Assembly (NCBI RefSeq): GCF_003675875.1
Contig: NZ_RCDI01000003.1
Coordinates: 1 to 64,000 of the forward strand
Source of the DNA: Halostella limicola
Lineage (GTDB): Archaea; Halobacteriota; Halobacteria; Halobacteriales; Natronoarchaeaceae
Direction of reading: 5' to 3'
Length of the DNA stretch: 64,000 nt
Under the pieces are notes generated by a model that was given only the letters and a program-made list of their open reading frames with translations, was not told where the DNA came from and searched no databases. This document shows, in pieces, positions 1-64,000 of this stretch (within the stretch, counting starts at the first letter, position 1; every line of letters starts with the position of its first letter). Position numbers and translations under genes: made by a program.

Positions 1-39
1 ACCCCGATAGCAATGGCCTCCGGCAGGATCAACCGGAAT
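1..39 (-). rRNA. 16S ribosomal RNA, 5' end only
   Basis: The reverse complement of these bases begins ATTCCGGTTGATCCTGCCGG and continues GGCCATTGCTAT, which is the conserved 5' terminus of haloarchaeal 16S rRNA. The gene is transcribed leftwards and leaves the window after 39 nt, so the rest of the rRNA operon lies outside. Base 39 is called as the mature 5' end by family comparison only; processing sites cannot be verified here. Confidence 0.93.
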
Positions 40-42
40 GCT

Positions 43-93
43 CCCGGCCACTGTGGGCCGGGGGGTCTGGCGGGTACACTCGTAAGAGTGTAC
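43..93 (-). other. Two hairpins in the pre-16S leader
   Basis: Bases 43-49 (CCCGGCC) pair with 56-62 (GGCCGGG), and bases 74-81 (GTACACTC) pair with 86-93 (GAGTGTAC) around a 4-nt loop. Both lie just upstream of the mature 16S 5' end. They may belong to the leader or processing-stem structure of the precursor. The partner strand downstream of 16S is outside the window, so a bulge-helix-bulge cannot be tested. Confidence 0.45.
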
Positions 94-247
94 ACCTATT
101 GCGTGGTCCGTAATTCGGCGACCACCGCGCCGTCTGAACGGCCGGGTGTCACCGAACTACCAAGGCTAACATCAGATTCCATCGTGTACGGCGGACCGCA
201 GGGGTGGAATCCTCATTTCCTGCCGCCCTCGACGGGCAGCATCTTCG

Positions 248-420
248 TCACATCACATCGAATGGGGCATGTGCATAAAAGGCCGTCGAATCGAACGGCG
301 TTCGATACGCGATACCACGAGTGACATTCGGTAGAGACCCCGTGACGCGGGCGCGGCCCCGTCCCGTGATTTCGCACACGTACGAATTAGTATACTTGCA
401 GCCCGAACGAGCGGTAATCG
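248..420 (-). promoter_or_regulatory. rRNA operon promoter region (two candidate promoters)
   Basis: On the minus strand, bases 290 down to 268 read TTCGACGGCCTTTTATGCAC, matching the haloarchaeal rRNA promoter pattern of TTCGACGG followed by a TTTTATG box A (box A at 274-280). Transcription would start near 248-252. A second element with the same layout, TTCGGGCTGC then AAGTATACT (389-397), lies about 115 bp further upstream. Tandem promoters are known for haloarchaeal rRNA operons; the second one is inferred from spacing only. The 40-626 interval has no convincing gene. Confidence 0.65.
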
Positions 421-626
421 GTGCCTGTCGGGGGCGCGACGCGCGTGTACGAACGTCGAACGATAGCGCTCAGCAGAGCCCGCCAACGACGCGTCTACCT
501 CGTTTTCACTTGGGCGGGGGTCCCGTCGAAACCCGCGGACGGCAGGGTACCCGTTCGCATCGTTTCGCTGTCGTTTCACCTCCCGAACGTTTAACACACC
601 GGGCGGTGAACCCCCGAAATCAGCCG

Positions 627-1244
627 ATGTTTCCGGAGACGATCGAGACGGAACGGTTGCGCCTCGTGCGGTTTAGCCGCGACCGCGTCGATCTGGACGC
701 GGTCCACGAGGCGCTTTCCCGCGACGAGCAGACCGAGCGCGAGCTGGCCCACGTGACCAAGTCGCCGGACGACACGCTGAAGGAGACGTGGGACCGGTTC
801 GTCGAGGCGGAACGGCGGTGGGACGAGGGAGAGAAAGCCCGGTACGCCGTCTACCCTCGCGAGGGGGAGAACGGCGCAGGCGAGTTCGCCGGAATGGCGG
901 CGCTCACGCCCCACTGGGACCGGCGGAGCGCCCGGTTCAGCCTCGTCCTCAAGGAGCGCTTCTGGGGGCGAGGGTACGCCGGCGAGCGCGCGATCGCGTT
1001 CATGCGGCTGGCGTTCGATCACCTTGACCTCGACCTCGTCTCGACGGGGTACTTCGAGGGGAACGAGAACTCGCGGAAGGCGATCGAGCGGTACGTCGAC
1101 CGCGTCGGCGGTCAGTACGAGGGCCGCCTGCGAAACTGGGTGCCTCACGGCGACGAGGTGCTCGACCTCCACCGCTACACGGTCACGCGCGAGCAGTGGG
1201 AGCGGAACCGGCCGGACGACCGTGTGGTGTTCGGGGATGAGTGA
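627..1244 (+). CDS. GNAT family N-acetyltransferase (RimJ/RimL type)
   Basis: A 205-residue protein of the acetyl-CoA-dependent GNAT superfamily. The N-terminal ETERLRLVRFS strand and the later segment with GRGYAGERA (acetyl-CoA pyrophosphate loop) followed by NENSRKAIERY are typical of the RimJ/RimL-like branch, which acetylates protein N-termini or small amines; the substrate is unknown. The ATG at 627 is chosen because homology begins there and a TATA-like TTTAACA lies at about 590-596. The open frame extends further upstream but only into the rRNA promoter. The gene overlaps the next, paralogous gene by 8 bp, so the two are probably translationally coupled. Confidence 0.85.
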   Translation: MFPETIETERLRLVRFSRDRVDLDAVHEALSRDEQTERELAHVTKSPDDTLKETWDRFVEAERRWDEGEKARYAVYPREGENGAGEFAGMAALTPHWDRRSARFSLVLKERFWGRGYAGERAIAFMRLAFDHLDLDLVSTGYFEGNENSRKAIERYVDRVGGQYEGRLRNWVPHGDEVLDLHRYTVTREQWERNRPDDRVVFGDE

Positions 1245-1860
1245 ACTCCTCCATCCAGACCGGAGCGCGCTGTTTCCGGAGGCGATCGAGACCGAGCGCT
1301 TGCGCATCGAGCGGCTCAGTCACGACACCGTGGACCTCCTGAAGTACTACCGGATCTGCTCGTCGGACGAGGGGATAGACGAGGTGACGCGGTACCTCTC
1401 CTGGGACCCCCACGAGTCGGTCCGCGAGACGAAGGAGTTCGTCGACATGGTCGAGCGCCAGTGGGAGAACGGGGAGAGCGCCGCCTATCTGCTTCGACCG
1501 CGTGGGTCGGAGGACGGGGCCGGCGACATCGCCGGCGGCGCCGGGATGACGTTCGACTGGGAACAGAAGACGGGCACCCTCGGCGTGTGGCTGCGAAAGC
1601 GTTTCTGGGGGCGGGGTTACTCCGGCGAGCGCGCGGCGGCGTTCGTGGAACTCGCCTTCGACCGGTTCGACCTCGACGTGGTCGCGGTCGAGCACCAGGC
1701 AGGAAACGAGAAGTCCCGGCGCGCGATCGAGAAGTACGTCGACAGGTTCGGAGGAACTTACGACGGTACCTTCCGTAACTGGGCCGTCAAAGCGGGCGAG
1801 GCGCGCGACCAGCGCCGCTACACGATCCGCAGAGAGGACTACCGCGAGGCGACGACGTAG
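1237..1860 (+). CDS. GNAT family N-acetyltransferase, paralogue of the preceding gene
   Basis: A 207-residue GNAT protein with the same architecture as its upstream neighbour: an ETERLRIERLS start, the GRGYSGERAAA acetyl-CoA loop at about residues 125-135, and NEKSRRAIEKYVDRFGG near the C-terminus. The similarity is spread over the whole length, which points to a tandem duplication followed by divergence. The start at 1237 overlaps the stop of the first copy by 8 bp and skips a long spurious upstream extension. The substrate cannot be predicted. Confidence 0.85.
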   Translation: MSELLHPDRSALFPEAIETERLRIERLSHDTVDLLKYYRICSSDEGIDEVTRYLSWDPHESVRETKEFVDMVERQWENGESAAYLLRPRGSEDGAGDIAGGAGMTFDWEQKTGTLGVWLRKRFWGRGYSGERAAAFVELAFDRFDLDVVAVEHQAGNEKSRRAIEKYVDRFGGTYDGTFRNWAVKAGEARDQRRYTIRREDYREATT

Positions 1861-1904
1861 CGGCAGCCGCGTCGGCCGACCGCGCTATCGAACGAGGGGA
1901 GCCG

Positions 1905-2393
1905 TCACAGCGAGCGGGCGACCATCTCGCCCCATTGCTCGAAGCCGTAACGGTCGTAGAACGCTTGCGCGCGGTCGTTCTTCGGGTCGACGTCGAGTAC
2001 GATCCGATCGAGTGGCAGATCTTGCTCGCGGGCGGTCGACAGAACCGCCTCGATGAGGTCGTCGGCGACGCCCGTTCCGCGGTGGTCGGGGTCGACGTAT
2101 ATCTCGTTGAGGACGGCGGCGTCCCAGATCATCGACAGGCGCTCGGGCAGGAGGAAAGCGTAGCCCGCGAGGCCGTCGTCGGTCGACGCGACGGTCACGC
2201 AGTCCGGATCGCTGTCAGTGCAGCGCTCGACCCAGTCGAGGTACCGCACGCGGTAGTCGTCGGTGAGCTTGCCCTCGTAGGCGGCTTCCTTCTCCTCGCC
2301 GCCGGTGTTCGCGCCGAGGCCGCGCTCGAAGGCGCGCTTGAGTTCCCACAGGTCGCTCCCGTCGGTGTCGGGGTCGTAGGATCTGATTTCCAT
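1905..2393 (-). CDS. GNAT family N-acetyltransferase
   Basis: A 162-residue acetyltransferase with the canonical GNAT core: LNEIYVDPDHRGTGVADDL (strand 4 and the acetyl-CoA loop, roughly residues 96-114) and NDRAQAFYDRYGFE near the C-terminus, where the tyrosine is the usual general acid. The ATG at 2393 is preceded by GAGGAGG, a good ribosome binding site, and the reading frame upstream of it is not conserved-looking. It is convergent with the tandem GNAT pair and only distantly related to them. Substrate unknown. Confidence 0.85.
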   Translation of the reverse strand: MEIRSYDPDTDGSDLWELKRAFERGLGANTGGEEKEAAYEGKLTDDYRVRYLDWVERCTDSDPDCVTVASTDDGLAGYAFLLPERLSMIWDAAVLNEIYVDPDHRGTGVADDLIEAVLSTAREQDLPLDRIVLDVDPKNDRAQAFYDRYGFEQWGEMVARSL

Positions 2394-2538
2394 GCCTCCT
2401 CTTCGTCGCTCGTCCCTGTTTACTCGGCCGATTCTGATGGACCGTTCGGCACCAGTGCGAGGTGTCGACCGGCGTCTGGATGTTTCACTTTCGCCCCGCG
2501 TGGCGGACCAATAAGTACGCCATCGCCGAAGCGAAATC

Positions 2539-3081
2539 ATGCAGTCACCGGTCGAAATCACCGACGAGGAGAAGTACTGGTTACGCAGTAGAGATGTCAG
2601 CGATTCGCCGATGATCGGCGGAGACGAGTACTTCACGGAACACAGCGTGGCGAGACCGAATGCGGTCACGGCGGATGACCTCCCGCCCGCTGACGACGCG
2701 GCGGTTCGTGAGATCGATCGGGAGGCGCTTGAACGGGGGAAGCTCATCGGTAAATGGCAGGTAACGGGGTCAGCGGAACGGATCGAGGAACTCTGGCCCG
2801 AACTGGTTGCCGACGCGGAGGCGGGAGTGGTCTGGGGAGCGAAGGCGATGACCGCGTTCGGACACGCGGAGTTGCCGATGTACGACGAGTACGTCTTGAC
2901 CGTCTACACGCCGAACTACTTCGAGAAACGGGACGTCGACCGCGTCAGAGAGCACCTCCGTAACGAGTACGGCGTAACTCACGAGCTGTACTACAAACCC
3001 GACATCTACACGACGAAAGGGATCGTCGCGGAAACGGCCGAAGAGTTCGGGCTGTCAATCCCCGCGAGATACGTCGCATAG
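2539..3081 (+). CDS. DUF1917 / Bles03-like protein (putative phosphothreonine lyase-like fold)
   Basis: A 180-residue acidic soluble protein. The central part, with GKWQV, an AVVWGAKAM-like segment and YVLTVYTPNYFEKRDV, then a conserved lysine-tyrosine-rich end (YYKPDIYTTKGI), resembles the DUF1917/UPF0696 (Bles03) family, annotated in haloarchaea as a putative phosphothreonine lyase-like domain. No biochemical role is established for the family. The gene stands alone on the plus strand between a GNAT gene and a convergent membrane protein gene. The family call rests on recalled motif similarity only. Confidence 0.6.
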   Translation: MQSPVEITDEEKYWLRSRDVSDSPMIGGDEYFTEHSVARPNAVTADDLPPADDAAVREIDREALERGKLIGKWQVTGSAERIEELWPELVADAEAGVVWGAKAMTAFGHAELPMYDEYVLTVYTPNYFEKRDVDRVREHLRNEYGVTHELYYKPDIYTTKGIVAETAEEFGLSIPARYVA

Positions 3082-3114
3082 CCCGATTCGCAGGTTCGGT
3101 GGCGGTCGGACCCG

Positions 3115-3753
3115 TCACCCCTGCTGTCCCAGCAACCGCCCCGCGACCGCGACGAGGCTCGTCACGACGACGATCAGTTGGTCGCCGTTCGCGACGACCG
3201 GAAAGATGCGTTCGGGCGATCGCTCGCCGCCGGCGTCGGCGCCCGCGCTCCCCGGTTGGGGGTCGACGCCGGTGTAGAACTGCGTCTCCCGGGTCGTCCC
3301 GCGCGCCGACTCTTCGAGGTCGACGAACGTCTGAACGATCCCCCGGTCGGTCGAGTAGTACAGTTCGCCGTCGAACGCGTAGAACTGGTCGTGCAGCGGG
3401 TATAACAGGTTCGCGCCGTTGAACGTCAGGTCCGGGCCGATACCGGCGAACGTCACGGCCGCGACGGCCGTCCAGGCGACGCGGCTCCCGTAGGTGCCCC
3501 ACTTGGAGCGGAGTCGCGACTCCCGGCGGATCCGGGTGTCGTAGTACAGCAGCGCCGCGGCCGCGCCCGGGAGGAGGAGCGTGTGAAACGCCGCGCGGTG
3601 CGCGCCGATGACGTACCACCCCAGGAAGACGTCGAGGTCGATAAGGGCCGTCGCACCCGCGGCGACGGCGACGGCGCGGGCGTCGAACTCGTCGCCGAGG
3701 AGGGCGGCGGCGACGAGCCCGGCCAGCGCCGCGTGGAAGACGGTCGATGGCAT
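3115..3753 (-). CDS. YdjM-type membrane-bound metal-dependent hydrolase (DUF457-like)
   Basis: A 212-residue membrane protein with hydrophobic segments near residues 7-20, 26-48, 57-70, 92-105 and 190-207. The N-terminal MPSTVFHAALAG, the acidic ALIDLDVFLGW and the AAFHTLLLPG histidine motif match the pattern of the LexA-binding/YdjM inner-membrane hydrolase family, in which conserved His and Asp residues are thought to bind a metal. A polar loop of about 70 residues precedes the last helix. Function in haloarchaea is unknown. A second, shorter member is encoded at 48352-48819. Confidence 0.7.
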   Translation of the reverse strand: MPSTVFHAALAGLVAAALLGDEFDARAVAVAAGATALIDLDVFLGWYVIGAHRAAFHTLLLPGAAAALLYYDTRIRRESRLRSKWGTYGSRVAWTAVAAVTFAGIGPDLTFNGANLLYPLHDQFYAFDGELYYSTDRGIVQTFVDLEESARGTTRETQFYTGVDPQPGSAGADAGGERSPERIFPVVANGDQLIVVVTSLVAVAGRLLGQQG

Positions 3754-3858
3754 GTCCGAAACGGACGGTCCGCGGACCTATCAGCGTTCGCGTGTCTTCG
3801 ACGGGCGTCGAACTCTCGTTTCGGTAGTTCTAATACCCGCAGTTCCGACCTGCGGACC

Positions 3859-4572
3859 ATGGATGGGACGGACGGGCCGCGACGCGACCTCGCGGAGAAG
3901 ATCGCCGGCGAGATCACGCTGAGCGACGACCCCGGGGCCACGCTACGGAAGTGGCGCACCGACTTCGACGTCTCGCAGACGGACCTCGCGGAGGAACTCG
4001 ACGTCTCGTCGTCGGTCATCAGCGACTACGAGAGCGGACGCCGGGAGAGCCCCGGGATCGGCGTCATTGAGCGTGTGGTCACCGGCCTGCTCGACATCGA
4101 CGAGCGCCGCGGCGGCGGGCGCATCCGGCAGTACGCTCGGGTCCTCTCCGCGGGGTTCGAGAGCGAAATCGTCCAGGACCTCCGCGAGTACTCGACGATG
4201 ATCCCGATGGAGCGCTTCTACGACGCCGTCGGGGCGACCGAACTCGTCCGCGGCACGCAGGACCGCATCAGCGGACACACGGTCATCGACTCCATCGGGG
4301 CGATAACCACTCTCTCCAGCGAGGAGTTCTACCGCCTCTACGGTCAGAGCACGAACCGCGCGCTCGTGTTCACGGGGATCACCCGCGGCGAGTCGCCGCT
4401 GGTCGCCATGCGCGTCGTCAACCCGACGCCAAACGCCGTCGTCCTCCACGGCATCACCGAAGAGGAACTGTGGGAGCACGCGCCCGACCTCGCCACCATC
4501 GACGACTTCTCGCTCGCCGTGACGGACATGGACCTCGACGCGATGCTCGACGCGATGCGGGAGCTCCCGTAG
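3859..4572 (+). CDS. XRE-family helix-turn-helix transcriptional regulator
   Basis: A 237-residue protein. Residues about 33-85 form an XRE/Cro-type HTH (LRKWRTDFDVSQTDLAEELD then SSSVISDYESGRR), and the C-terminal 150 residues are a conserved archaeal regulatory domain of unknown ligand. This layout matches the euryarchaeal family of HTH regulators with a fixed C-terminal domain. The ATG at 3859 is favoured because a TATA-like TTCTAATACC sits at about 3827-3836, giving a leaderless transcript; the frame runs further upstream through the neighbouring gene without support. Targets unknown. Confidence 0.85.
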   Translation: MDGTDGPRRDLAEKIAGEITLSDDPGATLRKWRTDFDVSQTDLAEELDVSSSVISDYESGRRESPGIGVIERVVTGLLDIDERRGGGRIRQYARVLSAGFESEIVQDLREYSTMIPMERFYDAVGATELVRGTQDRISGHTVIDSIGAITTLSSEEFYRLYGQSTNRALVFTGITRGESPLVAMRVVNPTPNAVVLHGITEEELWEHAPDLATIDDFSLAVTDMDLDAMLDAMRELP

Positions 4573-4658
4573 CGCCGTCGTTCGTCCCGCCGGTCGCTCC
4601 GTTGTGGACTCCCCGGCGAACGGAGTCTGTCTGCGCGGGACACGGAGATCGCGCCGAG

Positions 4659-5312
4659 TTACCGCTCCGCGCCGACCCCTATCTCGGCGTCGTACTGCGA
4701 GAAGAACCGGCCCATGAACTCCCACCGGGACTCTCCGAGTCGGCGGCCGGGAACGGTGTACAGCGCGTCGAGTCGCTCCCGCGCCCACTCTCGGAGCAGC
4801 GTGACGTCGGGACGGTCCGCGGACTCCGCCGAGTTATCGAGGACGGCGTAGCTCTCGCCTGCCCTCCCCGACCGTTCACCGACGATACAGGCCATGCGAA
4901 CGATACCGACCGCCCCCGTCGCGTCCAGCTTGTCCGCGTCGAAGAGGAACTTCGCCGCCGGGGCCTCGGGCTCCGGAGAGCTGGACCGGATGCTGTGGGC
5001 TCGGATGCAGCGCGTCACGGCGTCGACCCTGTCGGGGTCCACGCCCTCGGTTTCGAGTAAGTCCGCCGCTTCCGTCGCAGCCCACCTGTCGTGGTCGTCG
5101 ATCGCACCCGTTCGCTCCAGCGGCCGACCGATATCGTGCAGCCAGGCTGCGGCGGACAGAACGCCCTCGTCGACGCGGGCGTCCGACTCGTTCGCCAACC
5201 GGACCGCCAGATCGCGGACCCGCTTCGCGTGGAAGCGGTCGTGTGCCGGGAGGGCGGGTTCGTAGTACGGCTCCGACAGCTCTCGGGCGAGGGGTCCTAA
5301 TTCCCGTTCCAT
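4659..5312 (-). CDS. HD domain phosphohydrolase
   Basis: A 217-residue HD-superfamily protein. Metal ligands are visible as H24 and H28 (HDRFHAKRV), the H59-D60 pair in AWLHDIGRP, and the downstream FLFDADKLDA segment (about residues 122-131). HD proteins hydrolyse phosphomonoester or phosphodiester bonds, often in nucleotides; this one resembles YedJ/PgpH-like small HD hydrolases, but the substrate is unknown. It is convergent with the XRE regulator gene and separated from it by 86 bp. Confidence 0.85.
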   Translation of the reverse strand: MERELGPLARELSEPYYEPALPAHDRFHAKRVRDLAVRLANESDARVDEGVLSAAAWLHDIGRPLERTGAIDDHDRWAATEAADLLETEGVDPDRVDAVTRCIRAHSIRSSSPEPEAPAAKFLFDADKLDATGAVGIVRMACIVGERSGRAGESYAVLDNSAESADRPDVTLLREWARERLDALYTVPGRRLGESRWEFMGRFFSQYDAEIGVGAER

Positions 5313-5459
5313 TGATGGCGTAAGAAGCCATTATCGGACGGTATAACGATTGCGAGATCCTTCGTGGCGGAGGACCGAGCACGCCGTCCGGTCGAACGGG
5401 TCCGCGTGCTCGCCGACCGTCGACAAAAACCCGAGAAACCGCGTCCGTCGGCGACCGCG

Positions 5460-6797
5460 CTACTCGACGTACTCGTACTGGCGCTCGCCCATGCGGCCCC
5501 AGCCGGTGAAGGCGAACTCGCCCTCGGGGACGGTGAGCGGGTCGACGTCGGTGTCTTTCTCGTGGTTGTGGGCGTCGTGGATCTCCTCGTACTCCTCGAA
5601 GGCGAGGTCGTAGCGGTCGGCGAGCTGCTCGTCGACGTCGAACGCGCGCACCTCGTCCTCCCAGCCGTCGACGACCGTCTCGGCGTGGATCTCGGCCTGC
5701 GCGCCGCTCCCGTAGGAGCCGACGAGCAGGCGTTGCCCGGCGAGGTCGACGTCGTTCTCGAGCGCGTGCTGGAGCGCGCTAGCGCGTGCGACGTGGACGG
5801 AGCCGGTGTACCAGTTCCCGACTTCCCGAGAGATGGTGAGCGTCGGCTCGATCGTGTTGCCGTACCACTCGCGGTACGCGTCGGTCTCCTTCAGCGCGTC
5901 CATGTACTCGCGGACGGCGTCCTCGTAGGCCTCGTCGTCGTCGAACGCCTCGCGGCGGGGCTGGCGGCCGATCTCCTCGGCGAGGTCGTCCTCGACGGGA
6001 GTATCGCGGATCATGTGGCGATAGCCCAGCAGCCCGGCCTTGCGGACCATGCCCGGGAACGGCGTGTGGAACGGGATGTACGCGTAGTCGTCGGGGTGCG
6101 TGTCGCCGGCGACGCTCTCGAAGTCCTCCAGCGCCTCGCGCATGCGTGCGAGGTACACCTGCATCGAGCGCTTGCCGTCGACGCTCGGGAACTGCTGCTG
6201 TGGCTTGAGGAAGTCGGTCTCGTCGGCGCTGCCGTACCCCTGCTCCGTGCTGATCTCGACGACCGACGGGTCTTCGTCGATGAGCATGGCGACCGCGCCG
6301 GCCCCCTGGGTCGCCTCGCCGGGGTCGTCGCGGGCGTACAGCGCGGTGTCGGTCGCGATGACCAGCGCCGCGCGGCCGCGGTTGCGCCCCGCGCGGATCC
6401 AGTTGTACGCGTCGTCGACCGCCTGCGTCGCGGCGACGCAGGCGAACTTCCGCTCGCCCTTGTTCGCGTGGTGGAAGTCACCGTCGTACACCTGCTCCAG
6501 ACAGCCCGCGACGTACGTCGAAACGGGCTTGGAGTTGTCGAACGCGCTCTCGGTCGCGACGTCGATGCGGCCGACGTCCTCGGGGACCAGCCCCTTGCGC
6601 TCCATCAGGCGGTGGGCGGCGTTGGCCGCCATCGTCACGATGTCCTCGTAGCTGTCCGGGAACGAGCTCGCGTTCAGTCCGAGGCCCTTCGTGTACTTCC
6701 CCGGGTCCTCGTCCTTCGCCGGCGCGAAGGTGCCGGGGAGGTCGAGTTTCAGGCTCCCCGTTCGGATCTCGATGGCGTCGATGCCGACTGAAGTCAT
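5460..6797 (-). CDS. Hydroxymethylglutaryl-CoA synthase
   Basis: A 445-residue cytosolic thiolase-superfamily enzyme that condenses acetyl-CoA with acetoacetyl-CoA to HMG-CoA, the step before HMG-CoA reductase in the mevalonate route to archaeal isoprenoid lipids. The expected catalytic residues are seen: E83 in ATESAFDNSK, C120 in KFACVAATQA and H244 in FHTPFPGM. Length is normal for archaeal HMG-CoA synthases. A TATA-like TTATACGG on the minus strand at about 6819-6827 places the transcription start at or next to the ATG, so the message is probably leaderless. The gene appears monocistronic. Confidence 0.95.
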   Translation of the reverse strand: MTSVGIDAIEIRTGSLKLDLPGTFAPAKDEDPGKYTKGLGLNASSFPDSYEDIVTMAANAAHRLMERKGLVPEDVGRIDVATESAFDNSKPVSTYVAGCLEQVYDGDFHHANKGERKFACVAATQAVDDAYNWIRAGRNRGRAALVIATDTALYARDDPGEATQGAGAVAMLIDEDPSVVEISTEQGYGSADETDFLKPQQQFPSVDGKRSMQVYLARMREALEDFESVAGDTHPDDYAYIPFHTPFPGMVRKAGLLGYRHMIRDTPVEDDLAEEIGRQPRREAFDDDEAYEDAVREYMDALKETDAYREWYGNTIEPTLTISREVGNWYTGSVHVARASALQHALENDVDLAGQRLLVGSYGSGAQAEIHAETVVDGWEDEVRAFDVDEQLADRYDLAFEEYEEIHDAHNHEKDTDVDPLTVPEGEFAFTGWGRMGERQYEYVE

Positions 6798-6818
6798 ACG
6801 CCGACCAACGGGGGGACC

Positions 6819-6829
6819 GTATAAGTTAT
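6819..6829 (-). promoter_or_regulatory. TATA box of the HMG-CoA synthase gene
   Basis: The minus strand reads AATAACTTATACGG here. The centre of the A/T core is about 26 bp from the ATG at 6797, the spacing expected for a leaderless archaeal transcript. Confidence 0.5.
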
Positions 6830-6865
6830 TGTCGTCTATGAGTTCGACGGACGTCGAAGGAAGCG

Positions 6866-9538
6866 TTACGAGACGGTGAGCGTTTTTGTCACCGTGTACC
6901 GTTGACCGTCGTACGTGTAGTGGACTGTGACGGTGATCGTCTCGCCCGTCATCGATTCGACGTTCACTTTGTTGTCACGACCGTCGCTGTCGAATTCCGC
7001 GAGTTGGATCGAAGCGTTCGTTCCGCTGGAGACGGTCGCCGCGTTGCCGAGTGTCATCGCCGTTCCGATCGGGTAACTCGCTGCGTCAGCGACGGCGTCG
7101 ACGGTGCCTGTCTCGCCGACATCGACCTCCACTTCGCCATTCGAGCCGTAGGCGCTGTCCTCCAGTTCGACGACCTTACCGTTGCTAGTGCTATTAAGGG
7201 TCACGTCGGTCACGTCGACCGCTCCACCCCGGTTGTTCCCGATGCTGAAGGTGACGACGGAGTTCTTGTTCTTGCTCCCCGACGACGCGGTGGCGTCGGC
7301 GTTGATGACCACTTCGCCCGTGACGTTCACCTGCTTCACGACCGAGTCAGACAGGCCCTGTTGGTCGTAGACGGTGTGGTTCACGTCGTACGTGCCGCCG
7401 GTGGAGTACGTGTGCGTGGTGTTCTCGCCAGTGGCGTCGACGGTGCCGTCGCCGTCGAAGTCCCACTCGTATCCAGTCACGCCACTGTCGTCGGTCGCGG
7501 TCGAGTTGAACACGCAGTCGCGACCCGTGCACGAGTACGTGAAGTCGGCCGTCGGCGGACTGTTGGACGACACGGAGACGACCTTCGACGCCGTATCCGT
7601 CGCGCCGTCGTCGTCGGTGACGGTGAGGTTCACCGTGTAATCGCCGCCGCTGCTGTAGGTGTGGTTCACCGTCTCGCCCGTCGCCGTGGTCCCGTCGCCG
7701 AACTCCCAGTCGTAGGACTGGACGTTGCCGTCGGGGTCACTGGCGTTCGACGCGTCGAACTGGCAGGTGTCGCCGTTACAGTCCGCCGTGAACGTCGCGT
7801 TCGGCGCTTGATTCGAAACGGTGACGGTGTCGCTGTAACTGTCGGTGGACCCGTTGCCGTCTTCGACAGTCAGCGTCACTGTGTACGTGCCGTCGTCGGC
7901 GTAACTATGGTCGGGGTTTTGCGCCGTCGAACTCGTACCGTCGCCGAAGCTCCATGACCACGAGACGATCGATCCGTCGGGATCGCTCGATTGGTCCGTG
8001 AAGTTCACGACGTCCGCGGTCGAGGGGCTCGACGGCGAATACGTGAAGTCGGCTGTCGGCGGAGAATTCGTCCCGCCGCTAACGTTCTCAACCGCGACGT
8101 CGATCCGGTCGCTGCTCCCGCTACTGAGGACGTACACGCTGACGGTGCCGTTCGCACTCGCGGTCAGGTTCGTCCAGACCCGCCCGTCGCCCGTGTCAGA
8201 CGTACTCGACGGGTCGACCGTGGCAACATTGCTGTCGTTCACCCGGAAGTCGACGTCGACGTTGTCAATCTGGTCATTCGCGATCCCAGTCAGAGCCATC
8301 ACGTTGTCGTCGCTCGCACCGACGTCCCAGGTACACTGCTCGTCCGTACAGTTACGTAGGTCCAGTCCGACGTTCGAGGAGTTAAGTTCCGGGTCCTGCC
8401 AGTCGATGCTGTACGCACTTCCGCTGCCACCGCTGGGAACGGTTATCGTCACGTTGTCGGCCTCACTGTGTCCGATCGAGAATTTGACCGTGTCGCCGCT
8501 GTTAGCTTCGTAACTGACGCGTCCATCAGAACCGCTCTCCTTCGTCGCCGTTTCAGTACCGTCCACGTACACCGTGACGTTCGCTCCGCCCACCGGGTTG
8601 TTGTACCGGTCGCGCACCTCCGCGGAGGCTGTTGTTCCTTGTAGCATCGGGTCGGCGAGGTATAGCTCGTCGGTGGAGTCGCTCGCCCCCGATCCGACAC
8701 CGACTTTCGCTATCCGGAGGTCGTACGTCCGGCTCTGATTAAGTGAGATCGTCAGCAACGCGAACTCGCCGGGTCCGTCGGGGTCATAATCGATACCGAC
8801 GACGTTCCCATCGTCGAATTCGTCGGATAGCGTCTCGTTCCACGTGCTCCTGTTGAGCCGCGTCGCGACGGTGACGTTGATCGGTGCGCTGTCGTTGCGC
8901 ACCGTGACCGTGTTCGTCGACGCACTCACGGGGTCGGCCGTCACCGACGCGGCCCCCATCCCGTTCTCCGAGAGGTTCCCGTCGATGGTGACTAGCGTTA
9001 TCTCGTCGCCGCTGACGAGGCTCTGGTCGGTGATAGTCAGGTTCGCGTTGCGGAACTGGTTGTACAGGAGGGAGTGCTCGTACACCGTCGTCGGCGGGTT
9101 CTCGTACTCGTGGTAGTTGGGTCGATAGACGATCGCGCCGGTCTCGAACGCGCGAGTGGACCCGTTCCAGAAGTCCTGTACCTCCGCGTCCGTCGCGTTC
9201 GCGTTCTCGATGCTGACGTTCACGCGCTCCTCGTTCGTCCCGACGGTTCGCAGGGACCCGTACGGCGGCCCGGGGTTGACGAACAGCGTGCGCGAGGGGT
9301 ACGTCGTGCCGAGGTCGACGGTGACCGAGCCTCCGCCGCCGCGGGGCACCGACACGACCGAGTTTCGCAGGTCCTGCATCTGGCCCTGCACCTCCTGGTT
9401 GTGGTTGAACTCGACGCCCTTGTTCTGGTCGGGGACGACGGTGGCCTGATACGTCGCCATCGAGATGATGAGGATACCGAAGAGAAGCACCGCTCCGACC
9501 TGCATCGCCGCGGCGCGCTCGTCGTCCCCGAACTGCAT
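6866..9538 (-). CDS. Large surface protein with pilin-like N-terminal anchor and PKD domains
   Basis: An 890-residue extracellular protein. The N-terminus has a DDERAAAMQ stretch directly followed by one hydrophobic helix (about residues 14-32), the arrangement of haloarchaeal pilin-like or anchored surface proteins. Next come a beta-rich region, a carboxypeptidase-regulatory-like segment (about 315-365), and three PKD domains (about 490-740), each with SFGDGT or EFGDGT/DFDGDGT motifs. Many Asn-X-Ser/Thr sites suggest N-glycosylation. The ATG at 9538 is preferred over an upstream TTG at 9553 because a TATA element at 9561-9568 implies transcription starting at about 9540. Likely adhesive or structural; ligand unknown. 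Confidence 0.8.
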   Translation of the reverse strand: MQFGDDERAAAMQVGAVLLFGILIISMATYQATVVPDQNKGVEFNHNQEVQGQMQDLRNSVVSVPRGGGGSVTVDLGTTYPSRTLFVNPGPPYGSLRTVGTNEERVNVSIENANATDAEVQDFWNGSTRAFETGAIVYRPNYHEYENPPTTVYEHSLLYNQFRNANLTITDQSLVSGDEITLVTIDGNLSENGMGAASVTADPVSASTNTVTVRNDSAPINVTVATRLNRSTWNETLSDEFDDGNVVGIDYDPDGPGEFALLTISLNQSRTYDLRIAKVGVGSGASDSTDELYLADPMLQGTTASAEVRDRYNNPVGGANVTVYVDGTETATKESGSDGRVSYEANSGDTVKFSIGHSEADNVTITVPSGGSGSAYSIDWQDPELNSSNVGLDLRNCTDEQCTWDVGASDDNVMALTGIANDQIDNVDVDFRVNDSNVATVDPSSTSDTGDGRVWTNLTASANGTVSVYVLSSGSSDRIDVAVENVSGGTNSPPTADFTYSPSSPSTADVVNFTDQSSDPDGSIVSWSWSFGDGTSSTAQNPDHSYADDGTYTVTLTVEDGNGSTDSYSDTVTVSNQAPNATFTADCNGDTCQFDASNASDPDGNVQSYDWEFGDGTTATGETVNHTYSSGGDYTVNLTVTDDDGATDTASKVVSVSSNSPPTADFTYSCTGRDCVFNSTATDDSGVTGYEWDFDGDGTVDATGENTTHTYSTGGTYDVNHTVYDQQGLSDSVVKQVNVTGEVVINADATASSGSKNKNSVVTFSIGNNRGGAVDVTDVTLNSTSNGKVVELEDSAYGSNGEVEVDVGETGTVDAVADAASYPIGTAMTLGNAATVSSGTNASIQLAEFDSDGRDNKVNVESMTGETITVTVHYTYDGQRYTVTKTLTVS

Positions 9539-9560
9539 ACCCGCCCCTAGCAATGGAGCT

Positions 9561-9569
9561 GTAAAAACC
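9561..9569 (-). promoter_or_regulatory. TATA box of the PKD surface protein gene
   Basis: The minus strand reads GGGTTTTTACAG. Its distance of about 26 bp from base 9540 fits a leaderless ATG at 9538 and argues against the TTG at 9553. Confidence 0.5.
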
Positions 9570-9599
9570 CTTGCTGCCGAGACAGGTCAGTACGAGGAG

Positions 9600-10184
9600 T
9601 TAACTCTCGTCCTCTTCCTCGACGACCTCGGGGTCGCTCATGGCGCTCTGGAGGCTGTCGAGCCCGTTCACCCACTCGGTGACGAGTCCGTAGTCGACCT
9701 CCTCGGCGATCGAGATGTCGAGCTCCTCGCCGTCGATGATGAGGGTGCCGGCCTGGGCGACGTAGCCCAGCGCGGCGTCCACGTCCTCCTCGGCCTCGGC
9801 GTCCGCGGCCGCGCGGACGTACTCCTCGACGCTCGCCCCCTCGGCGGGACCGTCGGCGACGAACTCCTCCGCGGCGTAGAACACGCAGACGAGGCTCGTC
9901 TGGACGCCGTCGATGAGCATCAGCTTCTCCTCGTCATCGAACTCGACCTCGCTCAGGACGATGTCGCGGATGTCGGCGATCTCCTCGAGGGCCTCCTCCT
10001 CGCTGAGGGTGCCGTCGTCGTACGCGGCGACGACCTTCGCGACGGCGATGGCCGCGTCGTCCTGCAGGTTGAGCAGCAGGCGGGCGGAGTCCTCGTCCTC
10101 GGGGTCGATCTCCTCGTCTTTGATGCGGTCTACCCAGTTCTGCCAGCGGTCCTCGGAGTAGAACTCCTGCGGGGGCTCGCTCAT
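9600..10184 (-). CDS. DUF2150 family protein
   Basis: A 194-residue, strongly acidic, mainly helical soluble protein. The start with EFYSEDRWQNWVDR, the LLLNLQDDAAIAVAKVVAAY helix and the DYGLVTEWVNGLDSL segment correspond to the haloarchaeal DUF2150 family as I recall it. No enzymatic motif is visible and no function is established for the family. Its 3' end lies 47 bp from the start of the transcription unit for the PKD protein; both are on the minus strand, but the PKD gene has its own promoter. Confidence 0.75.
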   Translation of the reverse strand: MSEPPQEFYSEDRWQNWVDRIKDEEIDPEDEDSARLLLNLQDDAAIAVAKVVAAYDDGTLSEEEALEEIADIRDIVLSEVEFDDEEKLMLIDGVQTSLVCVFYAAEEFVADGPAEGASVEEYVRAAADAEAEEDVDAALGYVAQAGTLIIDGEELDISIAEEVDYGLVTEWVNGLDSLQSAMSDPEVVEEEDES

Positions 10185-10300
10185 ACTTGAGGGTACATTG
10201 GCCGCCTGAAATGCCTTTCTCTCTCAGCGGTGTGTCGGACGGCGGGCAACAAAATTCGGCGATCGGCGTTTCTCGTCGTCACGCGCCGCTTCGCTCCGCC

Positions 10301-11152
10301 TTAGTCGCCGTCGAGCGTCGCCTCCGTGTCGATTCCGTACACGCGCTTCGGCGTCTCGACGTGGGCGCGCCGGACGGCGTCGTCGTACCCCTCCTCCAGC
10401 AGCCAGCGCACCCGGCGGGGGACGGTCCGGGGCCCCATCACCGCGCCCGGGCGGTCCGGGTCGTCGACGTAGTCCGTCTCCATCAGGAACGGGGCGCCGG
10501 ACTCGGCGGCGACCTCCAGACGGTCCTTCTCGCTCATCACGCTCGGCGTCGGCCCGGCCAGCCGTCCCGCGGCGTAGTGCTTCACGACGCGTTCGCGCGC
10601 GAGGCCGGCGTCCTCGGCCCACTCCGCGACCTCGGTGAGGTCCTCGCTGGCCTCGGTGTGCAACTGGACGGCGCAACCGACCTCCGCCCCGCGTTCGAAC
10701 GCGCGGCGCATGACCGCGTTCGAGGCCTCCCACACCGCGTCCGAGACGTCGTAGTGCGGGCGACCGGACTTCAGCGCCACGGCGGGGCCGTCCGCGACGT
10801 ACTCCGCGGCGACGTCGATACCCGCCTGCATCAGGTCGCGGGCCTCGTCGGGGGAGAAGTCCCGCTCGTCCACGAGGCGAGAGATCAGGCCGGGATGGAC
10901 GCCGAGCACCGGCCACGCGGTGCCGTCGAGCTCCTCGCTCGCCCGCTCGACGACCTCGATTGTCCGTTCGAACACCGCCCGGAAGTCCTCGCCGACCTGC
11001 GCTTCGACGCCGAGGTGCCAGGACGGCTTGTTCACGACGAGCAGATGGGTGCCGCCGCTGCGCCCGAAGTCCTTCGCCGCCTCGACGCCGCGGGCGTTGT
11101 CCGGGTCGAGGTGGAGGTGGTTGTCCAGCACCGGGGTGTCGAGATCCGTCAT
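10301..11152 (-). CDS. TatD-like predicted metal-dependent hydrolase (COG1099 type)
   Basis: A 283-residue TIM-barrel amidohydrolase. DNHLHLDP near the N-terminus supplies the first His pair; GVHPG, CAVQLHTEAS and ETDYVDDP provide further metal-binding positions in the order typical of TatD-related enzymes. The archaeal COG1099 subgroup is close to TatD DNases, but its substrate is unknown. The ATG at 11152 follows directly from the start of similarity; the large open frame upstream overlaps the neighbour. It lies 65 bp downstream of the NYN gene on the same strand, and the two may be co-transcribed. Confidence 0.8.
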   Translation of the reverse strand: MTDLDTPVLDNHLHLDPDNARGVEAAKDFGRSGGTHLLVVNKPSWHLGVEAQVGEDFRAVFERTIEVVERASEELDGTAWPVLGVHPGLISRLVDERDFSPDEARDLMQAGIDVAAEYVADGPAVALKSGRPHYDVSDAVWEASNAVMRRAFERGAEVGCAVQLHTEASEDLTEVAEWAEDAGLARERVVKHYAAGRLAGPTPSVMSEKDRLEVAAESGAPFLMETDYVDDPDRPGAVMGPRTVPRRVRWLLEEGYDDAVRRAHVETPKRVYGIDTEATLDGD

Positions 11153-11217
11153 CGCTTCTCCCTCCGCGTTCGAGCGCCGAAAAGATTCAGTTTCGGTCGG
11201 CCCGCGGCGGCCGCCCG

Positions 11218-11673
11218 TCAGCCCTCGACGACGACCGCCTCGTCCGCGGCGTTGCCGAGCGCGTCCGACCGGCCGTGCTCGCCCGGCGCGATAGCGAGCG
11301 TTTGCACCCCGTGCCGGCCGGCCGTCTCCACGACCGGCTTGAAGTCCGTGTCGCGCGAGGCGACGGCCAGCGCGTCGATGGTGCCCTCGACCACCGCCGC
11401 GGTCGCGTCGACGGCGAGTTTCACGTCCACGTCGCCGCTGGTGACGACCACCTCGTACCCCCGCGCCTCCGCGGCCTGGATGAGGCCGGGCGTCGCGTGT
11501 TCGTCCACGTATAGTCGCGTGATCGCGAGGTCCCCCTCCGCCGCGGCGGCGTCGCGCACGTCGTCCAGGTCGACGTCGAACTCGTCTCTGAGCACGTTCG
11601 GCCCGTCCACGAACAGGCCGACGCGCGTCCGGCCGTCGCCCTCCCCCACCAGCCGACGCAGTAGTCCGTTCAT
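11218..11673 (-). CDS. NYN domain protein (TIGR00288-like, predicted RNase)
   Basis: A 151-residue protein with the PIN-like NYN fold: VGLFVDGPNVL supplies the first acidic residue, DVDVKLAVDA the second and ASRDTDFKPVV the third, making the metal-binding acidic cluster used by NYN/PIN ribonucleases. The family is conserved in archaea and its RNA target is not known. The ATG at 11673 (MNGLLRR) is preferred over an upstream start that adds only eight residues. It is followed by the TatD-like hydrolase on the same strand. Confidence 0.85.
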   Translation of the reverse strand: MNGLLRRLVGEGDGRTRVGLFVDGPNVLRDEFDVDLDDVRDAAAAEGDLAITRLYVDEHATPGLIQAAEARGYEVVVTSGDVDVKLAVDATAAVVEGTIDALAVASRDTDFKPVVETAGRHGVQTLAIAPGEHGRSDALGNAADEAVVVEG

Positions 11674-11817
11674 GATTCGCGGTTGACCGCTGAACACGAT
11701 AGGCGTAGCGATGTCGCGTCGTCCGCACCCGACGACCGCTCCCCGAACACCTTGGCGCGGTTAAAAACGCACCCCCCGTTCACAGTCGGAGACGTCCGTC
11801 GTACACGAGCGGGATTC

Positions 11818-11895
11818 TGGTAAACATACAGGTAATTTTTATTCCCATTATCATTTTATATATGAATTAGAAAATTTTAAATTAATAGATAGCAA
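11818..11895 (+). promoter_or_regulatory. AT-rich promoter region of the first S8 protease gene
   Basis: About 80 bases composed almost only of A and T, in sharp contrast to the GC-rich surroundings. It contains TATA-like CATTTTATATATG at about 11850-11862. The corresponding position before the second protease gene is also AT-rich. Confidence 0.5.
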
Positions 11896-11909
11896 AAATT
11901 GCCGACGCC

Positions 11910-13742
11910 ATGTCAAACGATGGCACCCCCTCATGGTCACGACGTTCGTTTCTCAAAACCACCGGTGCGATGGGAGCGGCCGGCGCTCTCGGCGGAGTCG
12001 CGTCGGCGACTCCGGGCAGACCGCCCGGTCCACGCGAAGACGAGATCCTCGTCGGCGTCTCCGCCGCGTCGACGATGGACGACGTGCAGGCGCAGGTGGA
12101 ACGCGAGATACCGGACGACGCGGAGGTCGTCCACCGCAACGAGACGCTTGGCTATATGGCGGTTCGCCTGCCCGACCGCGCCAGCACGCAGGCGCGGGAG
12201 TCCGTCAAGTCCGCGATGGCGAACCGAAACGGCGTCCGCTACGCGGAGGACAACGCGACATACCACGCGCTGGCCCAGCCGAACGACCCCCGGTACGGCG
12301 ACCAGTACGCCCCCCAGCAGGTCAACGCGCCCGCGGCCTGGGACACGACGCTCGGCTCCGAGAACGTCACCGTCGCCGTGGTCGACCAGGGCGTCAAGTA
12401 CGACCACCCCGACCTGGCCGACCAGTTCGGCGCGAACAAGGGACGGGACTTCGTCGACGACGACGGCGATCCGTACCCGACGGACATGAGCAACGAGTAC
12501 CACGGCACCCACGTCGCCGGGATCGCCGCGGCGACGACGAACAACGGGACCGGAATCGCGGGGATGAGTAACTCCCGCCTCCTCTCGGCCCGCGCGCTGA
12601 GCCCCCAGAGCGGCGGGTCCACGGCGGACATCGCCGACGCCGTGCAGTGGGCGGCCGACCAGGGCGCCGACGTGATCAACATGTCGCTGGGCGGCGGCGG
12701 CTACACGAGCACGATGAAAAACGCCGTCTCGTACGCGACGAGCAACGGTTCGCTCGTCGTCTGCGCGGCGGGCAACGACGGCTCCCGCGGCGTCTCATAC
12801 CCGGCCGCGTACGACGAGACGGTCGCCGTCTCGGCGCTGGACCAGAACGAGGACCTCGCGGACTTCTCGCAGTACGGCGACAAGGTCGACGTCGCCGCGC
12901 CGGGGGTCGACGTCCTCTCCGCCTGGACGACGAGCGACTACAACCGGATCTCCGGCACGTCGATGGCCTGTCCCGCCGCGGCGGGCGTCGCCGCGCTCGG
13001 CAAGGCCGTCGACTCGTCGCTGTCCGCGACGGAACTCCGCCAGCGCCTCAAGGAAACCGCGGTCGACGTGGGTCTCTCCGCGGACCGACAGGGCGCGGGG
13101 CGGGTCGACGCCGCCAACATCGTCGGTACCGGCGGCGGCAACGAGTCGCCCACGGTGTCCATCGACGCCAGTTCCGCGTCCGTCGCCGTCGGCGAGGAGG
13201 TCACGTTCGACGGGAGCGGTTCCGACGACCCCGACGGCACGGTCGTCAGTTACGAGTGGAACTTCGGCGACGGCACCAGCGCGACCGGCGAGGTCGTCAC
13301 GAAGATCTACGACGCCACCGGCGAGTACACCGTCTCGTTGAGGGTCACCGACGACCAGGGCGCGTCCACCACCGACTCCGTCGCCGTGACCGTCGGCGAC
13401 GGCGGCGGGAACTGCGGCGCCGAGACCGACGGCGGGAGCGCCGACGGCACCCTGTCCGGGTACTACGACTCGGACAGCTACTCGTACGCCGCGCGGACGA
13501 GCGCTCCCTGCCAGATCACCGTCTCGCTCGACGGCCCGTCCGGCGCCGACTTCGACCTGTACGTCACGCTCGATGGCCGCACCCCGACGACGAGCGACTA
13601 CGACAAGCGGTCGATAACGCAGGACAGTCAGGAGACCGTCGTCGTCGACGACGTCGACAGCAGCACCGAACTCGGCATCCTCGTCGACTCCTACAGCGGG
13701 AGCGGTAGCTACACGCTCTCCATCGAGGAGGTCGGCCGGTAA
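11910..13742 (+). CDS. Secreted subtilisin-like serine protease (halolysin-like) with PKD and PPC domains
   Basis: A 610-residue S8 peptidase. Residues 10-35 are a Tat signal ([10 protein letters not shown], then a hydrophobic run), so it is exported folded. An inhibitor-I9-like propeptide occupies about residues 44-115. The catalytic triad is visible as D159 (VVDQGV), H198 (HGTHVAG) and S351 (GTSMACP), with oxyanion Asn in AAGND. A PKD domain follows (about 414-500, with [10 protein letters not shown]) and a C-terminal PPC-type beta-domain (about 510-608) ends [15 protein letters not shown]. Role: extracellular proteolysis. It is paralogous to the next gene, which lacks the PKD domain. Confidence 0.93.
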
Positions 13743-13828
13743 CGCCGGCTCGTTCACGTCCTCCAACTGTCATTCCGTTTCTTTTTCGCCGATCGTGGGT
13801 CCGGACCCGTGTTGCACGCCACCGTGAG

Positions 13829-13900
13829 TTAATATTTAGAAATATTATAACTTTTAGCACAGAAAAGAAATGTTTAAATTACTCATTGTCAATAATTTCC
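13829..13900 (+). promoter_or_regulatory. AT-rich promoter region of the second S8 protease gene
   Basis: About 70 A/T-dominated bases, including AATATTTAGAAATATTATAA (an AATATT inverted repeat) and GTTTAAATTA about 35 bp before the ATG. The layout parallels the region before the first protease gene. Confidence 0.5.
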
Positions 13901-13907
13901 GATTGCC

Positions 13908-15470
13908 ATGTCAGATGATGGCATTACATCATGGTCACGACGTACGTTCATCAAAGCAACCGGCGCCGCGGGAGCCGTCGGCGCTCTCGGTGGGGTCACC
14001 GCCGCGACGCCGGGCAGGCCGCCCGGCCCGAAGGAAGACGAGGTGTTAGTCGGCGTCGCGGCGAGCGCCGACGACCTCGAACGGCCGGTCCGGACGGCCG
14101 TCCCGGGTAACGCACGCGTCGTTCACAAGAACGAGACGCTGCGCTACGTCGCGGTGCGGTTCCCGAGCCAGGCGCCCGATCACGCGCGCGAGAACTTCAT
14201 CGAGGCGGTCACGCGGAAGGACGAGGTGAAGTACGCCGAGCCGAACGCGACGTTCGAGGCGCTGTACACGCCGAACGACCCGCGGTACGGCGACCAGTAC
14301 GCCCCCCAGCAGGTCAACTGCGAGGGCGCGTGGGACTCGACGCTCGGCGACCCAGGCGTGACGGTGTCGGTCGTCGACCAGGGCGTGCAGTACGACCACG
14401 CCAACCTGGAGGAGAACATGGACGGGAGCGTCTCCAACTACGGCCGGGACTTCGCGGACGGCGACGGCGACCCCTACCCCGTCAACGCCGACGAGAACCA
14501 CGGCACCCACGTCGGCGGCATCGCCGCCGGGGGCACCGACAACGGCACGGGTCACGCCGGCATCAGCAACGTCTCGATGCTCAGCGCCCGCGCGCTCGAC
14601 GAGAGCGGCAGCGGGTCGCTCTCGGACATCGCCGACGCGATCACCTGGTCGGCCGACCAGGGGGCCGAGGTTATCAACCTCTCGCTCGGGGGCGGTGGCT
14701 ACACAGACACGATGAAAAACGCCGTCTCGTACGCTTACGACAACGGCTCGCTGCCCGTCGCCGCGGCGGGCAACGACTACGGGAGCGCCGTCTCCTACCC
14801 GGCCGCGTACAGCGAGTGCCTGGCCGTCTCCGCCCTCGATCAGGACGAGTCGCTCGCGAACTACTCCAACTACGGTGACGAGATCGAACTCTGCGCGCCC
14901 GGCACCGACGTGCTGTCGACGGTGCCGTTCGGCAACTACGAGCGGCTCTCCGGCACGTCCATGGCGACGCCGGTCGTCTCGGGCGTCGCCGGCCTCGCGC
15001 TCTCGGCGTGGGACCTCTCGGCCGCCGACCTGCGGAGCCACCTGAAGAGCACGGCGGTCGACGTCGGCCTCCCCGAGAACCAGCAGGGGTCGGGCCGCGT
15101 CGACGCCGACAACGCCGTCAACACCGAACCCGGCGGGGGCGGTGGCGGCGACTCGACGACGTCGTCGGTCACGGACTCGCTCTCCAGCTACGCGGACTCC
15201 GACTGCTGGACGTACCCCTGGGAGTTCTCGGACCCCAGCCAGGTCGTCGTCGAACTGGACGGTCCCAGCGACGCCGACTTCGACCTGTACGTCAACGACG
15301 GCCGCGCCGAGTGCCCGACCACGAGCGACTACGACTACCGCTCGTGGACCACCGACAGCCAGGAGTCGATCACCGTCGACAACCCCGACACGTCGACGGA
15401 CCTGCACGTCCTCGTCGACTCCTACAGCGGCAGCGGCGAGTACACGCTGACGATCACTGAGAAGAGCTGA
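13908..15470 (+). CDS. Secreted subtilisin-like serine protease (halolysin-like) with PPC domain
   Basis: A 520-residue S8 peptidase with a Tat signal ([10 protein letters not shown], residues 10-19) and an I9-type propeptide. The triad is D157 (VVDQGV), H198 (HGTHVGG) and S351 (GTSMATP). A Gly-rich linker (about 414-420) leads straight into a PPC-like beta-domain ending [15 protein letters not shown]. It aligns with the preceding protease along the whole catalytic part, including the signal peptide, but has no PKD module. Extra cysteines (for example in [14 protein letters not shown] and ELCAPG) differ from the paralogue. The pair is a tandem duplication; each gene has its own AT-rich promoter region. 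Confidence 0.93.
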
Positions 15471-15570
15471 TCGCCGCGTTCCCCTCGTCGCGTCACCAGT
15501 GAGCGCCGGCCGGGGCGAACGCGCCCCGGCATCGCCGACGCGGTCTGCAGGACTCGGCTATCTCCGCGAC

Positions 15571-15585
15571 GGCGGCCGTTTTTTT
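15571..15585 (+). terminator. Candidate transcription terminator after the protease genes
   Basis: A GC-rich stretch (GCGACGGCGGCCG) runs into seven consecutive T residues at 15579-15585, about 110 bp after the second protease stop. Archaeal RNA polymerase often stops at U-tracts; no strong hairpin precedes it. Confidence 0.35.
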
Positions 15586-15685
15586 CGCACGACGGCGACG
15601 ACATGCCGTCCGACCGGAGCGGGCGACCCGTCGCCGCGCATCCGTAATACCAAAACATTACTTACAGGCGGTCGACCGTAGGCGT

Positions 15686-16798
15686 ATGCCCCTACGGACG
15701 CCGCCTCTGCGCGGGGCGCACGACGACCGCGGCGCGTCGTTCACGGACTTCGGCGGGTGGGAGATGCCCGTCGAGTTCGACTCGATCAAGACGGAACACG
15801 TCGCGGTACGGGAGTCCGCCGGCATCTTCGACGTCTCGCACATGGGCGAGATCACCGTCAGCGGCCCCGACGCGACGGCGCTGATGCAGCGGCTCGTCAC
15901 CAACGACGTGACCGCCCTCGACGTCGGCGACTCGCAGTACGCGATGATCACCGACGAGGACGGCGTCGTCCTCGACGACACGGTCGTCTACCGCCTCGCT
16001 GACGAGAGCGATGCGACCGCCGAGGACGACGGCGAGTCGTACCTCTTCGTGCCCAACGCCGGCCACGACGAGGAGGCGTACGACCGCTGGACGGGCTACC
16101 GCGACGAGCGCGGCCTCGACGCGACTGTCGAGAACCGCACCGAGGAGTACGGCATGTTCGCCGTGCAGGGCCCCGAGGCCGAGTCGCTCGTGACGGCGGC
16201 GGCCAGCGACGAGGTCGCCGACCTCTCGCGTTTCGAGGCCCGCTGGGCCGCCGTCGACGGCGTCGACTGCTGGGTCGCCCGCACCGGCTACACCGGCGAG
16301 GACGGCTTCGAACTTATCGTCCCGTGGGACGAGACGGAGACCGTCTGGGCGGCGTTCGACTGTCAGCCCTGCGGCCTCGGCGCACGCGACACGCTCCGCA
16401 TCGAGGCCGGGTTCCTGCTCTCCGGGCAGGACTTCGACCCCGAGGAGAACCCGCGGAACCCCTACGAGGCCGGCGTCGGCTTCACCGTCAAACTCGACAC
16501 GGAGTTCGTCGGGCGCGACGCGCTCGCCCGTGCGAAGGAAGACGGGGTCGACGAGACGTTCGTCGGCTTCCGGCTCACCGAGCGGGGCGTCCCGCGGCAC
16601 GGCTACGACATCACGAACGCCGACGGGGACCGCATCGGCACCGTCACCAGCGGGACGATGAGTCCCACGCTCGACGAGCCGATCGGCCTCGGCTACGTCC
16701 CCGTCGAGTACGACGATCCCGGCACCGACGTCAACGTCGTCGTCCGGGACCGACCGAAGCGCGCGGAAATCACCACCACACCTTTCATCGACCAATGA
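15686..16798 (+). CDS. gcvT: Glycine cleavage system aminomethyltransferase (T protein)
   Basis: A 370-residue T protein. It transfers the methylene group from the lipoyl-bound aminomethyl intermediate on GcvH to tetrahydrofolate, releasing ammonia. Family signatures are [13 protein letters not shown] near the N-terminus, [24 protein letters not shown]-like ([13 protein letters not shown]) and [14 protein letters not shown], plus the C-terminal beta-barrel domain with RGVPRHGY and [10 protein letters not shown]. The stop overlaps the start of gcvH (ATGA), indicating translational coupling. The P-protein genes lie 1.4 kb downstream. Confidence 0.95.
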
Positions 16799-17178
16799 GC
16801 TTCGACGTACCTGACGACCTCGGCTACATGGAATCGCACGAATGGGCGCGCAACGACGACGGCACCGTCCGCGTCGGCATCACGGACTTCGCCCAGGACG
16901 AACTCGGCGACGTCGTGTTCGTCGAACTCCCCGACGTCGGCGACGACGTCGCGAAGGACGACGAGTTCGGCGTCATCGAGAGCATCAAGGCCGTCTCCGA
17001 CCTCTACGCCCCCGTCTCCGGCGAGGTGACGGCCGTCAACGAGCAGCTGTTCGACGCGCCCGAACTCGTCAACGAGGACCCGTTCGGCGAGGGCTGGATG
17101 ATGGAGATCGAGGCCAGCGACCCCGGAGAACTCGACGACCTCATGTCCGCCGACCAGTACCGGAAACAGGTCGAGTAG
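16795..17178 (+). CDS. gcvH: Glycine cleavage system H protein (lipoyl carrier)
   Basis: A 127-residue lipoyl-carrier protein. It shuttles the aminomethyl group between the P and T proteins. The lipoylation site is K65 in [19 protein letters not shown], and the N-terminal [20 protein letters not shown] is characteristic. Length is normal. The ATG overlaps the gcvT stop by four bases. It is followed by a strong hairpin at 17199-17223 that could end the gcvTH message. Confidence 0.96.
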
Positions 17179-17198
17179 CGCGACCTCTTCTCGCCTCG

Positions 17199-17223
17199 GG
17201 TTCGCTCGCCCTGCGAGCGAACC
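17199..17223. terminator. Perfect 11-bp hairpin after gcvH
   Basis: Bases 17199-17209 (GGTTCGCTCGC) pair perfectly with 17213-17223 around a 3-nt loop. It lies 20 bp after the gcvH stop and may end or stabilise the gcvTH transcript. A short A-run follows at about 17245, so it lacks the immediate T-tract of an intrinsic terminator. Confidence 0.45.
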
Positions 17224-17359
17224 GCTCGGCCGAAAGATGTCGACGAAAAAAGGGCCTCGTTCGCTCCACTCACCCGCGGTGAAACGGCGCCGAGGCCGTT
17301 GTACGCTCGCGTGATGACCGACTACTGTCGCGTGATGACTACTGTCGTGTGGCGACACC

Positions 17360-17953
17360 TCACTCGGCCGGGTCCCGTAGCTGGAACTCGCGGCGCTCGT
17401 ACACGTCGTTGTCGGCGCTGTCGTCTTTCGGGACGTAGCCGAACGCGCGCCAGTTGTCGCTGGGGTAGACGTGGAGCGACTTGCTCCGGACGGGACTGTA
17501 CACGGCGTGGATCTCGTTCTCCCGCGGGTCGACGACCGCGGGTTCGCCCGGGCGGGTGACCTCCGAGTCGACCACGTCGAAGGTGTACTCGCCGTCGCCG
17601 ACCTCGGTGCGTTCGAGGTTCGCCAGCATGAGGTGGCCCTCGACGAGCACCTCGAAGCAGGGGCGACCGTGGTGCTCGTGGGGCATCAGGGTGTACTCGG
17701 GCGGCCACTCCATGAATCGGATGACGTGCTCGCCGGGGTCGCCGATGACCTTCTCGCGGGTGTACTCGTCCGGCGCGGCGGGGTCGGTGGTGACGTTCTC
17801 GAAGAACCCGTCGCGCTCGACGGCGTCCGCCAGCAGAGCGGGGCCCTCCTCGACGAACGCGTCGTCGCCCTCCGCCAGCAGTTCGCCGAGTTCGTCGTAC
17901 GCTTCGCGAACGATCGGGTTCGGATCCGCTTCAGGCGAACGTTGCCGGATCAT
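17360..17953 (-). CDS. Cupin-fold protein, cysteine dioxygenase-like
   Basis: A 197-residue single-domain cupin. [18 protein letters not shown] (about residues 91-108) gives the first cupin motif with the His metal ligands and Glu; ENEIHAVYS (about 148-156) gives the second His. This layout is closest to the cysteine dioxygenase / thiol dioxygenase branch, which oxidises thiols with Fe(II), but the true substrate is unknown. The ATG at 17953 has GGGGGAG just upstream. It sits on the minus strand between gcvTH and gcvPA-gcvPB, interrupting a cluster that is usually contiguous. Confidence 0.7.
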
Positions 17954-18163
17954 ACGCTCCCCCACGATGATTACGGACTTATGCGTTTGGGAAGCAAGGC
18001 CCGGGCGTCCGCTCGGCCGATCCACGGGTCGAACACCCCTCGAACCGGGGATGTGATAAGGGGGCGGACGCAATTACTGCCTACCCGTGCTTTCGACTAC
18101 TTCCCGCGGGTCGCCGCGGGTGACGCCGCATTCTCCCCCGACAGAGGGGGCCCGACCGTAACC

Positions 18164-19504
18164 ATGACCGGACACCACACAGCCACCGGCAGTCCGTTCG
18201 CGCCGCATACGCCAGACGAGACGGCTGAGATGCTCTCGGTCGTCGGCGCTGACGACGTCGACGACCTGTTCGACATCCCCGACCCCGTCCGCTTCGACGG
18301 CGAGTTCGGGATCGAGCAGCGAAGCGAGCGCGCGATCAAGCGCGAACTGCGCGAGACGCTCGGCGAGAACGCCGACCTGACGGAGTTTCTCGGCCGCGGC
18401 CACTACGACCACTACGTGCCGTCGCTCGTGGACCACCTCTCCCTGCGCTCGGAGTTTCTCACCTCGTACACCCAGTACCAGCCCGAGATCACCCAGGGGT
18501 TCCTGCAGGTGCTGTTCGAGTACCAGTCGCTGCTGGTCGAACTGACCGGCCTCGAGATCGCGAACTGCTCGATGTACGACGCCGCGACGGCCCTGGGCGA
18601 GGCCGCGACGCTCGCCGACCGGGTCCGCAGCACCGACGGCCACCGCGTGCTCGTCCCGGAACTGCTCCGCGAGGAGCGCCGCGACGTGCTGGAGAACTAC
18701 GTCGCCGGCACCGAGATGACCGTCGAGACCGTCCCGGACGACGACGGCAACCTCGACATCGACGCCCTGGCGGACCGGATCGACGACGACGTGGTGATGG
18801 TGTACGCCGAGAACCCGACCGTCCGCGGCACGATAGAGGAGTCGCTCGGTCGCATCGCCGACCTCGCGCACGAGCGCGACGCGCTGTTCACGCTCGGCAC
18901 CGACCCCGTGGCGCTCTCGCTACTCAAGCGCCCGGCGGACGTGGGGGTCGACGTGGTCGTCGGCGACGCGAGCGTCCTCGGCCTCCCGACGAGCTACGGG
19001 ATGGGGCTGGGCCTGTTCGCGACGCGGGAGAACTTCGTCCGGCAGGTGCCCGGCCGGCTCGTCGGCGCGAGCGAGGACCGGGCCGGCAACCGGACCTACA
19101 CGCTCACCCTCCAGACCCGAGAGCAGCACATCCGCAAGGAGCGCGCCACGAGCAACATCTGCACGAACCAGGCGTGGGTCGCGCTCCGCACCGCCATCCA
19201 CGCGGCCGACCTCGGCCCGTCCGGCCTGGTCGACCTCGCGGAGACCTGCGTGACGGAAGCGCGGGACCTCGCGGCGGCCGTCGACGACGTCGACGGCGTG
19301 CAGGCTCCGGTTCACGATCGCCATCACTTCCGCGAGTTCGTCGCGCACACCGACCAGCCCGCGCCGGCCGTCGCCGGCGACCTCGAAGCCGAGGGGTACG
19401 CGGTCCACGCGGTCGGCGACCACGAACTGCAGATCTGTGTCACCGACGCTAACGCCGGGCGGGCGGACGAACTGGTCGCGGCGCTCGAGGAGGTGGCGCG
19501 ATGA
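18164..19504 (+). CDS. gcvPA: Glycine dehydrogenase (decarboxylating) subunit 1
   Basis: The 446-residue alpha half of the two-subunit archaeal P protein, a fold-type I PLP-family protein that decarboxylates glycine together with GcvPB. The family motifs [37 protein letters not shown] and SNICTNQAW are present; as expected this subunit lacks the PLP lysine. The ATG at 18164 is chosen over a long 5' extension that lies in the divergent promoter region shared with the cupin gene. Its stop overlaps the gcvPB start (ATGA). Confidence 0.95.
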
Positions 19505-20928
19505 CCAAATTCGATCAAGCGCGCTGGACGAATGAAGAGGACGACCAGTACGAGCCGTTGCTCTCGGAGAAGGACTCCACGGAGGTCGAGATCGACGGCG
19601 ACTCGCCGCTCCCGGACGACCTCACTCGCGACTCGCTCGAACTGCCGGAACTCTCCGAACCGGAGCTCGCCCGCCACTACACCCGGCTCTCGGAGATGAA
19701 CTACGGCATCGACAGCGGCCCCTACCCGCTGGGGTCCTGCACGATGAAGTACAACCCCAAGTTCACCGAGGACGTGGCGGCCCTGCCCGACGCCGCGGTC
19801 CACCCGGACCGCTCCGAGGGCTCCGTGCAGGGGACGCTCGAACTGCTCCACGGCCTGCAGGACTACCTCGCGCGCATCGGCGGGATGGACGCGGTCACGC
19901 TCCAGCCGCCCGCGGGGGCCGCCGGGGAGTTCACCGGAATCCTCGTCGCGAAGGCGTACCACGAGGCCAACGACGAGGGCCACCGCCACGAGGTTATCGT
20001 CCCCGAGAGCGCCCACGGCACCAACTTCGCCAGCGCCGCGCTGGGGGGCTACGACGTGGTCGAACTCCCCGGCGGCGACGACGGCCGGGTGGACCTCGAC
20101 GCGCTCGAAGCGGCGCTCTCCGAGGACACCGCCGCGCTGATGCTCACGAACCCGAACACGCTAGGGCTCTTCGAGCGCGACATCGAGGAGATCGCCGAGA
20201 TGGTCCACGACGTGGGCGGCCTGCTGTACTACGACGGAGCGAACCTGAACGCCCTGCTCGGCCGCGCCCGCCCCGGCGACATGGGCTTCGACATCATGCA
20301 CTACAACGTCCACAAGACGTTCGCCACGCCCCACGGCGGCGGCGGACCCGGCGCCGGCCCGGTCGGCGTCGTCGCGGACCTCGAACCGTTCCTGCCGACG
20401 CCCCGGGTTCGCGAGGCCGACGACGGGTACGAGCTGTTCGAACCCGAGGAGACCGTCGGGAAGGTCCACGGGTACCAGGGCAACTGGCTCGTCCTCGTGA
20501 AGGCCTACGCCTACATCGCCCGCCTCGGCGACCCCGGCCTGCGCGACGCGAGCGCGAAGGCCGTACTGAACGCGAACTACCTCGGCGAGCGCGTCGACTA
20601 CGACGTGCCGTACGGCCCGTACCACCACGAGTTCGTCGCCAGCGCCGGCGACCAGGACGCCGCCGACGTGGCGAAGCGCATGCTCGACTACGGCGTCCAC
20701 CCGCCGACCACGAAGTGGCCGGAGATCGTCCCCGAGGCGCTGATGACCGAGCCGACGGAGATCGAGAACCGCGAGACGCTCGACCAACTGGCCGCCGCGT
20801 TCAACGCGGTCAGCGTCGAGGACGACGGGACGCTCGCCGCCGCGCCCGAGCGCACCACCGCTCGCCGCATCGATCAGACCTCCGCGGCGCGGGACCTGCG
20901 TCTCTCCTGGCAGTCGCTGGAGGAGTAG
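19501..20928 (+). CDS. gcvPB: Glycine dehydrogenase (decarboxylating) subunit 2
   Basis: The 475-residue catalytic half of the P protein. The PLP-binding lysine is K272 in [18 protein letters not shown], and a glycine-rich loop follows. The N-terminal [12 protein letters not shown] and the C-terminal [16 protein letters not shown] segments are typical. Together with gcvPA, gcvH and gcvT it gives everything except the shared lipoamide dehydrogenase (L protein), which is not in this window. The ATG overlaps the gcvPA stop. Confidence 0.95.
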
Positions 20929-21016
20929 CGCGGCCGAACCGCCGGCCGCGCCCGTTCTCCGGAACTGTTCGCTATCGCCCGCGATCGTTTATCTCGATCC
21001 CCCACGTAATTCCGCC

Positions 21017-21277
21017 GTGCCGATCATCCGCTTCGAGACCGCGGACCGCGACGATCGAACGCAGATCGGCGAGGGGTTGGTCCGATTCGCGGTCGAGGCC
21101 GACCGGCTGGTGACGGGACAGAAAGAGGGGAAGTACTTCCTCCGCCACGGCGACGGCTGCGCGGTCTGTGACGAGGCCGTCGCGGCGGGCGACTCGTTCT
21201 TCTTCGACGCCGACGCCGGCGAGATACTCTGCGAGCGACACGGTCGCGAACGGCGGGCGGGCGAGGCGGAAGGCTAG
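21017..21277 (+). CDS. Small CxxC protein, unknown function
   Basis: An 86-residue soluble acidic protein starting with GTG. GCAVCDEAV (about residues 49-57) and EILCERHGRE (about 69-78) provide three Cys and one His that could bind a single zinc ion. The rest shows no recognised domain. The codon use is typical of the genome and the gene stands alone downstream of gcvPB, so it is probably a real but uncharacterised gene. Confidence 0.5.
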   Translation: MPIIRFETADRDDRTQIGEGLVRFAVEADRLVTGQKEGKYFLRHGDGCAVCDEAVAAGDSFFFDADAGEILCERHGRERRAGEAEG

Positions 21278-21846
21278 GGACGCGACGGACCGACCTGCAG
21301 CGCTCTCCAGTTGCAGCTAACCGCCATCAGGGACGCTGAACCGAGTGTTCGTTTGGAGCTCCGGGGTTCGGCGTGGCGGTCTAATTTGATATAGCTATAT
21401 TCAATTCATCAGGTGGCTGTGGGTCGTCGATCGAGGTCACAGCGAAAGCGAATGCCGATAGGCTGTGCGCGATCGCGGAGTGTATCGGGAAAAACGGCTC
21501 TCGGAGCGTGCTCTAGGTTCGATCGGGGGAACTCGTCGTCTGGCCGGCGTCGGAACCGGAACCGCTTCGCCGTCCGACAGTTCGAAACGATCACCGGCCC
21601 TGGCAGCTGCCGGAGCAACCGAAAAGCGAGCGGAACGCGTCGCGACGACGACCCCGCCCTCGATCGAACGGACTCTGAACGCGTGTCCCCGGGGGTTCGA
21701 CCGCCCGAAACCGGCCTGCGATCCGAGGCGTGCCGTCCCCGAACGGCGTCGCACCGAAGAAGAAGGCGAGGCTGATCGGACGTGAAAACCAAGCCCTCGC
21801 CTGGGGATCGACGGTACGGACGCGAGAATATCCGCTCGTGATCCGG
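21278..21846. other. 569-bp stretch without a convincing gene
   Basis: Open frames here on both strands are Arg/Ser-rich low-complexity translations with no sign of haloarchaeal coding bias. The only notable structure is a perfect 12-bp palindrome, ATATAGCTATAT, at 21389-21400 in a short AT-rich patch. Nothing else was recognised. Confidence 0.4.
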
Positions 21847-22023
21847 TTACGCTTCGGTGTCGGCTTCGCTGGAGTCGATGCCGTTGATCGTGACGAACGC
21901 GTAGTTGCACTCGGGGCAGCGCCACTTCTTCTTCTCGCCGAGGTGCAGGTTCGTGCTCGCGGCTCGCCAGAAGGTGTGGTCCTCCTCGCACGACGGACAG
22001 TAGTGGTCGAGTTCTTGGGCCAT
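21847..22023 (-). CDS. Small zinc-ribbon protein (DUF7838-like)
   Basis: A 58-residue protein with two CxxC knuckles: HYCPSCEEDHTFWR (about residues 6-19) and WRCPECNYAFVTING (about 34-48), which together form a zinc ribbon. This resembles a conserved haloarchaeal family of putative zinc beta-ribbon proteins, DUF7838 as I recall it. The ATG at 22023 is the start at which the conserved MAQELDHYCP begins; the frame opens eleven codons earlier. Possible nucleic-acid or protein contact; function unknown. Confidence 0.7.
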   Translation of the reverse strand: MAQELDHYCPSCEEDHTFWRAASTNLHLGEKKKWRCPECNYAFVTINGIDSSEADTEA

Positions 22024-22224
22024 GTCCGGGCGTTCAGGCGGCGCGATGTTTAACATACTGGTTTCAGACGGCGATCCGCCCCTGGTAAATCACATTTCGA
22101 TATATGCAATCTTGGTTCCGAGGCCCCCTAGGCGGTCGGGCAGCGACGCCTCGTTCGCATAAACGTATCGGTCCGCTGGGGGTCTCGTCAAGGCTTTAGC
22201 CGTTCCTCGTCGTACCGGATAGTC

Positions 22225-22623
22225 ATGTTAGTTGATCTCTATCAGTACAAGCGCGAGGAGGCCGACTTCGACGACGAGCGGACCGCCGGGGAGTCCCAGA
22301 CCGAGGACTCGCTGGACAAGGGCTCGGAAGAGTACTTCGGCGAGGACGTCGAACAGTTCGACGGCGACACCTGGGAGACCGTCGAGCACGAGGGGGATCC
22401 GATCCAGCGCCGGCAGGTGACGGTCTCCGGAGTCACCGCCGTCTCCGTCCCGAGAGAGCCGACGGAGGACGACGATCCGGACCTCCCCGGAAAGACGATC
22501 CAGCTCCGCCTCGGCGGCGGCGTCGAGTACGTCGAGCAGGCGGTGTTCGTGGAAGCGCAGGACTCCAACCCGCAGGGCGAGGAGCCGTCCGGGAAAGTGT
22601 CCGTCGACGACGAGGCGGAGTAA
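22225..22623 (+). CDS. Conserved-looking acidic hypothetical protein
   Basis: A 132-residue, very acidic protein starting MLVDLYQYKREEADF. No motif, signal peptide or membrane segment is seen. The codon use and acidity are typical of real haloarchaeal proteins, and it has a clean ATG. It is unrelated to the transport genes that follow, which have their own promoter. Confidence 0.6.
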   Translation: MLVDLYQYKREEADFDDERTAGESQTEDSLDKGSEEYFGEDVEQFDGDTWETVEHEGDPIQRRQVTVSGVTAVSVPREPTEDDDPDLPGKTIQLRLGGGVEYVEQAVFVEAQDSNPQGEEPSGKVSVDDEAE

Positions 22624-22685
22624 CGTCCGCGGTCGCCCCGCCAGCCTACGTCCACCGTCGGATGTTTCGGACTGCCACGAATAGC

Positions 22686-22715
22686 AACTTTTATCCCGGT
22701 TTAGGCAAGCCTAAA
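22686..22715 (+). promoter_or_regulatory. DtxR-type palindromic operator with TATA box, ABC importer operon
   Basis: TTTAGGCAAGCCTAAA (22700-22715) is a 7+2+7 inverted repeat that fits the DtxR/IdeR/SirR consensus (TTAGGxxxxCCTAA), used by haloarchaeal iron-dependent repressors. It lies directly downstream of the TATA-like ACTTTTATCC (22686-22695), covering the expected transcription start near 22717. Binding there would block transcription, so the operon is likely repressed by metal. Confidence 0.75.
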
Positions 22716-22723
22716 GATAACGC

Positions 22724-22822
22724 ATGAGTGAGATCAGGGAGACGGCGCGGCGTCGCCGCGGGACACCGCGGGCAGTCGAGACGTCGTCCGAGGGCGCCGA
22801 AATCGTCGCGAGCGAGGGCTAA
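22724..22822 (+). CDS. 32-residue leader ORF before the ABC permease gene
   Basis: A short open frame from an ATG seven bases after the predicted transcription start to a TAA six bases before the permease ATG. The product is MSEIRETARRRR followed by 20 polar residues. It sits where such operons often encode the substrate-binding protein. It could be a coupled leader peptide or the remnant of a deleted binding-protein gene; nothing in its sequence decides between them. Confidence 0.35.
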   Translation: MSEIRETARRRRGTPRAVETSSEGAEIVASEG

Positions 22823-22828
22823 CGGGTC

Positions 22829-23941
22829 ATGGCTAGCGATTCGCAAACCGGGGCCGGAGCGGCGGTGCGCGAGCAGCGGTTCGGCTGGTTCGACCGCTCG
22901 CTCGCGGTCGTCGTCGCGGTCAGCACGGCTCTCATCGTCGCGGCCGGCCTCGTGCAGGTCAGTTTCGGCCCGTTCTCGATGACGGTCGTCGAGGCCTGGC
23001 GCGCCGTCTTCGCCCGCGAGGTGATCCTCAACCCCGACGCGTGGCGGGCGTTCGCGTTCGGAACGGAGCTCCCACCGATGTCAAAAGAGAGCGTCATCGC
23101 CTGGAACATGCGCCTCCCGCGGGTGCTCGTCGCGATCGTCGTCGGGGCGGCGCTCGCGGTGTCGGGCGCGATCTTCCAGGCCGTGACGCGGAACGAGCTC
23201 GCCAGCCCGTTCGTGCTAGGGGTGAGTTCCGGCGCGGGGTTCGCGGTGCTCCTCGTGCTCGTCGTGTTCAGCAGCCTGGCGGCGTACCTCCCGCTGTTCG
23301 CCGCGTTCGGCGGCGCGGCGGCGTTCATCGTCGTCTACGCGATCGCCTGGAAGGGCGGGACGAGCCCCGTCCGCCTCGTGCTCGCCGGCGTCATCGTCAA
23401 CATGGTGTTTCACTCCCTGCAGATGGGGGTGTTCTTCTTCGTCGACGACGTCGGCGTCGCCCGGCAGGCCATCGCGTGGACGACGGGGTCGCTGACGGGG
23501 ACCGACTGGGAGGAGGTGCGACTCGCAGCCCCGTGGGCCGCCATCTCGGTCCTTCTCGCCTTCGCCGGGTCGCGACAGCTGAACGTGTTGCTCTTGGGGG
23601 AGGAGACGGCGTCCTCGCTCGGGATGCCCGTCGAGAGGATGCGGTTCGCGCTCTCGGGCGTCGCCATCCTCGCGGCGTCGGCGGCGATCGCCGTCGCCGG
23701 CATCGTCAGCTTCGTCGGCCTGATCGTCCCCCACGTCGTCCGGACGCTGGTCGGGAGCGACTACCGGCGACTGATCGTCGGCTGCGCCTTCGCGGGCCCC
23801 GCGCTGACGGTCACGGCGGACGTCGGCGCGCGCCTCGCGCTCGGGTCCGTGCAGATGCCCGTCGGCATCGTGACGGGGCTGCTCGGCGGGCCCTATTTCC
23901 TCTACCTGATGCGGAGTCAAGAGAAACTGGGTGAACTCTAA
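22829..23941 (+). CDS. FecCD/BtuC-family ABC transporter permease
   Basis: A 370-residue membrane protein of the type II (vitamin B12 / ferric siderophore) importer permease family, with about ten hydrophobic segments. Family motifs are RLPRVLVAIVVGAALAVSGA, FQAVTRNELASPFVLGVSSG and VGLIVPHVVRTLVGSDYRR, the last forming the coupling loop to the ATPase. It is followed one base later by the ATPase gene. The metal-responsive operator upstream argues for a siderophore/iron substrate, while the PduO gene downstream would suit cobalamin; the sequence does not settle this. No binding-protein gene is adjacent. Confidence 0.9.
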   Translation: MASDSQTGAGAAVREQRFGWFDRSLAVVVAVSTALIVAAGLVQVSFGPFSMTVVEAWRAVFAREVILNPDAWRAFAFGTELPPMSKESVIAWNMRLPRVLVAIVVGAALAVSGAIFQAVTRNELASPFVLGVSSGAGFAVLLVLVVFSSLAAYLPLFAAFGGAAAFIVVYAIAWKGGTSPVRLVLAGVIVNMVFHSLQMGVFFFVDDVGVARQAIAWTTGSLTGTDWEEVRLAAPWAAISVLLAFAGSRQLNVLLLGEETASSLGMPVERMRFALSGVAILAASAAIAVAGIVSFVGLIVPHVVRTLVGSDYRRLIVGCAFAGPALTVTADVGARLALGSVQMPVGIVTGLLGGPYFLYLMRSQEKLGEL

Positions 23942-23942
23942 G

Positions 23943-24809
23943 ATGAGCGAACGAATCATACCACGGCGGACGGAGGGGAGCGACGACCGCGAAACGACGG
24001 ACGCGACCGGATCGACCGACGGGAGCGAGTTCGAGGGCGAGGACCTCGTCGTCGGCTACGGCGACGACCCCGTCGTCGACGGGGAGTCGGTCGCCGTTCC
24101 GGCCGGCGAGGTGACGGCGCTCGTCGGGCCGAACGGGAGCGGGAAGAGCACGTTGCTGAAGGCGCTCGCCGACCAGTTGTCCCCCGAGTCCGGGACTGTC
24201 CGGGTGGACGGCCGCGAAGTGCACGACATGGGGACGAAGGAGCTCGCGCGGAAGGTCGGGCTGCTCTCCCAGGAGAACGTCGCGCCGGGGAGCCTGACCG
24301 TGGAGGACCTGGTGGCGCACGGGCGCTACCCTCACCGCGGGACGTTCGAGTCGGTGGACGAGGACGACGTGGCCGCGGTCGACCGCGCCGTCTCGCTGGC
24401 CGGGATCGACCACCTCCGCGACGCCGAGGTGGGCAGTCTCAGCGGCGGACAGAAGCAGCTCGCGTGGATCGCGATGGCGCTGGCACAGGAGACGGACGTC
24501 CTCCTGCTCGACGAGCCGACGACGTTTCTCGACCTGCACCACCAGCTGGAAGTGATGGAGATCGTCGAGACGCTCAGGGACGAGAGCGACACCACCGTCG
24601 TCCTCGTCCTCCACGACATCAGCCAGGCGGCCCGCCACGCCGACCACGTGCTGGCCATGAAAGACGGCGAGATACTCGCCCGCGGCCCGCCGGAGGAGGT
24701 CGTCACGGAGGAGCTGCTGCGGGACGTGTTCCGCGTGGAGGCGACCGTGAACTACTGCATGAACGGGCCGCGGATCGTCCCGCAGAGCGCCTACCACGAC
24801 GAGGAGTAG
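23943..24809 (+). CDS. ABC transporter ATP-binding protein (FepC/BtuD family)
   Basis: A 288-residue ATPase partner of the preceding permease. Walker A is GPNGSGKSTLL (about residues 63-73), the Q-loop is LLSQEN, the signature LSGGQKQLAW, Walker B DVLLLDEPTTFLDL, and the H-loop LVLHDISQA. A polar, acidic extension of about 35 residues precedes the ATPase domain. Substrate as for the permease (iron siderophore or cobalamin). Confidence 0.92.
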   Translation: MSERIIPRRTEGSDDRETTDATGSTDGSEFEGEDLVVGYGDDPVVDGESVAVPAGEVTALVGPNGSGKSTLLKALADQLSPESGTVRVDGREVHDMGTKELARKVGLLSQENVAPGSLTVEDLVAHGRYPHRGTFESVDEDDVAAVDRAVSLAGIDHLRDAEVGSLSGGQKQLAWIAMALAQETDVLLLDEPTTFLDLHHQLEVMEIVETLRDESDTTVVLVLHDISQAARHADHVLAMKDGEILARGPPEEVVTEELLRDVFRVEATVNYCMNGPRIVPQSAYHDEE

Positions 24810-24887
24810 CCGCCGGCGGGGCGCCCAGCGGCCCGGCGATGGGCGTTCGCATTGAAGACTAAGTGGGCCGGGGACGACGGTCACCCC

Positions 24888-25421
24888 ATGAAGATATACA
24901 CCGGTCGCGGCGACGAGGGGAAGACCGACCTGCGAGACATGACCCGCGTCTCCAAGACGAGCCCCCGCATCGAGGCGTACGGGACGGTCGACGAGCTCAA
25001 CGCCCTGATCGGGACCGTCGTGCCGACGGGCCACGACGACGTGGACGAGCAGCTCTCCGGGATGCAGAACCACCTCCACGTGGTGCAGGCGGACCTCGCG
25101 AACCCGGACCCCGACGAGGGCGACCCCGTCGTCCGCGCCGAACACGTCGACGAGGTCGAGGACTGGATCGACTCCTACGACGACGAGCTCGACCCGCTGG
25201 AGCAGTTCGTCCTCCCCGGCGGCTCGGAGCCGGGCGCGCGCCTCCACCACGCGCGGACGGTCTGCCGGCGCGCCGAGCGCCGCGTCGTGGCGCTCGCCGA
25301 AGAAGAGGAGATAAACGGGCAGACCGTCGAGTACCTGAACCGCCTCTCGGACGCGCTGTTCACCCTCGGCCGGGTCGTCAACAAGCGCGAGGGCGTCCGC
25401 GAGGAGAACCCGTCGTACTGA
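24888..25421 (+). CDS. ATP:cob(I)alamin adenosyltransferase, PduO type
   Basis: A 177-residue enzyme that adds the 5'-deoxyadenosyl group of ATP to cob(I)alamin, giving adenosylcobalamin. PduO-type motifs are clear: KIYTGRGDEGKTDL at the N-terminus (ATP site), SPRIEAYGTVDELNA, LPGGSEPGARLHHARTVCRRAER and YLNRLSDALFTLGR. The start is the ATG at 24888. It lies 78 bp after the ATPase gene on the same strand, so it may be part of, or next to, the importer operon. Confidence 0.93.
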   Translation: MKIYTGRGDEGKTDLRDMTRVSKTSPRIEAYGTVDELNALIGTVVPTGHDDVDEQLSGMQNHLHVVQADLANPDPDEGDPVVRAEHVDEVEDWIDSYDDELDPLEQFVLPGGSEPGARLHHARTVCRRAERRVVALAEEEEINGQTVEYLNRLSDALFTLGRVVNKREGVREENPSY

Positions 25422-25452
25422 CCCGTCCGGCCGGATCCCGACGGGGCCGTCG

Positions 25453-27225
25453 TCACTCGGCGTCGGGCGTCAGGCCGACGACCGACCGGTCGAAGATGTC
25501 CGCGTAGCCCCGCGCGGTCAGTTTCAGCGACGGGACGCCGACGAACGAGAGCGTCTGGACCGCGAGCAGCGGCCGCTCGACGCCGACCCCGATCGACCGG
25601 AGCGCGTCTCGAACGTCGTCCAGTCTCGTAGCCGTCTCTGCGACGGGGGCGTCCGTCGCGAAGCCGGCGATCGGCGTCGGCAGTTCCGCGACGACGTCGC
25701 CGGTCGCGGCGCCGGCCGCGTTCCGGGACTCCGGCGTCGCCTCCCCGCCGCTGACGACCGCCCAGCCGCCGCCCATCTCGGCGACGCGGTCGACGGCGGC
25801 CGCCATCGCCTCGTCGTCGACGCCCACCGCGGCGACGGCCGAGGCCTCCCAGGTGAGCGTGGTCGCGGCCGCGCCCTCCTCGATCCCCAGCCCCGTGAGG
25901 AACCCGACGAACCCGTCGTCGACCCCCGGCCGGCGGTCGAGCAGGGCGGCCTTCGCCACGTCGTCGTCGGGCGCGGCGGCGAGCGCGTCGCCGTCGACGG
26001 CCGGTTCGACCGCGGTCTCCGTCGTGATGAGGCCGTGACGGTACTCCAGAGCGCGCACCGCCCCGTCGCGGGCGGCGCCGGCCGGGACGCGGAACCGCTC
26101 CGGCGGCGCGTCGACCGACACCGAGTCGCGGTATTCGGCGGGGTAGCCGTGTTCGCGCGGGCCGACGGTCGCCTCGCCGTCGCTGACGACGACCTCGCCG
26201 CCGGCCACGACGGCGTCGACGGCGACCGTCTCGACGTCGCCGAGGATTACGAGGTCCGCCGCGTTACCGGGCGCGACTGCGCCGCGGTCGTCCAGGCCGA
26301 AGTGCCGCGCCGGCCCGAGCGTCGCGGTGCGGAGCGCGGTCGCAGGGTCGACGCCGGCGTCGATCACCCGGCGGACCGCGCCGTCCATCGCTTCCCCTTC
26401 CACGAGGGCGTCCGGCCAGACGCCGTCGGTCGAGAGCGAGGCGTCGAAGTCGCGCTCCCGCAGCGCTTCGGCGAAGGCGTCGCTGTCGTCGCGGACCGAC
26501 CCGGTGCGGCCGACGGGGTGAATCCCGCGCTCCACTCGGTCGAGGATCTCGTCGGCGGCGATCGCCTCGTGGTCGTTGTCGACGACCCCGGCGTAGGCGG
26601 TCAGCTTCTCGTCCGAACAGCCCGCGCCGTGGCCGACGACCCGCTTGCCGAGCGACCGGGCGCGCTCGTAGACCTCTTCCGCGGGCGAGTCCCGGCCGAC
26701 GACGTGGATCCAGTCGGACTCGCCGACGCCGACCACGCGGTCGTCGCCGAGCAGGTCGAGGACGGCTTCCCGGGTCGCCTCGTCGGCGGGCTCGTCGAAC
26801 GTGTCGAAGAAGGGCTGTGCCGGGACGGTCGCCCGGACCGCGAGCGGCAGGTCCTCGGCGGCCGCGAGCAGTTCGCGGACGCCATCGGCCCCGAACGCGC
26901 CGCCGAGCGCGGACGTCTCCGTGACGACCGCCGTCGTCCCGCCCTCGAGGAGGCGGTGGTACGCGGTCTCGATCGTCTGGAAGAAGTCCGCGTGCGTGTG
27001 CGCGTCGACGAAGCCCGGGACGACCGCCCGCCCGTCGGCGTCGATCACGGTCGTGTCGTCGCCGACGACCCCGCTCGCGTCGGCCGGGAGGGCGGCGATC
27101 CGGTCACCGACGACCGCCACGTCGCGCTCGCGGAACTCGCCGAGGTGCGCGATCAGGACGCGGCCGTTCCTCACGACCAGGTCGGCGGTTCCCGCGCCAA
27201 GCGCGACCGCCTGTATCCCGTTCAT
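25453..27225 (-). CDS. Adenine deaminase-like amidohydrolase
   Basis: A 590-residue amidohydrolase. PGFVDAHTHADFF gives the first His pair; GHGAGCSDEKLTAYAGVV, VDNDHEA and SLSTDGVWPDALV follow in the order of bacterial adenine deaminase (Ade), and the C-terminal domain with GGGWAVVSGGE, LPTPIAGFATDAP and SFVGVPSLKLTARG matches the adenine deaminase C-terminal domain. Ade converts adenine to hypoxanthine. The metal motif has T where many Ade proteins have V, and the family is broad, so another purine or amide substrate is possible. The start overlaps the stop of the upstream metallo-hydrolase gene (ATGA), so they are coupled. Confidence 0.75.
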   Translation of the reverse strand: MNGIQAVALGAGTADLVVRNGRVLIAHLGEFRERDVAVVGDRIAALPADASGVVGDDTTVIDADGRAVVPGFVDAHTHADFFQTIETAYHRLLEGGTTAVVTETSALGGAFGADGVRELLAAAEDLPLAVRATVPAQPFFDTFDEPADEATREAVLDLLGDDRVVGVGESDWIHVVGRDSPAEEVYERARSLGKRVVGHGAGCSDEKLTAYAGVVDNDHEAIAADEILDRVERGIHPVGRTGSVRDDSDAFAEALRERDFDASLSTDGVWPDALVEGEAMDGAVRRVIDAGVDPATALRTATLGPARHFGLDDRGAVAPGNAADLVILGDVETVAVDAVVAGGEVVVSDGEATVGPREHGYPAEYRDSVSVDAPPERFRVPAGAARDGAVRALEYRHGLITTETAVEPAVDGDALAAAPDDDVAKAALLDRRPGVDDGFVGFLTGLGIEEGAAATTLTWEASAVAAVGVDDEAMAAAVDRVAEMGGGWAVVSGGEATPESRNAAGAATGDVVAELPTPIAGFATDAPVAETATRLDDVRDALRSIGVGVERPLLAVQTLSFVGVPSLKLTARGYADIFDRSVVGLTPDAE

Positions 27226-28169
27226 GCTCGCTCGTACACGACGACGCCGCCGCGCTCGGACCGGGTGACTTCGCCGCGCGCTTCGAGCACGTCGAGGTGA
27301 CCGATCGCCTCGCTCATCCCGGGGAACAGCTCCGTCGCCGGCAGGTCGCCGAACAGCTCCTCCATCACCTCCATCGCCGTCGTCTTCCCGTCGACGAGGT
27401 CGCGGACGTTCTCGGTGCGCTCCTCGTGGGACGCCCGGATCTCGGCGATGCGGCCGCCGGGGTCGTCGATGATCTCGCGGTGTCCGGGGAGCAGCCGGTC
27501 GTAGCCGACCTCGCGCAGCGCGTCCAGCGAGTCGTTGAACGCCGGCAGGACGCGCGGGCGCTCGCGGCCCTCCTCCGCTGGGGGCTGGAGGAGCGGGTTG
27601 GGCGTGATGTCGGGGAGCACCTGGTCGCCGACGATCGCCTCGCGCCCCTCCGCCCCGTCGTACTCGAAGACGAGTTCGCCCGGGGCGTGGCCCTCGGCCT
27701 CCCGCATCCGTATGGGTTCGTCGTCGACGGTGACCTCCTCGCCGGCCTCTAGCAGGCGGTCGGTGTCGCAGTCCGGCGCGTACTGGAGGTACGCCTCCGG
27801 GAGTTCTGTGACGGTCTTCGCGGTCGAGCGCGCCATCCCGTGGCGCTCGAAGCAGTCGACGAAGAAAGTCTGCTCGTACTCCAGTCTGGCCGCGAAGTCC
27901 TCGATGATCCGGGACGACGCCGGACTGGCGAGGACGCGCGCTCCCTCGTCGCGGAACCGCCGGGCGAGGCCGAAGTGGTCCGGGTGCGGGTGCGTGACCA
28001 GCACCTGCTCCACGTCCGCGGGCGTCAGGTCCCGCTTCTCCAGTTCTTCGAGCAACTGCGACCACGCCTCCTCGCTGTCGGGACCGGGGTCGACGAGGGT
28101 CCGGCCGGCGAGGTAGGCGTTGACCGGCCCGACCTGAAACGGCGTCGGGATCGAGAGCCGTGAGAACAT
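27222..28169 (-). CDS. Metallo-beta-lactamase fold hydrolase
   Basis: A 315-residue protein of the glyoxalase II-like group. The metal motif THPHPDH (H60, H62, D64, H65) is intact, and further ligands are in EAEGHAPGELVF and AIVGDQVLPD and LLPGHREII. The C-terminal 70 residues are helical, as in the LACTB2 subgroup with an added winged-helix-like part. Substrate unknown; LACTB2 relatives include nucleases and thioester hydrolases. The ATG at 28169 begins the conserved part. It is coupled to the adenine deaminase-like gene by a 4-base overlap. Confidence 0.85.
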   Translation of the reverse strand: MFSRLSIPTPFQVGPVNAYLAGRTLVDPGPDSEEAWSQLLEELEKRDLTPADVEQVLVTHPHPDHFGLARRFRDEGARVLASPASSRIIEDFAARLEYEQTFFVDCFERHGMARSTAKTVTELPEAYLQYAPDCDTDRLLEAGEEVTVDDEPIRMREAEGHAPGELVFEYDGAEGREAIVGDQVLPDITPNPLLQPPAEEGRERPRVLPAFNDSLDALREVGYDRLLPGHREIIDDPGGRIAEIRASHEERTENVRDLVDGKTTAMEVMEELFGDLPATELFPGMSEAIGHLDVLEARGEVTRSERGGVVVYERA

Positions 28170-28357
28170 TACCCCAGCGTACGACCGGCCCCGGCTAAAC
28201 GGTTGTGCAACCGGGAACGCCAAAATACGAGTTGTCGGCACCGAACCGATGCCCACGGTCTGGTACCCTTACAGAGATGGCGGGACGGTGGCGGGACGAA
28301 CGCAGTACTGGGCGGCGTGACCTCGGCTGGCGCATCTCACCTTCGCGCCCCGCGCAG

Positions 28358-28410
28358 TTTTAGGTATGCCTAAGAACTTGTTAAAACCACCGATTTTGGT
28401 CGTCCTAAAA
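28358..28410. promoter_or_regulatory. Two DtxR-like palindromic boxes
   Basis: TTAGGTATGCCTAA at 28360-28373 is a perfect 5+4+5 inverted repeat, and TTTTGGTCGTCCTAAAA at 28394-28410 is an imperfect one with the same arms. They lie 60-110 bp before the gene at 28468 and about 190 bp before the divergent metallo-hydrolase gene. They resemble the operator at 22700-22715 and suggest metal-dependent control of this intergenic region. Confidence 0.6.
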
Positions 28411-28435
28411 CATCACTCATTCTGACCTCGCGAAA

Positions 28436-28447
28436 AGGTTATAACCT
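28436..28447 (+). promoter_or_regulatory. Palindromic TATA region of the small DUF7553-like gene
   Basis: AGGTTATAACCT is a perfect 12-bp palindrome centred about 26 bp before the ATG at 28468, so it doubles as the TATA box of a leaderless message and may also bind a dimeric regulator. Confidence 0.5.
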
Positions 28448-28467
28448 CTCAGAGACAACAGACATAC

Positions 28468-28710
28468 ATGAACCGTCACTTCGACGACGCACGGTACTAC
28501 CTGAAGCGCGCCGGCTACCACGTGAAGAAGGGTCTCGGCGAGGAACTCGATCCCGTCGAACGCCGCGTCCGGGAACTGACCGGCCGCGAGGCCGAACCCG
28601 AGCCGAACCGCGCGGAGAAGGTCCGCCGCGAACTCGGCGCCCTCGGCGACCGCGCCGAGTACCGAGCGAAGCGCGCCGTCTCCGGGGCCCGACGCCGGCT
28701 CCGCAACTGA
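28468..28710 (+). CDS. Small helical protein (DUF7553-like)
   Basis: An 80-residue, charged protein with amphipathic helices: FDDARYYLKRAGYHVKKGLGEEL then KVRRELGALGDRAEYRAKRAV. It resembles a small haloarchaeal family annotated DUF7553, which I recall only by name. It has more Arg and Lys than most proteins here, suggesting contact with nucleic acid or membrane. Control by the metal-repressor-like boxes upstream is possible. It ends 50 bp before the tRNA gene. Confidence 0.6.
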   Translation: MNRHFDDARYYLKRAGYHVKKGLGEELDPVERRVRELTGREAEPEPNRAEKVRRELGALGDRAEYRAKRAVSGARRRLRN

Positions 28711-28729
28711 TCAGCACCTTTCGGAACGC

Positions 28730-28738
28730 TTTTTATTG
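28730..28738 (+). promoter_or_regulatory. TATA box of tRNA-Val
   Basis: TTTTTATTG lies about 26 bp upstream of base 28757-28761, the expected start of the tRNA-Val transcript. Confidence 0.6.
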
Positions 28739-28760
28739 CGCCGGCGGTACGTCCTCGTGC

Positions 28761-28835
28761 GGGTTGGTGGTCTAGCCCGGTTATGACGGCTCCTTCACAC
28801 GGAGCAGGTCGGCGGTTCGACTCCGCCCCAACCCA
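28761..28835 (+). tRNA. tRNA-Val (anticodon CAC)
   Basis: A complete 75-nt cloverleaf. The acceptor stem GGGTTGG (28761-28767) pairs with CCAACCC (28828-28834), followed by discriminator A. The anticodon stem GCTCC/GGAGC encloses TTCACAC with anticodon CAC at 28796-28798. The T-arm is GGCGG-TTCGACT-CCGCC. There is no intron and no encoded CCA. Its 3' end is the integration target of the element that follows; integration leaves the gene intact. Confidence 0.95.
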
Positions 28836-28838
28836 CTT
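28802..28838. repeat. attL: left copy of the att direct repeat (within tRNA-Val)
   Basis: A 37-bp direct repeat with 38373-38409, covering the 3' side of the anticodon stem, the variable and T arms, the acceptor end and three bases beyond. Mismatches are at 28809 (T versus C) and 28821 (C versus A). Confidence 0.9.
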
Positions 28839-28902
28839 GCTCGGCGGTTGCCTCGCAAGTTGATGGGCAAGCAGCCTTCCTGCGATTTTTCGCTTTAGAT
28901 TA

Positions 28903-28941
28903 GTTTGGACCCACACGTTCGGCGGTCGTTTGTGTCCAAAC
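28903..28941. repeat. Inverted repeat near the left end of the element
   Basis: GTTTGGAC at 28903-28910 is repeated inverted as GTCCAAAC at 28934-28941, with 23 bp between. It lies about 70 bp inside the element in a non-coding stretch (28839-29125). It could be an arm site for the integrase or a directionality factor; this is inference from position. Confidence 0.4.
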
Positions 28942-29125
28942 CCGATGAGGCCGCGGGGTTCATTCAGAAGGACGTGCTAAGGATATTAGAATTTAACCCT
29001 TGCTAACATCATGGTTTTCCCCCTTCGATCGGTATCTATCTAATGTGTCTTGCTCATACAGTGCTGGATTGAGTTCCGACTTATGCCAAAAATTGATTAG
29101 AGGTCCGTGACGACAATACATCGAG

Positions 29126-29356
29126 ATGAGTCTCCAGATAGAGGACAATACGTTCTACCTGGTACAGTTACCGGAGGAAAAGACGTTACACGAATCTGAA
29201 GATGCAGCAATCAATCATTTAAAGGAGAATGCGGAGAACCTCGATCCCGAAAACGATGAGGTTTCGCTTATCGAGGTATCTGTTGAAGGAGAAGACTGGA
29301 CGATTGCTGAAATGCCTTGGCAGAATATCGCTCTCCGACTGATGGGTGACAAATAA
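29126..29356 (+). CDS. Small acidic hypothetical protein of the element
   Basis: A 76-residue acidic protein: MSLQIEDNTFYLVQLPEE, then a Glu/Asp-rich middle and a C-terminal EMPWQNIALRLMGDK. No known motif. It ends two bases before the ATG of the first ParB-like gene, so the two are almost surely co-transcribed and this protein may act with ParB or modulate it. Its codon use is AT-richer than the chromosome. Confidence 0.65.
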   Translation: MSLQIEDNTFYLVQLPEEKTLHESEDAAINHLKENAENLDPENDEVSLIEVSVEGEDWTIAEMPWQNIALRLMGDK

Positions 29357-29358
29357 TC

Positions 29359-30210
29359 ATGGTCGAATATACTGAAATAGACCCAAACGAGCTGGAAATT
29401 GATGAATTGAACGAACGGAAAGAAGACGTTGGTCCGCATAAGGGGATAGAGTCGCTTGAAGAAAGTGTTCGTCAGCAAGGGGTTATTGAAGCTCCTATTG
29501 TTCGAAACTCAGGTGATGGTAATTACAAGGTGATCGTCGGCCAACGACGAACGCTTGCAGCACAGGCAGCAGGTTTGGATGAGATTCCTGTCAGGATCGT
29601 AGACTGGGATGACGCAGAGGCGATCGAGGCCTCGATCACGGAAAACGTAGATGCCTTTCGGAAATCTGTTTCCCGAACAGACCGTTCCGAGGCTCTCTTG
29701 AAATTGATGAAAATCAATGATTGGACGCAAGAAGAAGCTGCTGAACAGTTAGGTATCAGCAGTGCTCAAGTAGGAGAGTGGTTAGAACGGACCCGTGACG
29801 CATGGGAGGGAACAGACGTTCACGTTTCCAGTAATGGTGAGACTGATTCTGAAACACGGGCAAAGGTTGATCAAGTAGACGACAAGAAGCTTTCTGCTAT
29901 CCGTCGTGCTACTGGAGGAGGGGAGGAAGGAGAAAAATTAGTAAAGAAAGTATCAGAAGATGACATCAGCCAGCGAGAAGTATTAGAGGCAAAAAAGCGA
30001 GCAGACCGAGGTGAAGATTTCGAGAAAGCGATTGAAGAGGTTCACTCGCAACAATCTGCAGAAGGCGATATGCGAGTGAGTACACAAGTAACGTTCACTG
30101 GGGACTATGCAGAAGGCCTGCAATCAGCAGCAAAGACCCGAGGAACTTCTGAAGATCAGATAGTTCGGGAGGCTATTGAGGATTATCTCAAGAGAGAAGG
30201 ATATCTATAG
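29359..30210 (+). CDS. ParB-like DNA-binding protein (first copy)
   Basis: A 283-residue protein with the ParB/Srx-type N-terminal domain: IDPNELEIDELNERKE (about residues 7-22), SVRQQGVIEAPIV, and VGQRRTLAAQAAGLDEIPVRI (about 59-79; the QRR segment corresponds to the GERR box of ParB). A helix-turn-helix follows (WTQEEAAEQLGISSAQVGEW, about 122-141), then a charged linker and a C-terminal ribbon-helix-helix-like end (QVTFTGDYAEGLQSAAKTRG...). ParB proteins bind DNA and load on replicons for segregation or regulation. No ParA gene accompanies it. Confidence 0.85.
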   Translation: MVEYTEIDPNELEIDELNERKEDVGPHKGIESLEESVRQQGVIEAPIVRNSGDGNYKVIVGQRRTLAAQAAGLDEIPVRIVDWDDAEAIEASITENVDAFRKSVSRTDRSEALLKLMKINDWTQEEAAEQLGISSAQVGEWLERTRDAWEGTDVHVSSNGETDSETRAKVDQVDDKKLSAIRRATGGGEEGEKLVKKVSEDDISQREVLEAKKRADRGEDFEKAIEEVHSQQSAEGDMRVSTQVTFTGDYAEGLQSAAKTRGTSEDQIVREAIEDYLKREGYL

Positions 30211-30289
30211 CAGGCGGGCTATTACTTCCACCCCGCTGTAGGTGGTTTTATCAAAGGGGGATGTGAATAGGGAAACATAACGATAACCT

Positions 30290-31186
30290 ATGAGTGATCC
30301 CCTGCCTACGAACGTGCTACGGACCATCGTGACGGATAGTCATTTTAGAAACCAATCAGATAAGAGTACTCGACGTTACAAGGGATATTCTTTCTCGCAG
30401 GGCCTACGGAAATCTATGTCGTATCTCGACCCGGTACAAATACAGGAATTGAAGGCAGAGCGAAACTTTCGCACAAATAGAGAGGATATTCCCGCAGTAG
30501 CAAGTTCCAGCGTGTCTGACGTCGTTACAGCACAAGAAACCGAGGGCATGATTTTCGATGTTGATTATGACCGGGCTGAACACGGCGGGAGCCACTCCTC
30601 GTTCCCTTGGACTGGGGTAAATGATCTCCTCAATCGTCCCTCCACGGTTTACGACGTCCCCATTCGGAGAATGGTTGTCCGGTTTGAATCAGAGGAGTTT
30701 AAGAGCGATTGGGAGGAGGCAATAGTAGAGGCTATAGATCATGATCCCTTCCCTACGGAGTGGATTGAGGGGCCTTTCTATGCAATATTGAATTCTAAGG
30801 ACCCCGGAGAAGCGGACGCAAGAGACCACATCCGTGATGCTCACGAGGAATTTTACTATATTCCCAAGAGTCACGTTGCTGATGGTCACGACGGATTAGG
30901 TTGGACTGTCCGATCCCTTGACTTAGAAGCAATATATTCATATCAAGGCTTTATCGATAAACGGAACCCTATTCTTACAACTCGAGACGGAGACCGAGAG
31001 TATGATTGGACGCCTCGCCGGTTAGAGGACTATATTATGAACTATTTCAATGAGGAAGAATCATACGTAGGACTCATGCATAATGCAGACTTCATTAATC
31101 GATGGAGGAACCTACATTCCACTGATATGACGTCCACGAAGACGTTCATCTGGGAGGCCGACGAAGAGTGGGTGCAGGAAGGGTAA
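30290..31186 (+). CDS. Unknown 298-residue protein between the two ParB-like genes
   Basis: A soluble protein, not recognised. Rich in aromatic and acidic residues, with no membrane segment or signal peptide. Possible features are an SSFPWTGVNDLL stretch near residue 103, and Trp- and Tyr-rich C-terminal half (RRLEDYIMNYFNEEESYVGLM). It lies 79 bp after the first ParB-like gene and 10 bp before the second, so it probably works with them. No nuclease or ATPase motif was found. Confidence 0.7.
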   Translation: MSDPLPTNVLRTIVTDSHFRNQSDKSTRRYKGYSFSQGLRKSMSYLDPVQIQELKAERNFRTNREDIPAVASSSVSDVVTAQETEGMIFDVDYDRAEHGGSHSSFPWTGVNDLLNRPSTVYDVPIRRMVVRFESEEFKSDWEEAIVEAIDHDPFPTEWIEGPFYAILNSKDPGEADARDHIRDAHEEFYYIPKSHVADGHDGLGWTVRSLDLEAIYSYQGFIDKRNPILTTRDGDREYDWTPRRLEDYIMNYFNEEESYVGLMHNADFINRWRNLHSTDMTSTKTFIWEADEEWVQEG

Positions 31187-31196
31187 AAGGGATTCC

Positions 31197-32027
31197 ATGG
31201 ATTTTGCGCTTGTTGACCCTAATGAATTAACGATTGATGAACAGAATGAACGCCGTTCTGATATCGGGGCTGATCCAGATTCAAATGATTCCTTGCGCGA
31301 GTCAATCCGAGAATTAGGTGTAACAGAGGTAATAAAAGCTCGTCAAGACGGAAATGGAGAGCTGAAGGTGTATGCTGGTCAACGTCGCACATTGGCTGCT
31401 CAAGCGGAGCAAATAGATAAGGTACCAGTATTAATTAAGGATCTTGATGATGAGGATGCGTTGATAGAATCTATAGTTGAGAATACTACTCAACTGAAAA
31501 AAGAGGTATCTCGAGAGGACCGGGCAAAAGCAATACAATGGCTGGTTGAACAACAAGGAGGAAAAAAGGAAGTCGCTGATGCCACTGGGTTAAGTCCCGG
31601 AACCGTTCGTAATTGGCTCGAACCCTATAGAGATGAATGGAAAAACACCATATTTCACCCCGAGTATGAAGGAGAGAGAGAAGTTGATCCTGAACAATTA
31701 TCCGATGAGCTTTTGAGAACTATTCGAAAGGTAACAGAAGGAGAACGTGCAGAAGAATTCGCGATTCGAATTATTGAAGAAAAGATCCCGACCAAAGCTG
31801 TAAAGCAGGCAGCTTCTCGGGCTTCTAATGCCGATGAATTCGATGAAAAATTAGACGAAATGCAAGAGAAAGTCACAAAGAGTAGAGATCATGTACAAGA
31901 GAGAGTATACTTAGTCGGTGACGATGCTGAAGCGGTAAAGAAATACGCTAAAACAAGAGGAGTGACAGAACGAGAGGCTATAGAACATTTGACAAAAGAA
32001 AAGTTAGAAGAAGAGGGGTACTATTGA
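31197..32027 (+). CDS. ParB-like DNA-binding protein (second copy)
   Basis: A 276-residue protein with the same architecture as the first: VDPNELTIDEQNERRSD, SIRELGVTEVIKA, then YAGQRRTLAAQAEQIDKVPV (about residues 60-79), an HTH (KKEVADATGLSPGTVRNWL, about 123-141), and a C-terminal segment with YAKTRGVTEREAIEHL that parallels AKTRGTSEDQIVREAI of the first. The two are diverged paralogues. It converges on the methyltransferase gene with only 22 bp between the stops. Confidence 0.85.
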   Translation: MDFALVDPNELTIDEQNERRSDIGADPDSNDSLRESIRELGVTEVIKARQDGNGELKVYAGQRRTLAAQAEQIDKVPVLIKDLDDEDALIESIVENTTQLKKEVSREDRAKAIQWLVEQQGGKKEVADATGLSPGTVRNWLEPYRDEWKNTIFHPEYEGEREVDPEQLSDELLRTIRKVTEGERAEEFAIRIIEEKIPTKAVKQAASRASNADEFDEKLDEMQEKVTKSRDHVQERVYLVGDDAEAVKKYAKTRGVTEREAIEHLTKEKLEEEGYY

Positions 32028-32049
32028 TTGATAAAAGGATACCAGTCTT

Positions 32050-33033
32050 TTAAATAATTTTCCCACTATTCAAAGAAATATGGGGAATAGATCCTTGCTC
32101 TTTTTCCAGTCTTTCTTTTGCAATATCGATGTACTTTTCTTCAATCTCTACATTGACTGAATTTCGACCTATACGGGAAGCTGCTATGCTTGTTGTCCCT
32201 ACACCTGCAAAGGGATCTAAAACGGTATCTCCTACAAAAGAAAACATACGAATCAATCGCTTGGCCAGTTTCACTGGATAAGGAGCAGGATGTTGTTCTC
32301 GAGATTCACCTTTTATATCGTCCCATATCTGCCTAAAGAGCATTTGATGTTTATCAGCTTCAATAACACTCAATATTTTTTCTTCTACGGAGGGAGACCG
32401 ATATCCACCGGGCTTCCGGAACAGTAAAATATATTCAATATCATTCTTGATTACTGCACCCGGTTCATAAGGCTTACCGAGGAACCGAGCATTTCCTCCT
32501 GCTTCAAGAGAAGCATTCCCTATCTTATACCATATAATCGGGGCAAGGTTATCGAATCCTATCTGTGTGGCATGTTCCTGAATTGTCGCGTGAAGGGGGA
32601 GGACACGGTGTCGTCCATGTTCACTTCGTGACCGAAGGACATCACCCACAACGATACAGAGACGACCTCCGGGAATGAGTTTCTTATATACTTCTTCCCA
32701 AACTTGATCTACAAGTTGGTTGAATTGAGCGTACTCGTCTACCTCACCTAACTGTCCATCCGATGCATTTCCGTAATCCTTTAGGTTAAAATAAGGTGGA
32801 CTCGTGAGGGCAAGGTGGACGCTCTCGTCTTCAACCATACTCAAATCTCGAGAATCTGCTTGATAGAGATTATGGTGAGACGGGATCGATTTAACAGCTT
32901 CTTCCACATCTCTCATTCGTTTTTTATCACGTGCAAGCTCAGGGATTTCAGATCGTAGTTCAATACTCGATTTATCTAATAGATCTCGACAACTATCCGG
33001 AACATATTCTCTAAGAGATTGTTTTCCTTCCAT
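32050..33033 (-). CDS. Site-specific DNA methyltransferase (beta-class, N4-C or N6-A)
   Basis: A 327-residue DNA methyltransferase. The catalytic motif TSPPY is at about residues 77-81 and the SAM-binding DPFAGVGTT at about 273-281, the motif IV-before-I order of the beta class, with SPPY most common among N4-cytosine enzymes. Between them lies a long target-recognition part. The start is uncertain: a further in-frame ATG at 33099 adds 22 basic residues, but a TATA-like ATTAAACGC near 33107-33115 would place transcription start after it, so 33033 is used. No dedicated cognate endonuclease is obvious by name, but nuclease-fold proteins lie downstream on the same strand. Confidence 0.85.
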   Translation of the reverse strand: MEGKQSLREYVPDSCRDLLDKSSIELRSEIPELARDKKRMRDVEEAVKSIPSHHNLYQADSRDLSMVEDESVHLALTSPPYFNLKDYGNASDGQLGEVDEYAQFNQLVDQVWEEVYKKLIPGGRLCIVVGDVLRSRSEHGRHRVLPLHATIQEHATQIGFDNLAPIIWYKIGNASLEAGGNARFLGKPYEPGAVIKNDIEYILLFRKPGGYRSPSVEEKILSVIEADKHQMLFRQIWDDIKGESREQHPAPYPVKLAKRLIRMFSFVGDTVLDPFAGVGTTSIAASRIGRNSVNVEIEEKYIDIAKERLEKEQGSIPHISLNSGKII

Positions 33034-33099
33034 GTGATATACTCTATGTCTCCTTTGTCGTCCTTTATTCGTTTTCGTTCTTAAGTTAGGTCGTTTCAC

Positions 33100-33370
33100 T
33101 CTGCCGCGTTTAATACCGATGACGACGCGGTGTGAAAGTGTCTCCTGTGGTACCTTGTTAGGGCGTACTGGGCGAGTTCCGGGCTTCTCACTCCCTCGTC
33201 GCTACGCTCCTCGGTCGTTCCGATGCCGGGCTGTCTCGCTGCCTGGCGTCATCGCGGTTAAACCCAGAATGATTGGACTCGTAGAGATCTTCCTTTCAAT
33301 CACACTGTGTTTCTCCTCGGGGTTCCTACCCAATTAAATGGAAAGAGGTTTATATACCCCCCTCCCCCGA
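33100..33370. other. Non-coding, locally GC-rich stretch inside the element
   Basis: About 270 bp between the methyltransferase and the next gene. Bases 33120-33260 are clearly more GC-rich than the flanking element and resemble host DNA, with no convincing open frame. It could be a relic of earlier insertion or a non-coding RNA; only composition is seen. Confidence 0.35.
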
Positions 33371-33991
33371 TCAGAGCCATTCCATAGTTCCATTATCTGA
33401 TGACCGCCAAGTCTGCTGAGAGTTAACATCAGTTTCATATTTGTCATGCCTCAACATTTTCAGATCGTTATTTCTTACGCGATGAGCTACTTTTCCGTAC
33501 ACACTTTCAAACTGTTCCTTGGTGATGTCGAGATCCTGTCTTAATTCTTGGAAGAAGGGGTCAAGATCATCTGACTCCGTTTGAGGATGACATTCTCGAC
33601 GGTCGTGGTACTGATGTACAACGTAAGCACATGTGGAGAACCCAACAATATCTGATGAGTGGCCCATATTATTTCGCTGAAGTCCGTCAAATAGTCTCGT
33701 TGCTTTCTTTTTCTCCCATTCATCCATCTTGAGCCTATTACCGAGACATAAGATGAGATGCCGATTCATTACGTAGGTGTTGTAAGATTTATTCTGTCGT
33801 TCATGTCCGTTCTGTAAGCCCGAGTTATGGCGGTCAAGATGACAGAAGTACGCACGCTTATTTTGAGGACGGAAATCAGCAGGCCACTCATCCTCACACT
33901 GCCATCTATACCAACCTATTCGTGTAGCGTTGTTTGTATCACAATTCTGCAAGTCGCTATACGCATGGTTCTCTTCATTGGAGTTACTCAT
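33371..33991 (-). CDS. Unknown protein, possibly cyclin/TFIIB-like helical fold
   Basis: A 206-residue protein. Residues about 65-130 (NKSYNTYVMNRHLILCLGN, KKKATRLFDGLQRNNMG, DIVGFSTCAYVVHQYH) have the helix pattern of a cyclin box as in the TFIIB core: helix-small residues-Leu, an A-x-x-L-F helix, then a Gly and an aliphatic helix with A/C-x-x-V. A preceding WYRWQCEDEWPADFRP and a later cysteine/His pair are of unknown meaning. It may be an element-specific transcription factor, but the match is by eye only. Confidence 0.45.
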   Translation of the reverse strand: MSNSNEENHAYSDLQNCDTNNATRIGWYRWQCEDEWPADFRPQNKRAYFCHLDRHNSGLQNGHERQNKSYNTYVMNRHLILCLGNRLKMDEWEKKKATRLFDGLQRNNMGHSSDIVGFSTCAYVVHQYHDRRECHPQTESDDLDPFFQELRQDLDITKEQFESVYGKVAHRVRNNDLKMLRHDKYETDVNSQQTWRSSDNGTMEWL

Positions 33992-34007
33992 GGTTGAGTT
34001 GATCAGA

Positions 34008-34146
34008 CAACTACCTGATGAAGGACGAACGAGATGCCACTCACCAATTAATTACTTTGCGGAAGGAGCGTTCGCCACTGAACGGCCCAGAGAAGCTGTA
34101 TCTCCTCTATTATGAGAAAAGCGGCAATTCCTCTCTCAGGTAGTTG
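34008..34146. repeat. 11-bp inverted repeat bracketing an intergenic gap
   Basis: CAACTACCTGA at 34008-34018 is repeated inverted as TCAGGTAGTTG at 34136-34146, with TGAGT at the outer side of both arms. The interval (33992-34219) has no gene. Candidate roles are a replication origin, a binding region for the ParB-like proteins, or an ancient terminal repeat. Confidence 0.35.
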
Positions 34147-34219
34147 CCTTCACTCAATTAAAGAAGACGTACGACAATAAATGTTTCGTTCCAGTTATTC
34201 TTCCATACATTACGTTTCT

Positions 34220-34426
34220 TTATCTACACGAGGTGGTTTTCGACGGTTCAGGGAAGAATTCAGTCAAAACAGCCCACTCATTGCGGGGCGGGTTACCAAT
34301 AATTGTCCCTGGGGAAGTTCGCTGGTGTAACAACTGATCAAACCAATTGATGTAGATATTTCTCCCCAGCGATAGCACGAATACAGATAATTGGAATCTC
34401 GGATTTCGAATCACCAGGCGGTCCAA
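34220..34426 (-). CDS. Doubtful 68-residue ORF overlapping the nuclease-like gene
   Basis: A TTG-initiated frame whose start overlaps the stop of the PD-(D/E)XK-like gene by 16 bases. It contains IRNPRFQLSVFVLSLG and GNPPRNEW. It might be a coupled small gene or a frame-shifted C-terminal extension of the upstream protein. No homologous family was recognised. Confidence 0.2.
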   Translation of the reverse strand: MDRLVIRNPRFQLSVFVLSLGRNIYINWFDQLLHQRTSPGTIIGNPPRNEWAVLTEFFPEPSKTTSCR

Positions 34427-35019
34427 TGTATCTTGTTATCAAGATCCGTTGATTCGAGTTTTTGAAATTGGATTTTGATCGCCCCTTCGTCAGTATCAAA
34501 GATGACTCTCGCTCGGAGGAGCAATCGGTCTGGACTTCGATTGAGAATTTCCATCACGTCTCGTTGGTCATCTCGAAATTCAGCATATGGACCCGTCTTC
34601 ACCTCACAGAGCACTGTTCGTTCGATATCGTCGTCGCCATAGAGATTCGTGATTTTCAGTGTAATATCTGGCATCCAAGGCTTGTTTTCGTCGGGCCACT
34701 CTTTTAGCACACCAATAGATTCCCGATTACCGTCTTCATCAATGAGGTACTGGTTGATATCCCAATCTTCGCGGGCTTCCAGCTCGATTACCTCGTCACC
34801 GTGTTCTAAAAATGAGTAGTTGTACTGCTGTGGTGTTGGGAGGTAGATAGAGGTGGGATCTATATCAGCGAAGATCGGAAAGAGTTTTTCTGGGGAATCG
34901 TTCAACTGATCACGGAGATAAAAACCGACAATTTTCTCGCCAAAATAGCCCTTGTCGTTAGAATTTAGCGATTTGAAGAAGTCCATCCCCAGAGTTACAG
35001 TACCATGATTACTTGGCAT
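34411..35019 (-). CDS. PD-(D/E)XK nuclease-like protein
   Basis: A 202-residue protein. The likely active site is D118 in PWMPDITLKI, E139 and K141 in TVLCEVKTGPYAEF, with an N-terminal YFGEKIVGFYL that could supply another acidic position. This D-(x)n-E-x-K layout on adjacent strands defines the restriction-endonuclease fold. The predicted start is the ATG at 35019 (MPSNHG); 35055 and 34986 are alternatives with no clear ribosome site. It belongs to the minus-strand block with the HsdR-N protein and another nuclease-like gene. Confidence 0.6.
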   Translation of the reverse strand: MPSNHGTVTLGMDFFKSLNSNDKGYFGEKIVGFYLRDQLNDSPEKLFPIFADIDPTSIYLPTPQQYNYSFLEHGDEVIELEAREDWDINQYLIDEDGNRESIGVLKEWPDENKPWMPDITLKITNLYGDDDIERTVLCEVKTGPYAEFRDDQRDVMEILNRSPDRLLLRARVIFDTDEGAIKIQFQKLESTDLDNKIHWTAW

Positions 35020-35185
35020 ATTGGAAAGGAACCGTGAGTAGTAGCATAAGTTCAACCCAAGGTGAGTAGCGAGTCTTGCCTCGGCCGGTGACCGATAAAC
35101 GCTCTGCCTCCTGTACGGCCTCCAATATTGATCTCTGTTTTATGTTTACAACAATACAGAATATATCCTCACCAATTCCAATATA

Positions 35186-36313
35186 TTACCACTCTCCTAA
35201 GAATTCAACCGAGAGATCTACTTTCTCTGTAAGATCTCTCACCCGGTTCTTCTTATTCTCGGTGTTAAGTGATGTGTGGAGATAGTTTCCGTTGATCAGT
35301 TCATACGGACTCCTCATATCCTCCCCATTGGGGTGTTCTGGTTTACTGTTGATAGAGCAATTCTTCCGAGCACGTGGTGGAAAATGCGGGATCTCTATGG
35401 TATCCATTAAATCGTGTTCTTCTATCAAATAATCAACTGCTGATCCCATATTCCGTTTTTGTAGCGTGTGGGCTCCACTACCATTTTCTGGGATTATTTT
35501 ACCGTCAGAAAATCGAATGACATAACCTTGCCACTCGTGAGATTCTTTAACAATATCTGACGAATGGACAGTAGTATCTTGCTCATTCCGTGCTTGTCCC
35601 GCGGCCTCATCGAATTCTGATGGTGTGTTTTCGCTAACAAATTGGCGCTGTTCACGAAGGACTGAGATGAGACTTTGCACGAATTCACGGGCTTGTTCTT
35701 CGAGATCTATTGTAAGGTGTCCAACTTCGTTTTCTACAGCTTCAGTGACTGCCTGGGTGACATTGTTTTCCTTTTCTTTTAGATGGCGAATGGCTCGGTT
35801 AGTTTCTGCGACCTGCTCGGCGATCTCGTCAGATTTCCCTGATCGAATTGACTCTTTTGTGAGTAGTTCAAGTACACCTGGATTATCAGCGAGGTCATCA
35901 AGGTTGAATTGTACGACGGATACCTCCTCTCCGCCATTCTGGTGTCGATTCTTGGTCAAGACCTCAAATGATTTGCCGTTGGTTAGGATACCCCAGTCTA
36001 CGTCGAGTTCCTGTCTCATGTAACTTCGCAACTGCTGAACTTCGCTATCGGTGAGAGTAGATCGGATCGGCTTTGCCTCAACGAACACCACGGGGGAGTC
36101 CCCAACAAGAAGGGCGTAATCAACATGGGTACTTCCCGATGCCATGGGGATAGTGTACTCCAATGCGACTTCAGTTGAATAGAGGTCCCAACCAAGAAGT
36201 TCAAGAAACGGCTGGACAAGTTTTACCTTCGTATTTTCCTCGTCCATTTGCGGTGAAGATTCGATAAGTTGCTTACATCGCTGAACATACTCGTTTATCT
36301 CGTCCTGATCCAT
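35186..36313 (-). CDS. HsdR N-terminal-type (type I restriction R) nuclease domain protein
   Basis: A 375-residue protein. Residues 25-130 match the HSDR_N nuclease domain: ENTKVKLVQPFLELLGWDL, then VDYALLVG with D65 and VVFVEAKP with E79 and K81, and a downstream Q-rich SEVQQLRSYM helix. No helicase motifs follow, so it is not a full HsdR. A coiled-coil-like middle (about 160-230) precedes a C-terminal domain with a GKIIPENGSG stretch. Standalone HSDR_N proteins are common in archaea; activity and target are unknown. Its location next to a methyltransferase and two more nuclease-like proteins suggests a restriction role. Confidence 0.75.
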   Translation of the reverse strand: MDQDEINEYVQRCKQLIESSPQMDEENTKVKLVQPFLELLGWDLYSTEVALEYTIPMASGSTHVDYALLVGDSPVVFVEAKPIRSTLTDSEVQQLRSYMRQELDVDWGILTNGKSFEVLTKNRHQNGGEEVSVVQFNLDDLADNPGVLELLTKESIRSGKSDEIAEQVAETNRAIRHLKEKENNVTQAVTEAVENEVGHLTIDLEEQAREFVQSLISVLREQRQFVSENTPSEFDEAAGQARNEQDTTVHSSDIVKESHEWQGYVIRFSDGKIIPENGSGAHTLQKRNMGSAVDYLIEEHDLMDTIEIPHFPPRARKNCSINSKPEHPNGEDMRSPYELINGNYLHTSLNTENKKNRVRDLTEKVDLSVEFLGEW

Positions 36314-36382
36314 TGTCAGATTGTGCGTAATGAATCCTTTTTAAAATGTTGCAAATTGCATCCTCTATTGAGTTGACTCTGT

Positions 36383-37060
36383 TTAGTCAACTGTAGGAAC
36401 TCCGAATTTATGATGAATGAAATCTTTCACCCTTTCAATATCCTTTCCCGATGTTGCGTTCTCCAGAAGGGGATTAGGTTTCCCCCGTCTATTCCAGTCT
36501 TCATCGCTCCACCGTAATGATGCCGTACCGCCTGATTTGTATTCACCCTTCTCTTTATTTAATGCCCTAACTATTTCTGGACTAATATCTACAAACTCTC
36601 CTCTATCCGATACACAATCCTCTGATAGTCGAAAAACTTCGTATCGGAAAGGTAAGTTATGATATTCAGTCAATTTTCGTACAAGACCGGCATAATCAAC
36701 TATAAATTTCTCTTCAACATTCGGGGAGAAATAATGCTGAAGGCTGATATAGTCTACACCGAGATAACTGAGAGACGTAGCCTGCCCTATTCCATCGTAA
36801 AAATGCGGCTCTATACCACTTTCCTTTGAATCGAAATATTTTGTTTCTATCGCTTCAATATTCCTATCATTATAGATGACAAGTAGATCTATCTCACTGG
36901 ATACGAACGCATTCCTACCAAACCATTCACCCATATGACCACTAATGTCATGTGATCCAAGATTGACACGAGTATGAACTTCCTTTATTTCATCATACCT
37001 AAATTCATATGCACTTTGTAAGTAATCTTGGAGGTCATTTTCTCTCTTTGGATACGACAT
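36383..37060 (-). CDS. PD-(D/E)XK nuclease-like protein
   Basis: A 225-residue protein with a putative nuclease core: E56 and D58 in SSEIDLLVIYN, and E72-T-K74 in IEAIETKYFD, i.e. D-x13-E-x-K, followed by a helix with Q (GIGQATSLSYLG). This is the pattern of a restriction-endonuclease fold or of a Holliday-junction-type nuclease. The rest has no recognised domain. It lies between the HsdR-N gene and the integrase on the same strand. Confidence 0.6.
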   Translation of the reverse strand: MSYPKRENDLQDYLQSAYEFRYDEIKEVHTRVNLGSHDISGHMGEWFGRNAFVSSEIDLLVIYNDRNIEAIETKYFDSKESGIEPHFYDGIGQATSLSYLGVDYISLQHYFSPNVEEKFIVDYAGLVRKLTEYHNLPFRYEVFRLSEDCVSDRGEFVDISPEIVRALNKEKGEYKSGGTASLRWSDEDWNRRGKPNPLLENATSGKDIERVKDFIHHKFGVPTVD

Positions 37061-37235
37061 AGGTGATAGAACAGAGGAAAAGGATAAAAACTAAACGCCG
37101 ATAATCATCCTCAGATTCTCCCCGCATAATGTGATTAGTGATGTAGTTGCAGGACTGTGCCTAAGGATTGTTTTCAGTGTGTTAGAAGAAAAAATACTGT
37201 CTTGCTATGTCTATTTTTCCTTTCGCGTCATCGAA

Positions 37236-38246
37236 TTAGTCTCTGCTCATCTCAAAGGCTTCACGGCGCAAAACGCGTTTTTCGCTCTTTGTCCGTGCAT
37301 CGTAGTGTTTCTCCAATGTTTTCGTACTAACATTCATCCGGTCTGAGAGCAACTCTTTTGAGTGTCCTTTGTTCAACCATGCCGTGATTGCACTACGGCG
37401 AAGTGCGTGTGGTGGAACCGAGGAAGGACATCGTTGTGCATAATCGTGGTTCTGTGCAGCTTCACAATTGATTTCGTCTCGATTATGAGGACAATCCTGG
37501 GAGTAGTGACAAGGTCGCGTGAGTGCGTTGATGTTTTGTCTCAAATTGGTTCCGGCAGGCCTACCGTATCGAGTCGTGAGAAGTGGCTTTCGTCCCTCAT
37601 CGTCTTTGACTTCTTCGCGGTGTATCGCTATGTAGTCATCCAGTATCTCGCAAACCCACTCGTGTAGGTTCACCTCACGTTCAGCGTTTTGCTTATTCTT
37701 TAGTGGTGTTCCGGTCTTCGGCCGGTGATGGATCTCCACATACTGTTCCTTGGGATAGTAGTCTCGGAGATCAATGGCACGTATTGTACCGAGTCGGAAG
37801 CCGGTATCCCACAATAAGGCAAATAGTGAATGGCGAAGCGTAGCATATTCGAATTTCTCCAGATATTCCAGGATTGCCTCGGCAGTATCGGCCTCTATCT
37901 TAGTATTCCGAGCGTCGTCATCGGGGTTAGGGAGAATCATGTTCTCTGCAAGCCCCACCTCTACAAGATCCATAGATTGCATCCATCGGATGAAAACTCG
38001 GAGTGCGCAGAGATTGTTGTAGAGCGTAACCTCGTTGACCCCACCGTTCTCCCGGCGGTGAATCTTAAAATCGTGGATGTGAAAACCGTCCAGTTCGGTC
38101 ACATCCTCGAGGCCGGCCTCATCGCACCACTCCACAAAGCGTTTGAGCGCGTACTTGTGATTGCGATAAGTGGATTCTGAGACTTCGGGCTTTCGTTCTT
38201 TCAGATACCGTTCGACTGCTCGCTGAGGGCGCATACTTCGACTCAT
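37236..38246 (-). CDS. Tyrosine recombinase/integrase of the element
   Basis: A 336-residue haloarchaeal phage-type integrase. A SAM-like N-terminal domain (about residues 8-100) is followed by a catalytic domain with R151 (DTGFRLGTIR), the box H280-x-x-R283 (PPHALRRSAI), and nucleophile Y315 (LEKHYDART). A four-Cys cluster (about residues 246-273) is typical of haloarchaeal integrases. The start at 38246 follows the conserved SRSMRPQ; a longer frame opens at 38264. The gene is adjacent to the right att copy, as expected for an element that integrates into the tRNA-Val 3' end. Confidence 0.93.
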   Translation of the reverse strand: MSRSMRPQRAVERYLKERKPEVSESTYRNHKYALKRFVEWCDEAGLEDVTELDGFHIHDFKIHRRENGGVNEVTLYNNLCALRVFIRWMQSMDLVEVGLAENMILPNPDDDARNTKIEADTAEAILEYLEKFEYATLRHSLFALLWDTGFRLGTIRAIDLRDYYPKEQYVEIHHRPKTGTPLKNKQNAEREVNLHEWVCEILDDYIAIHREEVKDDEGRKPLLTTRYGRPAGTNLRQNINALTRPCHYSQDCPHNRDEINCEAAQNHDYAQRCPSSVPPHALRRSAITAWLNKGHSKELLSDRMNVSTKTLEKHYDARTKSEKRVLRREAFEMSRD

Positions 38247-38337
38247 GGTTACTCTGAACCACACGCCCTGGGGGTTCGGACAGCGGGCAACGATCCACCG
38301 AATTTGGGCGATTACGTGTGAATTCCTTCCTCATTTT

Positions 38338-38372
38338 GCCGCCGAAGGGCGACGAAATCGCCCGAAGGCGGC
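38338..38372. repeat. Hairpin abutting the right att repeat
   Basis: GCCGCC-GAA-GGGCGA (38338-38352) faces TCGCCC-GAA-GGCGGC (38358-38372) around a 5-nt loop, giving two 6-bp stems separated by a symmetric 3x3 internal loop. It ends at the first base before the att repeat at 38373. It may stabilise the att site or serve as an integrase or terminator structure; function unproven. Confidence 0.5.
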
Positions 38373-38409
38373 GAGCAGGCCGGCGGTTCGAATCCGCCCC
38401 AACCCACTT
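38373..38409. repeat. attR: right copy of the att direct repeat
   Basis: Duplicate of the tRNA-Val 3' region (28802-28838) with two mismatches. It cannot be a functional tRNA because the 5' half is absent. It marks the boundary between element and chromosome; the DNA beyond it is the original downstream neighbour of tRNA-Val. Confidence 0.9.
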
Positions 38410-38609
38410 CTGATTCCTCGCAACGACGAGCGAAGCGAGAGCTTTCGGTTCGTAGCTATCATCTCTCTGTGGTAGTTGGTACCGACGGGCGCGGCGAAAC
38501 CCGAAATCGGACATTCCCGGCCCGTACAACCGCCTTATGAAAGGCTCCGTTCAACTAGCGGCGTACAGGTGGCGCATCATTCATCCCTCTCCGTCTCCTG
38601 CGGACGGTA

Positions 38610-39041
38610 ATGGGTATACCAAAGCATCTGGGCGACATACTTTTGGTAGAGGATAACCCGGGCGATATCCGTCTCACGAAGGAGATGCTCGAAGAGGGTG
38701 GATACCGGGGCACGTTTCACGTGGTGACGGACGGCACGGAGGCGCTCGATTTCCTCCACCGGCGCGGCGAATACGCCGACGCGCCGCGGCCGGACACCGT
38801 CCTGCTCGACATGCACCTCCCCCGGATGAACGGCGACGAGGTAGTCGAAACGGTGAAGGAAACCGACGGACTCGACGACATCCCGGTAGTGCTGCTCACG
38901 GGGTCGCTGAAGGAGGGCGCCGACCTCGAAGCGGATATCCCGGAGGCCGACGCCTACATCAGGAAGCCGATCGGACCGGGCGAGTTCTCGGATGCCGTCC
39001 AGTCCTGCGAAGACACGGGGACGCTCGGCGACGCCGAGTGA
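38610..39041 (+). CDS. CheY-like response regulator (single receiver domain)
   Basis: A 143-residue receiver-only protein. The acidic pair is in LLVEDNPGDI, the phospho-acceptor is D67 in VLLDMHLPRMNG, the switch Thr is in VVLLTGS and the conserved Lys in AYIRKPIGP. The VEDNPGDI and the HRRGEYADAPRPDTVLLD segments are typical of the Rcp1-like group often paired with phytochrome-like or HATPase kinases. No output domain or kinase gene is adjacent. Confidence 0.9.
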   Translation: MGIPKHLGDILLVEDNPGDIRLTKEMLEEGGYRGTFHVVTDGTEALDFLHRRGEYADAPRPDTVLLDMHLPRMNGDEVVETVKETDGLDDIPVVLLTGSLKEGADLEADIPEADAYIRKPIGPGEFSDAVQSCEDTGTLGDAE

Positions 39042-39238
39042 TCGAAACTCGGATCAGTTAGTCGAACCCCGCTCTCGCCCGGGGTCGACCGGTCGCCACC
39101 GAGTCTCCCGCTTCTCCACCACCGGTCGTCCGTTGCCGGCGTCCGACGCCGCCCACCGGTGATCGACGCGGCGGCCGTTCCGAGCGGATACATCCGCCGC
39201 CGCCGCGTTCGTCGAGACGAGCGGAGTCAGACGGTCGC

Positions 39239-39973
39239 TTACTGCTCCTCGTCGGCGGCAGCAGGTTCGCGCTGCACCACGAGCACCGGGCCGAGGAACC
39301 GCTCGGCGACCTGTTCCGCGGGCATTCCGAACACGAACGTCGCCAGCGACGGGTCGGACTCGCCCATGACGACGGCGTCGAACGCTTCGGCAGCGTCGAC
39401 AATCGCGTCGAGGGGCTCCCGGTCGCGCTCGATCCGCGTCCGGATCGCCGATCCGTCCATCCCGAGGTCGACCAGGCGGTCCACCACTCCGTCGAGAATG
39501 GTTCGGACGTCGTCGTCCGTCTCGTCCGCATCGGCGGCGTGATACAGCGTCACGGCTGTCCCCGTGTCGGCGAAGAGGCCGGCGACGGCGCGGACGAGGC
39601 GGTCGATCCCGACCGCGCCGCGGACGGCGACGAGCACGTCGTCGGGCGGTCCCGTCGCGTTCGGGACGAGCGCGGCCAGGCAGTCGTACTGGGCGATAGT
39701 CCGGTCGATCGTCTTCTGTCCGTCGTGGGTGAACACGAGTCGCTGCTCGACGGTCGCCCCCGCGTCCTCGAACATCGTCTCGTACTCGTCGAGGCGCTGG
39801 GTCGCCCGTTCCTCGAACTGCATCCGGGCCTGTCCCGGAGCGGTCTGGTCCGGGATGACGTGATACCCCAGCAGCACGACGTGGGCGTTCGCAAGGAGTT
39901 CGGGGACTCCCTCCGGGATCGATTCTCCTTCGAGCACGCGAACCGGGACGAGTATCGATGGTCGGTCTGTCAT
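39239..39973 (-). CDS. Universal stress protein (USP) domain protein
   Basis: A 244-residue protein with USP-type features: an N-terminal ILVPVRVLEGESIP strand, a central D-x-x-A region, and the C-terminal AVVMGESDPSLATFVFG ... AEQVAERFLGPVLVVQRE, the segment that forms the nucleotide-facing loop in UspA folds. The gene begins two bases after the stop of the APC permease gene; haloarchaea commonly co-transcribe such permeases with USP genes. The precise role (transport regulation or stress) is unknown. Confidence 0.85.
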   Translation of the reverse strand: MTDRPSILVPVRVLEGESIPEGVPELLANAHVVLLGYHVIPDQTAPGQARMQFEERATQRLDEYETMFEDAGATVEQRLVFTHDGQKTIDRTIAQYDCLAALVPNATGPPDDVLVAVRGAVGIDRLVRAVAGLFADTGTAVTLYHAADADETDDDVRTILDGVVDRLVDLGMDGSAIRTRIERDREPLDAIVDAAEAFDAVVMGESDPSLATFVFGMPAEQVAERFLGPVLVVQREPAAADEEQ

Positions 39974-39975
39974 GG

Positions 39976-41406
39976 TCAGATGTCTCCTTTGAGCGTCACG
40001 TCGCCGGCGTAGTACCGGTACCACAGGTACGAGAGGATCATGACTGCGAACCCGATGGCGATCGAAGCGGGACGCATGAACGCTATCAGGCCGAAACTGG
40101 CCAGCGCGCCGACGGCCGGTACCAGCGGATAGCCGGGCGATCGAAAGCTGGGATCGTACCAGGCCGGGTCCCACCGGCGCAACGCGATCATCGCGACGCA
40201 GATCAGGCCGTACATGATCAGGTGGAGGAACGAGGCGACCTCGGCGAGCAGTTCGACCTGTCCGGTCGCGACGAGGACGAGGATCGGGCCGCCAGCGGTG
40301 AGCAGGGCGACGTGGGGCGTTCCGTACCGGAGATTGATCTCGCTCGCCTTCCGCGGGAGCAAGGCGTCGCGGCTCAGCGCGTACACCGCCCGCGAGGCGC
40401 TGAGGATCGACGCGTTCGCGCTGGAGAACGTCGCCAGCAGCCCCGCGAACAGGATCGCGACCGCGCCGGGGAACCCGAGGAAGTCGCGGGCGACCTCGAC
40501 CATGGCCGTCTCCCCGAAGTCGCCGAGCCGCTCCGCGCCGAACGCGCTCGTCGCGACGAAGATCGTCACGACGTAGAACCCGGTGACGACGAGCACCGAC
40601 CCGACCATCGCCAGCGGGAGGTTCCGGCCGGGTCGCTTGATCTCCCCGGCGACGGTCGCGACCTGGGCGAACCCCAGATACGAGGTGAAGACGAGCGCGG
40701 CGGTCGTCAGCACCGGGAAGTACCCCCGGGAGAAGAACGCCTCCGGGACGCTCCCGCCGCCGAAGATCCCGACGGCGTCGAGGACGCCGTACGAGAGAAA
40801 CGCCGTCAGGACCAGGAGGAGGATCCCCACCACTCCGTTCTGCAGTTTCGCGGTGTTTTCCGTGCCGCCGATGCTCAACGCCGTCAGTCCCGCACCGAAC
40901 AACAGCCCGATCCCGACGACCGGGTCGAACGGGATCGCGACGCCGACCTCGTCGAGAACGGCGGTCGCGTAGTGGCCCAGCCCGACGAGGTAGAACGCGG
41001 AGGCGAACACCAGACCCAGCCACAGGCCGAGGCCGACGACCGCGCCGTAGGCCGTGCCCATCCCCCGCGAGATGAAGTAGTAGCCGCCCCCGCTTCGCGG
41101 CATCGCCGTGGCGAGTTCCGACGTCGGAAGGGCGACGAGCAACGCGATCACGCCGCCGATGGCGAACGAGAGCGCCGCCGCGGGGCCGGCGTTACTGGCC
41201 GCGAGGCCGGGGAAGACGAAGATACCCGCGCCGATCATCGTACCGATACCGATCGCCAACCCGCCGACGAGGCCGATCGTCCGTTCGAGTTCGACGCCCT
41301 CGTCGTGGATGGTGACGTCGTCGGTCACCGCCTCCGGCTCCTCCGCGGGCGTCTCCCCGGCGACGTTCCGACCCGTCGTCTCTGCATCGACGCCCTGGTC
41401 TACCAT
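39976..41406 (-). CDS. APC superfamily amino acid permease
   Basis: A 476-residue membrane transporter with about twelve hydrophobic segments, preceded by an acidic cytosolic tail of about 40 residues. Conserved motifs are [15 protein letters not shown] in the first helix, [15 protein letters not shown] near helix 3 and [21 protein letters not shown] in the middle, as in cationic or neutral amino acid permeases. The substrate is not predictable. It is the first gene of a two-gene unit with the downstream USP gene. Confidence 0.9.
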
Positions 41407-41496
41407 GGTAGCAATTCGCGTGGACGGAGGATAAACCCGGCGTCGAGCTATCGTCGGTCTGCGTCCGCCCCAGACCGCGATCCGGTCGTCCGGGCG

Positions 41497-42177
41497 TCAC
41501 CGACCGGGCCGTGCCTCGATCGCCGTCACGATCCCGAGCGCAGCCGACCGCGTCGAGAGGATCTCCAGTCCCGTCCCCGCGACGACGGCGGCCGGGTCCT
41601 GGTTCCACCGGCAGCCGTGCTTCTCGTAGTGAGCGTCGGCCCGCCAGTCCTGGAACCGGGCGATCGCGCCGACGTCGCTCCGGCCGTGTTCGAGCAGGAG
41701 GACTCGGCCGTCGGGCTTGCAGACCCGCGCCATCTCCCCGAGCGCCGCGTCGGGGTCCGGGAACGTGCAGGTCGAGAGCGACGAGACGACCGTGTCGAAG
41801 CTGTCGTCGGGGAACTCGAGCGCCGCGGCGTCCATCTCGAACAGCGACTCGCCGCGCTCCAGTTCCTCGAAGCGCGCTTCGGCCTCCCGGAGCATCGCCG
41901 GGCTCAGATCGACCCCGATGTAGTCGACGGCATCGGGGAGATAGCGGCGGTTGGTCCCGGTCCCGCAGGCGACGTCCAGGACGCGGCCGCGCGCGTTCCA
42001 GAAGAGGCGGCGTCGGTATCGCCCGGTGAACAGGCGGTTGACCCAGTCCATCCGCGCCATCCACTTCGCCTGGTCGGCGTAGATCCCCCGGATCTCGTCG
42101 AGCGACATCGGCCGGCGGTCGATGCGATCGGAGCCGTCGGAGACGGAGGAGTGCTCGTGCTCGGCGGTCTCTTGCAT
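41497..42177 (-). CDS. Class I SAM-dependent methyltransferase
   Basis: A 226-residue Rossmann-fold methyltransferase. Motif I is VLDVACGTGTNRRYLP, motif II has IGVDLSPAMLREAEAR, and the central FDTVVSSLSTCTFPDP and KPDGRVLLLEHGRSD correspond to motifs in UbiE/COQ5-like enzymes. The substrate is unknown. It is on the minus strand, 90 bp upstream of the APC permease gene, and its promoter region is shared with the divergent ornithine cyclodeaminase-like gene. Confidence 0.88.
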   Translation of the reverse strand: MQETAEHEHSSVSDGSDRIDRRPMSLDEIRGIYADQAKWMARMDWVNRLFTGRYRRRLFWNARGRVLDVACGTGTNRRYLPDAVDYIGVDLSPAMLREAEARFEELERGESLFEMDAAALEFPDDSFDTVVSSLSTCTFPDPDAALGEMARVCKPDGRVLLLEHGRSDVGAIARFQDWRADAHYEKHGCRWNQDPAAVVAGTGLEILSTRSAALGIVTAIEARPGR

Positions 42178-42311
42178 GGATCAGCGTACGACGGGACGCA
42201 GCATAGCGATTTCCCCGGACGTGCGGGATGGGTTTATCAGACTCCCTCACAGGCGGTGCGTCCGCATGCGTCGGGACGTACACTCATACTCCCCCGGGAA
42301 AACCGATCGGT

Positions 42312-43316
42312 ATGGTCCTGATCCTCGACGACGGCGAGATCGGCTCGCTCCTCGACGTCGGGTCGCTGCTCGATCCGGTGCGGGACGCCCTCGTCAAGCA
42401 GGCCGCCGGGGCGGTCGAACGTCCCCAGCGCCCGCACTTCCCGGTCGGCGCGGGGCTTGACGGGGACGAACCGCACGGGACGGCGCTCACGATGCCGGCC
42501 TACGTGCACGGCGAGGAGCACTACGTGACGAAACTGGCGAGCGTCCACGAGGAGAACCCGGAGCGGGGTCTCCCCGCCGTGCAGGCCCAGATCGTGCTCA
42601 CCGAGGCGCGGACGGGCCGTCCGGCGGCGTACATGGCCGGCACGCGAATCACGAACGCCCGGACGGGCTGTGTCGGCGGGCTGGCGGTCCGGGCGCTGGC
42701 GTCGGAGCCGGTTCGGCTGGCCGTGATCGGCGCCGGCGCCCAGGCGCGCTGGCAGACGCGCGCTATCGCGGCCGCGGCGACGGTAGAGGACGTGCGGGTC
42801 TACTCACCGAGCGACTCGCGGTTCGAGTGCGCCGCCGACCTCCGCGACGAGGGGATCCCGGCGTCGGCGGCCGACTCCGCGGCGGACGCCGTCCGCGGCG
42901 CGACCGTCGTGGTGACGGCGACGACCGCGGCGGAACCGGTGTTCCCGCCGGACGCGCTGACCGCCGAACTCGTCATCGCGGTCGGCGCGTACGACGCAGA
43001 CACGCGGGAGCTCGACGCCGCCGTGCTGGAACGCGCCGCGACGGTGTTCGCGGGCGTGCCGGTGGAGGCGGCCGAGACCGGGGACGTGCTTCCCACGGAC
43101 CTCGGCCCCGACGACCTCGTGCCGCTCGCGGCCGCGCTGACGGGCGAAGCGGGCGACCTGGTCGTCGTCGAGAGCGTCGGGAGCGCGGTGCTCGATCTGG
43201 CGGCCGCGACCGCGGTGTACGAACGGGCGCAGGGGGCGGGCGTCGGCCGCGAGTTGTCGCTATCGGGCGAGAACGAGGGCGGGAGCGCGAACGGCGGTGG
43301 AGATCGGGACGAGTGA
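42312..43316 (+). CDS. Ornithine cyclodeaminase / mu-crystallin family dehydrogenase
   Basis: A 334-residue NAD(P)-dependent enzyme. The Rossmann motif is VRLAVIGAGAQARWQTRA (about residues 136-153), with an N-terminal substrate domain that includes YVTKLASVHEENPERGLPAVQAQIVL and the Lys of that segment. Family members act on ornithine, alanine or imines; archaeal members are often alanine dehydrogenases, so the exact reaction is undetermined. The ATG at 42312 is chosen by alignment to family starts. The C-terminal 25 residues are low-complexity and Gly/Glu-rich. Confidence 0.85.
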   Translation: MVLILDDGEIGSLLDVGSLLDPVRDALVKQAAGAVERPQRPHFPVGAGLDGDEPHGTALTMPAYVHGEEHYVTKLASVHEENPERGLPAVQAQIVLTEARTGRPAAYMAGTRITNARTGCVGGLAVRALASEPVRLAVIGAGAQARWQTRAIAAAATVEDVRVYSPSDSRFECAADLRDEGIPASAADSAADAVRGATVVVTATTAAEPVFPPDALTAELVIAVGAYDADTRELDAAVLERAATVFAGVPVEAAETGDVLPTDLGPDDLVPLAAALTGEAGDLVVVESVGSAVLDLAAATAVYERAQGAGVGRELSLSGENEGGSANGGGDRDE

Positions 43317-43386
43317 CGCCGGCGCCGTCGGAGTCCCTGTCCGTCCACCGAGTGTTTACAATCCCGCCCGGTGAAGCCCGCCGTGA

Positions 43387-43680
43387 ATGGAGGGTGTACT
43401 GTGGTATCTGCTCGCGAGTTCCCGCGGTGGGGAGACGCGGGCGCGCATCCTCCGGGCGATAGACGAGCGGCCGCGGAACGCGAACCAGCTCGCGGACGAT
43501 CTCGGCTTCGACTACACGACGATCCGCCACCACATGGACGTCCTCATGGAGAACAACGTCGTCGAGAAGTCGGGCGACGAGTACGCCGCCGTCTACCTGC
43601 TCACCGACCAGGTGCGGGCGAACTGGGAGACGGCCGAGGAGGTGCTCGACGCGGTCGAGAGCGACGCGGAGGGGGAATGA
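43387..43680 (+). CDS. ArsR-type winged-helix transcriptional regulator
   Basis: A 97-residue winged HTH: ETRARILRAIDERPRNANQLADDLGFDYTTIRHHMDVLMENNVVEKSGDEY, followed by a short dimerisation helix. No metal-binding cysteines are visible, so it is not a classical arsenic sensor. A TATA-like GTTTACAATC lies at about 43353-43362. It is followed by a small membrane protein and a lipoprotein gene on the same strand, and may regulate them. Confidence 0.88.
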   Translation: MEGVLWYLLASSRGGETRARILRAIDERPRNANQLADDLGFDYTTIRHHMDVLMENNVVEKSGDEYAAVYLLTDQVRANWETAEEVLDAVESDAEGE

Positions 43681-43731
43681 TGGACGAAGTTTGGACAGGA
43701 GCTATAACGGCGAGTTCCGAAGGGGGACACG

Positions 43732-44034
43732 ATGGAGCTCTGGCTGCAGGCGGCTAGAGTCGCCGCGGCGGCGAACCTGGCGCTACTGCTGGCGCTCGGG
43801 TCGGTCTGGCTCCGGAACTACCGCAGCCACGGGGCCAGTCACACGCTCGGTCTGCTCGTGTTCGCCGGCTTCCTCGCCGTCGAGAACGCGCTGTGGCTCT
43901 ACTTCTACGTGCTCCACGACGACTTCGTCGGCTGGTTCCTCGCCTCCGGAACGGACGTACAGGTCGGCGTCACCTTCCTCTGCGGACTGGAACTGGCGGC
44001 GCTGCTCTTTCTCGTCCGGGTCACCTGGCGCTGA
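43732..44034 (+). CDS. Small membrane protein, three predicted helices
   Basis: A 100-residue hydrophobic protein with helices at about residues 9-27, 38-60 and 74-97. Histidines and aromatic residues lie near the loops (NYRSHGASHT, VLHDDFVGW). No known domain. It lies 51 bp after the ArsR gene and 64 bp before the lipoprotein gene, so the three form a likely unit. Confidence 0.6.
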   Translation: MELWLQAARVAAAANLALLLALGSVWLRNYRSHGASHTLGLLVFAGFLAVENALWLYFYVLHDDFVGWFLASGTDVQVGVTFLCGLELAALLFLVRVTWR

Positions 44035-44098
44035 CCTCGGACGAATTTCGGACGCAGTTCGGAAAACCCTCAACTACCGACTGGACGACCATCCACGT

Positions 44099-44728
44099 AT
44101 GGAGTTAACACGGCGCACACTCATCGGCGCGAGCGCGGGGGTCGCCGCCCTCGCCGGCTGTCTCGGCGGCGGGGAGGGGGACGGCGACGAGACGACGGCG
44201 GCGACCGAGACGACGGAGGAAACGGGGAGCGAGAACGGGACGGACGAGATGGCCGCAGAGGGGGACGACGGAAGCGACGGCGACGCGACCGTGCAGGTCC
44301 GTGCGCACGACGAGCACGGCGACGTCCTCGTCGGGCCGGACGGGATGTCGCTGTACAACTTCGATCAGGACGCGCGGGGCACGGGAGAGAGCGCCTGTTA
44401 CGACGGCTGCGCGGAGAACTGGCCGCCGCTCACCGTCGACGGCGAGCCGACCGCCGGCGAGGACGTGATCGCCGACCTCTCGACGTTCGAGCGCGAGGAC
44501 GGATCGACGCAGGTCGCAGCCGCCGGCTGGCCGCTGTACTACTTCGCCGCCGACGAGGAACCGGGAGACGCGAACGGGCAGGGGGCAAACGACGTCTGGT
44601 GGCTGCTCCGCCCCGACGGGAGCCTCGTCAAGCCGGACGACGGGGACGAGTCCGGGGGCGGCGGCTCGGACGACGACGGCTCCGACGACGGGTCAGATGG
44701 CGGTTACGGCGGGTACGGCGGGGACTGA
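44099..44728 (+). CDS. Tat lipoprotein with COG4315-type secreted repeats
   Basis: A 209-residue exported protein. The start MELTRRTLIGASAGVAALAGC is a Tat lipoprotein signal with lipobox Cys21. After an acidic Thr/Glu-rich linker come two copies of a short repeat (GMSLYNFDQDARGTGES...CAENWPPL and GWPLYYFAADEEPGDANGQ...VWWLLRPDG) that match the secreted repeat of COG4315. The C-terminus is Asp/Gly-rich. Ligand and role are unknown; such proteins are sometimes near redox or metal genes. Confidence 0.75.
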   Translation: MELTRRTLIGASAGVAALAGCLGGGEGDGDETTAATETTEETGSENGTDEMAAEGDDGSDGDATVQVRAHDEHGDVLVGPDGMSLYNFDQDARGTGESACYDGCAENWPPLTVDGEPTAGEDVIADLSTFEREDGSTQVAAAGWPLYYFAADEEPGDANGQGANDVWWLLRPDGSLVKPDDGDESGGGGSDDDGSDDGSDGGYGGYGGD

Positions 44729-44740
44729 GCGGCGGACCGC

Positions 44741-47260
44741 TCAGTCGGTCGACGCCGGCGTCCCGGTCGCGTCGGCGTCGGCCGGGTCGGCGTAGACGTA
44801 CCGCGCCCAGACGTACAGCAGGCTCGGCAGGACGAACACGCCCACGAGGAACGACGTGACGAGCGCGAGCACGACCAGCGTGCCGAGGCTCTGGAACTGC
44901 GGGTGCGGGTGGAGCGTGAGCGCTGCGAACGCCCCGGAGGAGGTGAGCGTGCTCCCGAGCAGAGCCCCGCCGGTGCCGGTGACGGCGGTGCGGAGGGCGG
45001 CGGCCGGCTCCAGCCCGCGGTCGAGTTCGTGCGCGAACCGGTCGCTGACGTGGATGCTGTAGTCGATCCCCAGCCCGATCACCAGGCTCATCAGCAGCGC
45101 GGTGAGCAGGGTCAGCGGGACGTCGAGCAGGTACATCCCGCCGACGACCAGCGCCGTCACCAGCGCGATGGGGACGACCGTCACCGCGCCGAGCGAGGCG
45201 TGACCGGTCGCGAACCGGTAGACGACCATCAGCATGACCAGCACCGCCGACAGCGCGAGGACGATCGTCTCCAGGATGTTGTCCGCGATCCGGAAGGCGA
45301 TCGTCCGCGAGATGGTCCCCCCGCCGACCGCCGTCGCGGAGACCTCGCCGCCGTCGACCGCGTCCTCGACCTCGTACATCGCGTCGGCCTGCGCGTCGAC
45401 CGTGGCGCGCTGTTCGATCGGGACGATCATCCGGAGGGTGCGGTACTCGCCGTCGGTCCGCTCGATCACGCGGCCGGCCTCCTCGGGCGCGACCTCGTAC
45501 AGTTCGTCGTACACCGCCTCGACGTCCCGGTCGGGGACGCCGTCGCCGTCGGTGTCGGCCTCGGCGAGCGTCGCCGCGAACTCGTCGTTCTCCGCGGCGA
45601 CCGACTCCATGACGGTGAGCGGCGTGACGACCGGCACCGACCCGGACTGCTCGAAGGCGACGTCGCTGTCGCGGGCGACCTCGGATCCCTCCTGCACCCG
45701 CTGTAACGCCGCCGGCGAGGTCACGTCGCCCTCGACGAGCACCTGGGACTGCCGGCGGTCGGCCTCGTCGGCCACGCGGTAGCGCTCGTCGACGTACTCG
45801 GAGCGCTCGCTGAGCGCCGTGCGCTCCCAGCCCAGCGGCTCCGGCAGGTCCTGCTTCCACTCGGCGACCTCGTCGGTCTGCTGCTGGAAGCTCTGCCTGT
45901 CGAGCGAGGACCAAGCGGCGGCTCCGGCGGTGCCGGCGACCAGCGCGAGGACGATGACGACGGGGGCGGCCTTCCGCGCCGCCGCGGCCCCGCTGGCGAG
46001 GACCGGTCGGAGGTAGTCCCCGTGGCCCAGTGCTCGCTTGCGCCGGTCGAACCCGACGCGCTCGAGGAGGCCGTCGACGCTGACCTTCAGCGCCGGAACG
46101 ATCGTCACGAAGATGACGAACGCCGACGCCACGCCGAGCGTGATGCCGATGCCGAGGTTCCGGATGGAGGGCCACGCGCTCGTCACGTTCGCGAGGAACC
46201 CGATGCTGGTCGTGACCGTCACCAGCGCGAGGGCGACGGCGACGGAACGCAGCGAGCGGAACATCGGCGGCCGGATGGCCTCGCCCTCCGCTCGTTCCTC
46301 GCGGTAGCGCATGAACACGTGGAGACCGTAGTCGATGCTCAGCCCGACGATGAGCACGGGCCCGATGATGAGCGTCATGCCCGCCTGCACCCGCAGCCAG
46401 CCGAGGATGCCGAACATCCAGACGAGCGAGAGGAGGACGCCGGCGAACCCGACGATCACGTCGGTCAGATCCCGGTACGAGAAGGCGAGGACGGCGAGGA
46501 TGAGCGCCAGCGCGACCGGGAGGATCAGTTCGGTCGTGTTCCGCATGTACTGGTCGTTGGCGTCCATCCGCGCGGCCTCACCGAGGGTGAAGTACTCGGC
46601 CGAGTCGCGCTGTGTGGCCTCGTCGTGCAGGGCGTACTGTGCGGCCGTGACCGCGTCGTCGTCGGTCGACTCGGCTGGCGCGTCGAACCGGAAGACGATC
46701 CGCCGGCTCTCCGCGCTCGCCGTGCCGGGTTCGTAGTCGTTCGGCAGCAGTTGCAGGGCCGGCGAGCCCTCTGTGAGCGTCGCCGAGACGGCCTCGCGGA
46801 CCTCGCTCTCGTCCATCGATTCGAGCGTCTCGATCTGTTCGCCGAGGCTCGCGTTCGGGTTCTCGGCGGCGCGCTTCGCGACGGCGTTGGCGACGCCGAC
46901 GGTTCCGCGGTCGTCGGCGAGGGCCTCGCTGACCGAGTCGTTCTCTCGCACCGACCGCTGGTACCGCAGCGAGTCGAGCAGCGAGGCCTTCGAGAGGACG
47001 TTGCCGCCCTCCTCCCTGACGAACACCGACGAGACGGAGACGTTCTCCGACCCGCGGGCGTCGTAGTTCGACTCGATGTACTGTTGCTTCTGGCGGACTT
47101 CCGTATCGTTGAACGTATCGTCGTCCGCGGCTTCGCTCCCTGTCTGGAGGTCCGTCACGCCGACGGCGACCGCGCCGGTCAGCGCCAGCACGAGGAGGAT
47201 GACGATCCGGTTGTGGGTCGTGACGAACTCGATCAGTCCGTCGAGCGGGTTTCTCGTCAT
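44741..47260 (-). CDS. RND superfamily exporter (MMPL/HAE3-like)
   Basis: An 839-residue membrane protein with the duplicated layout of the RND family: helix 1 at about residues 18-36, a large extracytoplasmic loop, a six-helix bundle around residues 230-410 (including GLSIDYGLHVFMRYREE), a second loop, and a second bundle ending with LGIDYSIHVSDRFAHEL. The paired GxxxDY-xxH motifs are the proton-relay positions of MMPL/SSD-type transporters. Substrates may be lipids or drugs. It converges with the lipoprotein gene, 12 bp between the stops. Confidence 0.9.
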   Translation of the reverse strand: MTRNPLDGLIEFVTTHNRIVILLVLALTGAVAVGVTDLQTGSEAADDDTFNDTEVRQKQQYIESNYDARGSENVSVSSVFVREEGGNVLSKASLLDSLRYQRSVRENDSVSEALADDRGTVGVANAVAKRAAENPNASLGEQIETLESMDESEVREAVSATLTEGSPALQLLPNDYEPGTASAESRRIVFRFDAPAESTDDDAVTAAQYALHDEATQRDSAEYFTLGEAARMDANDQYMRNTTELILPVALALILAVLAFSYRDLTDVIVGFAGVLLSLVWMFGILGWLRVQAGMTLIIGPVLIVGLSIDYGLHVFMRYREERAEGEAIRPPMFRSLRSVAVALALVTVTTSIGFLANVTSAWPSIRNLGIGITLGVASAFVIFVTIVPALKVSVDGLLERVGFDRRKRALGHGDYLRPVLASGAAAARKAAPVVIVLALVAGTAGAAAWSSLDRQSFQQQTDEVAEWKQDLPEPLGWERTALSERSEYVDERYRVADEADRRQSQVLVEGDVTSPAALQRVQEGSEVARDSDVAFEQSGSVPVVTPLTVMESVAAENDEFAATLAEADTDGDGVPDRDVEAVYDELYEVAPEEAGRVIERTDGEYRTLRMIVPIEQRATVDAQADAMYEVEDAVDGGEVSATAVGGGTISRTIAFRIADNILETIVLALSAVLVMLMVVYRFATGHASLGAVTVVPIALVTALVVGGMYLLDVPLTLLTALLMSLVIGLGIDYSIHVSDRFAHELDRGLEPAAALRTAVTGTGGALLGSTLTSSGAFAALTLHPHPQFQSLGTLVVLALVTSFLVGVFVLPSLLYVWARYVYADPADADATGTPASTD

Positions 47261-47382
47261 GGTCTCTTTCTCCGCGTCGCGTCCGGCGAGAAGGCGATCC
47301 TGTGCGGGGACGGCGAACCCTCGGCTCGGACGGTGGAAGGCGTCTGTCGGTCGAACACGTACGACCGGTGGACGGAGTGGTT

Positions 47383-47410
47383 AAAAAAAAACTGTCGGAG
47401 TTACAGACAG
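47383..47410 (-). terminator. Intrinsic-type terminator with nine T residues
   Basis: On the minus strand, CTGTC (47410-47406) and GACAG (47396-47392) form a short stem with a 9-nt loop, immediately followed by nine T at 47391-47383. It lies about 140 bp after the stop of the gene at 47552-47905 and before the RND exporter gene, separating the two minus-strand units. A TATA-like CTTAAAATAG (47433-47424) lies between them. Confidence 0.55.
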
Positions 47411-47551
47411 CGAAACTGCGGACCTATTTTAAGCACCTCCGAGGGAGAATCTGAGACTGACGCCGCGAGACCGACGAACCGACCGTCGGCGTCGCTGCCC
47501 GACGCGGTCGATCGCGATGAGGAGAGAAATCCGCCGGTCCGTCGCCGTCCG

Positions 47552-47905
47552 CTACGCGGGGGCCGCCCGTTCCTTCTCCTTGTCTATCTTGCACTCGACG
47601 CAGAGGCCCTCCTCGGTACAGCCGGGGTTCCCGTGCGGACACTCGTGGACGGGGTCCGCGGAGTCCAGACGCCGCTTCGCCAGTCGCCACTCCGCCGCCC
47701 AGGCGTCGATGTCGCCAGTCGTCGCCGAGTCGTAGACGACCGACCCGTCGCGCGCGACGATCTTCACGCTGACCGCGTCCTCCGAACGCGCCTCCCGAAC
47801 GCGCTCGATAGCGGCCTCGATAGACGCCACCCGTTCCCGCTCGCGGTCGCTCTCGTACAGTTTCACCACCCTGATGCCGCCCGGTTCGCACACCGTTGGC
47901 TCCAT
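47552..47905 (-). CDS. Uncharacterised protein with Cys/His-rich C-terminus
   Basis: A 117-residue protein. The first 80 residues are charged and may be helical; the C-terminal HECPHGNPGCTEEGLCVECK contains Cys and His residues that could bind one zinc. The ATG at 47905 is preferred over 47917. It is divergent from the HalOD1 gene at 48036. No assigned family. Confidence 0.6.
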   Translation of the reverse strand: MEPTVCEPGGIRVVKLYESDRERERVASIEAAIERVREARSEDAVSVKIVARDGSVVYDSATTGDIDAWAAEWRLAKRRLDSADPVHECPHGNPGCTEEGLCVECKIDKEKERAAPA

Positions 47906-48035
47906 CCTTGGTAACATTACTCACATCAACCGCTTGAATCTACCACCAAATTACTTCGGAGTGGTCCCACCTCCGCAACCGGGACCCCACTGTTCCGGTA
48001 GTCGGTTTATCCCCCGTGGCGTGCAATTCGGTCAC

Positions 48036-48338
48036 GTGATATCGGGAGAGGATCGCCCGGGGAGGGTCGAGAAGGTGTACCGGACGGACGACGACGGGAC
48101 GCTCAGCGACGCCGTCATCGACGCCATCGCGGCGGCCGCCCGCGACGACCCGAGAGAGACGGAGTTCGTCCTCTACGAGAGCGTCGACCCGGACGCGCTC
48201 GACGCCGTCTTCGCCCGCGGGCGGCGTCGGGGGACGGCCCTGTCCTTCGAAGTCGGCGACCTCCGCGTCGACCTCCGCGGCGACGACCGGGAAACGGTCC
48301 ACGTGACGGTCACGTCGCCCCGGGAAGAGTACCGCTGA
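48036..48338 (+). CDS. HalOD1 output-domain protein
   Basis: A 100-residue standalone HalOD1 domain: LSDAVIDAIAAAARDDPRE then LYESVDPDALDAVFARG, and a beta part with LSFEVGDLRVDLRG. HalOD1 is a haloarchaeal domain often found in signalling proteins; its role is not known. The start is a GTG at 48036, supported by the TATA-like GGTTTATCC at 48004-48012 giving a near-leaderless message; an upstream in-frame GTG at 48021 is an alternative. Three more standalone HalOD1 genes lie at 57504-59204. Confidence 0.7.
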   Translation: MISGEDRPGRVEKVYRTDDDGTLSDAVIDAIAAAARDDPRETEFVLYESVDPDALDAVFARGRRRGTALSFEVGDLRVDLRGDDRETVHVTVTSPREEYR

Positions 48339-48351
48339 GCGGCGAGATCCA

Positions 48352-48819
48352 TCAGGACGGCGTCGGTCGCCCGCACAGACGTCCCGCCGCGAGCGCCGTC
48401 AGACAGCAGATCCACAGCGCCGCGGTGGCGGGCGCGGAGTGGAGGTTGATCGTCACCGCGTACGACGCGTCCGCGACCGGGTACAGCAAGGGGACGCCCT
48501 TCGGCGTCGTCGCGTCGATGGCGAGGTGCGAGGCGTATCCCAGTGCGAGCGCCGCCCCCGCCCGCCGGTCCCGCGCGACGGCGACGGCGGCCGCCGCGAC
48601 GCCGAGCGCCAGCGCCGAGTGGGTGATCCCGCGGTGGACCAGCGGGAACCCCCACGCGCCGGGGAAGAGGAAGTCGGCGTCTGCGAGGACGCCGCCGACC
48701 AGTCCCGCGGCTCCGGCCCCGAACGCCGAGCGGCCGAGGACGTAGCCGACCAGCGCGTGCGTCGCTATCGCGCCGGCCAGGAAGACCGTGTAGCCGTCTA
48801 CGAGCCGTTCTGTGAGCAA
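48352..48819 (-). CDS. YdjM-type membrane-bound metal-dependent hydrolase
   Basis: A 155-residue membrane protein with four to five helices. The conserved motifs are LADADFLFPG, HRGITHSALAL and YASHLAIDATTPKGVPLLYP, which match the YdjM / LexA-binding family; His and Asp residues in them are likely metal ligands. It is convergent with the HalOD1 gene, with 13 bp between the stops. A longer member of the family is encoded at 3115-3753. Confidence 0.85.
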   Translation of the reverse strand: MLTERLVDGYTVFLAGAIATHALVGYVLGRSAFGAGAAGLVGGVLADADFLFPGAWGFPLVHRGITHSALALGVAAAAVAVARDRRAGAALALGYASHLAIDATTPKGVPLLYPVADASYAVTINLHSAPATAALWICCLTALAAGRLCGRPTPS

Positions 48820-48939
48820 CGCTACTAATTAGCTAACCGTCGTAATAAAATCTGTCGACGGATTGGTCACTGTTGTCCGCGGAACGTGGCCGCACTGATA
48901 GACGTGGAGTTATGTCACTGTAGGGATAACAGGAGCGGT

Positions 48940-51306
48940 ATGCCGGATAGCGATTACACTATCGGAAACCGCCTCATCGACTACGACGAGGAGAATTATA
49001 ACGAGGAGCTGATCTACTACGGTTCGGTGATAGATCTGCTTGCGCAAAACGAGATCGACATCAATCAGTACAAGCTAGCGAAGTTCATCGACGAGTACGA
49101 GTTCCAGATCCCGGAGTACCAACGCAACTACGAGTGGGAGGAGCCGCAGTGGGAGGACCTCTGGATCGAGATCGAGAAACTGTTCAGCGCGTCGCTCTCG
49201 ACGGAGGGAGAGCGGACCGCCGACGTTTTCTTCGGATCGATGTTCTTCGCGAAGCGCGGAACGTCCGAGGGCGGTAGCACGGACGTCGTCGAGGTGATAG
49301 ACGGTCAACAGCGGCTCACGACGCTGTCTATCTTCTTCAAGGTCATCACCGACATTCTCGACACGCTCGACCCGGAGAGCGGTGACTGTCGCGGGATGGC
49401 GGACGCGCTCCGCAACACCATCCAGAGCGTGCTGTATCTCCCCTCCAGTATTCCGGGACGACAGCGGCCGGCGCTGAACCTGAACGAACACAACAGCGAG
49501 TTCTACGCGGCGCTCGTCGGCGACGCGGAGACGCGGCTCTCGTTCATCCAGGAACGGGAAAGCGTCCACGGGAATCGAAAGCGACACGCCATCCGGGTTC
49601 ACGATTACGCCGACAAACTGAACCTCCCGCCGGAACTGTACGAGACGTACGAAAACGACAACAAACACTTCGACAACGCGAACGACCGAATACTCCGGGC
49701 GTACGAGTACTTTTACGAGCGTCTCTCCGAGACCTTGGCCGATACGTTCGAAACCGACGACGAGCGGGTGCGAGCGCTCACGAACGTCGTAAACTACGTT
49801 CTCAACTCGTTTATCGTCGGATACTTCGAGATCACGTCCAACCGGTCGTCGCTCATGATGAACGTGTTCCAGATCCTCAACGACCGCGGGATGAATTTGA
49901 AGAAAGTCGACATCATCAGGGCCCGGATCGTGAGTCGACTCCGTGAAAACGGGAACGAGGACGCGGAGGACGTGGAGAAGTTCGAGGCGATGATCGAGAC
50001 CCTGGACAACGACTACGGCGACGTCGAGGACTTCCTGACCGACTACATCACCGCGAACGAGGACGGTATCAGGTCGAAAACCGACGTCACGAAGAACCTG
50101 TTAGAAGCGTTCGAACAGGGCGCCAACGGGAACCGAACTATCGACCCGCTGCTGACGACCAAAGAGGAAACTCGAGAGTTCCTGAACGACGTCGAGACGT
50201 ACTCCGATTACTACCACCGGATCATCGACCCGGACCGACGCATCCAGCTTCGCGACGATACCCGCGAGGAGCAGGTGAACGAGATCATAACACGGTTGAA
50301 CAAGCTGGGGTACGAGCAGTGGCGGCCGCTGGTACTTCTCGTCTACTCCCGCGTCCGAGAGAGCGCGACCGACGAGAACGAGGCCTTCTTCGTGGACCTC
50401 CTCAAGGTGATCGAGAACGTGAGCTGTCGTATCTCCCTGACCAACGTCTACCCGAGCAAACAGGACCCGGTGTATGTCGCGGCGTGCCAGTCGTTCAGAC
50501 AGCGACCGTTCGACCGATCCCTGTTTGAGGAGATCGTCGACGACGTCAAGGACCGGGCGCAACAGCTTTTCTTCGAGTCGTTCGTCGACACTGTCAACGA
50601 GAACTACGACTGGAGCAACACGTACGCCCGGGTCCTACTCTGGAAGATGACGTCCGAAACGTTTTACTCGGAAGACGGTGCCGTCGAGAACCGGCTGAAC
50701 GTCGGTACCATTCACCTCGAACACGTGTTGCCGCAGTCCCCGATCCGAAGCGATGCGCCCGCAGACGAGCGGTACGACTGGCTCCAACACTTCTTCCGGA
50801 CCGACGACGGGGATTCGGCCGTCGCGACGATCATCGAGCGACTGATCGCCGACGATGCGATCGAGAACCGCGATTCGCAACTCCAGGAGATCGCGGACTA
50901 CTTCATCCACGACCTGGGCAACATGGTCCTTCTCGAATCGGAGGACAACCTCAGCCTCGGCAACAAGCCCTTCTCGGAGAAGATCCTCACGTACTACGAG
51001 GAGACGGACTTCGAGGCGATCAGTGTCAACGAGTACTTCACCATGGGGCGCGGTGAACTGACAGAGACGGACATCGACAGGCTTCGGAGCGAGGACCCGC
51101 CCAAATCGCTCGACGGGTTCTGGAACTACGAGCGGCTGACGGAGCGGAAAGCGGCGCTGCTTCACGCGCTGCTCGAATCGGTGCGGTTCGACGGGATCCT
51201 CGACGACGAGTTCGAACCGTACGACATCTCTTCGAAGGTAGATCGGGAGACAAGCCGACGCCTCGGCCTGATCGAGGCGAACCACGGGACCGTCGTGGAG
51301 GACTGA
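48940..51306 (+). CDS. DUF262-DUF1524 fusion, GmrSD-like modification-dependent endonuclease
   Basis: A 788-residue protein that joins both GmrSD domains. The N-terminal DUF262 part shows IPEYQRNYEW (residues 57-66) and DGQQRLTTL (121-129), the ParB-like NTPase/DNA-binding motifs. The C-terminal DUF1524 part has the HNH-type HLEHVLPQS and LGNMVLLESEDNLSLGNKPF. In E. coli GmrSD cuts glucosyl-hydroxymethylcytosine DNA, so this is a candidate type IV restriction enzyme against modified phage DNA. The ATG at 48940 follows an AGGAG four bases earlier and a TATA-like run near 48845. It is followed, 60 bp on, by the MrfB/MrfA-like pair. Confidence 0.85.
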   Translation: MPDSDYTIGNRLIDYDEENYNEELIYYGSVIDLLAQNEIDINQYKLAKFIDEYEFQIPEYQRNYEWEEPQWEDLWIEIEKLFSASLSTEGERTADVFFGSMFFAKRGTSEGGSTDVVEVIDGQQRLTTLSIFFKVITDILDTLDPESGDCRGMADALRNTIQSVLYLPSSIPGRQRPALNLNEHNSEFYAALVGDAETRLSFIQERESVHGNRKRHAIRVHDYADKLNLPPELYETYENDNKHFDNANDRILRAYEYFYERLSETLADTFETDDERVRALTNVVNYVLNSFIVGYFEITSNRSSLMMNVFQILNDRGMNLKKVDIIRARIVSRLRENGNEDAEDVEKFEAMIETLDNDYGDVEDFLTDYITANEDGIRSKTDVTKNLLEAFEQGANGNRTIDPLLTTKEETREFLNDVETYSDYYHRIIDPDRRIQLRDDTREEQVNEIITRLNKLGYEQWRPLVLLVYSRVRESATDENEAFFVDLLKVIENVSCRISLTNVYPSKQDPVYVAACQSFRQRPFDRSLFEEIVDDVKDRAQQLFFESFVDTVNENYDWSNTYARVLLWKMTSETFYSEDGAVENRLNVGTIHLEHVLPQSPIRSDAPADERYDWLQHFFRTDDGDSAVATIIERLIADDAIENRDSQLQEIADYFIHDLGNMVLLESEDNLSLGNKPFSEKILTYYEETDFEAISVNEYFTMGRGELTETDIDRLRSEDPPKSLDGFWNYERLTERKAALLHALLESVRFDGILDDEFEPYDISSKVDRETSRRLGLIEANHGTVVED

Positions 51307-51366
51307 GCGAAAGACCGCCGACGGACGTTTTTTACACGCCCGGATCCTCAACCTGACTGAACACTC

Positions 51367-52875
51367 ATGTCGCCCCCGGTCAGCGTGACGGTTCTGTCCC
51401 CCAGCCTCGTCGAGCGCTGTCGCGCCGCGCAGTTGCGGGACGCGCTCGACTACGCCGACCCGGACGCCCTCCTCCTGACTGACCCCGGGGCGCTGGTCCG
51501 CCTCCGGGCCGTCGCGCCGGATCTGGTCGATGCGTACGGACCGGTCCTGGTCCCGGGCGACGACTCGCGCGGATCGGACCCCGAGCACTACCGCCTCGGC
51601 GGCGACGGCGAGCGCCGCCCGCCGACCGACGGAACGGCGTCCGGCGGCGTCGACGTCGTCGTTCCCGCGAGCGACGACGGCCTCGCCGCCATCGCCGCGC
51701 TGGAGGCGGACGAGACGCTCGACACCGCGACGGAGACGTACGTCCTCACCGACCGGCTCGACGTGAGCGTCCGCCTGACGAGTCTCGACGCGACGCTCTC
51801 TGGCGCGGACGGCTACCGCGCGGCGCTGTCGCCGGACTCGCTCGACGGGTCCTACACTCACCTCTCGACGACGGCCCCCGTGGACTACTACCGCGAGTGG
51901 GACCGCCTGACCGTCGCCGGGGCCGGCCCGGACGCCGACGACGCGGGCGGGGGCGACCGCGGCGGCGCGGCGGTATCGACACTCTACCTCCATCCGGACG
52001 GCACCGTCTGCACCACCTCCATCCGAACGTCGCGGCTCGGCCTCCGGGCGCTCTCGGGGGTCGGCGAGGCGACGGCGAAGCGTCTCCGCGAGGCGGGCTA
52101 CCCCGACCGGGCGGCCGTCGCCGACGCGACGGCGGCCGACCTCCTCGACGTTCCCCGCGTCGGCCGGGACACCGCCGAGACGATCAGTGACCACGCGCGG
52201 GCGCTGGTCGAGGGCGAGGTCGTCCGCTACGGCGACGAGTACTTCCCGAACGGCGAGCCCGTCTTCGTCGACATCGAGACGGACGGCCTCACGCCGACGG
52301 TGATCTGGCTGATCGGCGTCCTCGACAGGCAGGGGGAGGAGACGTACATGTCGTTCCTGAACCGCGACCCGGACCACCCCGGCCGGGCGGTCGAGGCCTT
52401 CCTATCGTGGTACGCCGCGAACGCGAGGGGGCGGCCGGTCGTCGCGTACAACGGTCTGAACTTCGACTTCCCCGCCATCGCCGAACACGCCGAGCGCCAC
52501 TGTCCGCAGTACGCGGAAGACTGGGAGAGCGCGTACACCTTCGACCCGTACGACTGGGCGTCCCGGCAGGACAACGCCGTCCTCCCGGGTCGCACGAACA
52601 AACTCGGCGACGTGGCGGCCGCGCTCGGGTGGGACGCCGCCGGAACGGGCCTGACCGGCGCCGCCGTCGGCCGGGCGTACCGGCGGTGGATGCGCGAGCG
52701 GACGCCCGAGAGCGAACCGGACTGGGACCGCCACGAGCGCTACTGCGAGGACGACGTCCGGTCGCTCGCGTTCGTGTACGACGCGCTCGCCGACGCGGGC
52801 GGGGACGCGCCCGGCCGCGAGTCCGGCCCGTCGACGGGCGGGAACACCTCGCAGGGCACCCTCACCGACTTCTGA
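51367..52875 (+). CDS. RNase H-like 3'-5' exonuclease, MrfB/YprB-like
   Basis: A 502-residue protein. The C-terminal domain is a DEDD exonuclease of the YprB type: VFVDIETDGL (D302, E304), VVAYNGLNFDFP, RTNKLGDVAAALG and YCEDDVRSL. A helix-hairpin-helix is at about 228-275. The N-terminal 200 residues are of unknown fold and lack homologues I recognise. In Bacillus the homologue MrfB works with helicase MrfA in excision of mitomycin-C lesions. Two bases separate its stop from the helicase start, which strongly supports the pairing. Confidence 0.85.
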   Translation: MSPPVSVTVLSPSLVERCRAAQLRDALDYADPDALLLTDPGALVRLRAVAPDLVDAYGPVLVPGDDSRGSDPEHYRLGGDGERRPPTDGTASGGVDVVVPASDDGLAAIAALEADETLDTATETYVLTDRLDVSVRLTSLDATLSGADGYRAALSPDSLDGSYTHLSTTAPVDYYREWDRLTVAGAGPDADDAGGGDRGGAAVSTLYLHPDGTVCTTSIRTSRLGLRALSGVGEATAKRLREAGYPDRAAVADATAADLLDVPRVGRDTAETISDHARALVEGEVVRYGDEYFPNGEPVFVDIETDGLTPTVIWLIGVLDRQGEETYMSFLNRDPDHPGRAVEAFLSWYAANARGRPVVAYNGLNFDFPAIAEHAERHCPQYAEDWESAYTFDPYDWASRQDNAVLPGRTNKLGDVAAALGWDAAGTGLTGAAVGRAYRRWMRERTPESEPDWDRHERYCEDDVRSLAFVYDALADAGGDAPGRESGPSTGGNTSQGTLTDF

Positions 52876-52877
52876 CC

Positions 52878-55292
52878 ATGTCCGAGAACGACCCCATCGG
52901 CTGGAGCGAGCAGGTCGACGTCCTGTCGCCCGACCGCCTCCGCGAGCAGTTCCCCGAGTACGAGGACCAGATCGTCCACGCGGCGACGAGACCCGCGGAG
53001 GACGCGGAGTACGTCGACGCGGCGTCGGTGCTCGGCCCCGACCTGGCCGCGGACCTCGGTCACGACCTCTACACCCACCAGGCCGAGGCGATCGAGCGCC
53101 TGCTGGACGGGGAGAACGTCGCCGTCGCCACGTCGACGGCCTCCGGGAAGACCTACGTCTACGCGCTGTACTTCGCGCTCCTGAAGCGGGAGAACCCCGA
53201 CGCGCGGGCGCTCTTCTGCTACCCGACGAAGGCCCTGTCGCGAGACCAGGAGCAGGCGCTGAACGACCTCTACGACGACCTGAACGTCGACGTGACGGTC
53301 GCGACCTACGACGGCGACACGCCGCGGGACCGCCGGCGGGCGGTCCGCGAGAACGCGGACGTGATCGTCTCGAACTTCGCCGGGATCAACGTCTACCTCG
53401 GCCACCACGAGAAGTGGCGCGACGCCTTCGCGAACTGCGAGCTGCTCGCGGTCGACGAGTCCCACACCTACACCGGCGTCCACGGGATGCACGTCGCGTG
53501 GACGCTCCGCCGCCTCCGCCGCGTGCTCGACTACTACGGGAGCGACCCCCGCCTCGTCTGTACCACCGCGACCATCGGCAACCCCGCCGAGCACGCCGAG
53601 GCGCTCACCGGCGAGGCGTTCTCGGTGGTCGACGACGACGGCAGCCCCCGCGGCGAGCGCCGCATCGTGTTCTGGGACCCGCCGTTCGACGACGACCTCG
53701 CCGAGGAGTTCGACATGGAGGAGTTCCTCGGCGCGAAGCGCAGCGCCAACAGCGAGGCCAGCGACGTGCTCGCGCACCTCGGGCTGAACGGCGTCCAGAC
53801 GCTCATGTTCGCGCGGTCGCGCCAGGGCACCGAACTCGCCGCGAAGTCCGCGGAGCGCGCCGCGGGCGAGCACCCCTCCGGCGGCTACCTCTCGGTCGAG
53901 CCGTACCACGCCGGCCACGGCAAGGAGAGCCGGCGGAGCACGGAGTACCGGCTCAAGTCCGGCGACGTAGACGGCGTCGTCTCGACGAACGCGCTGGAGC
54001 TGGGCATCGACGTCGGCTCCGTCGACGCGACGGTGGTCGCGGGCTACCCCGGCACGCGCCAGTCGTTCTGGCAGCAGGTCGGCCGCGCCGGCCGCGGGAC
54101 GGCGGACGCGCTCTCCGTGCTGGTCGCCCGCGCGGACGCCATCGACCAGTACGTCCTCGACGACCCCGACTACCTCCTCGGCGACGCGATGGAGGACGCG
54201 GTCGTCGACCTCGACAACAACGTCGTGTACGCCCGCCACCTGCTCTGCGCAGCCGAGGAACTGCCGCTCACGCGCGACGATTCGCGCTGGTTCGGCGGCG
54301 AGGAGCGCCTCGAACGCGCCGTCGAGATGTGGAAGGACGCCGGCCGGTTCGTCGGCCACCTCGACCACGGCGTCCAGTACGACGGCGCGCCGCGACCGCA
54401 GGCCGACATCTCGATGTACGCCACCTCCGGCGAGCAGTTCGACGTCCGGTGTGAGGACGGCGAGATAGACATGGAGCCGATCGACCGCGAGCGCGCGTAC
54501 CGCGACTTCCACCCCGGCGCGATCACGCTCCACGACGGCACCGAGTACGAGGTGGTGGAACTGGAGGAGGACGTTCCCCACCCCTACGTCACCGTGCGCG
54601 AGGCCCGCACCAACGAGTACACGCAGACCCTCTCCGAGAAGTCCGTCTCCGACCTCGACGTGCAGCGCGAACGCGACCTCGGCGACGGCTACCGGCTCTG
54701 TTTCGGCACCGGGACGGTGCGGATCCACTACAGCCACTACAAGCGGATCGAGATCGCGACGGGTCGTACGAAGGGCCCGCCGGAGCCGACCGGCCTCCCG
54801 CCGATCGACCTCCGGACGCAACTGATGTGGATCGAGACGCCGCGGGACCTGTTCCGGCGCGTCGTCGACGACATCCCGGACGAGCAGTTGGCCGAGCCCT
54901 CCGGCTCCGCGTCGCTCGGCACGAAGGAGTGGACGTTCCTCGGCGGCCTCCACGGCGCGGAGCACGGCATGATCAAGCTCGCGCCGCTGGAACTGCGGAT
55001 GGACAAGGGCGACATGGGCGGCCTGAGCATCAATCGCCACCCCGAGACTGAGGTGCCGACGTGGTTCATCCACGACACGGTCGAGGGCGGCATCGGCTTC
55101 GCGAAGGGCATCTACGAGCACGCCGAGGCCGTGATGGCCCGCACCCGCGAGCGGGTCGCCACCTGCGACTGCGACGGCGTCAACGGCTGTCCCGCCTGCC
55201 TGATGGACGTGCAGTGTGGCAACGGCAACGAACCGCTGCACTCGCCCGCGACGGTGCGCATCCTCGACGCGGTGCTGTCGCGGATGGACTGA
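52878..55292 (+). CDS. DEAD/DEAH helicase with DUF1998, MrfA/YprA-like
   Basis: An 804-residue superfamily 2 helicase. Walker A is TSTASGKT (85-92), motif II DESH (193-196), motif III-like TTATIGNP, and motif VI QQVGRAGRG; the C-terminal DUF1998 domain contains a four-Cys zinc-binding cluster (CDCDGVNGC, then C-x2-C... near residues 745-770). The architecture is that of Bacillus MrfA, an ATP-dependent helicase for repair of interstrand crosslinks. It is coupled to the MrfB-like exonuclease gene (2-bp gap). Confidence 0.9.
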   Translation: MSENDPIGWSEQVDVLSPDRLREQFPEYEDQIVHAATRPAEDAEYVDAASVLGPDLAADLGHDLYTHQAEAIERLLDGENVAVATSTASGKTYVYALYFALLKRENPDARALFCYPTKALSRDQEQALNDLYDDLNVDVTVATYDGDTPRDRRRAVRENADVIVSNFAGINVYLGHHEKWRDAFANCELLAVDESHTYTGVHGMHVAWTLRRLRRVLDYYGSDPRLVCTTATIGNPAEHAEALTGEAFSVVDDDGSPRGERRIVFWDPPFDDDLAEEFDMEEFLGAKRSANSEASDVLAHLGLNGVQTLMFARSRQGTELAAKSAERAAGEHPSGGYLSVEPYHAGHGKESRRSTEYRLKSGDVDGVVSTNALELGIDVGSVDATVVAGYPGTRQSFWQQVGRAGRGTADALSVLVARADAIDQYVLDDPDYLLGDAMEDAVVDLDNNVVYARHLLCAAEELPLTRDDSRWFGGEERLERAVEMWKDAGRFVGHLDHGVQYDGAPRPQADISMYATSGEQFDVRCEDGEIDMEPIDRERAYRDFHPGAITLHDGTEYEVVELEEDVPHPYVTVREARTNEYTQTLSEKSVSDLDVQRERDLGDGYRLCFGTGTVRIHYSHYKRIEIATGRTKGPPEPTGLPPIDLRTQLMWIETPRDLFRRVVDDIPDEQLAEPSGSASLGTKEWTFLGGLHGAEHGMIKLAPLELRMDKGDMGGLSINRHPETEVPTWFIHDTVEGGIGFAKGIYEHAEAVMARTRERVATCDCDGVNGCPACLMDVQCGNGNEPLHSPATVRILDAVLSRMD

Positions 55293-55347
55293 CCGACCGA
55301 ACCGGTTCGGCGAAAGCAGCCCGGGGACGTGGCGTCTCACCGGATCC

Positions 55348-55551
55348 ATGTCCCGTCGGTCCGAAACCGCTCGCGAAGATCTCTCGTCGCTCCGCCGAAT
55401 CGTCAGCGGCCGCTCCGAGTACGCGATCGCGGCGGTCGGCCTCGCCGCCGGCGGCGCGGTCGGCGGGACCGACTACGCCGCCTTCGGTGCGCTGTTCGGC
55501 TTCTTCCTCGGCAAGTCACTGACGAGCATGCTGCGGACCGTCTCGAAATAA
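55348..55551 (+). CDS. Small membrane protein with Gly/Ala zipper
   Basis: A 67-residue protein with one hydrophobic hairpin-like segment (AIAAVGLAAGGAVGGTDYAAFGALFGFFLG) rich in Gly and Ala, flanked by positively charged ends. No known family. It is 55 bp downstream of the helicase gene on the same strand and convergent with coxA; it may be a minor membrane component or a stress peptide. Confidence 0.5.
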   Translation: MSRRSETAREDLSSLRRIVSGRSEYAIAAVGLAAGGAVGGTDYAAFGALFGFFLGKSLTSMLRTVSK

Positions 55552-55579
55552 GAACGACCGCGGCGCGAAACGACTGCGG

Positions 55580-57316
55580 TCAGTCCGACTGCTCGCCGCC
55601 GTCCGCGAGCATCGTCTCCCGGCGCTCCTCGAACCAGTCCCACTCCTTCGTGCGGAGGCCGTGCTCGCCGAGGTCCCACGGGTCGCCGGAGCCGACGCGG
55701 GGGCCTTCGAGCCAGGACTGGACGAGGTTCCAGACGAAGATTATCTGGCCGATCGCGAGCACGAACGCCCCGAGCGTGGCCGCCTGGTGCAGGTCGACGA
55801 AGTACCCGAGCGGGCCCGTCGTCAGCTCGTACGTCGCGTACCGGCGGGGCATCCCGCCGTAGCCGAGCAGGACCATGGGGAAGAACGTGAGGTTCGTGCC
55901 GACCATCGAGAGCCAGAAGTGCCACTTCGCGAGCGTCCGCTGGTACCAGCGGCCGGTGACCAGGGGGAACCAGTAGTAAATCCCCGCGAAGACGGCGAAC
56001 GCGATGGCGCCCATGATGACGTAGTGGAAGTGCGCGACGACGTGGTACGTGTCGTGGAGCACGAGGTCGACGGGGATCGCCGCCTCGAAGACGCCCGTGA
56101 CGCCGCCGATGATGAAGTTCGCGATGAAGCCGATGCAGAACAGCATCGGCGCGGTCAGTCGCAGCGCCCCGTTCCACATCGTCGTGATCCAGTTGAACGT
56201 CTTCACGGCGCTCGGGATGGCGATGGCGATGGAGACGGCCATGAAGCTGGCGCGGAGCCGCGGGTCGATGCCCGTCGCGAACATGTGGTGGGCCCACACG
56301 CCGAACGAGAGGACGCCGAGCGCCAGCGTCGAGTAGACGACGAACTTGAACCCGAACAGCTTCCGGCCCGAAAAGCGCGGCAGGATGAGGCTTATCAGGC
56401 CCATCGGCGGGAGGACGAGGATGTACACCTCGGGGTGGCCGAAGAACCAGAACAGGTGCTGCCAGAGGATGGTGCCCCCGCCCTCCGCGGCGAAGAAGGT
56501 CGTCCCGAAGTTCCGGTCCAGCAGCAGCATGACGATCGCGCTACCCAACAGCGGGAACGCGAAGATGATCTGTCCGGACTGGACGAGCACGGTCCACGAG
56601 AACAGGTCGAGGTTGCTCCAGCCGACGTCCTCGCTGCGCTCGGTGAAGATGGTCGCGACGAAGTTGATCGCGCCCATCGTCGCCGAGACGCCGGTGAGGT
56701 GCAGGCCGAGCAGCATCAGGTCGACGCCGGGGTTCGTCTGTTCGGCCGACAGCGGCGGGTAGATGGTCCAGGCCGTCTGCGCGCCCTCGATCCCGGTGAA
56801 CGGTTCGAGGAGGATGCCGCCCCAGATGAGCAGCGCGCCGGGCGGCAGCAGCCAGAACGCGATCGCGTTGATCCGCGGGAACGCCATGTCGTCCGCGCCG
56901 ATGAGCAGCGGGATGAGGTAGTTCGAGAACGCCGCGAGGATCGGCGTCCCGAACAGGAACAGCATCGTGATGCCGTGACTCGTCAGCAGGGCGTTGTAGG
57001 TCCCCGTCGAGAGCACCGCGGAGCCCGGCGTGGTCAGTTCCGTCCGCATCAGGATGACGGCGATGCCGCCCCACGCGAACGACAGCAGCGCGAAGGCCCC
57101 GTACAGGAGGCCGATGTCCTTGTGGTCGACCGTCGTCAGCCACCGGACGAGACCGCCCGGCTTCTCGACGTGCTCGCGCTCCGTCGCTCCGCCGCCGCCG
57201 GACCGCGCAGGGTTGTACGACCGCCACTCTTCGATCGTTCCGATCCATCGAAAGACGAGAAACAGGAAGAGTCCGGTAACCGCCGTTAGAGCGAGTTGTA
57301 CCGACGTCGATGCCAT
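55580..57316 (-). CDS. Cytochrome c oxidase-like heme-copper oxidase subunit I
   Basis: A 578-residue integral membrane enzyme with twelve main helices and an N-terminal extra helix. Ligands are conserved: H114 (SHGITM) and H431 for low-spin heme, H429 for heme a3 (VVAHFHYV), and H294, H343 and H344 for Cu(B); Y298 is in the HPEVY motif, the His-Tyr crosslink of the A-type family. The enzyme reduces O2 to water in the plasma membrane. Subunit II and III genes are not adjacent in this window. Gene symbol withheld because haloarchaeal naming varies. Confidence 0.93.
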   Translation of the reverse strand: MASTSVQLALTAVTGLFLFLVFRWIGTIEEWRSYNPARSGGGGATEREHVEKPGGLVRWLTTVDHKDIGLLYGAFALLSFAWGGIAVILMRTELTTPGSAVLSTGTYNALLTSHGITMLFLFGTPILAAFSNYLIPLLIGADDMAFPRINAIAFWLLPPGALLIWGGILLEPFTGIEGAQTAWTIYPPLSAEQTNPGVDLMLLGLHLTGVSATMGAINFVATIFTERSEDVGWSNLDLFSWTVLVQSGQIIFAFPLLGSAIVMLLLDRNFGTTFFAAEGGGTILWQHLFWFFGHPEVYILVLPPMGLISLILPRFSGRKLFGFKFVVYSTLALGVLSFGVWAHHMFATGIDPRLRASFMAVSIAIAIPSAVKTFNWITTMWNGALRLTAPMLFCIGFIANFIIGGVTGVFEAAIPVDLVLHDTYHVVAHFHYVIMGAIAFAVFAGIYYWFPLVTGRWYQRTLAKWHFWLSMVGTNLTFFPMVLLGYGGMPRRYATYELTTGPLGYFVDLHQAATLGAFVLAIGQIIFVWNLVQSWLEGPRVGSGDPWDLGEHGLRTKEWDWFEERRETMLADGGEQSD

Positions 57317-57413
57317 GCGGGGCCGTTTTTCAGCCCTTCATAAAGGCAGTTTCCCGGCACATGTTCGGGCCAGTGGCGGCGATACCGTTCGCGATGTCGA
57401 CACTACGGCGCCC

Positions 57414-57503
57414 GCTGAATACATATAACCCGCGACGGCCGGTCGAGGATATGCCTGTAGCCACTTGACCCATACCGAGAGGGATCGTTGGAAGTAGTAG
57501 ACG
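57414..57503 (+). repeat. Conserved promoter/leader module, copy 1
   Basis: About 90 bp directly before the first HalOD1 gene, recurring at 58083-58171 and 58804-58892. It contains GAATACATATAACCCGCG (TATA), then a stretch with TAGCCACTTGACCCATACCGA and GGGATCGTTGGA before a GTAGTAGACG-ATG. Transcription is expected about 26 bp past the TATA, so roughly 50 nt of shared 5' UTR precede the start codon. Confidence 0.8.
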
Positions 57504-57812
57504 ATGAACTCCACACTCACCACCACCGAACTCGCCGCCGACTCCCAGCCCGTCAGTCAGACCGTCGTCCTCGCCGTCGCCGAAGCCACCGGCGACGACC
57601 CGCTGGAGCTTCCCCCGCTGTTCGACACGATCGACCCCGACGCGCTGAACAAGCTCTTCGACTCGTCGGCGTTCGGGGCGGACGGGCGGGAGGGACAGGT
57701 GGAGTTCACCTACGCTGGCTGTGACGTGACGGTCCGCGGTGACGAGCGCGTCGCCGTCTCCCCCGTCGCGGAACAGTCCGCCCGCGTCGCGCCGACGATC
57801 TCCTCCGATTGA
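57504..57812 (+). CDS. HalOD1 output-domain protein (tandem copy 1)
   Basis: A 102-residue standalone HalOD1 domain: QTVVLAVAEATGDDPLELPPLFDTIDPDALNKLFDSSAFG, then VEFTYAGCDVTVRGDERV. The conserved Pro-Pro-Leu and DPDAL-LF motifs define the family. The N-terminal 16 residues are variable. It is the first of three paralogues, each preceded by nearly the same 90-bp module. The domain is found as the output of haloarchaeal two-component proteins; partners and activity are unknown. Confidence 0.85.
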   Translation: MNSTLTTTELAADSQPVSQTVVLAVAEATGDDPLELPPLFDTIDPDALNKLFDSSAFGADGREGQVEFTYAGCDVTVRGDERVAVSPVAEQSARVAPTISSD

Positions 57813-58082
57813 TTCGAGCCATCCAGTCTCTGCGCGCACCGCTTGCCGCGCCCGTCACTCTCCGATCGCCGAGGAACACTCCCCCACTCTATCTCTCACG
57901 ACCGATCGCGAGCCGTCGGACTCCGCCAGCGGTCGGCGCCCGCGTGGCAACGCGGACCGCATATCTCAGATCCGACTCGTTTCGGTCTGCGGATCCTCAC
58001 GCGTCGGAAAACGCCATCGAAACCTCTAACCGGCCGAAATCGACCCGAGAACCTGTTTTACGGCTGATATAGCAGGCCTCGT
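57813..58082. other. Gene-free spacer between HalOD1 copies 1 and 2
   Basis: Small frames here are Arg-rich and non-conserved; no gene is supported. It ends with CGGCTGATAT, which has a counterpart (TCGCTGATAT) at the same place before copy 3, suggesting the duplication unit extends upstream of the promoter. Confidence 0.4.
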
Positions 58083-58171
58083 CTGAATACATATAACCCG
58101 CGCGGACGGGGCGAGTATATGCGTGTAGCCACTTGACCCATACCGAAAGAGATCGTTAGAGGAGGTATACG
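58083..58171 (+). repeat. Conserved promoter/leader module, copy 2
   Basis: Second copy of the module described at 57414-57503. Almost identical to copy 1 around the TATA (CTGAATACATATAACCCGCG) and the TAGCCACTTGACCCATACCGA segment. A good ribosome site, GAGGAGGT, ends it five bases before the ATG. Confidence 0.8.
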
Positions 58172-58474
58172 ATGAACGATCTCATCACGAAGCGAACCGC
58201 GGACGCCGACCCCGTCAGCCAGACCGTCCTCTTCGCCGTCGCCGAAGCGATCGGCGACGACCCGCTCGAGCTTCCCCCGCTTTACGACGCGATCGACCCC
58301 GACGCGCTGAACAAGCTCTTCGACTCGTCGGCGTTCGGCGCCGAGCGTGGAGACGGTACCGTCGAGTTCGCGTACGCTGGCTGCGACGTGAGCGTCCGCG
58401 CGGACGGCCGCGTCACGGTCGTCCCCGGCGCGGAATCAACCGCCGCCGCGTCACCCGCTGTCACCTCCGACTGA
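58172..58474 (+). CDS. HalOD1 output-domain protein (tandem copy 2)
   Basis: A 100-residue paralogue of copy 1: QTVLFAVAEAIGDDPLELPPLYDAIDPDALNKLFDSSAFGAE, then VEFAYAGCDVSVRADGRV. It differs mainly in the N-terminal tail (MNDLITKRTADADP) and the C-terminal 15 residues. The leader module upstream is almost the same as for copy 1. Confidence 0.85.
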   Translation: MNDLITKRTADADPVSQTVLFAVAEAIGDDPLELPPLYDAIDPDALNKLFDSSAFGAERGDGTVEFAYAGCDVSVRADGRVTVVPGAESTAAASPAVTSD

Positions 58475-58803
58475 GTTTCTCCTGCTCCCGTTCCGGCCGC
58501 TTTTCTCCGAGCTTTTTCTCTCGTTATTGCCTCGCCGCACTGTTCGCCGCCTCCCTTTCTCTCGGTCGCGCCAGCTGAGTCGACGTTCCGCGGCGCCCGC
58601 GCCGTCCCCATCACCGCGAATCCTCCCGCTTTCCGCCCGCGCGCTCGATCGCTTGCCGCGGGGACGGCTGTCGGCGTTCGATCGCCGCGGCGGATCGAGG
58701 CGGCGGAGCGGCACCGTGATCGGAAACGGCCGCTTCCGGCCACACCACGCGGTTCTGTGGCCGTTCGGCGACTCGTCGGTATCGCTGATATGACGACCGA
58801 GCC
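58475..58803. other. Gene-free spacer between HalOD1 copies 2 and 3
   Basis: About 330 bp with no supported gene. CT-rich near its beginning; open frames are shadows. A GCTGATAT about 20 bp before the third leader module has a counterpart before module 2. Confidence 0.35.
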
Positions 58804-58892
58804 GCTGAATACACATAGCTCCCCCGTCCCGGAGAGGGAATGTCTCTAGCCACTCGGCCCATACCGAGAGGGATCGTTGGAGGTAGTAGACG
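58804..58892 (+). repeat. Conserved promoter/leader module, copy 3
   Basis: Third copy of the module: GCTGAATACACATAGC, TAGCCACTCGGCCCATACCGA, GGGATCGTTGGAGGTAGTAGACG then ATG. It is the most diverged, in particular at the TATA (CACATAGC for CATATAAC), so its promoter may be weaker. Confidence 0.75.
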
Positions 58893-59204
58893 ATGAGCGT
58901 CGAACTGCCTACCCACACCGAACGCACCGCCGAGAACGATCCCGTCAGCCAAACCGTCGTCCTCGCCGTCGCAGACGCGACCGGCGACGACCCGCTGGAG
59001 CTCCCCCCGCTGTTCGACACGGTCGACCCCGACGCGCTGGACAAGCTCTTCGCCGACCGGATCGACGGGACGGAGCGCCTCGGCGGCCGCTTCGAGTTCG
59101 CGTACGCGGGCTGCGAGGTGAGCGTCCACGCCGACGGGACCGTGGACGTCGTTCCGGTCGCGGAGGAGACCGCCGGCGCCGCGCGAGCGGTCATCTCCGA
59201 CTGA
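58893..59204 (+). CDS. HalOD1 output-domain protein (tandem copy 3)
   Basis: A 103-residue paralogue: QTVVLAVADATGDDPLELPPLFDTVDPDALDKLFADRIDG, then FEFAYAGCEVSVHADGTVDVV. The core is the same as in copies 1 and 2, with a longer insertion after the LF motif. It is the last of the array, followed by the pyrimidine-rich repeat region. Confidence 0.85.
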   Translation: MSVELPTHTERTAENDPVSQTVVLAVADATGDDPLELPPLFDTVDPDALDKLFADRIDGTERLGGRFEFAYAGCEVSVHADGTVDVVPVAEETAGAARAVISD

Positions 59205-59563
59205 GCCGCCCCCGCGTCGACCGAGATTCGGTCACCGCTCCCCGTTGACGCTGCCCTCCGAGGCCCGCTGACGCCCGCTCCCCTCCCCCACTGACGCTTC
59301 CGGCCCTCCACCACGCCGTTGCGCCCTCCGCGCTCCCCCGACCGTCCCCTCCCCGGTCCACACCGCTGACGCTTTCGCCCCCCGATCCGCCCTCGCTGAC
59401 GCCGTCTCCCCTCCCTCCGCCCTCCCCACCGCGCCGCTCCGCCCGCTCCCCGCTGACGCCTCTCTTCAGCTCTCTCGACAACCGCCGTTCTTCTCCCACG
59501 CCCTTTCTCTCGCCGCGCGACCGACCATCCGCCGCAGGCGACTCCGCCGCCGCGCTCGCATCG
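59205..59563 (+). repeat. Pyrimidine-rich region with six GCTGACGC-like motifs
   Basis: The plus strand is extremely C/T-rich. A motif (G/A)(C/T)TGACGC occurs six times: 59244-59251 (GTTGACGC), 59267-59274, 59290-59297 (ACTGACGC), 59365-59372, 59395-59402 and 59452-59459. Spacings are 23, 23, 75, 30 and 57 bp. No gene is supported on either strand. It may be a binding-site cluster, a degenerated repeat or a structured RNA region downstream of the HalOD1 array. Confidence 0.6.
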
Positions 59564-60118
59564 CTACGGCGAAGCCGCCACGAGGAACCACGTTTCGGGC
59601 CGCTCGTCGAGGCGCTCTACGACGAAGCCGGCCGCGTCGAGGTGCCCGCGAACCTCGTCGGGACCGTAGCGCTCGTCGGTCGGCGGGCCGGACTCGCCGG
59701 CGCCGTCGGCCGACCAGTCCGCGAGCACCAGTCGGCCCTCCGGCCGGAGGACGCGCCGGAGTTCGAACAGCGCCGCAGCGCCGTAGAACTCGTGGTACGT
59801 CATCGTCGAGACGACGGCTGCGGCCTCGTCGTCCGGGAACGGCAGGTCCGCGGCGTCGGCGGTGACGAGGTCGACGTTCTCCGGGACGCCCTTCTCCCGG
59901 TAGCGGTCGTGCATCGCCTCCTGCACGTCGACGGCGTGGACGCGGTCGGCGCGCTTCGCGACGTCGTCGGTGTAGAAGCCCGTGCCGCTGCCGAGGTCGA
60001 CGACCGTCCCGCCGTCGGGGATCGGACCCAGCAGCTCCTCGACGGAGCAGTGGCGGTAGCGGAAGGCGGCGTCCTCCAGTCGGTCGGCGTTCTCGGGGTC
60101 GTACGTGTGAAATCCCAT
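59564..60118 (-). CDS. Class I SAM-dependent methyltransferase
   Basis: A 184-residue protein with motif I VVDLGSGTGFYTDDVAKRADRVHAVD, then VDLVTADAADLPFPDDEAAAVVSTMTYHEF and LRPEGRLVLADWSADG, as in the methyltransferase_11/25 families. The N-terminal MGFHTYDPENADRLEDAAFRY is a family trait in haloarchaea. Substrate unknown. The start is the ATG at 60118. Confidence 0.88.
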   Translation of the reverse strand: MGFHTYDPENADRLEDAAFRYRHCSVEELLGPIPDGGTVVDLGSGTGFYTDDVAKRADRVHAVDVQEAMHDRYREKGVPENVDLVTADAADLPFPDDEAAAVVSTMTYHEFYGAAALFELRRVLRPEGRLVLADWSADGAGESGPPTDERYGPDEVRGHLDAAGFVVERLDERPETWFLVAASP

Positions 60119-60231
60119 ACGTCCCCTTGGACAAGCAGGGGTTTCAGTGGACCGGGGCGGGGAGCGGCTGGCCGAGTCGGCTGCGGCGAGTGATCGGCCG
60201 CGGGAGGTAGCGGCCGCGAGCGGCCGTCCGA

Positions 60232-61710
60232 TCAGTCGTCGCTCGGCGCCGCGTTCGGACTGGTCGGGTCGACGACGCCGTCGGCCCACGTGCCCCGGAG
60301 GAAGTACAGCCCGGCCGCGGCGGCCATGAGCGCGTTCGCCGCGGCGACGCCGTACCAGACGCCCATCGCGCCCATGTCGAGCGGCCCGACGAGCGCGTAC
60401 GCGAGCGACGCCCGGAAGACGATGAAGCCGAAGAACGCGAACACCATCGCGAGGCGCGTGCTCCCGCTGCCGCGGAAGCCCCCCTGGACGACGTAGAACA
60501 CCCCCATGAAGACGTACGACGCGCCGACCACCCGGAGGTAGTCGCCCCCGATGGCGATCACCTCGGCGGCGCTCTCGCCGGTGATGAACACGCCGACGAT
60601 CGGTTCGGCGAAGGCGTAGACGCCGGCGGACAGCGCGAGCAGACAGACGACGATGATCGCCGTCGCCGCGTACACGCCGCGCTCGGCGCGGTCCGGCTGG
60701 TCGGCCCCGAGGTTCTGCCCGACGACCGTCTCGACGCCGCGGGCCAGTCCCAGCGCGGGCAGGACGACCATCGAGGTGACGCGGGTGCCGATACCGTAGC
60801 CGGCGACGGCGTCCGCGCCGACGAGCGCGACGAGAGCGGTCACGACGGTGGTGCTCACGGCGACCATGCTCCGCTCGACGCTTGCGGGCGCGCCGATCCG
60901 GACGATCTTCCGGACGGTGTCGGACCGGAGCACGAAGTCGGACGGTGAGAGGCTGATGCCGACGCGGCCGGACAGCAGCAGGGCGACGCCGATCGCGGCC
61001 CCGATCCCGCGGGTGATGATGGTCGCCAGCGCCGCGCCGCGGACGCCGAACCCCGAGAAGCCGGTCGCCGCGTACAGCGACGCTTCGAGCGATTCGAGGC
61101 CGGTCCACGCGAACAGGACGTTCCCCTCGAACCCGAGGATGAAGAAGGGGTCGGCGACCACGTTGAGGAAGACGCCGAACGCCATCAGGTACAGCGGCGT
61201 CCGGGTGTCGCCCCACCCCTGCAGGAGCGCCTGGAAGATGAAGAAGCCGAAGACGAACGGCAGGCCGAGGAACATCGTCCGGGTGTACGCGAGCGACAGC
61301 GCGAACTCCTCGGAGCCGGGAGGCGCGCCGACCAACTGGAGAAGCCACGGCGCGGCGGCGTATCCGACGACCGACAGGACGGCCGACACGACGACGACGA
61401 AGGTGATGGTCTGGCCCGCCACGCTCGCGATCCGGTCGGTGTTCCCCGCGCCCTTGTTCTGGGCGACCAGCACCGTCCCCGCGACGGTGAAGCCGGCCGC
61501 GAGCGCGATGACGAGGAAGACGATCGCCCACGAGAAGGAGATGGCGCTCACCGCCGCCTGCCCGAGGCGGCCGACCCAGAAGGTGTCGGCCAGGTTGTAC
61601 CCCACCTGCAGCAGGTTCGTGACGACGATGGGAAGCGAGAGGAGGACGAGCGGCTTCACCAGCGCGCCGTTCACCACGTCGACGGCGCGGTCGTCGCCGG
61701 CCCCGCTCAT
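60232..61710 (-). CDS. MATE family efflux transporter
   Basis: A 492-residue multidrug/organic-cation exporter with twelve predicted helices in two six-helix halves. The start GALVKPLVLLSLPIVVTNLLQVGYNLADTFWVGRLG is the NorM/DinF N-terminal signature; GWGDTRTPLYLMAFGVFLNVVADPFFI and FRGSGSTRLAMVFAFFGF are the paired motifs of the two halves. Drives export by H+ or Na+ exchange. Its start overlaps the stop of the TetR gene (ATGA), so the regulator and exporter share a transcript. Confidence 0.92.
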   Translation of the reverse strand: MSGAGDDRAVDVVNGALVKPLVLLSLPIVVTNLLQVGYNLADTFWVGRLGQAAVSAISFSWAIVFLVIALAAGFTVAGTVLVAQNKGAGNTDRIASVAGQTITFVVVVSAVLSVVGYAAAPWLLQLVGAPPGSEEFALSLAYTRTMFLGLPFVFGFFIFQALLQGWGDTRTPLYLMAFGVFLNVVADPFFILGFEGNVLFAWTGLESLEASLYAATGFSGFGVRGAALATIITRGIGAAIGVALLLSGRVGISLSPSDFVLRSDTVRKIVRIGAPASVERSMVAVSTTVVTALVALVGADAVAGYGIGTRVTSMVVLPALGLARGVETVVGQNLGADQPDRAERGVYAATAIIVVCLLALSAGVYAFAEPIVGVFITGESAAEVIAIGGDYLRVVGASYVFMGVFYVVQGGFRGSGSTRLAMVFAFFGFIVFRASLAYALVGPLDMGAMGVWYGVAAANALMAAAAGLYFLRGTWADGVVDPTSPNAAPSDD

Positions 61711-62318
61711 TCGTCGTCCTCCGCGACCAGCCTATCGACGTAGCGGTGCAGTTCCTCGCGGACGGCCGCCGCCTCGTCGCCGAACTCGGTCGTCGCCCCG
61801 CGGACCATCGCCCCCTCGAACGTCGTCTGGAGGTGGGCCGCGGCGGCGTCCGGGTCGACGTCGCGGAAGTCGCCGCGCTCTATCCCCTCGGCGACGACCT
61901 TCGCCACCTCCGACCGGAAGAACCGGTCGCTCTCGGTGAAGTGGTCGCGGTAGGCCTCGTCGTGAGCGGCCTGCGCCCGGAGTTCGACCATCGCCTTGCG
62001 GAACTCGCGGCGCTCGTCGTCGATGTCGACCGGGACCACGTAGTCGATCAGCGACCGGAGCCGGGGTTCGGGATCCTCGCTCTCCCACCGCGGGACCGTC
62101 TCCCGGTAACGGTCGAGCATGAACGAGAGGAAATCGAGCAGGAGGTCGTCCTTGCCGTCGTAGTGGTGGTACAGCAGCGACTTGCTCTTCGAGAACTCGT
62201 CGCCGATCCGCTGGATCGTCAGGCCCGCGTACCCGTGCTCGCAGAGCGCTCGGTAGGTCGCCTGCATGATGGCCGCCCGGGTGTCGTCGGGCGCGTCCTC
62301 GAACAGGTCCGTCCCCAT
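61707..62318 (-). CDS. TetR family transcriptional regulator of the MATE exporter
   Basis: A 203-residue regulator. The HTH is RAAIMQATYRALCEHGYAGLTIQRIGDEF then SKSLLYHHYDGKDDLLLDFL (about residues 14-64), followed by a ligand domain with a variable pocket. The start at 62318 is chosen because the frame upstream of it is the operator itself. Self-regulation with control of the downstream MATE gene is the simplest model: a drug or metabolite would release it from the palindrome at 62322-62339. Confidence 0.92.
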   Translation of the reverse strand: MGTDLFEDAPDDTRAAIMQATYRALCEHGYAGLTIQRIGDEFSKSKSLLYHHYDGKDDLLLDFLSFMLDRYRETVPRWESEDPEPRLRSLIDYVVPVDIDDERREFRKAMVELRAQAAHDEAYRDHFTESDRFFRSEVAKVVAEGIERGDFRDVDPDAAAAHLQTTFEGAMVRGATTEFGDEAAAVREELHRYVDRLVAEDDE

Positions 62319-62321
62319 TGT

Positions 62322-62339
62322 TGAATAAACGTTCATTCA
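62322..62339. promoter_or_regulatory. Palindromic operator of the TetR-MATE operon
   Basis: TGAATAAACGTTCATTCA is an 18-bp inverted repeat with one mismatched pair, placed 4-21 bp upstream of the tetR start codon and overlapping the likely core promoter (GTTTATTC on the minus strand). It has the arm length and centre of known TetR operators. Confidence 0.75.
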
Positions 62340-62453
62340 GCCGTTTAACGCTTGCCGTTCGACCTCGCCGGGCGCGTTCCCTCCCGCGTTTCAGTTCCGG
62401 TAAATAATGACAAACGTTATAAAGTGTAAGACGGTACCACGGGCCATAGCGCG

Positions 62454-63164
62454 ATGATAGACCTCGATATCGACATGCGGCAGTACGACTGCCCGTTCAT
62501 CGACACGACGGACGACGAGGACATCGCGTTCTCCGCCGTGCAGTGGCAACTGGACACGGACGCCGAGCGACTGGAGACCCGTCTCGTGGCCAAGGCCGAC
62601 TCGCGGGGCGCCCTCGACAAGGGGCTGCACACCCTCCGGGACCACCGGAACATGAAGCAGTGCTCCATCCTCTCGAAGCGGGAGAACGTCGCCCAGATAG
62701 CGACCGCGATCGAGGAGACGAACGCGATGCGGACGATAGAGCGCAACGGCGGCTACATCACCGGGCCGTTCCAGATCGAGGACGGCCGCGAGCACTGGCA
62801 CGTCGGCTTCGACGACGACGCCACCGAGGACGAGACCCTCGCGGAACTCGACCGACACAACGACTTCCGGGTCGAGACCAGGGACCACTTCGACGCGACG
62901 ACGCTGTTCGACCTGATCGAGAACTCCGACAGCGCGCTCAACCTCCTCGACGGCTGCCGGTCGCTCACCGACACGGAGCTCGAAACCCTGCAGACGGCGG
63001 CGGAACGCGGCTACTACCAGTCCCCCCGAGAGACGACGCTCGGCGACCTCGCTGACCACTTCGACGTCTCGAAGACGGCCGTCTCGACCAACCTCCGGCG
63101 CGGCGAACGCAAGGTGCTGGAGGCCGCGATGTCCGCGATGACGGGCCTAGACGACCGGCTCTGA
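62454..63164 (+). CDS. HTH_10 (Bat-like) transcriptional regulator
   Basis: A 236-residue protein. An N-terminal domain of about 150 residues resembles the bacterio-opsin activator partner domain of haloarchaeal regulators. The C-terminal HTH_10 has LTDTELETLQTAAERGYYQSPRETTLGDLADHFDVSKTAVSTNLRRGERKVLEA, the classic pattern. A TATA-like GTTATAAAGTG at about 62414-62424 lies 30 bp before the ATG at 62454. Such proteins regulate diverse haloarchaeal genes; the target is unknown. Confidence 0.88.
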   Translation: MIDLDIDMRQYDCPFIDTTDDEDIAFSAVQWQLDTDAERLETRLVAKADSRGALDKGLHTLRDHRNMKQCSILSKRENVAQIATAIEETNAMRTIERNGGYITGPFQIEDGREHWHVGFDDDATEDETLAELDRHNDFRVETRDHFDATTLFDLIENSDSALNLLDGCRSLTDTELETLQTAAERGYYQSPRETTLGDLADHFDVSKTAVSTNLRRGERKVLEAAMSAMTGLDDRL

Positions 63165-63232
63165 TACCGGCCGCACCGAGTGGTTCGCGAACCGACCGTT
63201 TTACGGGGCGGCGCGGCGTCGGACGTGACGAC

Positions 63233-64000
63233 GTGGAGACAACACACGAGGTGCACGTCGGCGACGCCCGCTCGATGGCGGAGCTTGCGGACGACAGCGT
63301 CGAACTGGTGGTGACCTCGCCCCCGTACCCGATGATCGAGATGTGGGACGAGACGTTCGCCAGCCTCGACCCGGCCGTGGGCGAGGCGCTTGACGCGGCC
63401 GACGGCGACCGGGCGTTCGACCTGATGCACGACCTGCTGGATGAGGTGTGGGCGGAGGTCGCCCGCGTGCTCGTCCCGGGCGGCATCGCCTGCGTCAACG
63501 TCGGCGACGCCACCCGCTCTATCGGCGACAGCTTCCAGCAGTTCCCGAACCACGTGCAGGTCACGGAGACGTTCCGCGATCTGGGCTTTCAGGCGCTCCC
63601 GGACGTGCTCTGGCGCAAGCCGACGAACAAGGCGAGCAAGTTCATGGGCTCCGGCATGCTGCCGCCGAACGCCTACGTCACCCTGGAGCACGAGTACGTC
63701 CTCGTGTTCCGCAACGGCGGCTCCCGGCGGTTCGAGCCGAACGCGACGCGGCGCTACGAAAGCGCCTACTTCTGGGAGGAGCGCAACGAGTGGTTCTCCG
63801 ACGTGTGGACCGACGTGCGCGGCCGGACGCAGGAGCTCGACGACGCGGTCGATCCGGAACTGCGCGAGCGCTCCGGCGCCTACCCGCTCGCCATCCCGTA
63901 CCGCCTCGTCAACATGTACTCCGTGCGCGGCGACACCGTGCTCGATCCCTTCTGGGGCACGGGCACGACGACCGCGGCGGCGATGGCGAGCGCGCGGAAC
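63233..64000 (+). CDS. DNA methyltransferase (Zim-like, CTAG-type), cut by window end
   Basis: The first 256 codons of a beta-class methyltransferase. Residues near 27-35 contain LVVTSPPYPM (motif IV), then ARVLVPGGIACVNVGDATRSIG, KPTNKASKFMGSGMLPPNAY and, near the end, TVLDPFWGTGTTTAAA (motif I). The family resembles the haloarchaeal Zim enzyme, which is thought to methylate CTAG; the assignment is by recalled similarity. The GTG at 63233 is chosen because the TATA-like GTTTTACG at about 63198-63205 predicts transcription from about 63230. The 3' end is outside the window. Confidence 0.75.
   Translation, partial: METTHEVHVGDARSMAELADDSVELVVTSPPYPMIEMWDETFASLDPAVGEALDAADGDRAFDLMHDLLDEVWAEVARVLVPGGIACVNVGDATRSIGDSFQQFPNHVQVTETFRDLGFQALPDVLWRKPTNKASKFMGSGMLPPNAYVTLEHEYVLVFRNGGSRRFEPNATRRYESAYFWEERNEWFSDVWTDVRGRTQELDDAVDPELRERSGAYPLAIPYRLVNMYSVRGDTVLDPFWGTGTTTAAAMASARN

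What the first reader, a model, noticed from the sequence alone, without database searches (positions are those of the whole stretch)
28802..38409. 9.6-kb integrative element in tRNA-Val with a restriction-like cargo and no viral genes
The duplicated tRNA-Val 3' end, integrase next to attR, lower GC and changed codon use show directly that a mobile element is integrated here. Its content is unusual: two ParB-like proteins, a methyltransferase, three nuclease-fold proteins and a possible transcription factor, with no capsid, portal, ParA or known replication gene seen. This is the strongest candidate for an undescribed mobile defence or satellite element.
Basis: partly seen in the sequence, partly recalled or inferred. 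Interest (0 to 1): 0.85.

Follow-up and report, generated by a model that had tools for sequence, protein, structure and literature searches.

The report
tRNA-Val island with ParB restriction module
A 9.6-kb mobile DNA element sits in a valine tRNA gene of a salt-loving archaeon; elements with related integrases at this gene often carry restriction enzymes, and this one also carries an undescribed, rare four-gene unit (two ParB-like proteins around a protein of unknown fold) that elsewhere has slotted in between the two genes of a restriction system.

Summary
The element is real. A 37-bp repeat (35/37) of the tRNA-Val(CAC) 3' end lies 9,571 bp apart, an integrase abuts attR, and GC is 0.45 against 0.68. 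In congeneric genomes the same tRNA site is empty (two), carries only att scars (one), or holds a different 9.5-kb element (one). The integrase is of the pleolipovirus (HRPV-9/SNJ2) type. Relatives sit at tRNA-Val in about 20 other genomes with elements of 1.9-15 kb, several carrying type IIG R-M, Hma-like or CARF cargo. So the element is a new member of a hotspot family of defence-carrying islands; I found no support for a satellite.

The novel part is a conserved gene string, orf76-ParB1-orf298-ParB2. ParB1 and orf298 occurred in exactly the same 7 genomes of about 390. In 8 of 9 loci the module lies beside a DNA methyltransferase or a nuclease. In two genomes it sits cleanly between a methyltransferase and a restriction gene that are about 80-130 bp apart in relatives, and the methyltransferase tree forces at least three gains, losses or swaps. 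There is no ParA, and orf298 has no detectable relatives outside the family. Most likely it is a restriction-associated accessory module; function is inferred, not shown.

The parts
28761..28836 (+). tRNA-Val (CAC), attachment gene; 3' end restored on integration
   Evidence: ARAGORN
28802..28838 (+). attL copy of the 37-nt direct repeat
29126..29356 (+). orf76: small acidic protein, first gene of the conserved module; no family match
   Evidence: homologues 44-65% identical directly upstream of ParB1 in all 8 other loci
29359..30210 (+). ParB1: ParB_N + HTH + C-terminal RHH; GERR box reads GQRR
   Evidence: Pfam; ParB/Noc structures by profile; invariant GQRR
30290..31186 (+). orf298: conserved protein of unknown fold, marker of the module
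   Evidence: no Pfam/PHROGs/PADLOC/NCBIfam/PDB match; homologues in 8 other loci
31197..32027 (+). ParB2: second ParB-like protein, 37% identical to ParB1; GQRR
32050..33033 (-). N4/N6 DNA methyltransferase (TSPPY motif), converging on ParB2; usual partner REase absent here (ORF open from 33099)
   Evidence: Pfam 2.9e-38; 63-75% identical to MTases beside REases elsewhere
33371..33991 (-). orf206: phrog_12649 family, unknown function; 52% homologue in another tRNA-Val element (L110)
34411..35055 (-). orf214: orphan; D...EVK string only
   Evidence: no family or plasmid match; motif by eye
35186..36313 (-). HsdR N-terminal-like (PD-(D/E)XK) nuclease-fold protein, no helicase
   Evidence: Pfam HSDR_N_2 1.5e-10, phrog_4225 endonuclease 3.4e-21; homologues on haloarchaeal plasmids
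36383..37060 (-). orf225: orphan; D...ExK string only
   Evidence: no family, plasmid or viral match; motif by eye
37236..38264 (-). tyrosine integrase, pleolipovirus/SNJ2-like type
   Evidence: Pfam; 36-43% to pleolipovirus integrases; 53-78% to integrases in other haloarchaea, nearly all beside tRNA-Val where examined
38373..38409 (+). attR copy of the 37-nt repeat

Best explanation
A 9.57-kb integrative element entered the 3' end of tRNA-Val(CAC) by recombination of its integrase between the chromosomal site and a 37-bp copy on the element, leaving the tRNA gene whole (shown by anatomy; excision not tested). It belongs to a family of haloarchaeal tRNA-Val islands with related integrases and exchangeable, often restriction-type cargo (shown by comparison). 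Its cargo is a DNA methyltransferase without its usual restriction partner, an HsdR_N-type nuclease-fold protein, three small unknown proteins, and a conserved four-gene module orf76-ParB1-orf298-ParB2 (shown). The module is a discrete unit that has repeatedly become associated with, or separated from, methyltransferase-restriction pairs and stand-alone nucleases (shown). Most likely (inferred) it is an accessory part of restriction-type defence: the two ParB-like proteins bind and probably spread on specific DNA sites, orf298 joins them to, or controls, the neighbouring nuclease or methyltransferase, and orf76 is a small regulator.
For: Repeat, integrase and GC. Same site in congeners: no element in G129 and G031; only att scars in G329, where att-like copies follow the tRNA within about 250 bp and the chromosome resumes at window 41504; a different 9.5-kb element carrying a type IIG R-M protein in G053. 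About 20 integrase relatives, nearly all with paired att copies at tRNA-Val; cargo includes type IIG enzymes (L112, L118; L115 by similarity), Hma B/C-like proteins (L110) and a CARF protein (L122). Module: ParB1 and orf298 in the same 7 genomes of 384 and 394 searched. Neighbours are an MTase in the window, L010, L011, L012 and L014; a GIY-YIG-like nuclease matching the defence candidate PDC-M57B in L009 (2.8e-70), with its frameshifted homologue in L008; and a nuclease-like protein in L021. Clean nesting: MTase and REase are 82 bp apart in L047 but 3.0 kb apart in L012, and 130 bp in L044 but 3.1 kb in L014, the difference being the module. In the MTase tree L012 groups with module-less L047 and L014 with module-less L044 (100/99 each), and at least 3 label changes are forced.
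Against: Neighbourhood is not function. The module also lies in a tailed provirus (L013/L024) without ParB2 or MTase, and in L010 and L011 no nuclease was recognised. AlphaFold2 models of orf298 are unusable (pLDDT 43). ParB proteins commonly serve partition or regulation. The association rests on 9 loci, some related.
Confidence: 0.6

Rival explanations
1. The module is a maintenance unit (partition or replication control) of mobile elements: two ParB-like proteins bind a centromere-like site and orf298 replaces ParA or starts replication; its closeness to R-M genes reflects two maintenance cassettes travelling together.
For: ParB_N domains of the partition type; the window element has no other recognisable replication gene; four loci carry an integrase near by, one is a megaplasmid and one a tailed provirus.
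Against: No ParA-like or replication match; in L008, L009 and L021 no related integrase or window att repeat was found near the module; no conserved inverted repeat or shared 9-mer upstream of orf76; L010 and L011 carry primase-like or helicase-like genes of their own (recognised by motif only) beside the module.
Confidence: 0.25
2. The module is a transcriptional controller of the adjacent restriction or nuclease genes (like C proteins of R-M systems), delaying nuclease expression until the DNA is methylated.
For: Both ParB proteins have HTH regions and ParB1 a C-terminal RHH; the module sits between the M and R genes in L012 and L014.
Against: Four genes are far more than a C protein; most relatives of the same M-R pair do without it; the dyad before the REase gene is present with and without the module.
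Confidence: 0.15
3. The island is a decayed pleolipovirus or a satellite of one that kept the integrase and lost virion genes.
For: The integrase is most like those of HRPV-9, HHPV4 and SNJ2 among phage records.
Against: No pleolipovirus structural or replication protein matched among the ten genes; integrase relatives define many non-viral islands of 1.9-15 kb with varied cargo.
Confidence: 0.05

Closest known systems
SNJ2-type haloarchaeal tyrosine integrases and integrated elements (pleolipoviruses SNJ2, HRPV-9, HHPV4; reviewed in PMC8371274)
   Same: integrase 36-43% identical over about 95% of its length; tRNA 3'-end attachment; lineage confined to Halobacteria
   Different: no virion or known replication genes; tRNA-Val; restriction-type cargo
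Type II restriction-modification systems with the MTase-REase pair of L044-L051 and L054; XhoI-family REase beside the same MTase in L053
   Same: same MTase family, 63-75% identical
   Different: the window copy lacks the REase and has the ParB module and an HsdR_N protein instead
ParB/Noc/Spo0J CTPase clamps
   Same: ParB_N plus HTH, profile match to 6t1f/7bm8 and Noc structures at 1e-15 to 1e-18
   Different: GQRR in place of GERR, C-terminal RHH, no ParA, two paralogues flanking an unknown protein
PADLOC candidate defence system PDC-M57
   Same: the GIY-YIG-like nuclease next to the module in L009 is PDC-M57B by profile, 2.8e-70
   Different: no other module protein matches a PDC-M57 model
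Hma and type IIG systems on sister tRNA-Val islands
   Same: same integration site and integrase family
   Different: different defence cargo

Membership tests
tRNA-integrated mobile element | duplicated tRNA 3' end flanking foreign DNA with an integrase | tested here: met
tRNA-integrated mobile element | unoccupied or differently occupied orthologous site in relatives | tested here: met
tRNA-integrated mobile element | excision and circular attP form | not testable with these tools
   needs PCR or reads
SNJ2-type integrase lineage | at least 30% identity over at least 60% of the protein (criterion of PMC8371274) | tested here: met
   36-43% over 93-96% with pleolipovirus integrases
Pleolipovirus provirus | spike, VP3/VP4-like and ATPase genes, replication gene | tested here: not met
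   no PHROGs match among the ten genes
Type II restriction-modification system | modification methyltransferase | tested here: met
Type II restriction-modification system | cognate restriction endonuclease beside the MTase | tested here: not met
   REase homologue found beside the MTase in 9 of 15 other loci plus L012 and L014; in the window the genes beside the MTase are ParB2 and orf206 and none of the ten window genes is that REase by sequence
Type II restriction-modification system | shared recognition sequence of both activities | not testable with these tools
   no methylation data
ParABS partition system | ParB-type DNA-binding CTPase | tested here: inconclusive
   ParB_N and HTH present; GERR changed to GQRR
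ParABS partition system | ParA Walker ATPase | tested here: not met
   no match
ParABS partition system | parS-like repeats | tested here: inconclusive
   none conserved upstream of orf76; site may lie elsewhere
Satellite of a virus | packaging or capsid-interference genes | tested here: not met
   no match
Satellite of a virus | dependence on a helper virus | not testable with these tools
   needs infection experiments

The most novel reading that the evidence does not exclude
orf76-ParB1-orf298-ParB2 is an undescribed anti-virus module: ParB-like clamps load on invading DNA and, through orf298, license an exchangeable neighbouring nuclease (PD-(D/E)XK, GIY-YIG) or methyltransferase, moving between haloarchaeal R-M loci, islands and proviruses.
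Probability: 0.3. Interest if true: 0.85.

Novelty: new variant of a known kind. Interest (0 to 1): 0.52.

Why it matters
It points to a rare but tightly conserved ParB-X-ParB gene set that slots precisely between the modification and restriction genes of an ordinary type II system and swaps nuclease partners. If it acts in defence, ParB-type DNA clamps would have a role in restriction, outside chromosome and plasmid partition. It also shows that tRNA-Val in haloarchaea is a hotspot where related integrases bring in interchangeable restriction cargo.

Tried and rejected
Satellite or decayed virus: no viral gene found. Homologues of orf214 and orf225 on plasmids, and of orf225 in viral contigs: none. 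A shared parS-like repeat upstream of the module: none. Literature searches for a ParB unit within R-M loci found no match; Fullmer et al. (PMC6471742) list a 'ParB-like nuclease' among haloarchaeal R-M candidates (arCOG01875), whose identity with ParB1/ParB2 I could not test. L053 and L056 dropped out of the MTase tree because my sequence trimming cut them too short.

Full report
Observation. The window holds one tRNA gene, tRNA-Val(CAC) at 28761-28836. Its 3' end is repeated at 38373-38409: 37 nt, 35 identical, 9,571 bp apart, with no other place in 64 kb reaching 26/37. DNA between the copies has GC 0.453 against 0.680 outside. A tyrosine integrase lies next to attR, with the catalytic residues in place by eye.

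Gene content. On the + strand: orf76, ParB1, orf298, ParB2. On the - strand: methyltransferase, orf206, orf214, HsdR_N-like protein, orf225, integrase. Profile searches support the two ParB proteins, the methyltransferase, the HsdR_N protein and the integrase; orf206 belongs to phrog_12649, a family of unknown function with distant relatives in tailed haloviruses; orf76, orf298, orf214 and orf225 match nothing convincing. The claim of three nuclease folds is therefore shown for one and only suggested for two, and the transcription factor is not supported.

Mobility. Left-flank DNA identifies the same tRNA-Val locus in congeneric genomes. G129 and G031 show no integrase of this type and no low-GC insert there. 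G329 shows only att-like scars within about 250 bp, after which chromosome homologous to window 41504 onward resumes. G053 carries a different element of about 9.5 kb between its own att copies, with an integrase 47% identical and a 1,302-aa type IIG restriction protein. Empty, scarred and differently occupied sites among close relatives show that this is a hotspot; excision itself was not tested.

The element family. Integrases 53-78% identical to the window's occur in about 30 places. Of 20 neighbourhoods examined, those held completely nearly all lie at tRNA-Val with paired att copies and elements of 1.9-15 kb. Cargo includes type IIG R-M proteins (L112, L118, and L115 by similarity), Hma B/C-like proteins (L110) and a CARF protein (L122); several carry primase-like or helicase-like genes that I recognise only by motif. 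In phage records the integrase is closest to pleolipovirus enzymes (HRPV-9 43%, SNJ2 38%), within the SNJ2 lineage reviewed in PMC8371274.

The module. orf298 was found in 7 of 394 sampled Halobacteria genomes, and ParB1 at E<=1e-35 in exactly the same 7 of 384. Two further loci, a Haloferacaceae megaplasmid and Halorussus ruber, came from other collections, and family-wide searches added no other locus. In eight of nine loci the order is orf76-ParB1-orf298-ParB2; the ninth, in a tailed provirus with tape-measure, sheath and baseplate genes, lacks ParB2. ParB1 and ParB2 are paralogues, 37% identical. In ParB1 the GERR nucleotide box reads GQRR in all eight aligned sequences, and the window's ParB2 also has GQRR; from general knowledge of ParB enzymes this could affect CTP hydrolysis (inference).

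Link to restriction. The module lies next to a methyltransferase in five loci, a GIY-YIG-like nuclease in two (in one of them, L009, matching the PADLOC candidate PDC-M57B at 2.8e-70; in L008 the gene is split over frames) and another nuclease-like protein in one (the GIY-YIG and the L021 nuclease calls rest on motifs by eye plus the PADLOC match). The methyltransferase family occurs in 19 of 388 genomes; of 15 copies without the module, 9 sit beside one REase family, and at least one other beside a XhoI-family REase (L053). That the commoner partner is the restriction enzyme is inferred from its constant pairing with the MTase and a D...DAK string; it has no family match. In L047 and L044 the M and R genes are 82 and 130 bp apart; in L012 and L014 the same genes are separated by about 3.0-3.1 kb that is just the module. 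In the methyltransferase tree L012 groups with L047, and L014 with L044, both at 100/99 support, and at least three changes of the module label are forced. The module has thus been inserted, lost or swapped by recombination more than once. In the window the M-ParB2 junction is kept and the REase is missing.

Mechanism. Shown: integration anatomy, site history, exchangeable cargo, module unity and nesting. Inferred: the ParB proteins bind DNA sites as clamps, and orf298 couples them to neighbouring nucleases or methyltransferase. The main rival is a maintenance (partition or replication) unit; absence of ParA, of conserved upstream repeats and of related integrases in three loci speaks against it without excluding it. 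orf298 could not be modelled.

Verdict. The element is a new member of an expected kind; the four-gene module and its precise nesting in R-M loci are the new part, hence 'new variant of a known kind'. I found no description of it in the papers searched, which do not cover all literature.

Noticed in passing
L142 (G329) 1650-1940, reverse-complement coordinates: Three att-like copies in about 250 bp behind the tRNA-Val, like scars of repeated integration and loss.
   Followed up: partly
L044, L053: One MTase family is paired with two unrelated REases, an unnamed family and a XhoI-family enzyme; L044 carries the unnamed REase followed by a protein resembling the XhoI-type one.
   Followed up: partly
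L012 and L014 before the REase; L047 likewise: A CCGCGAG-N3-CTCGCGG dyad just before the REase start, with or without the module: possible control element.
   Followed up: no
L008 and L009: The same module-plus-GIY-YIG island lies beside infB in genomes of two genera, with about 90% identical proteins and two further unknown genes.
   Followed up: no
L012 5740-6528: An 80% homologue of the nuclease-like protein next to the module in L021 lies beside the integrase, MTase and module of L012.
   Followed up: no
window 49001-51000: A second stretch of lower GC (0.58-0.59), not examined.
   Followed up: no
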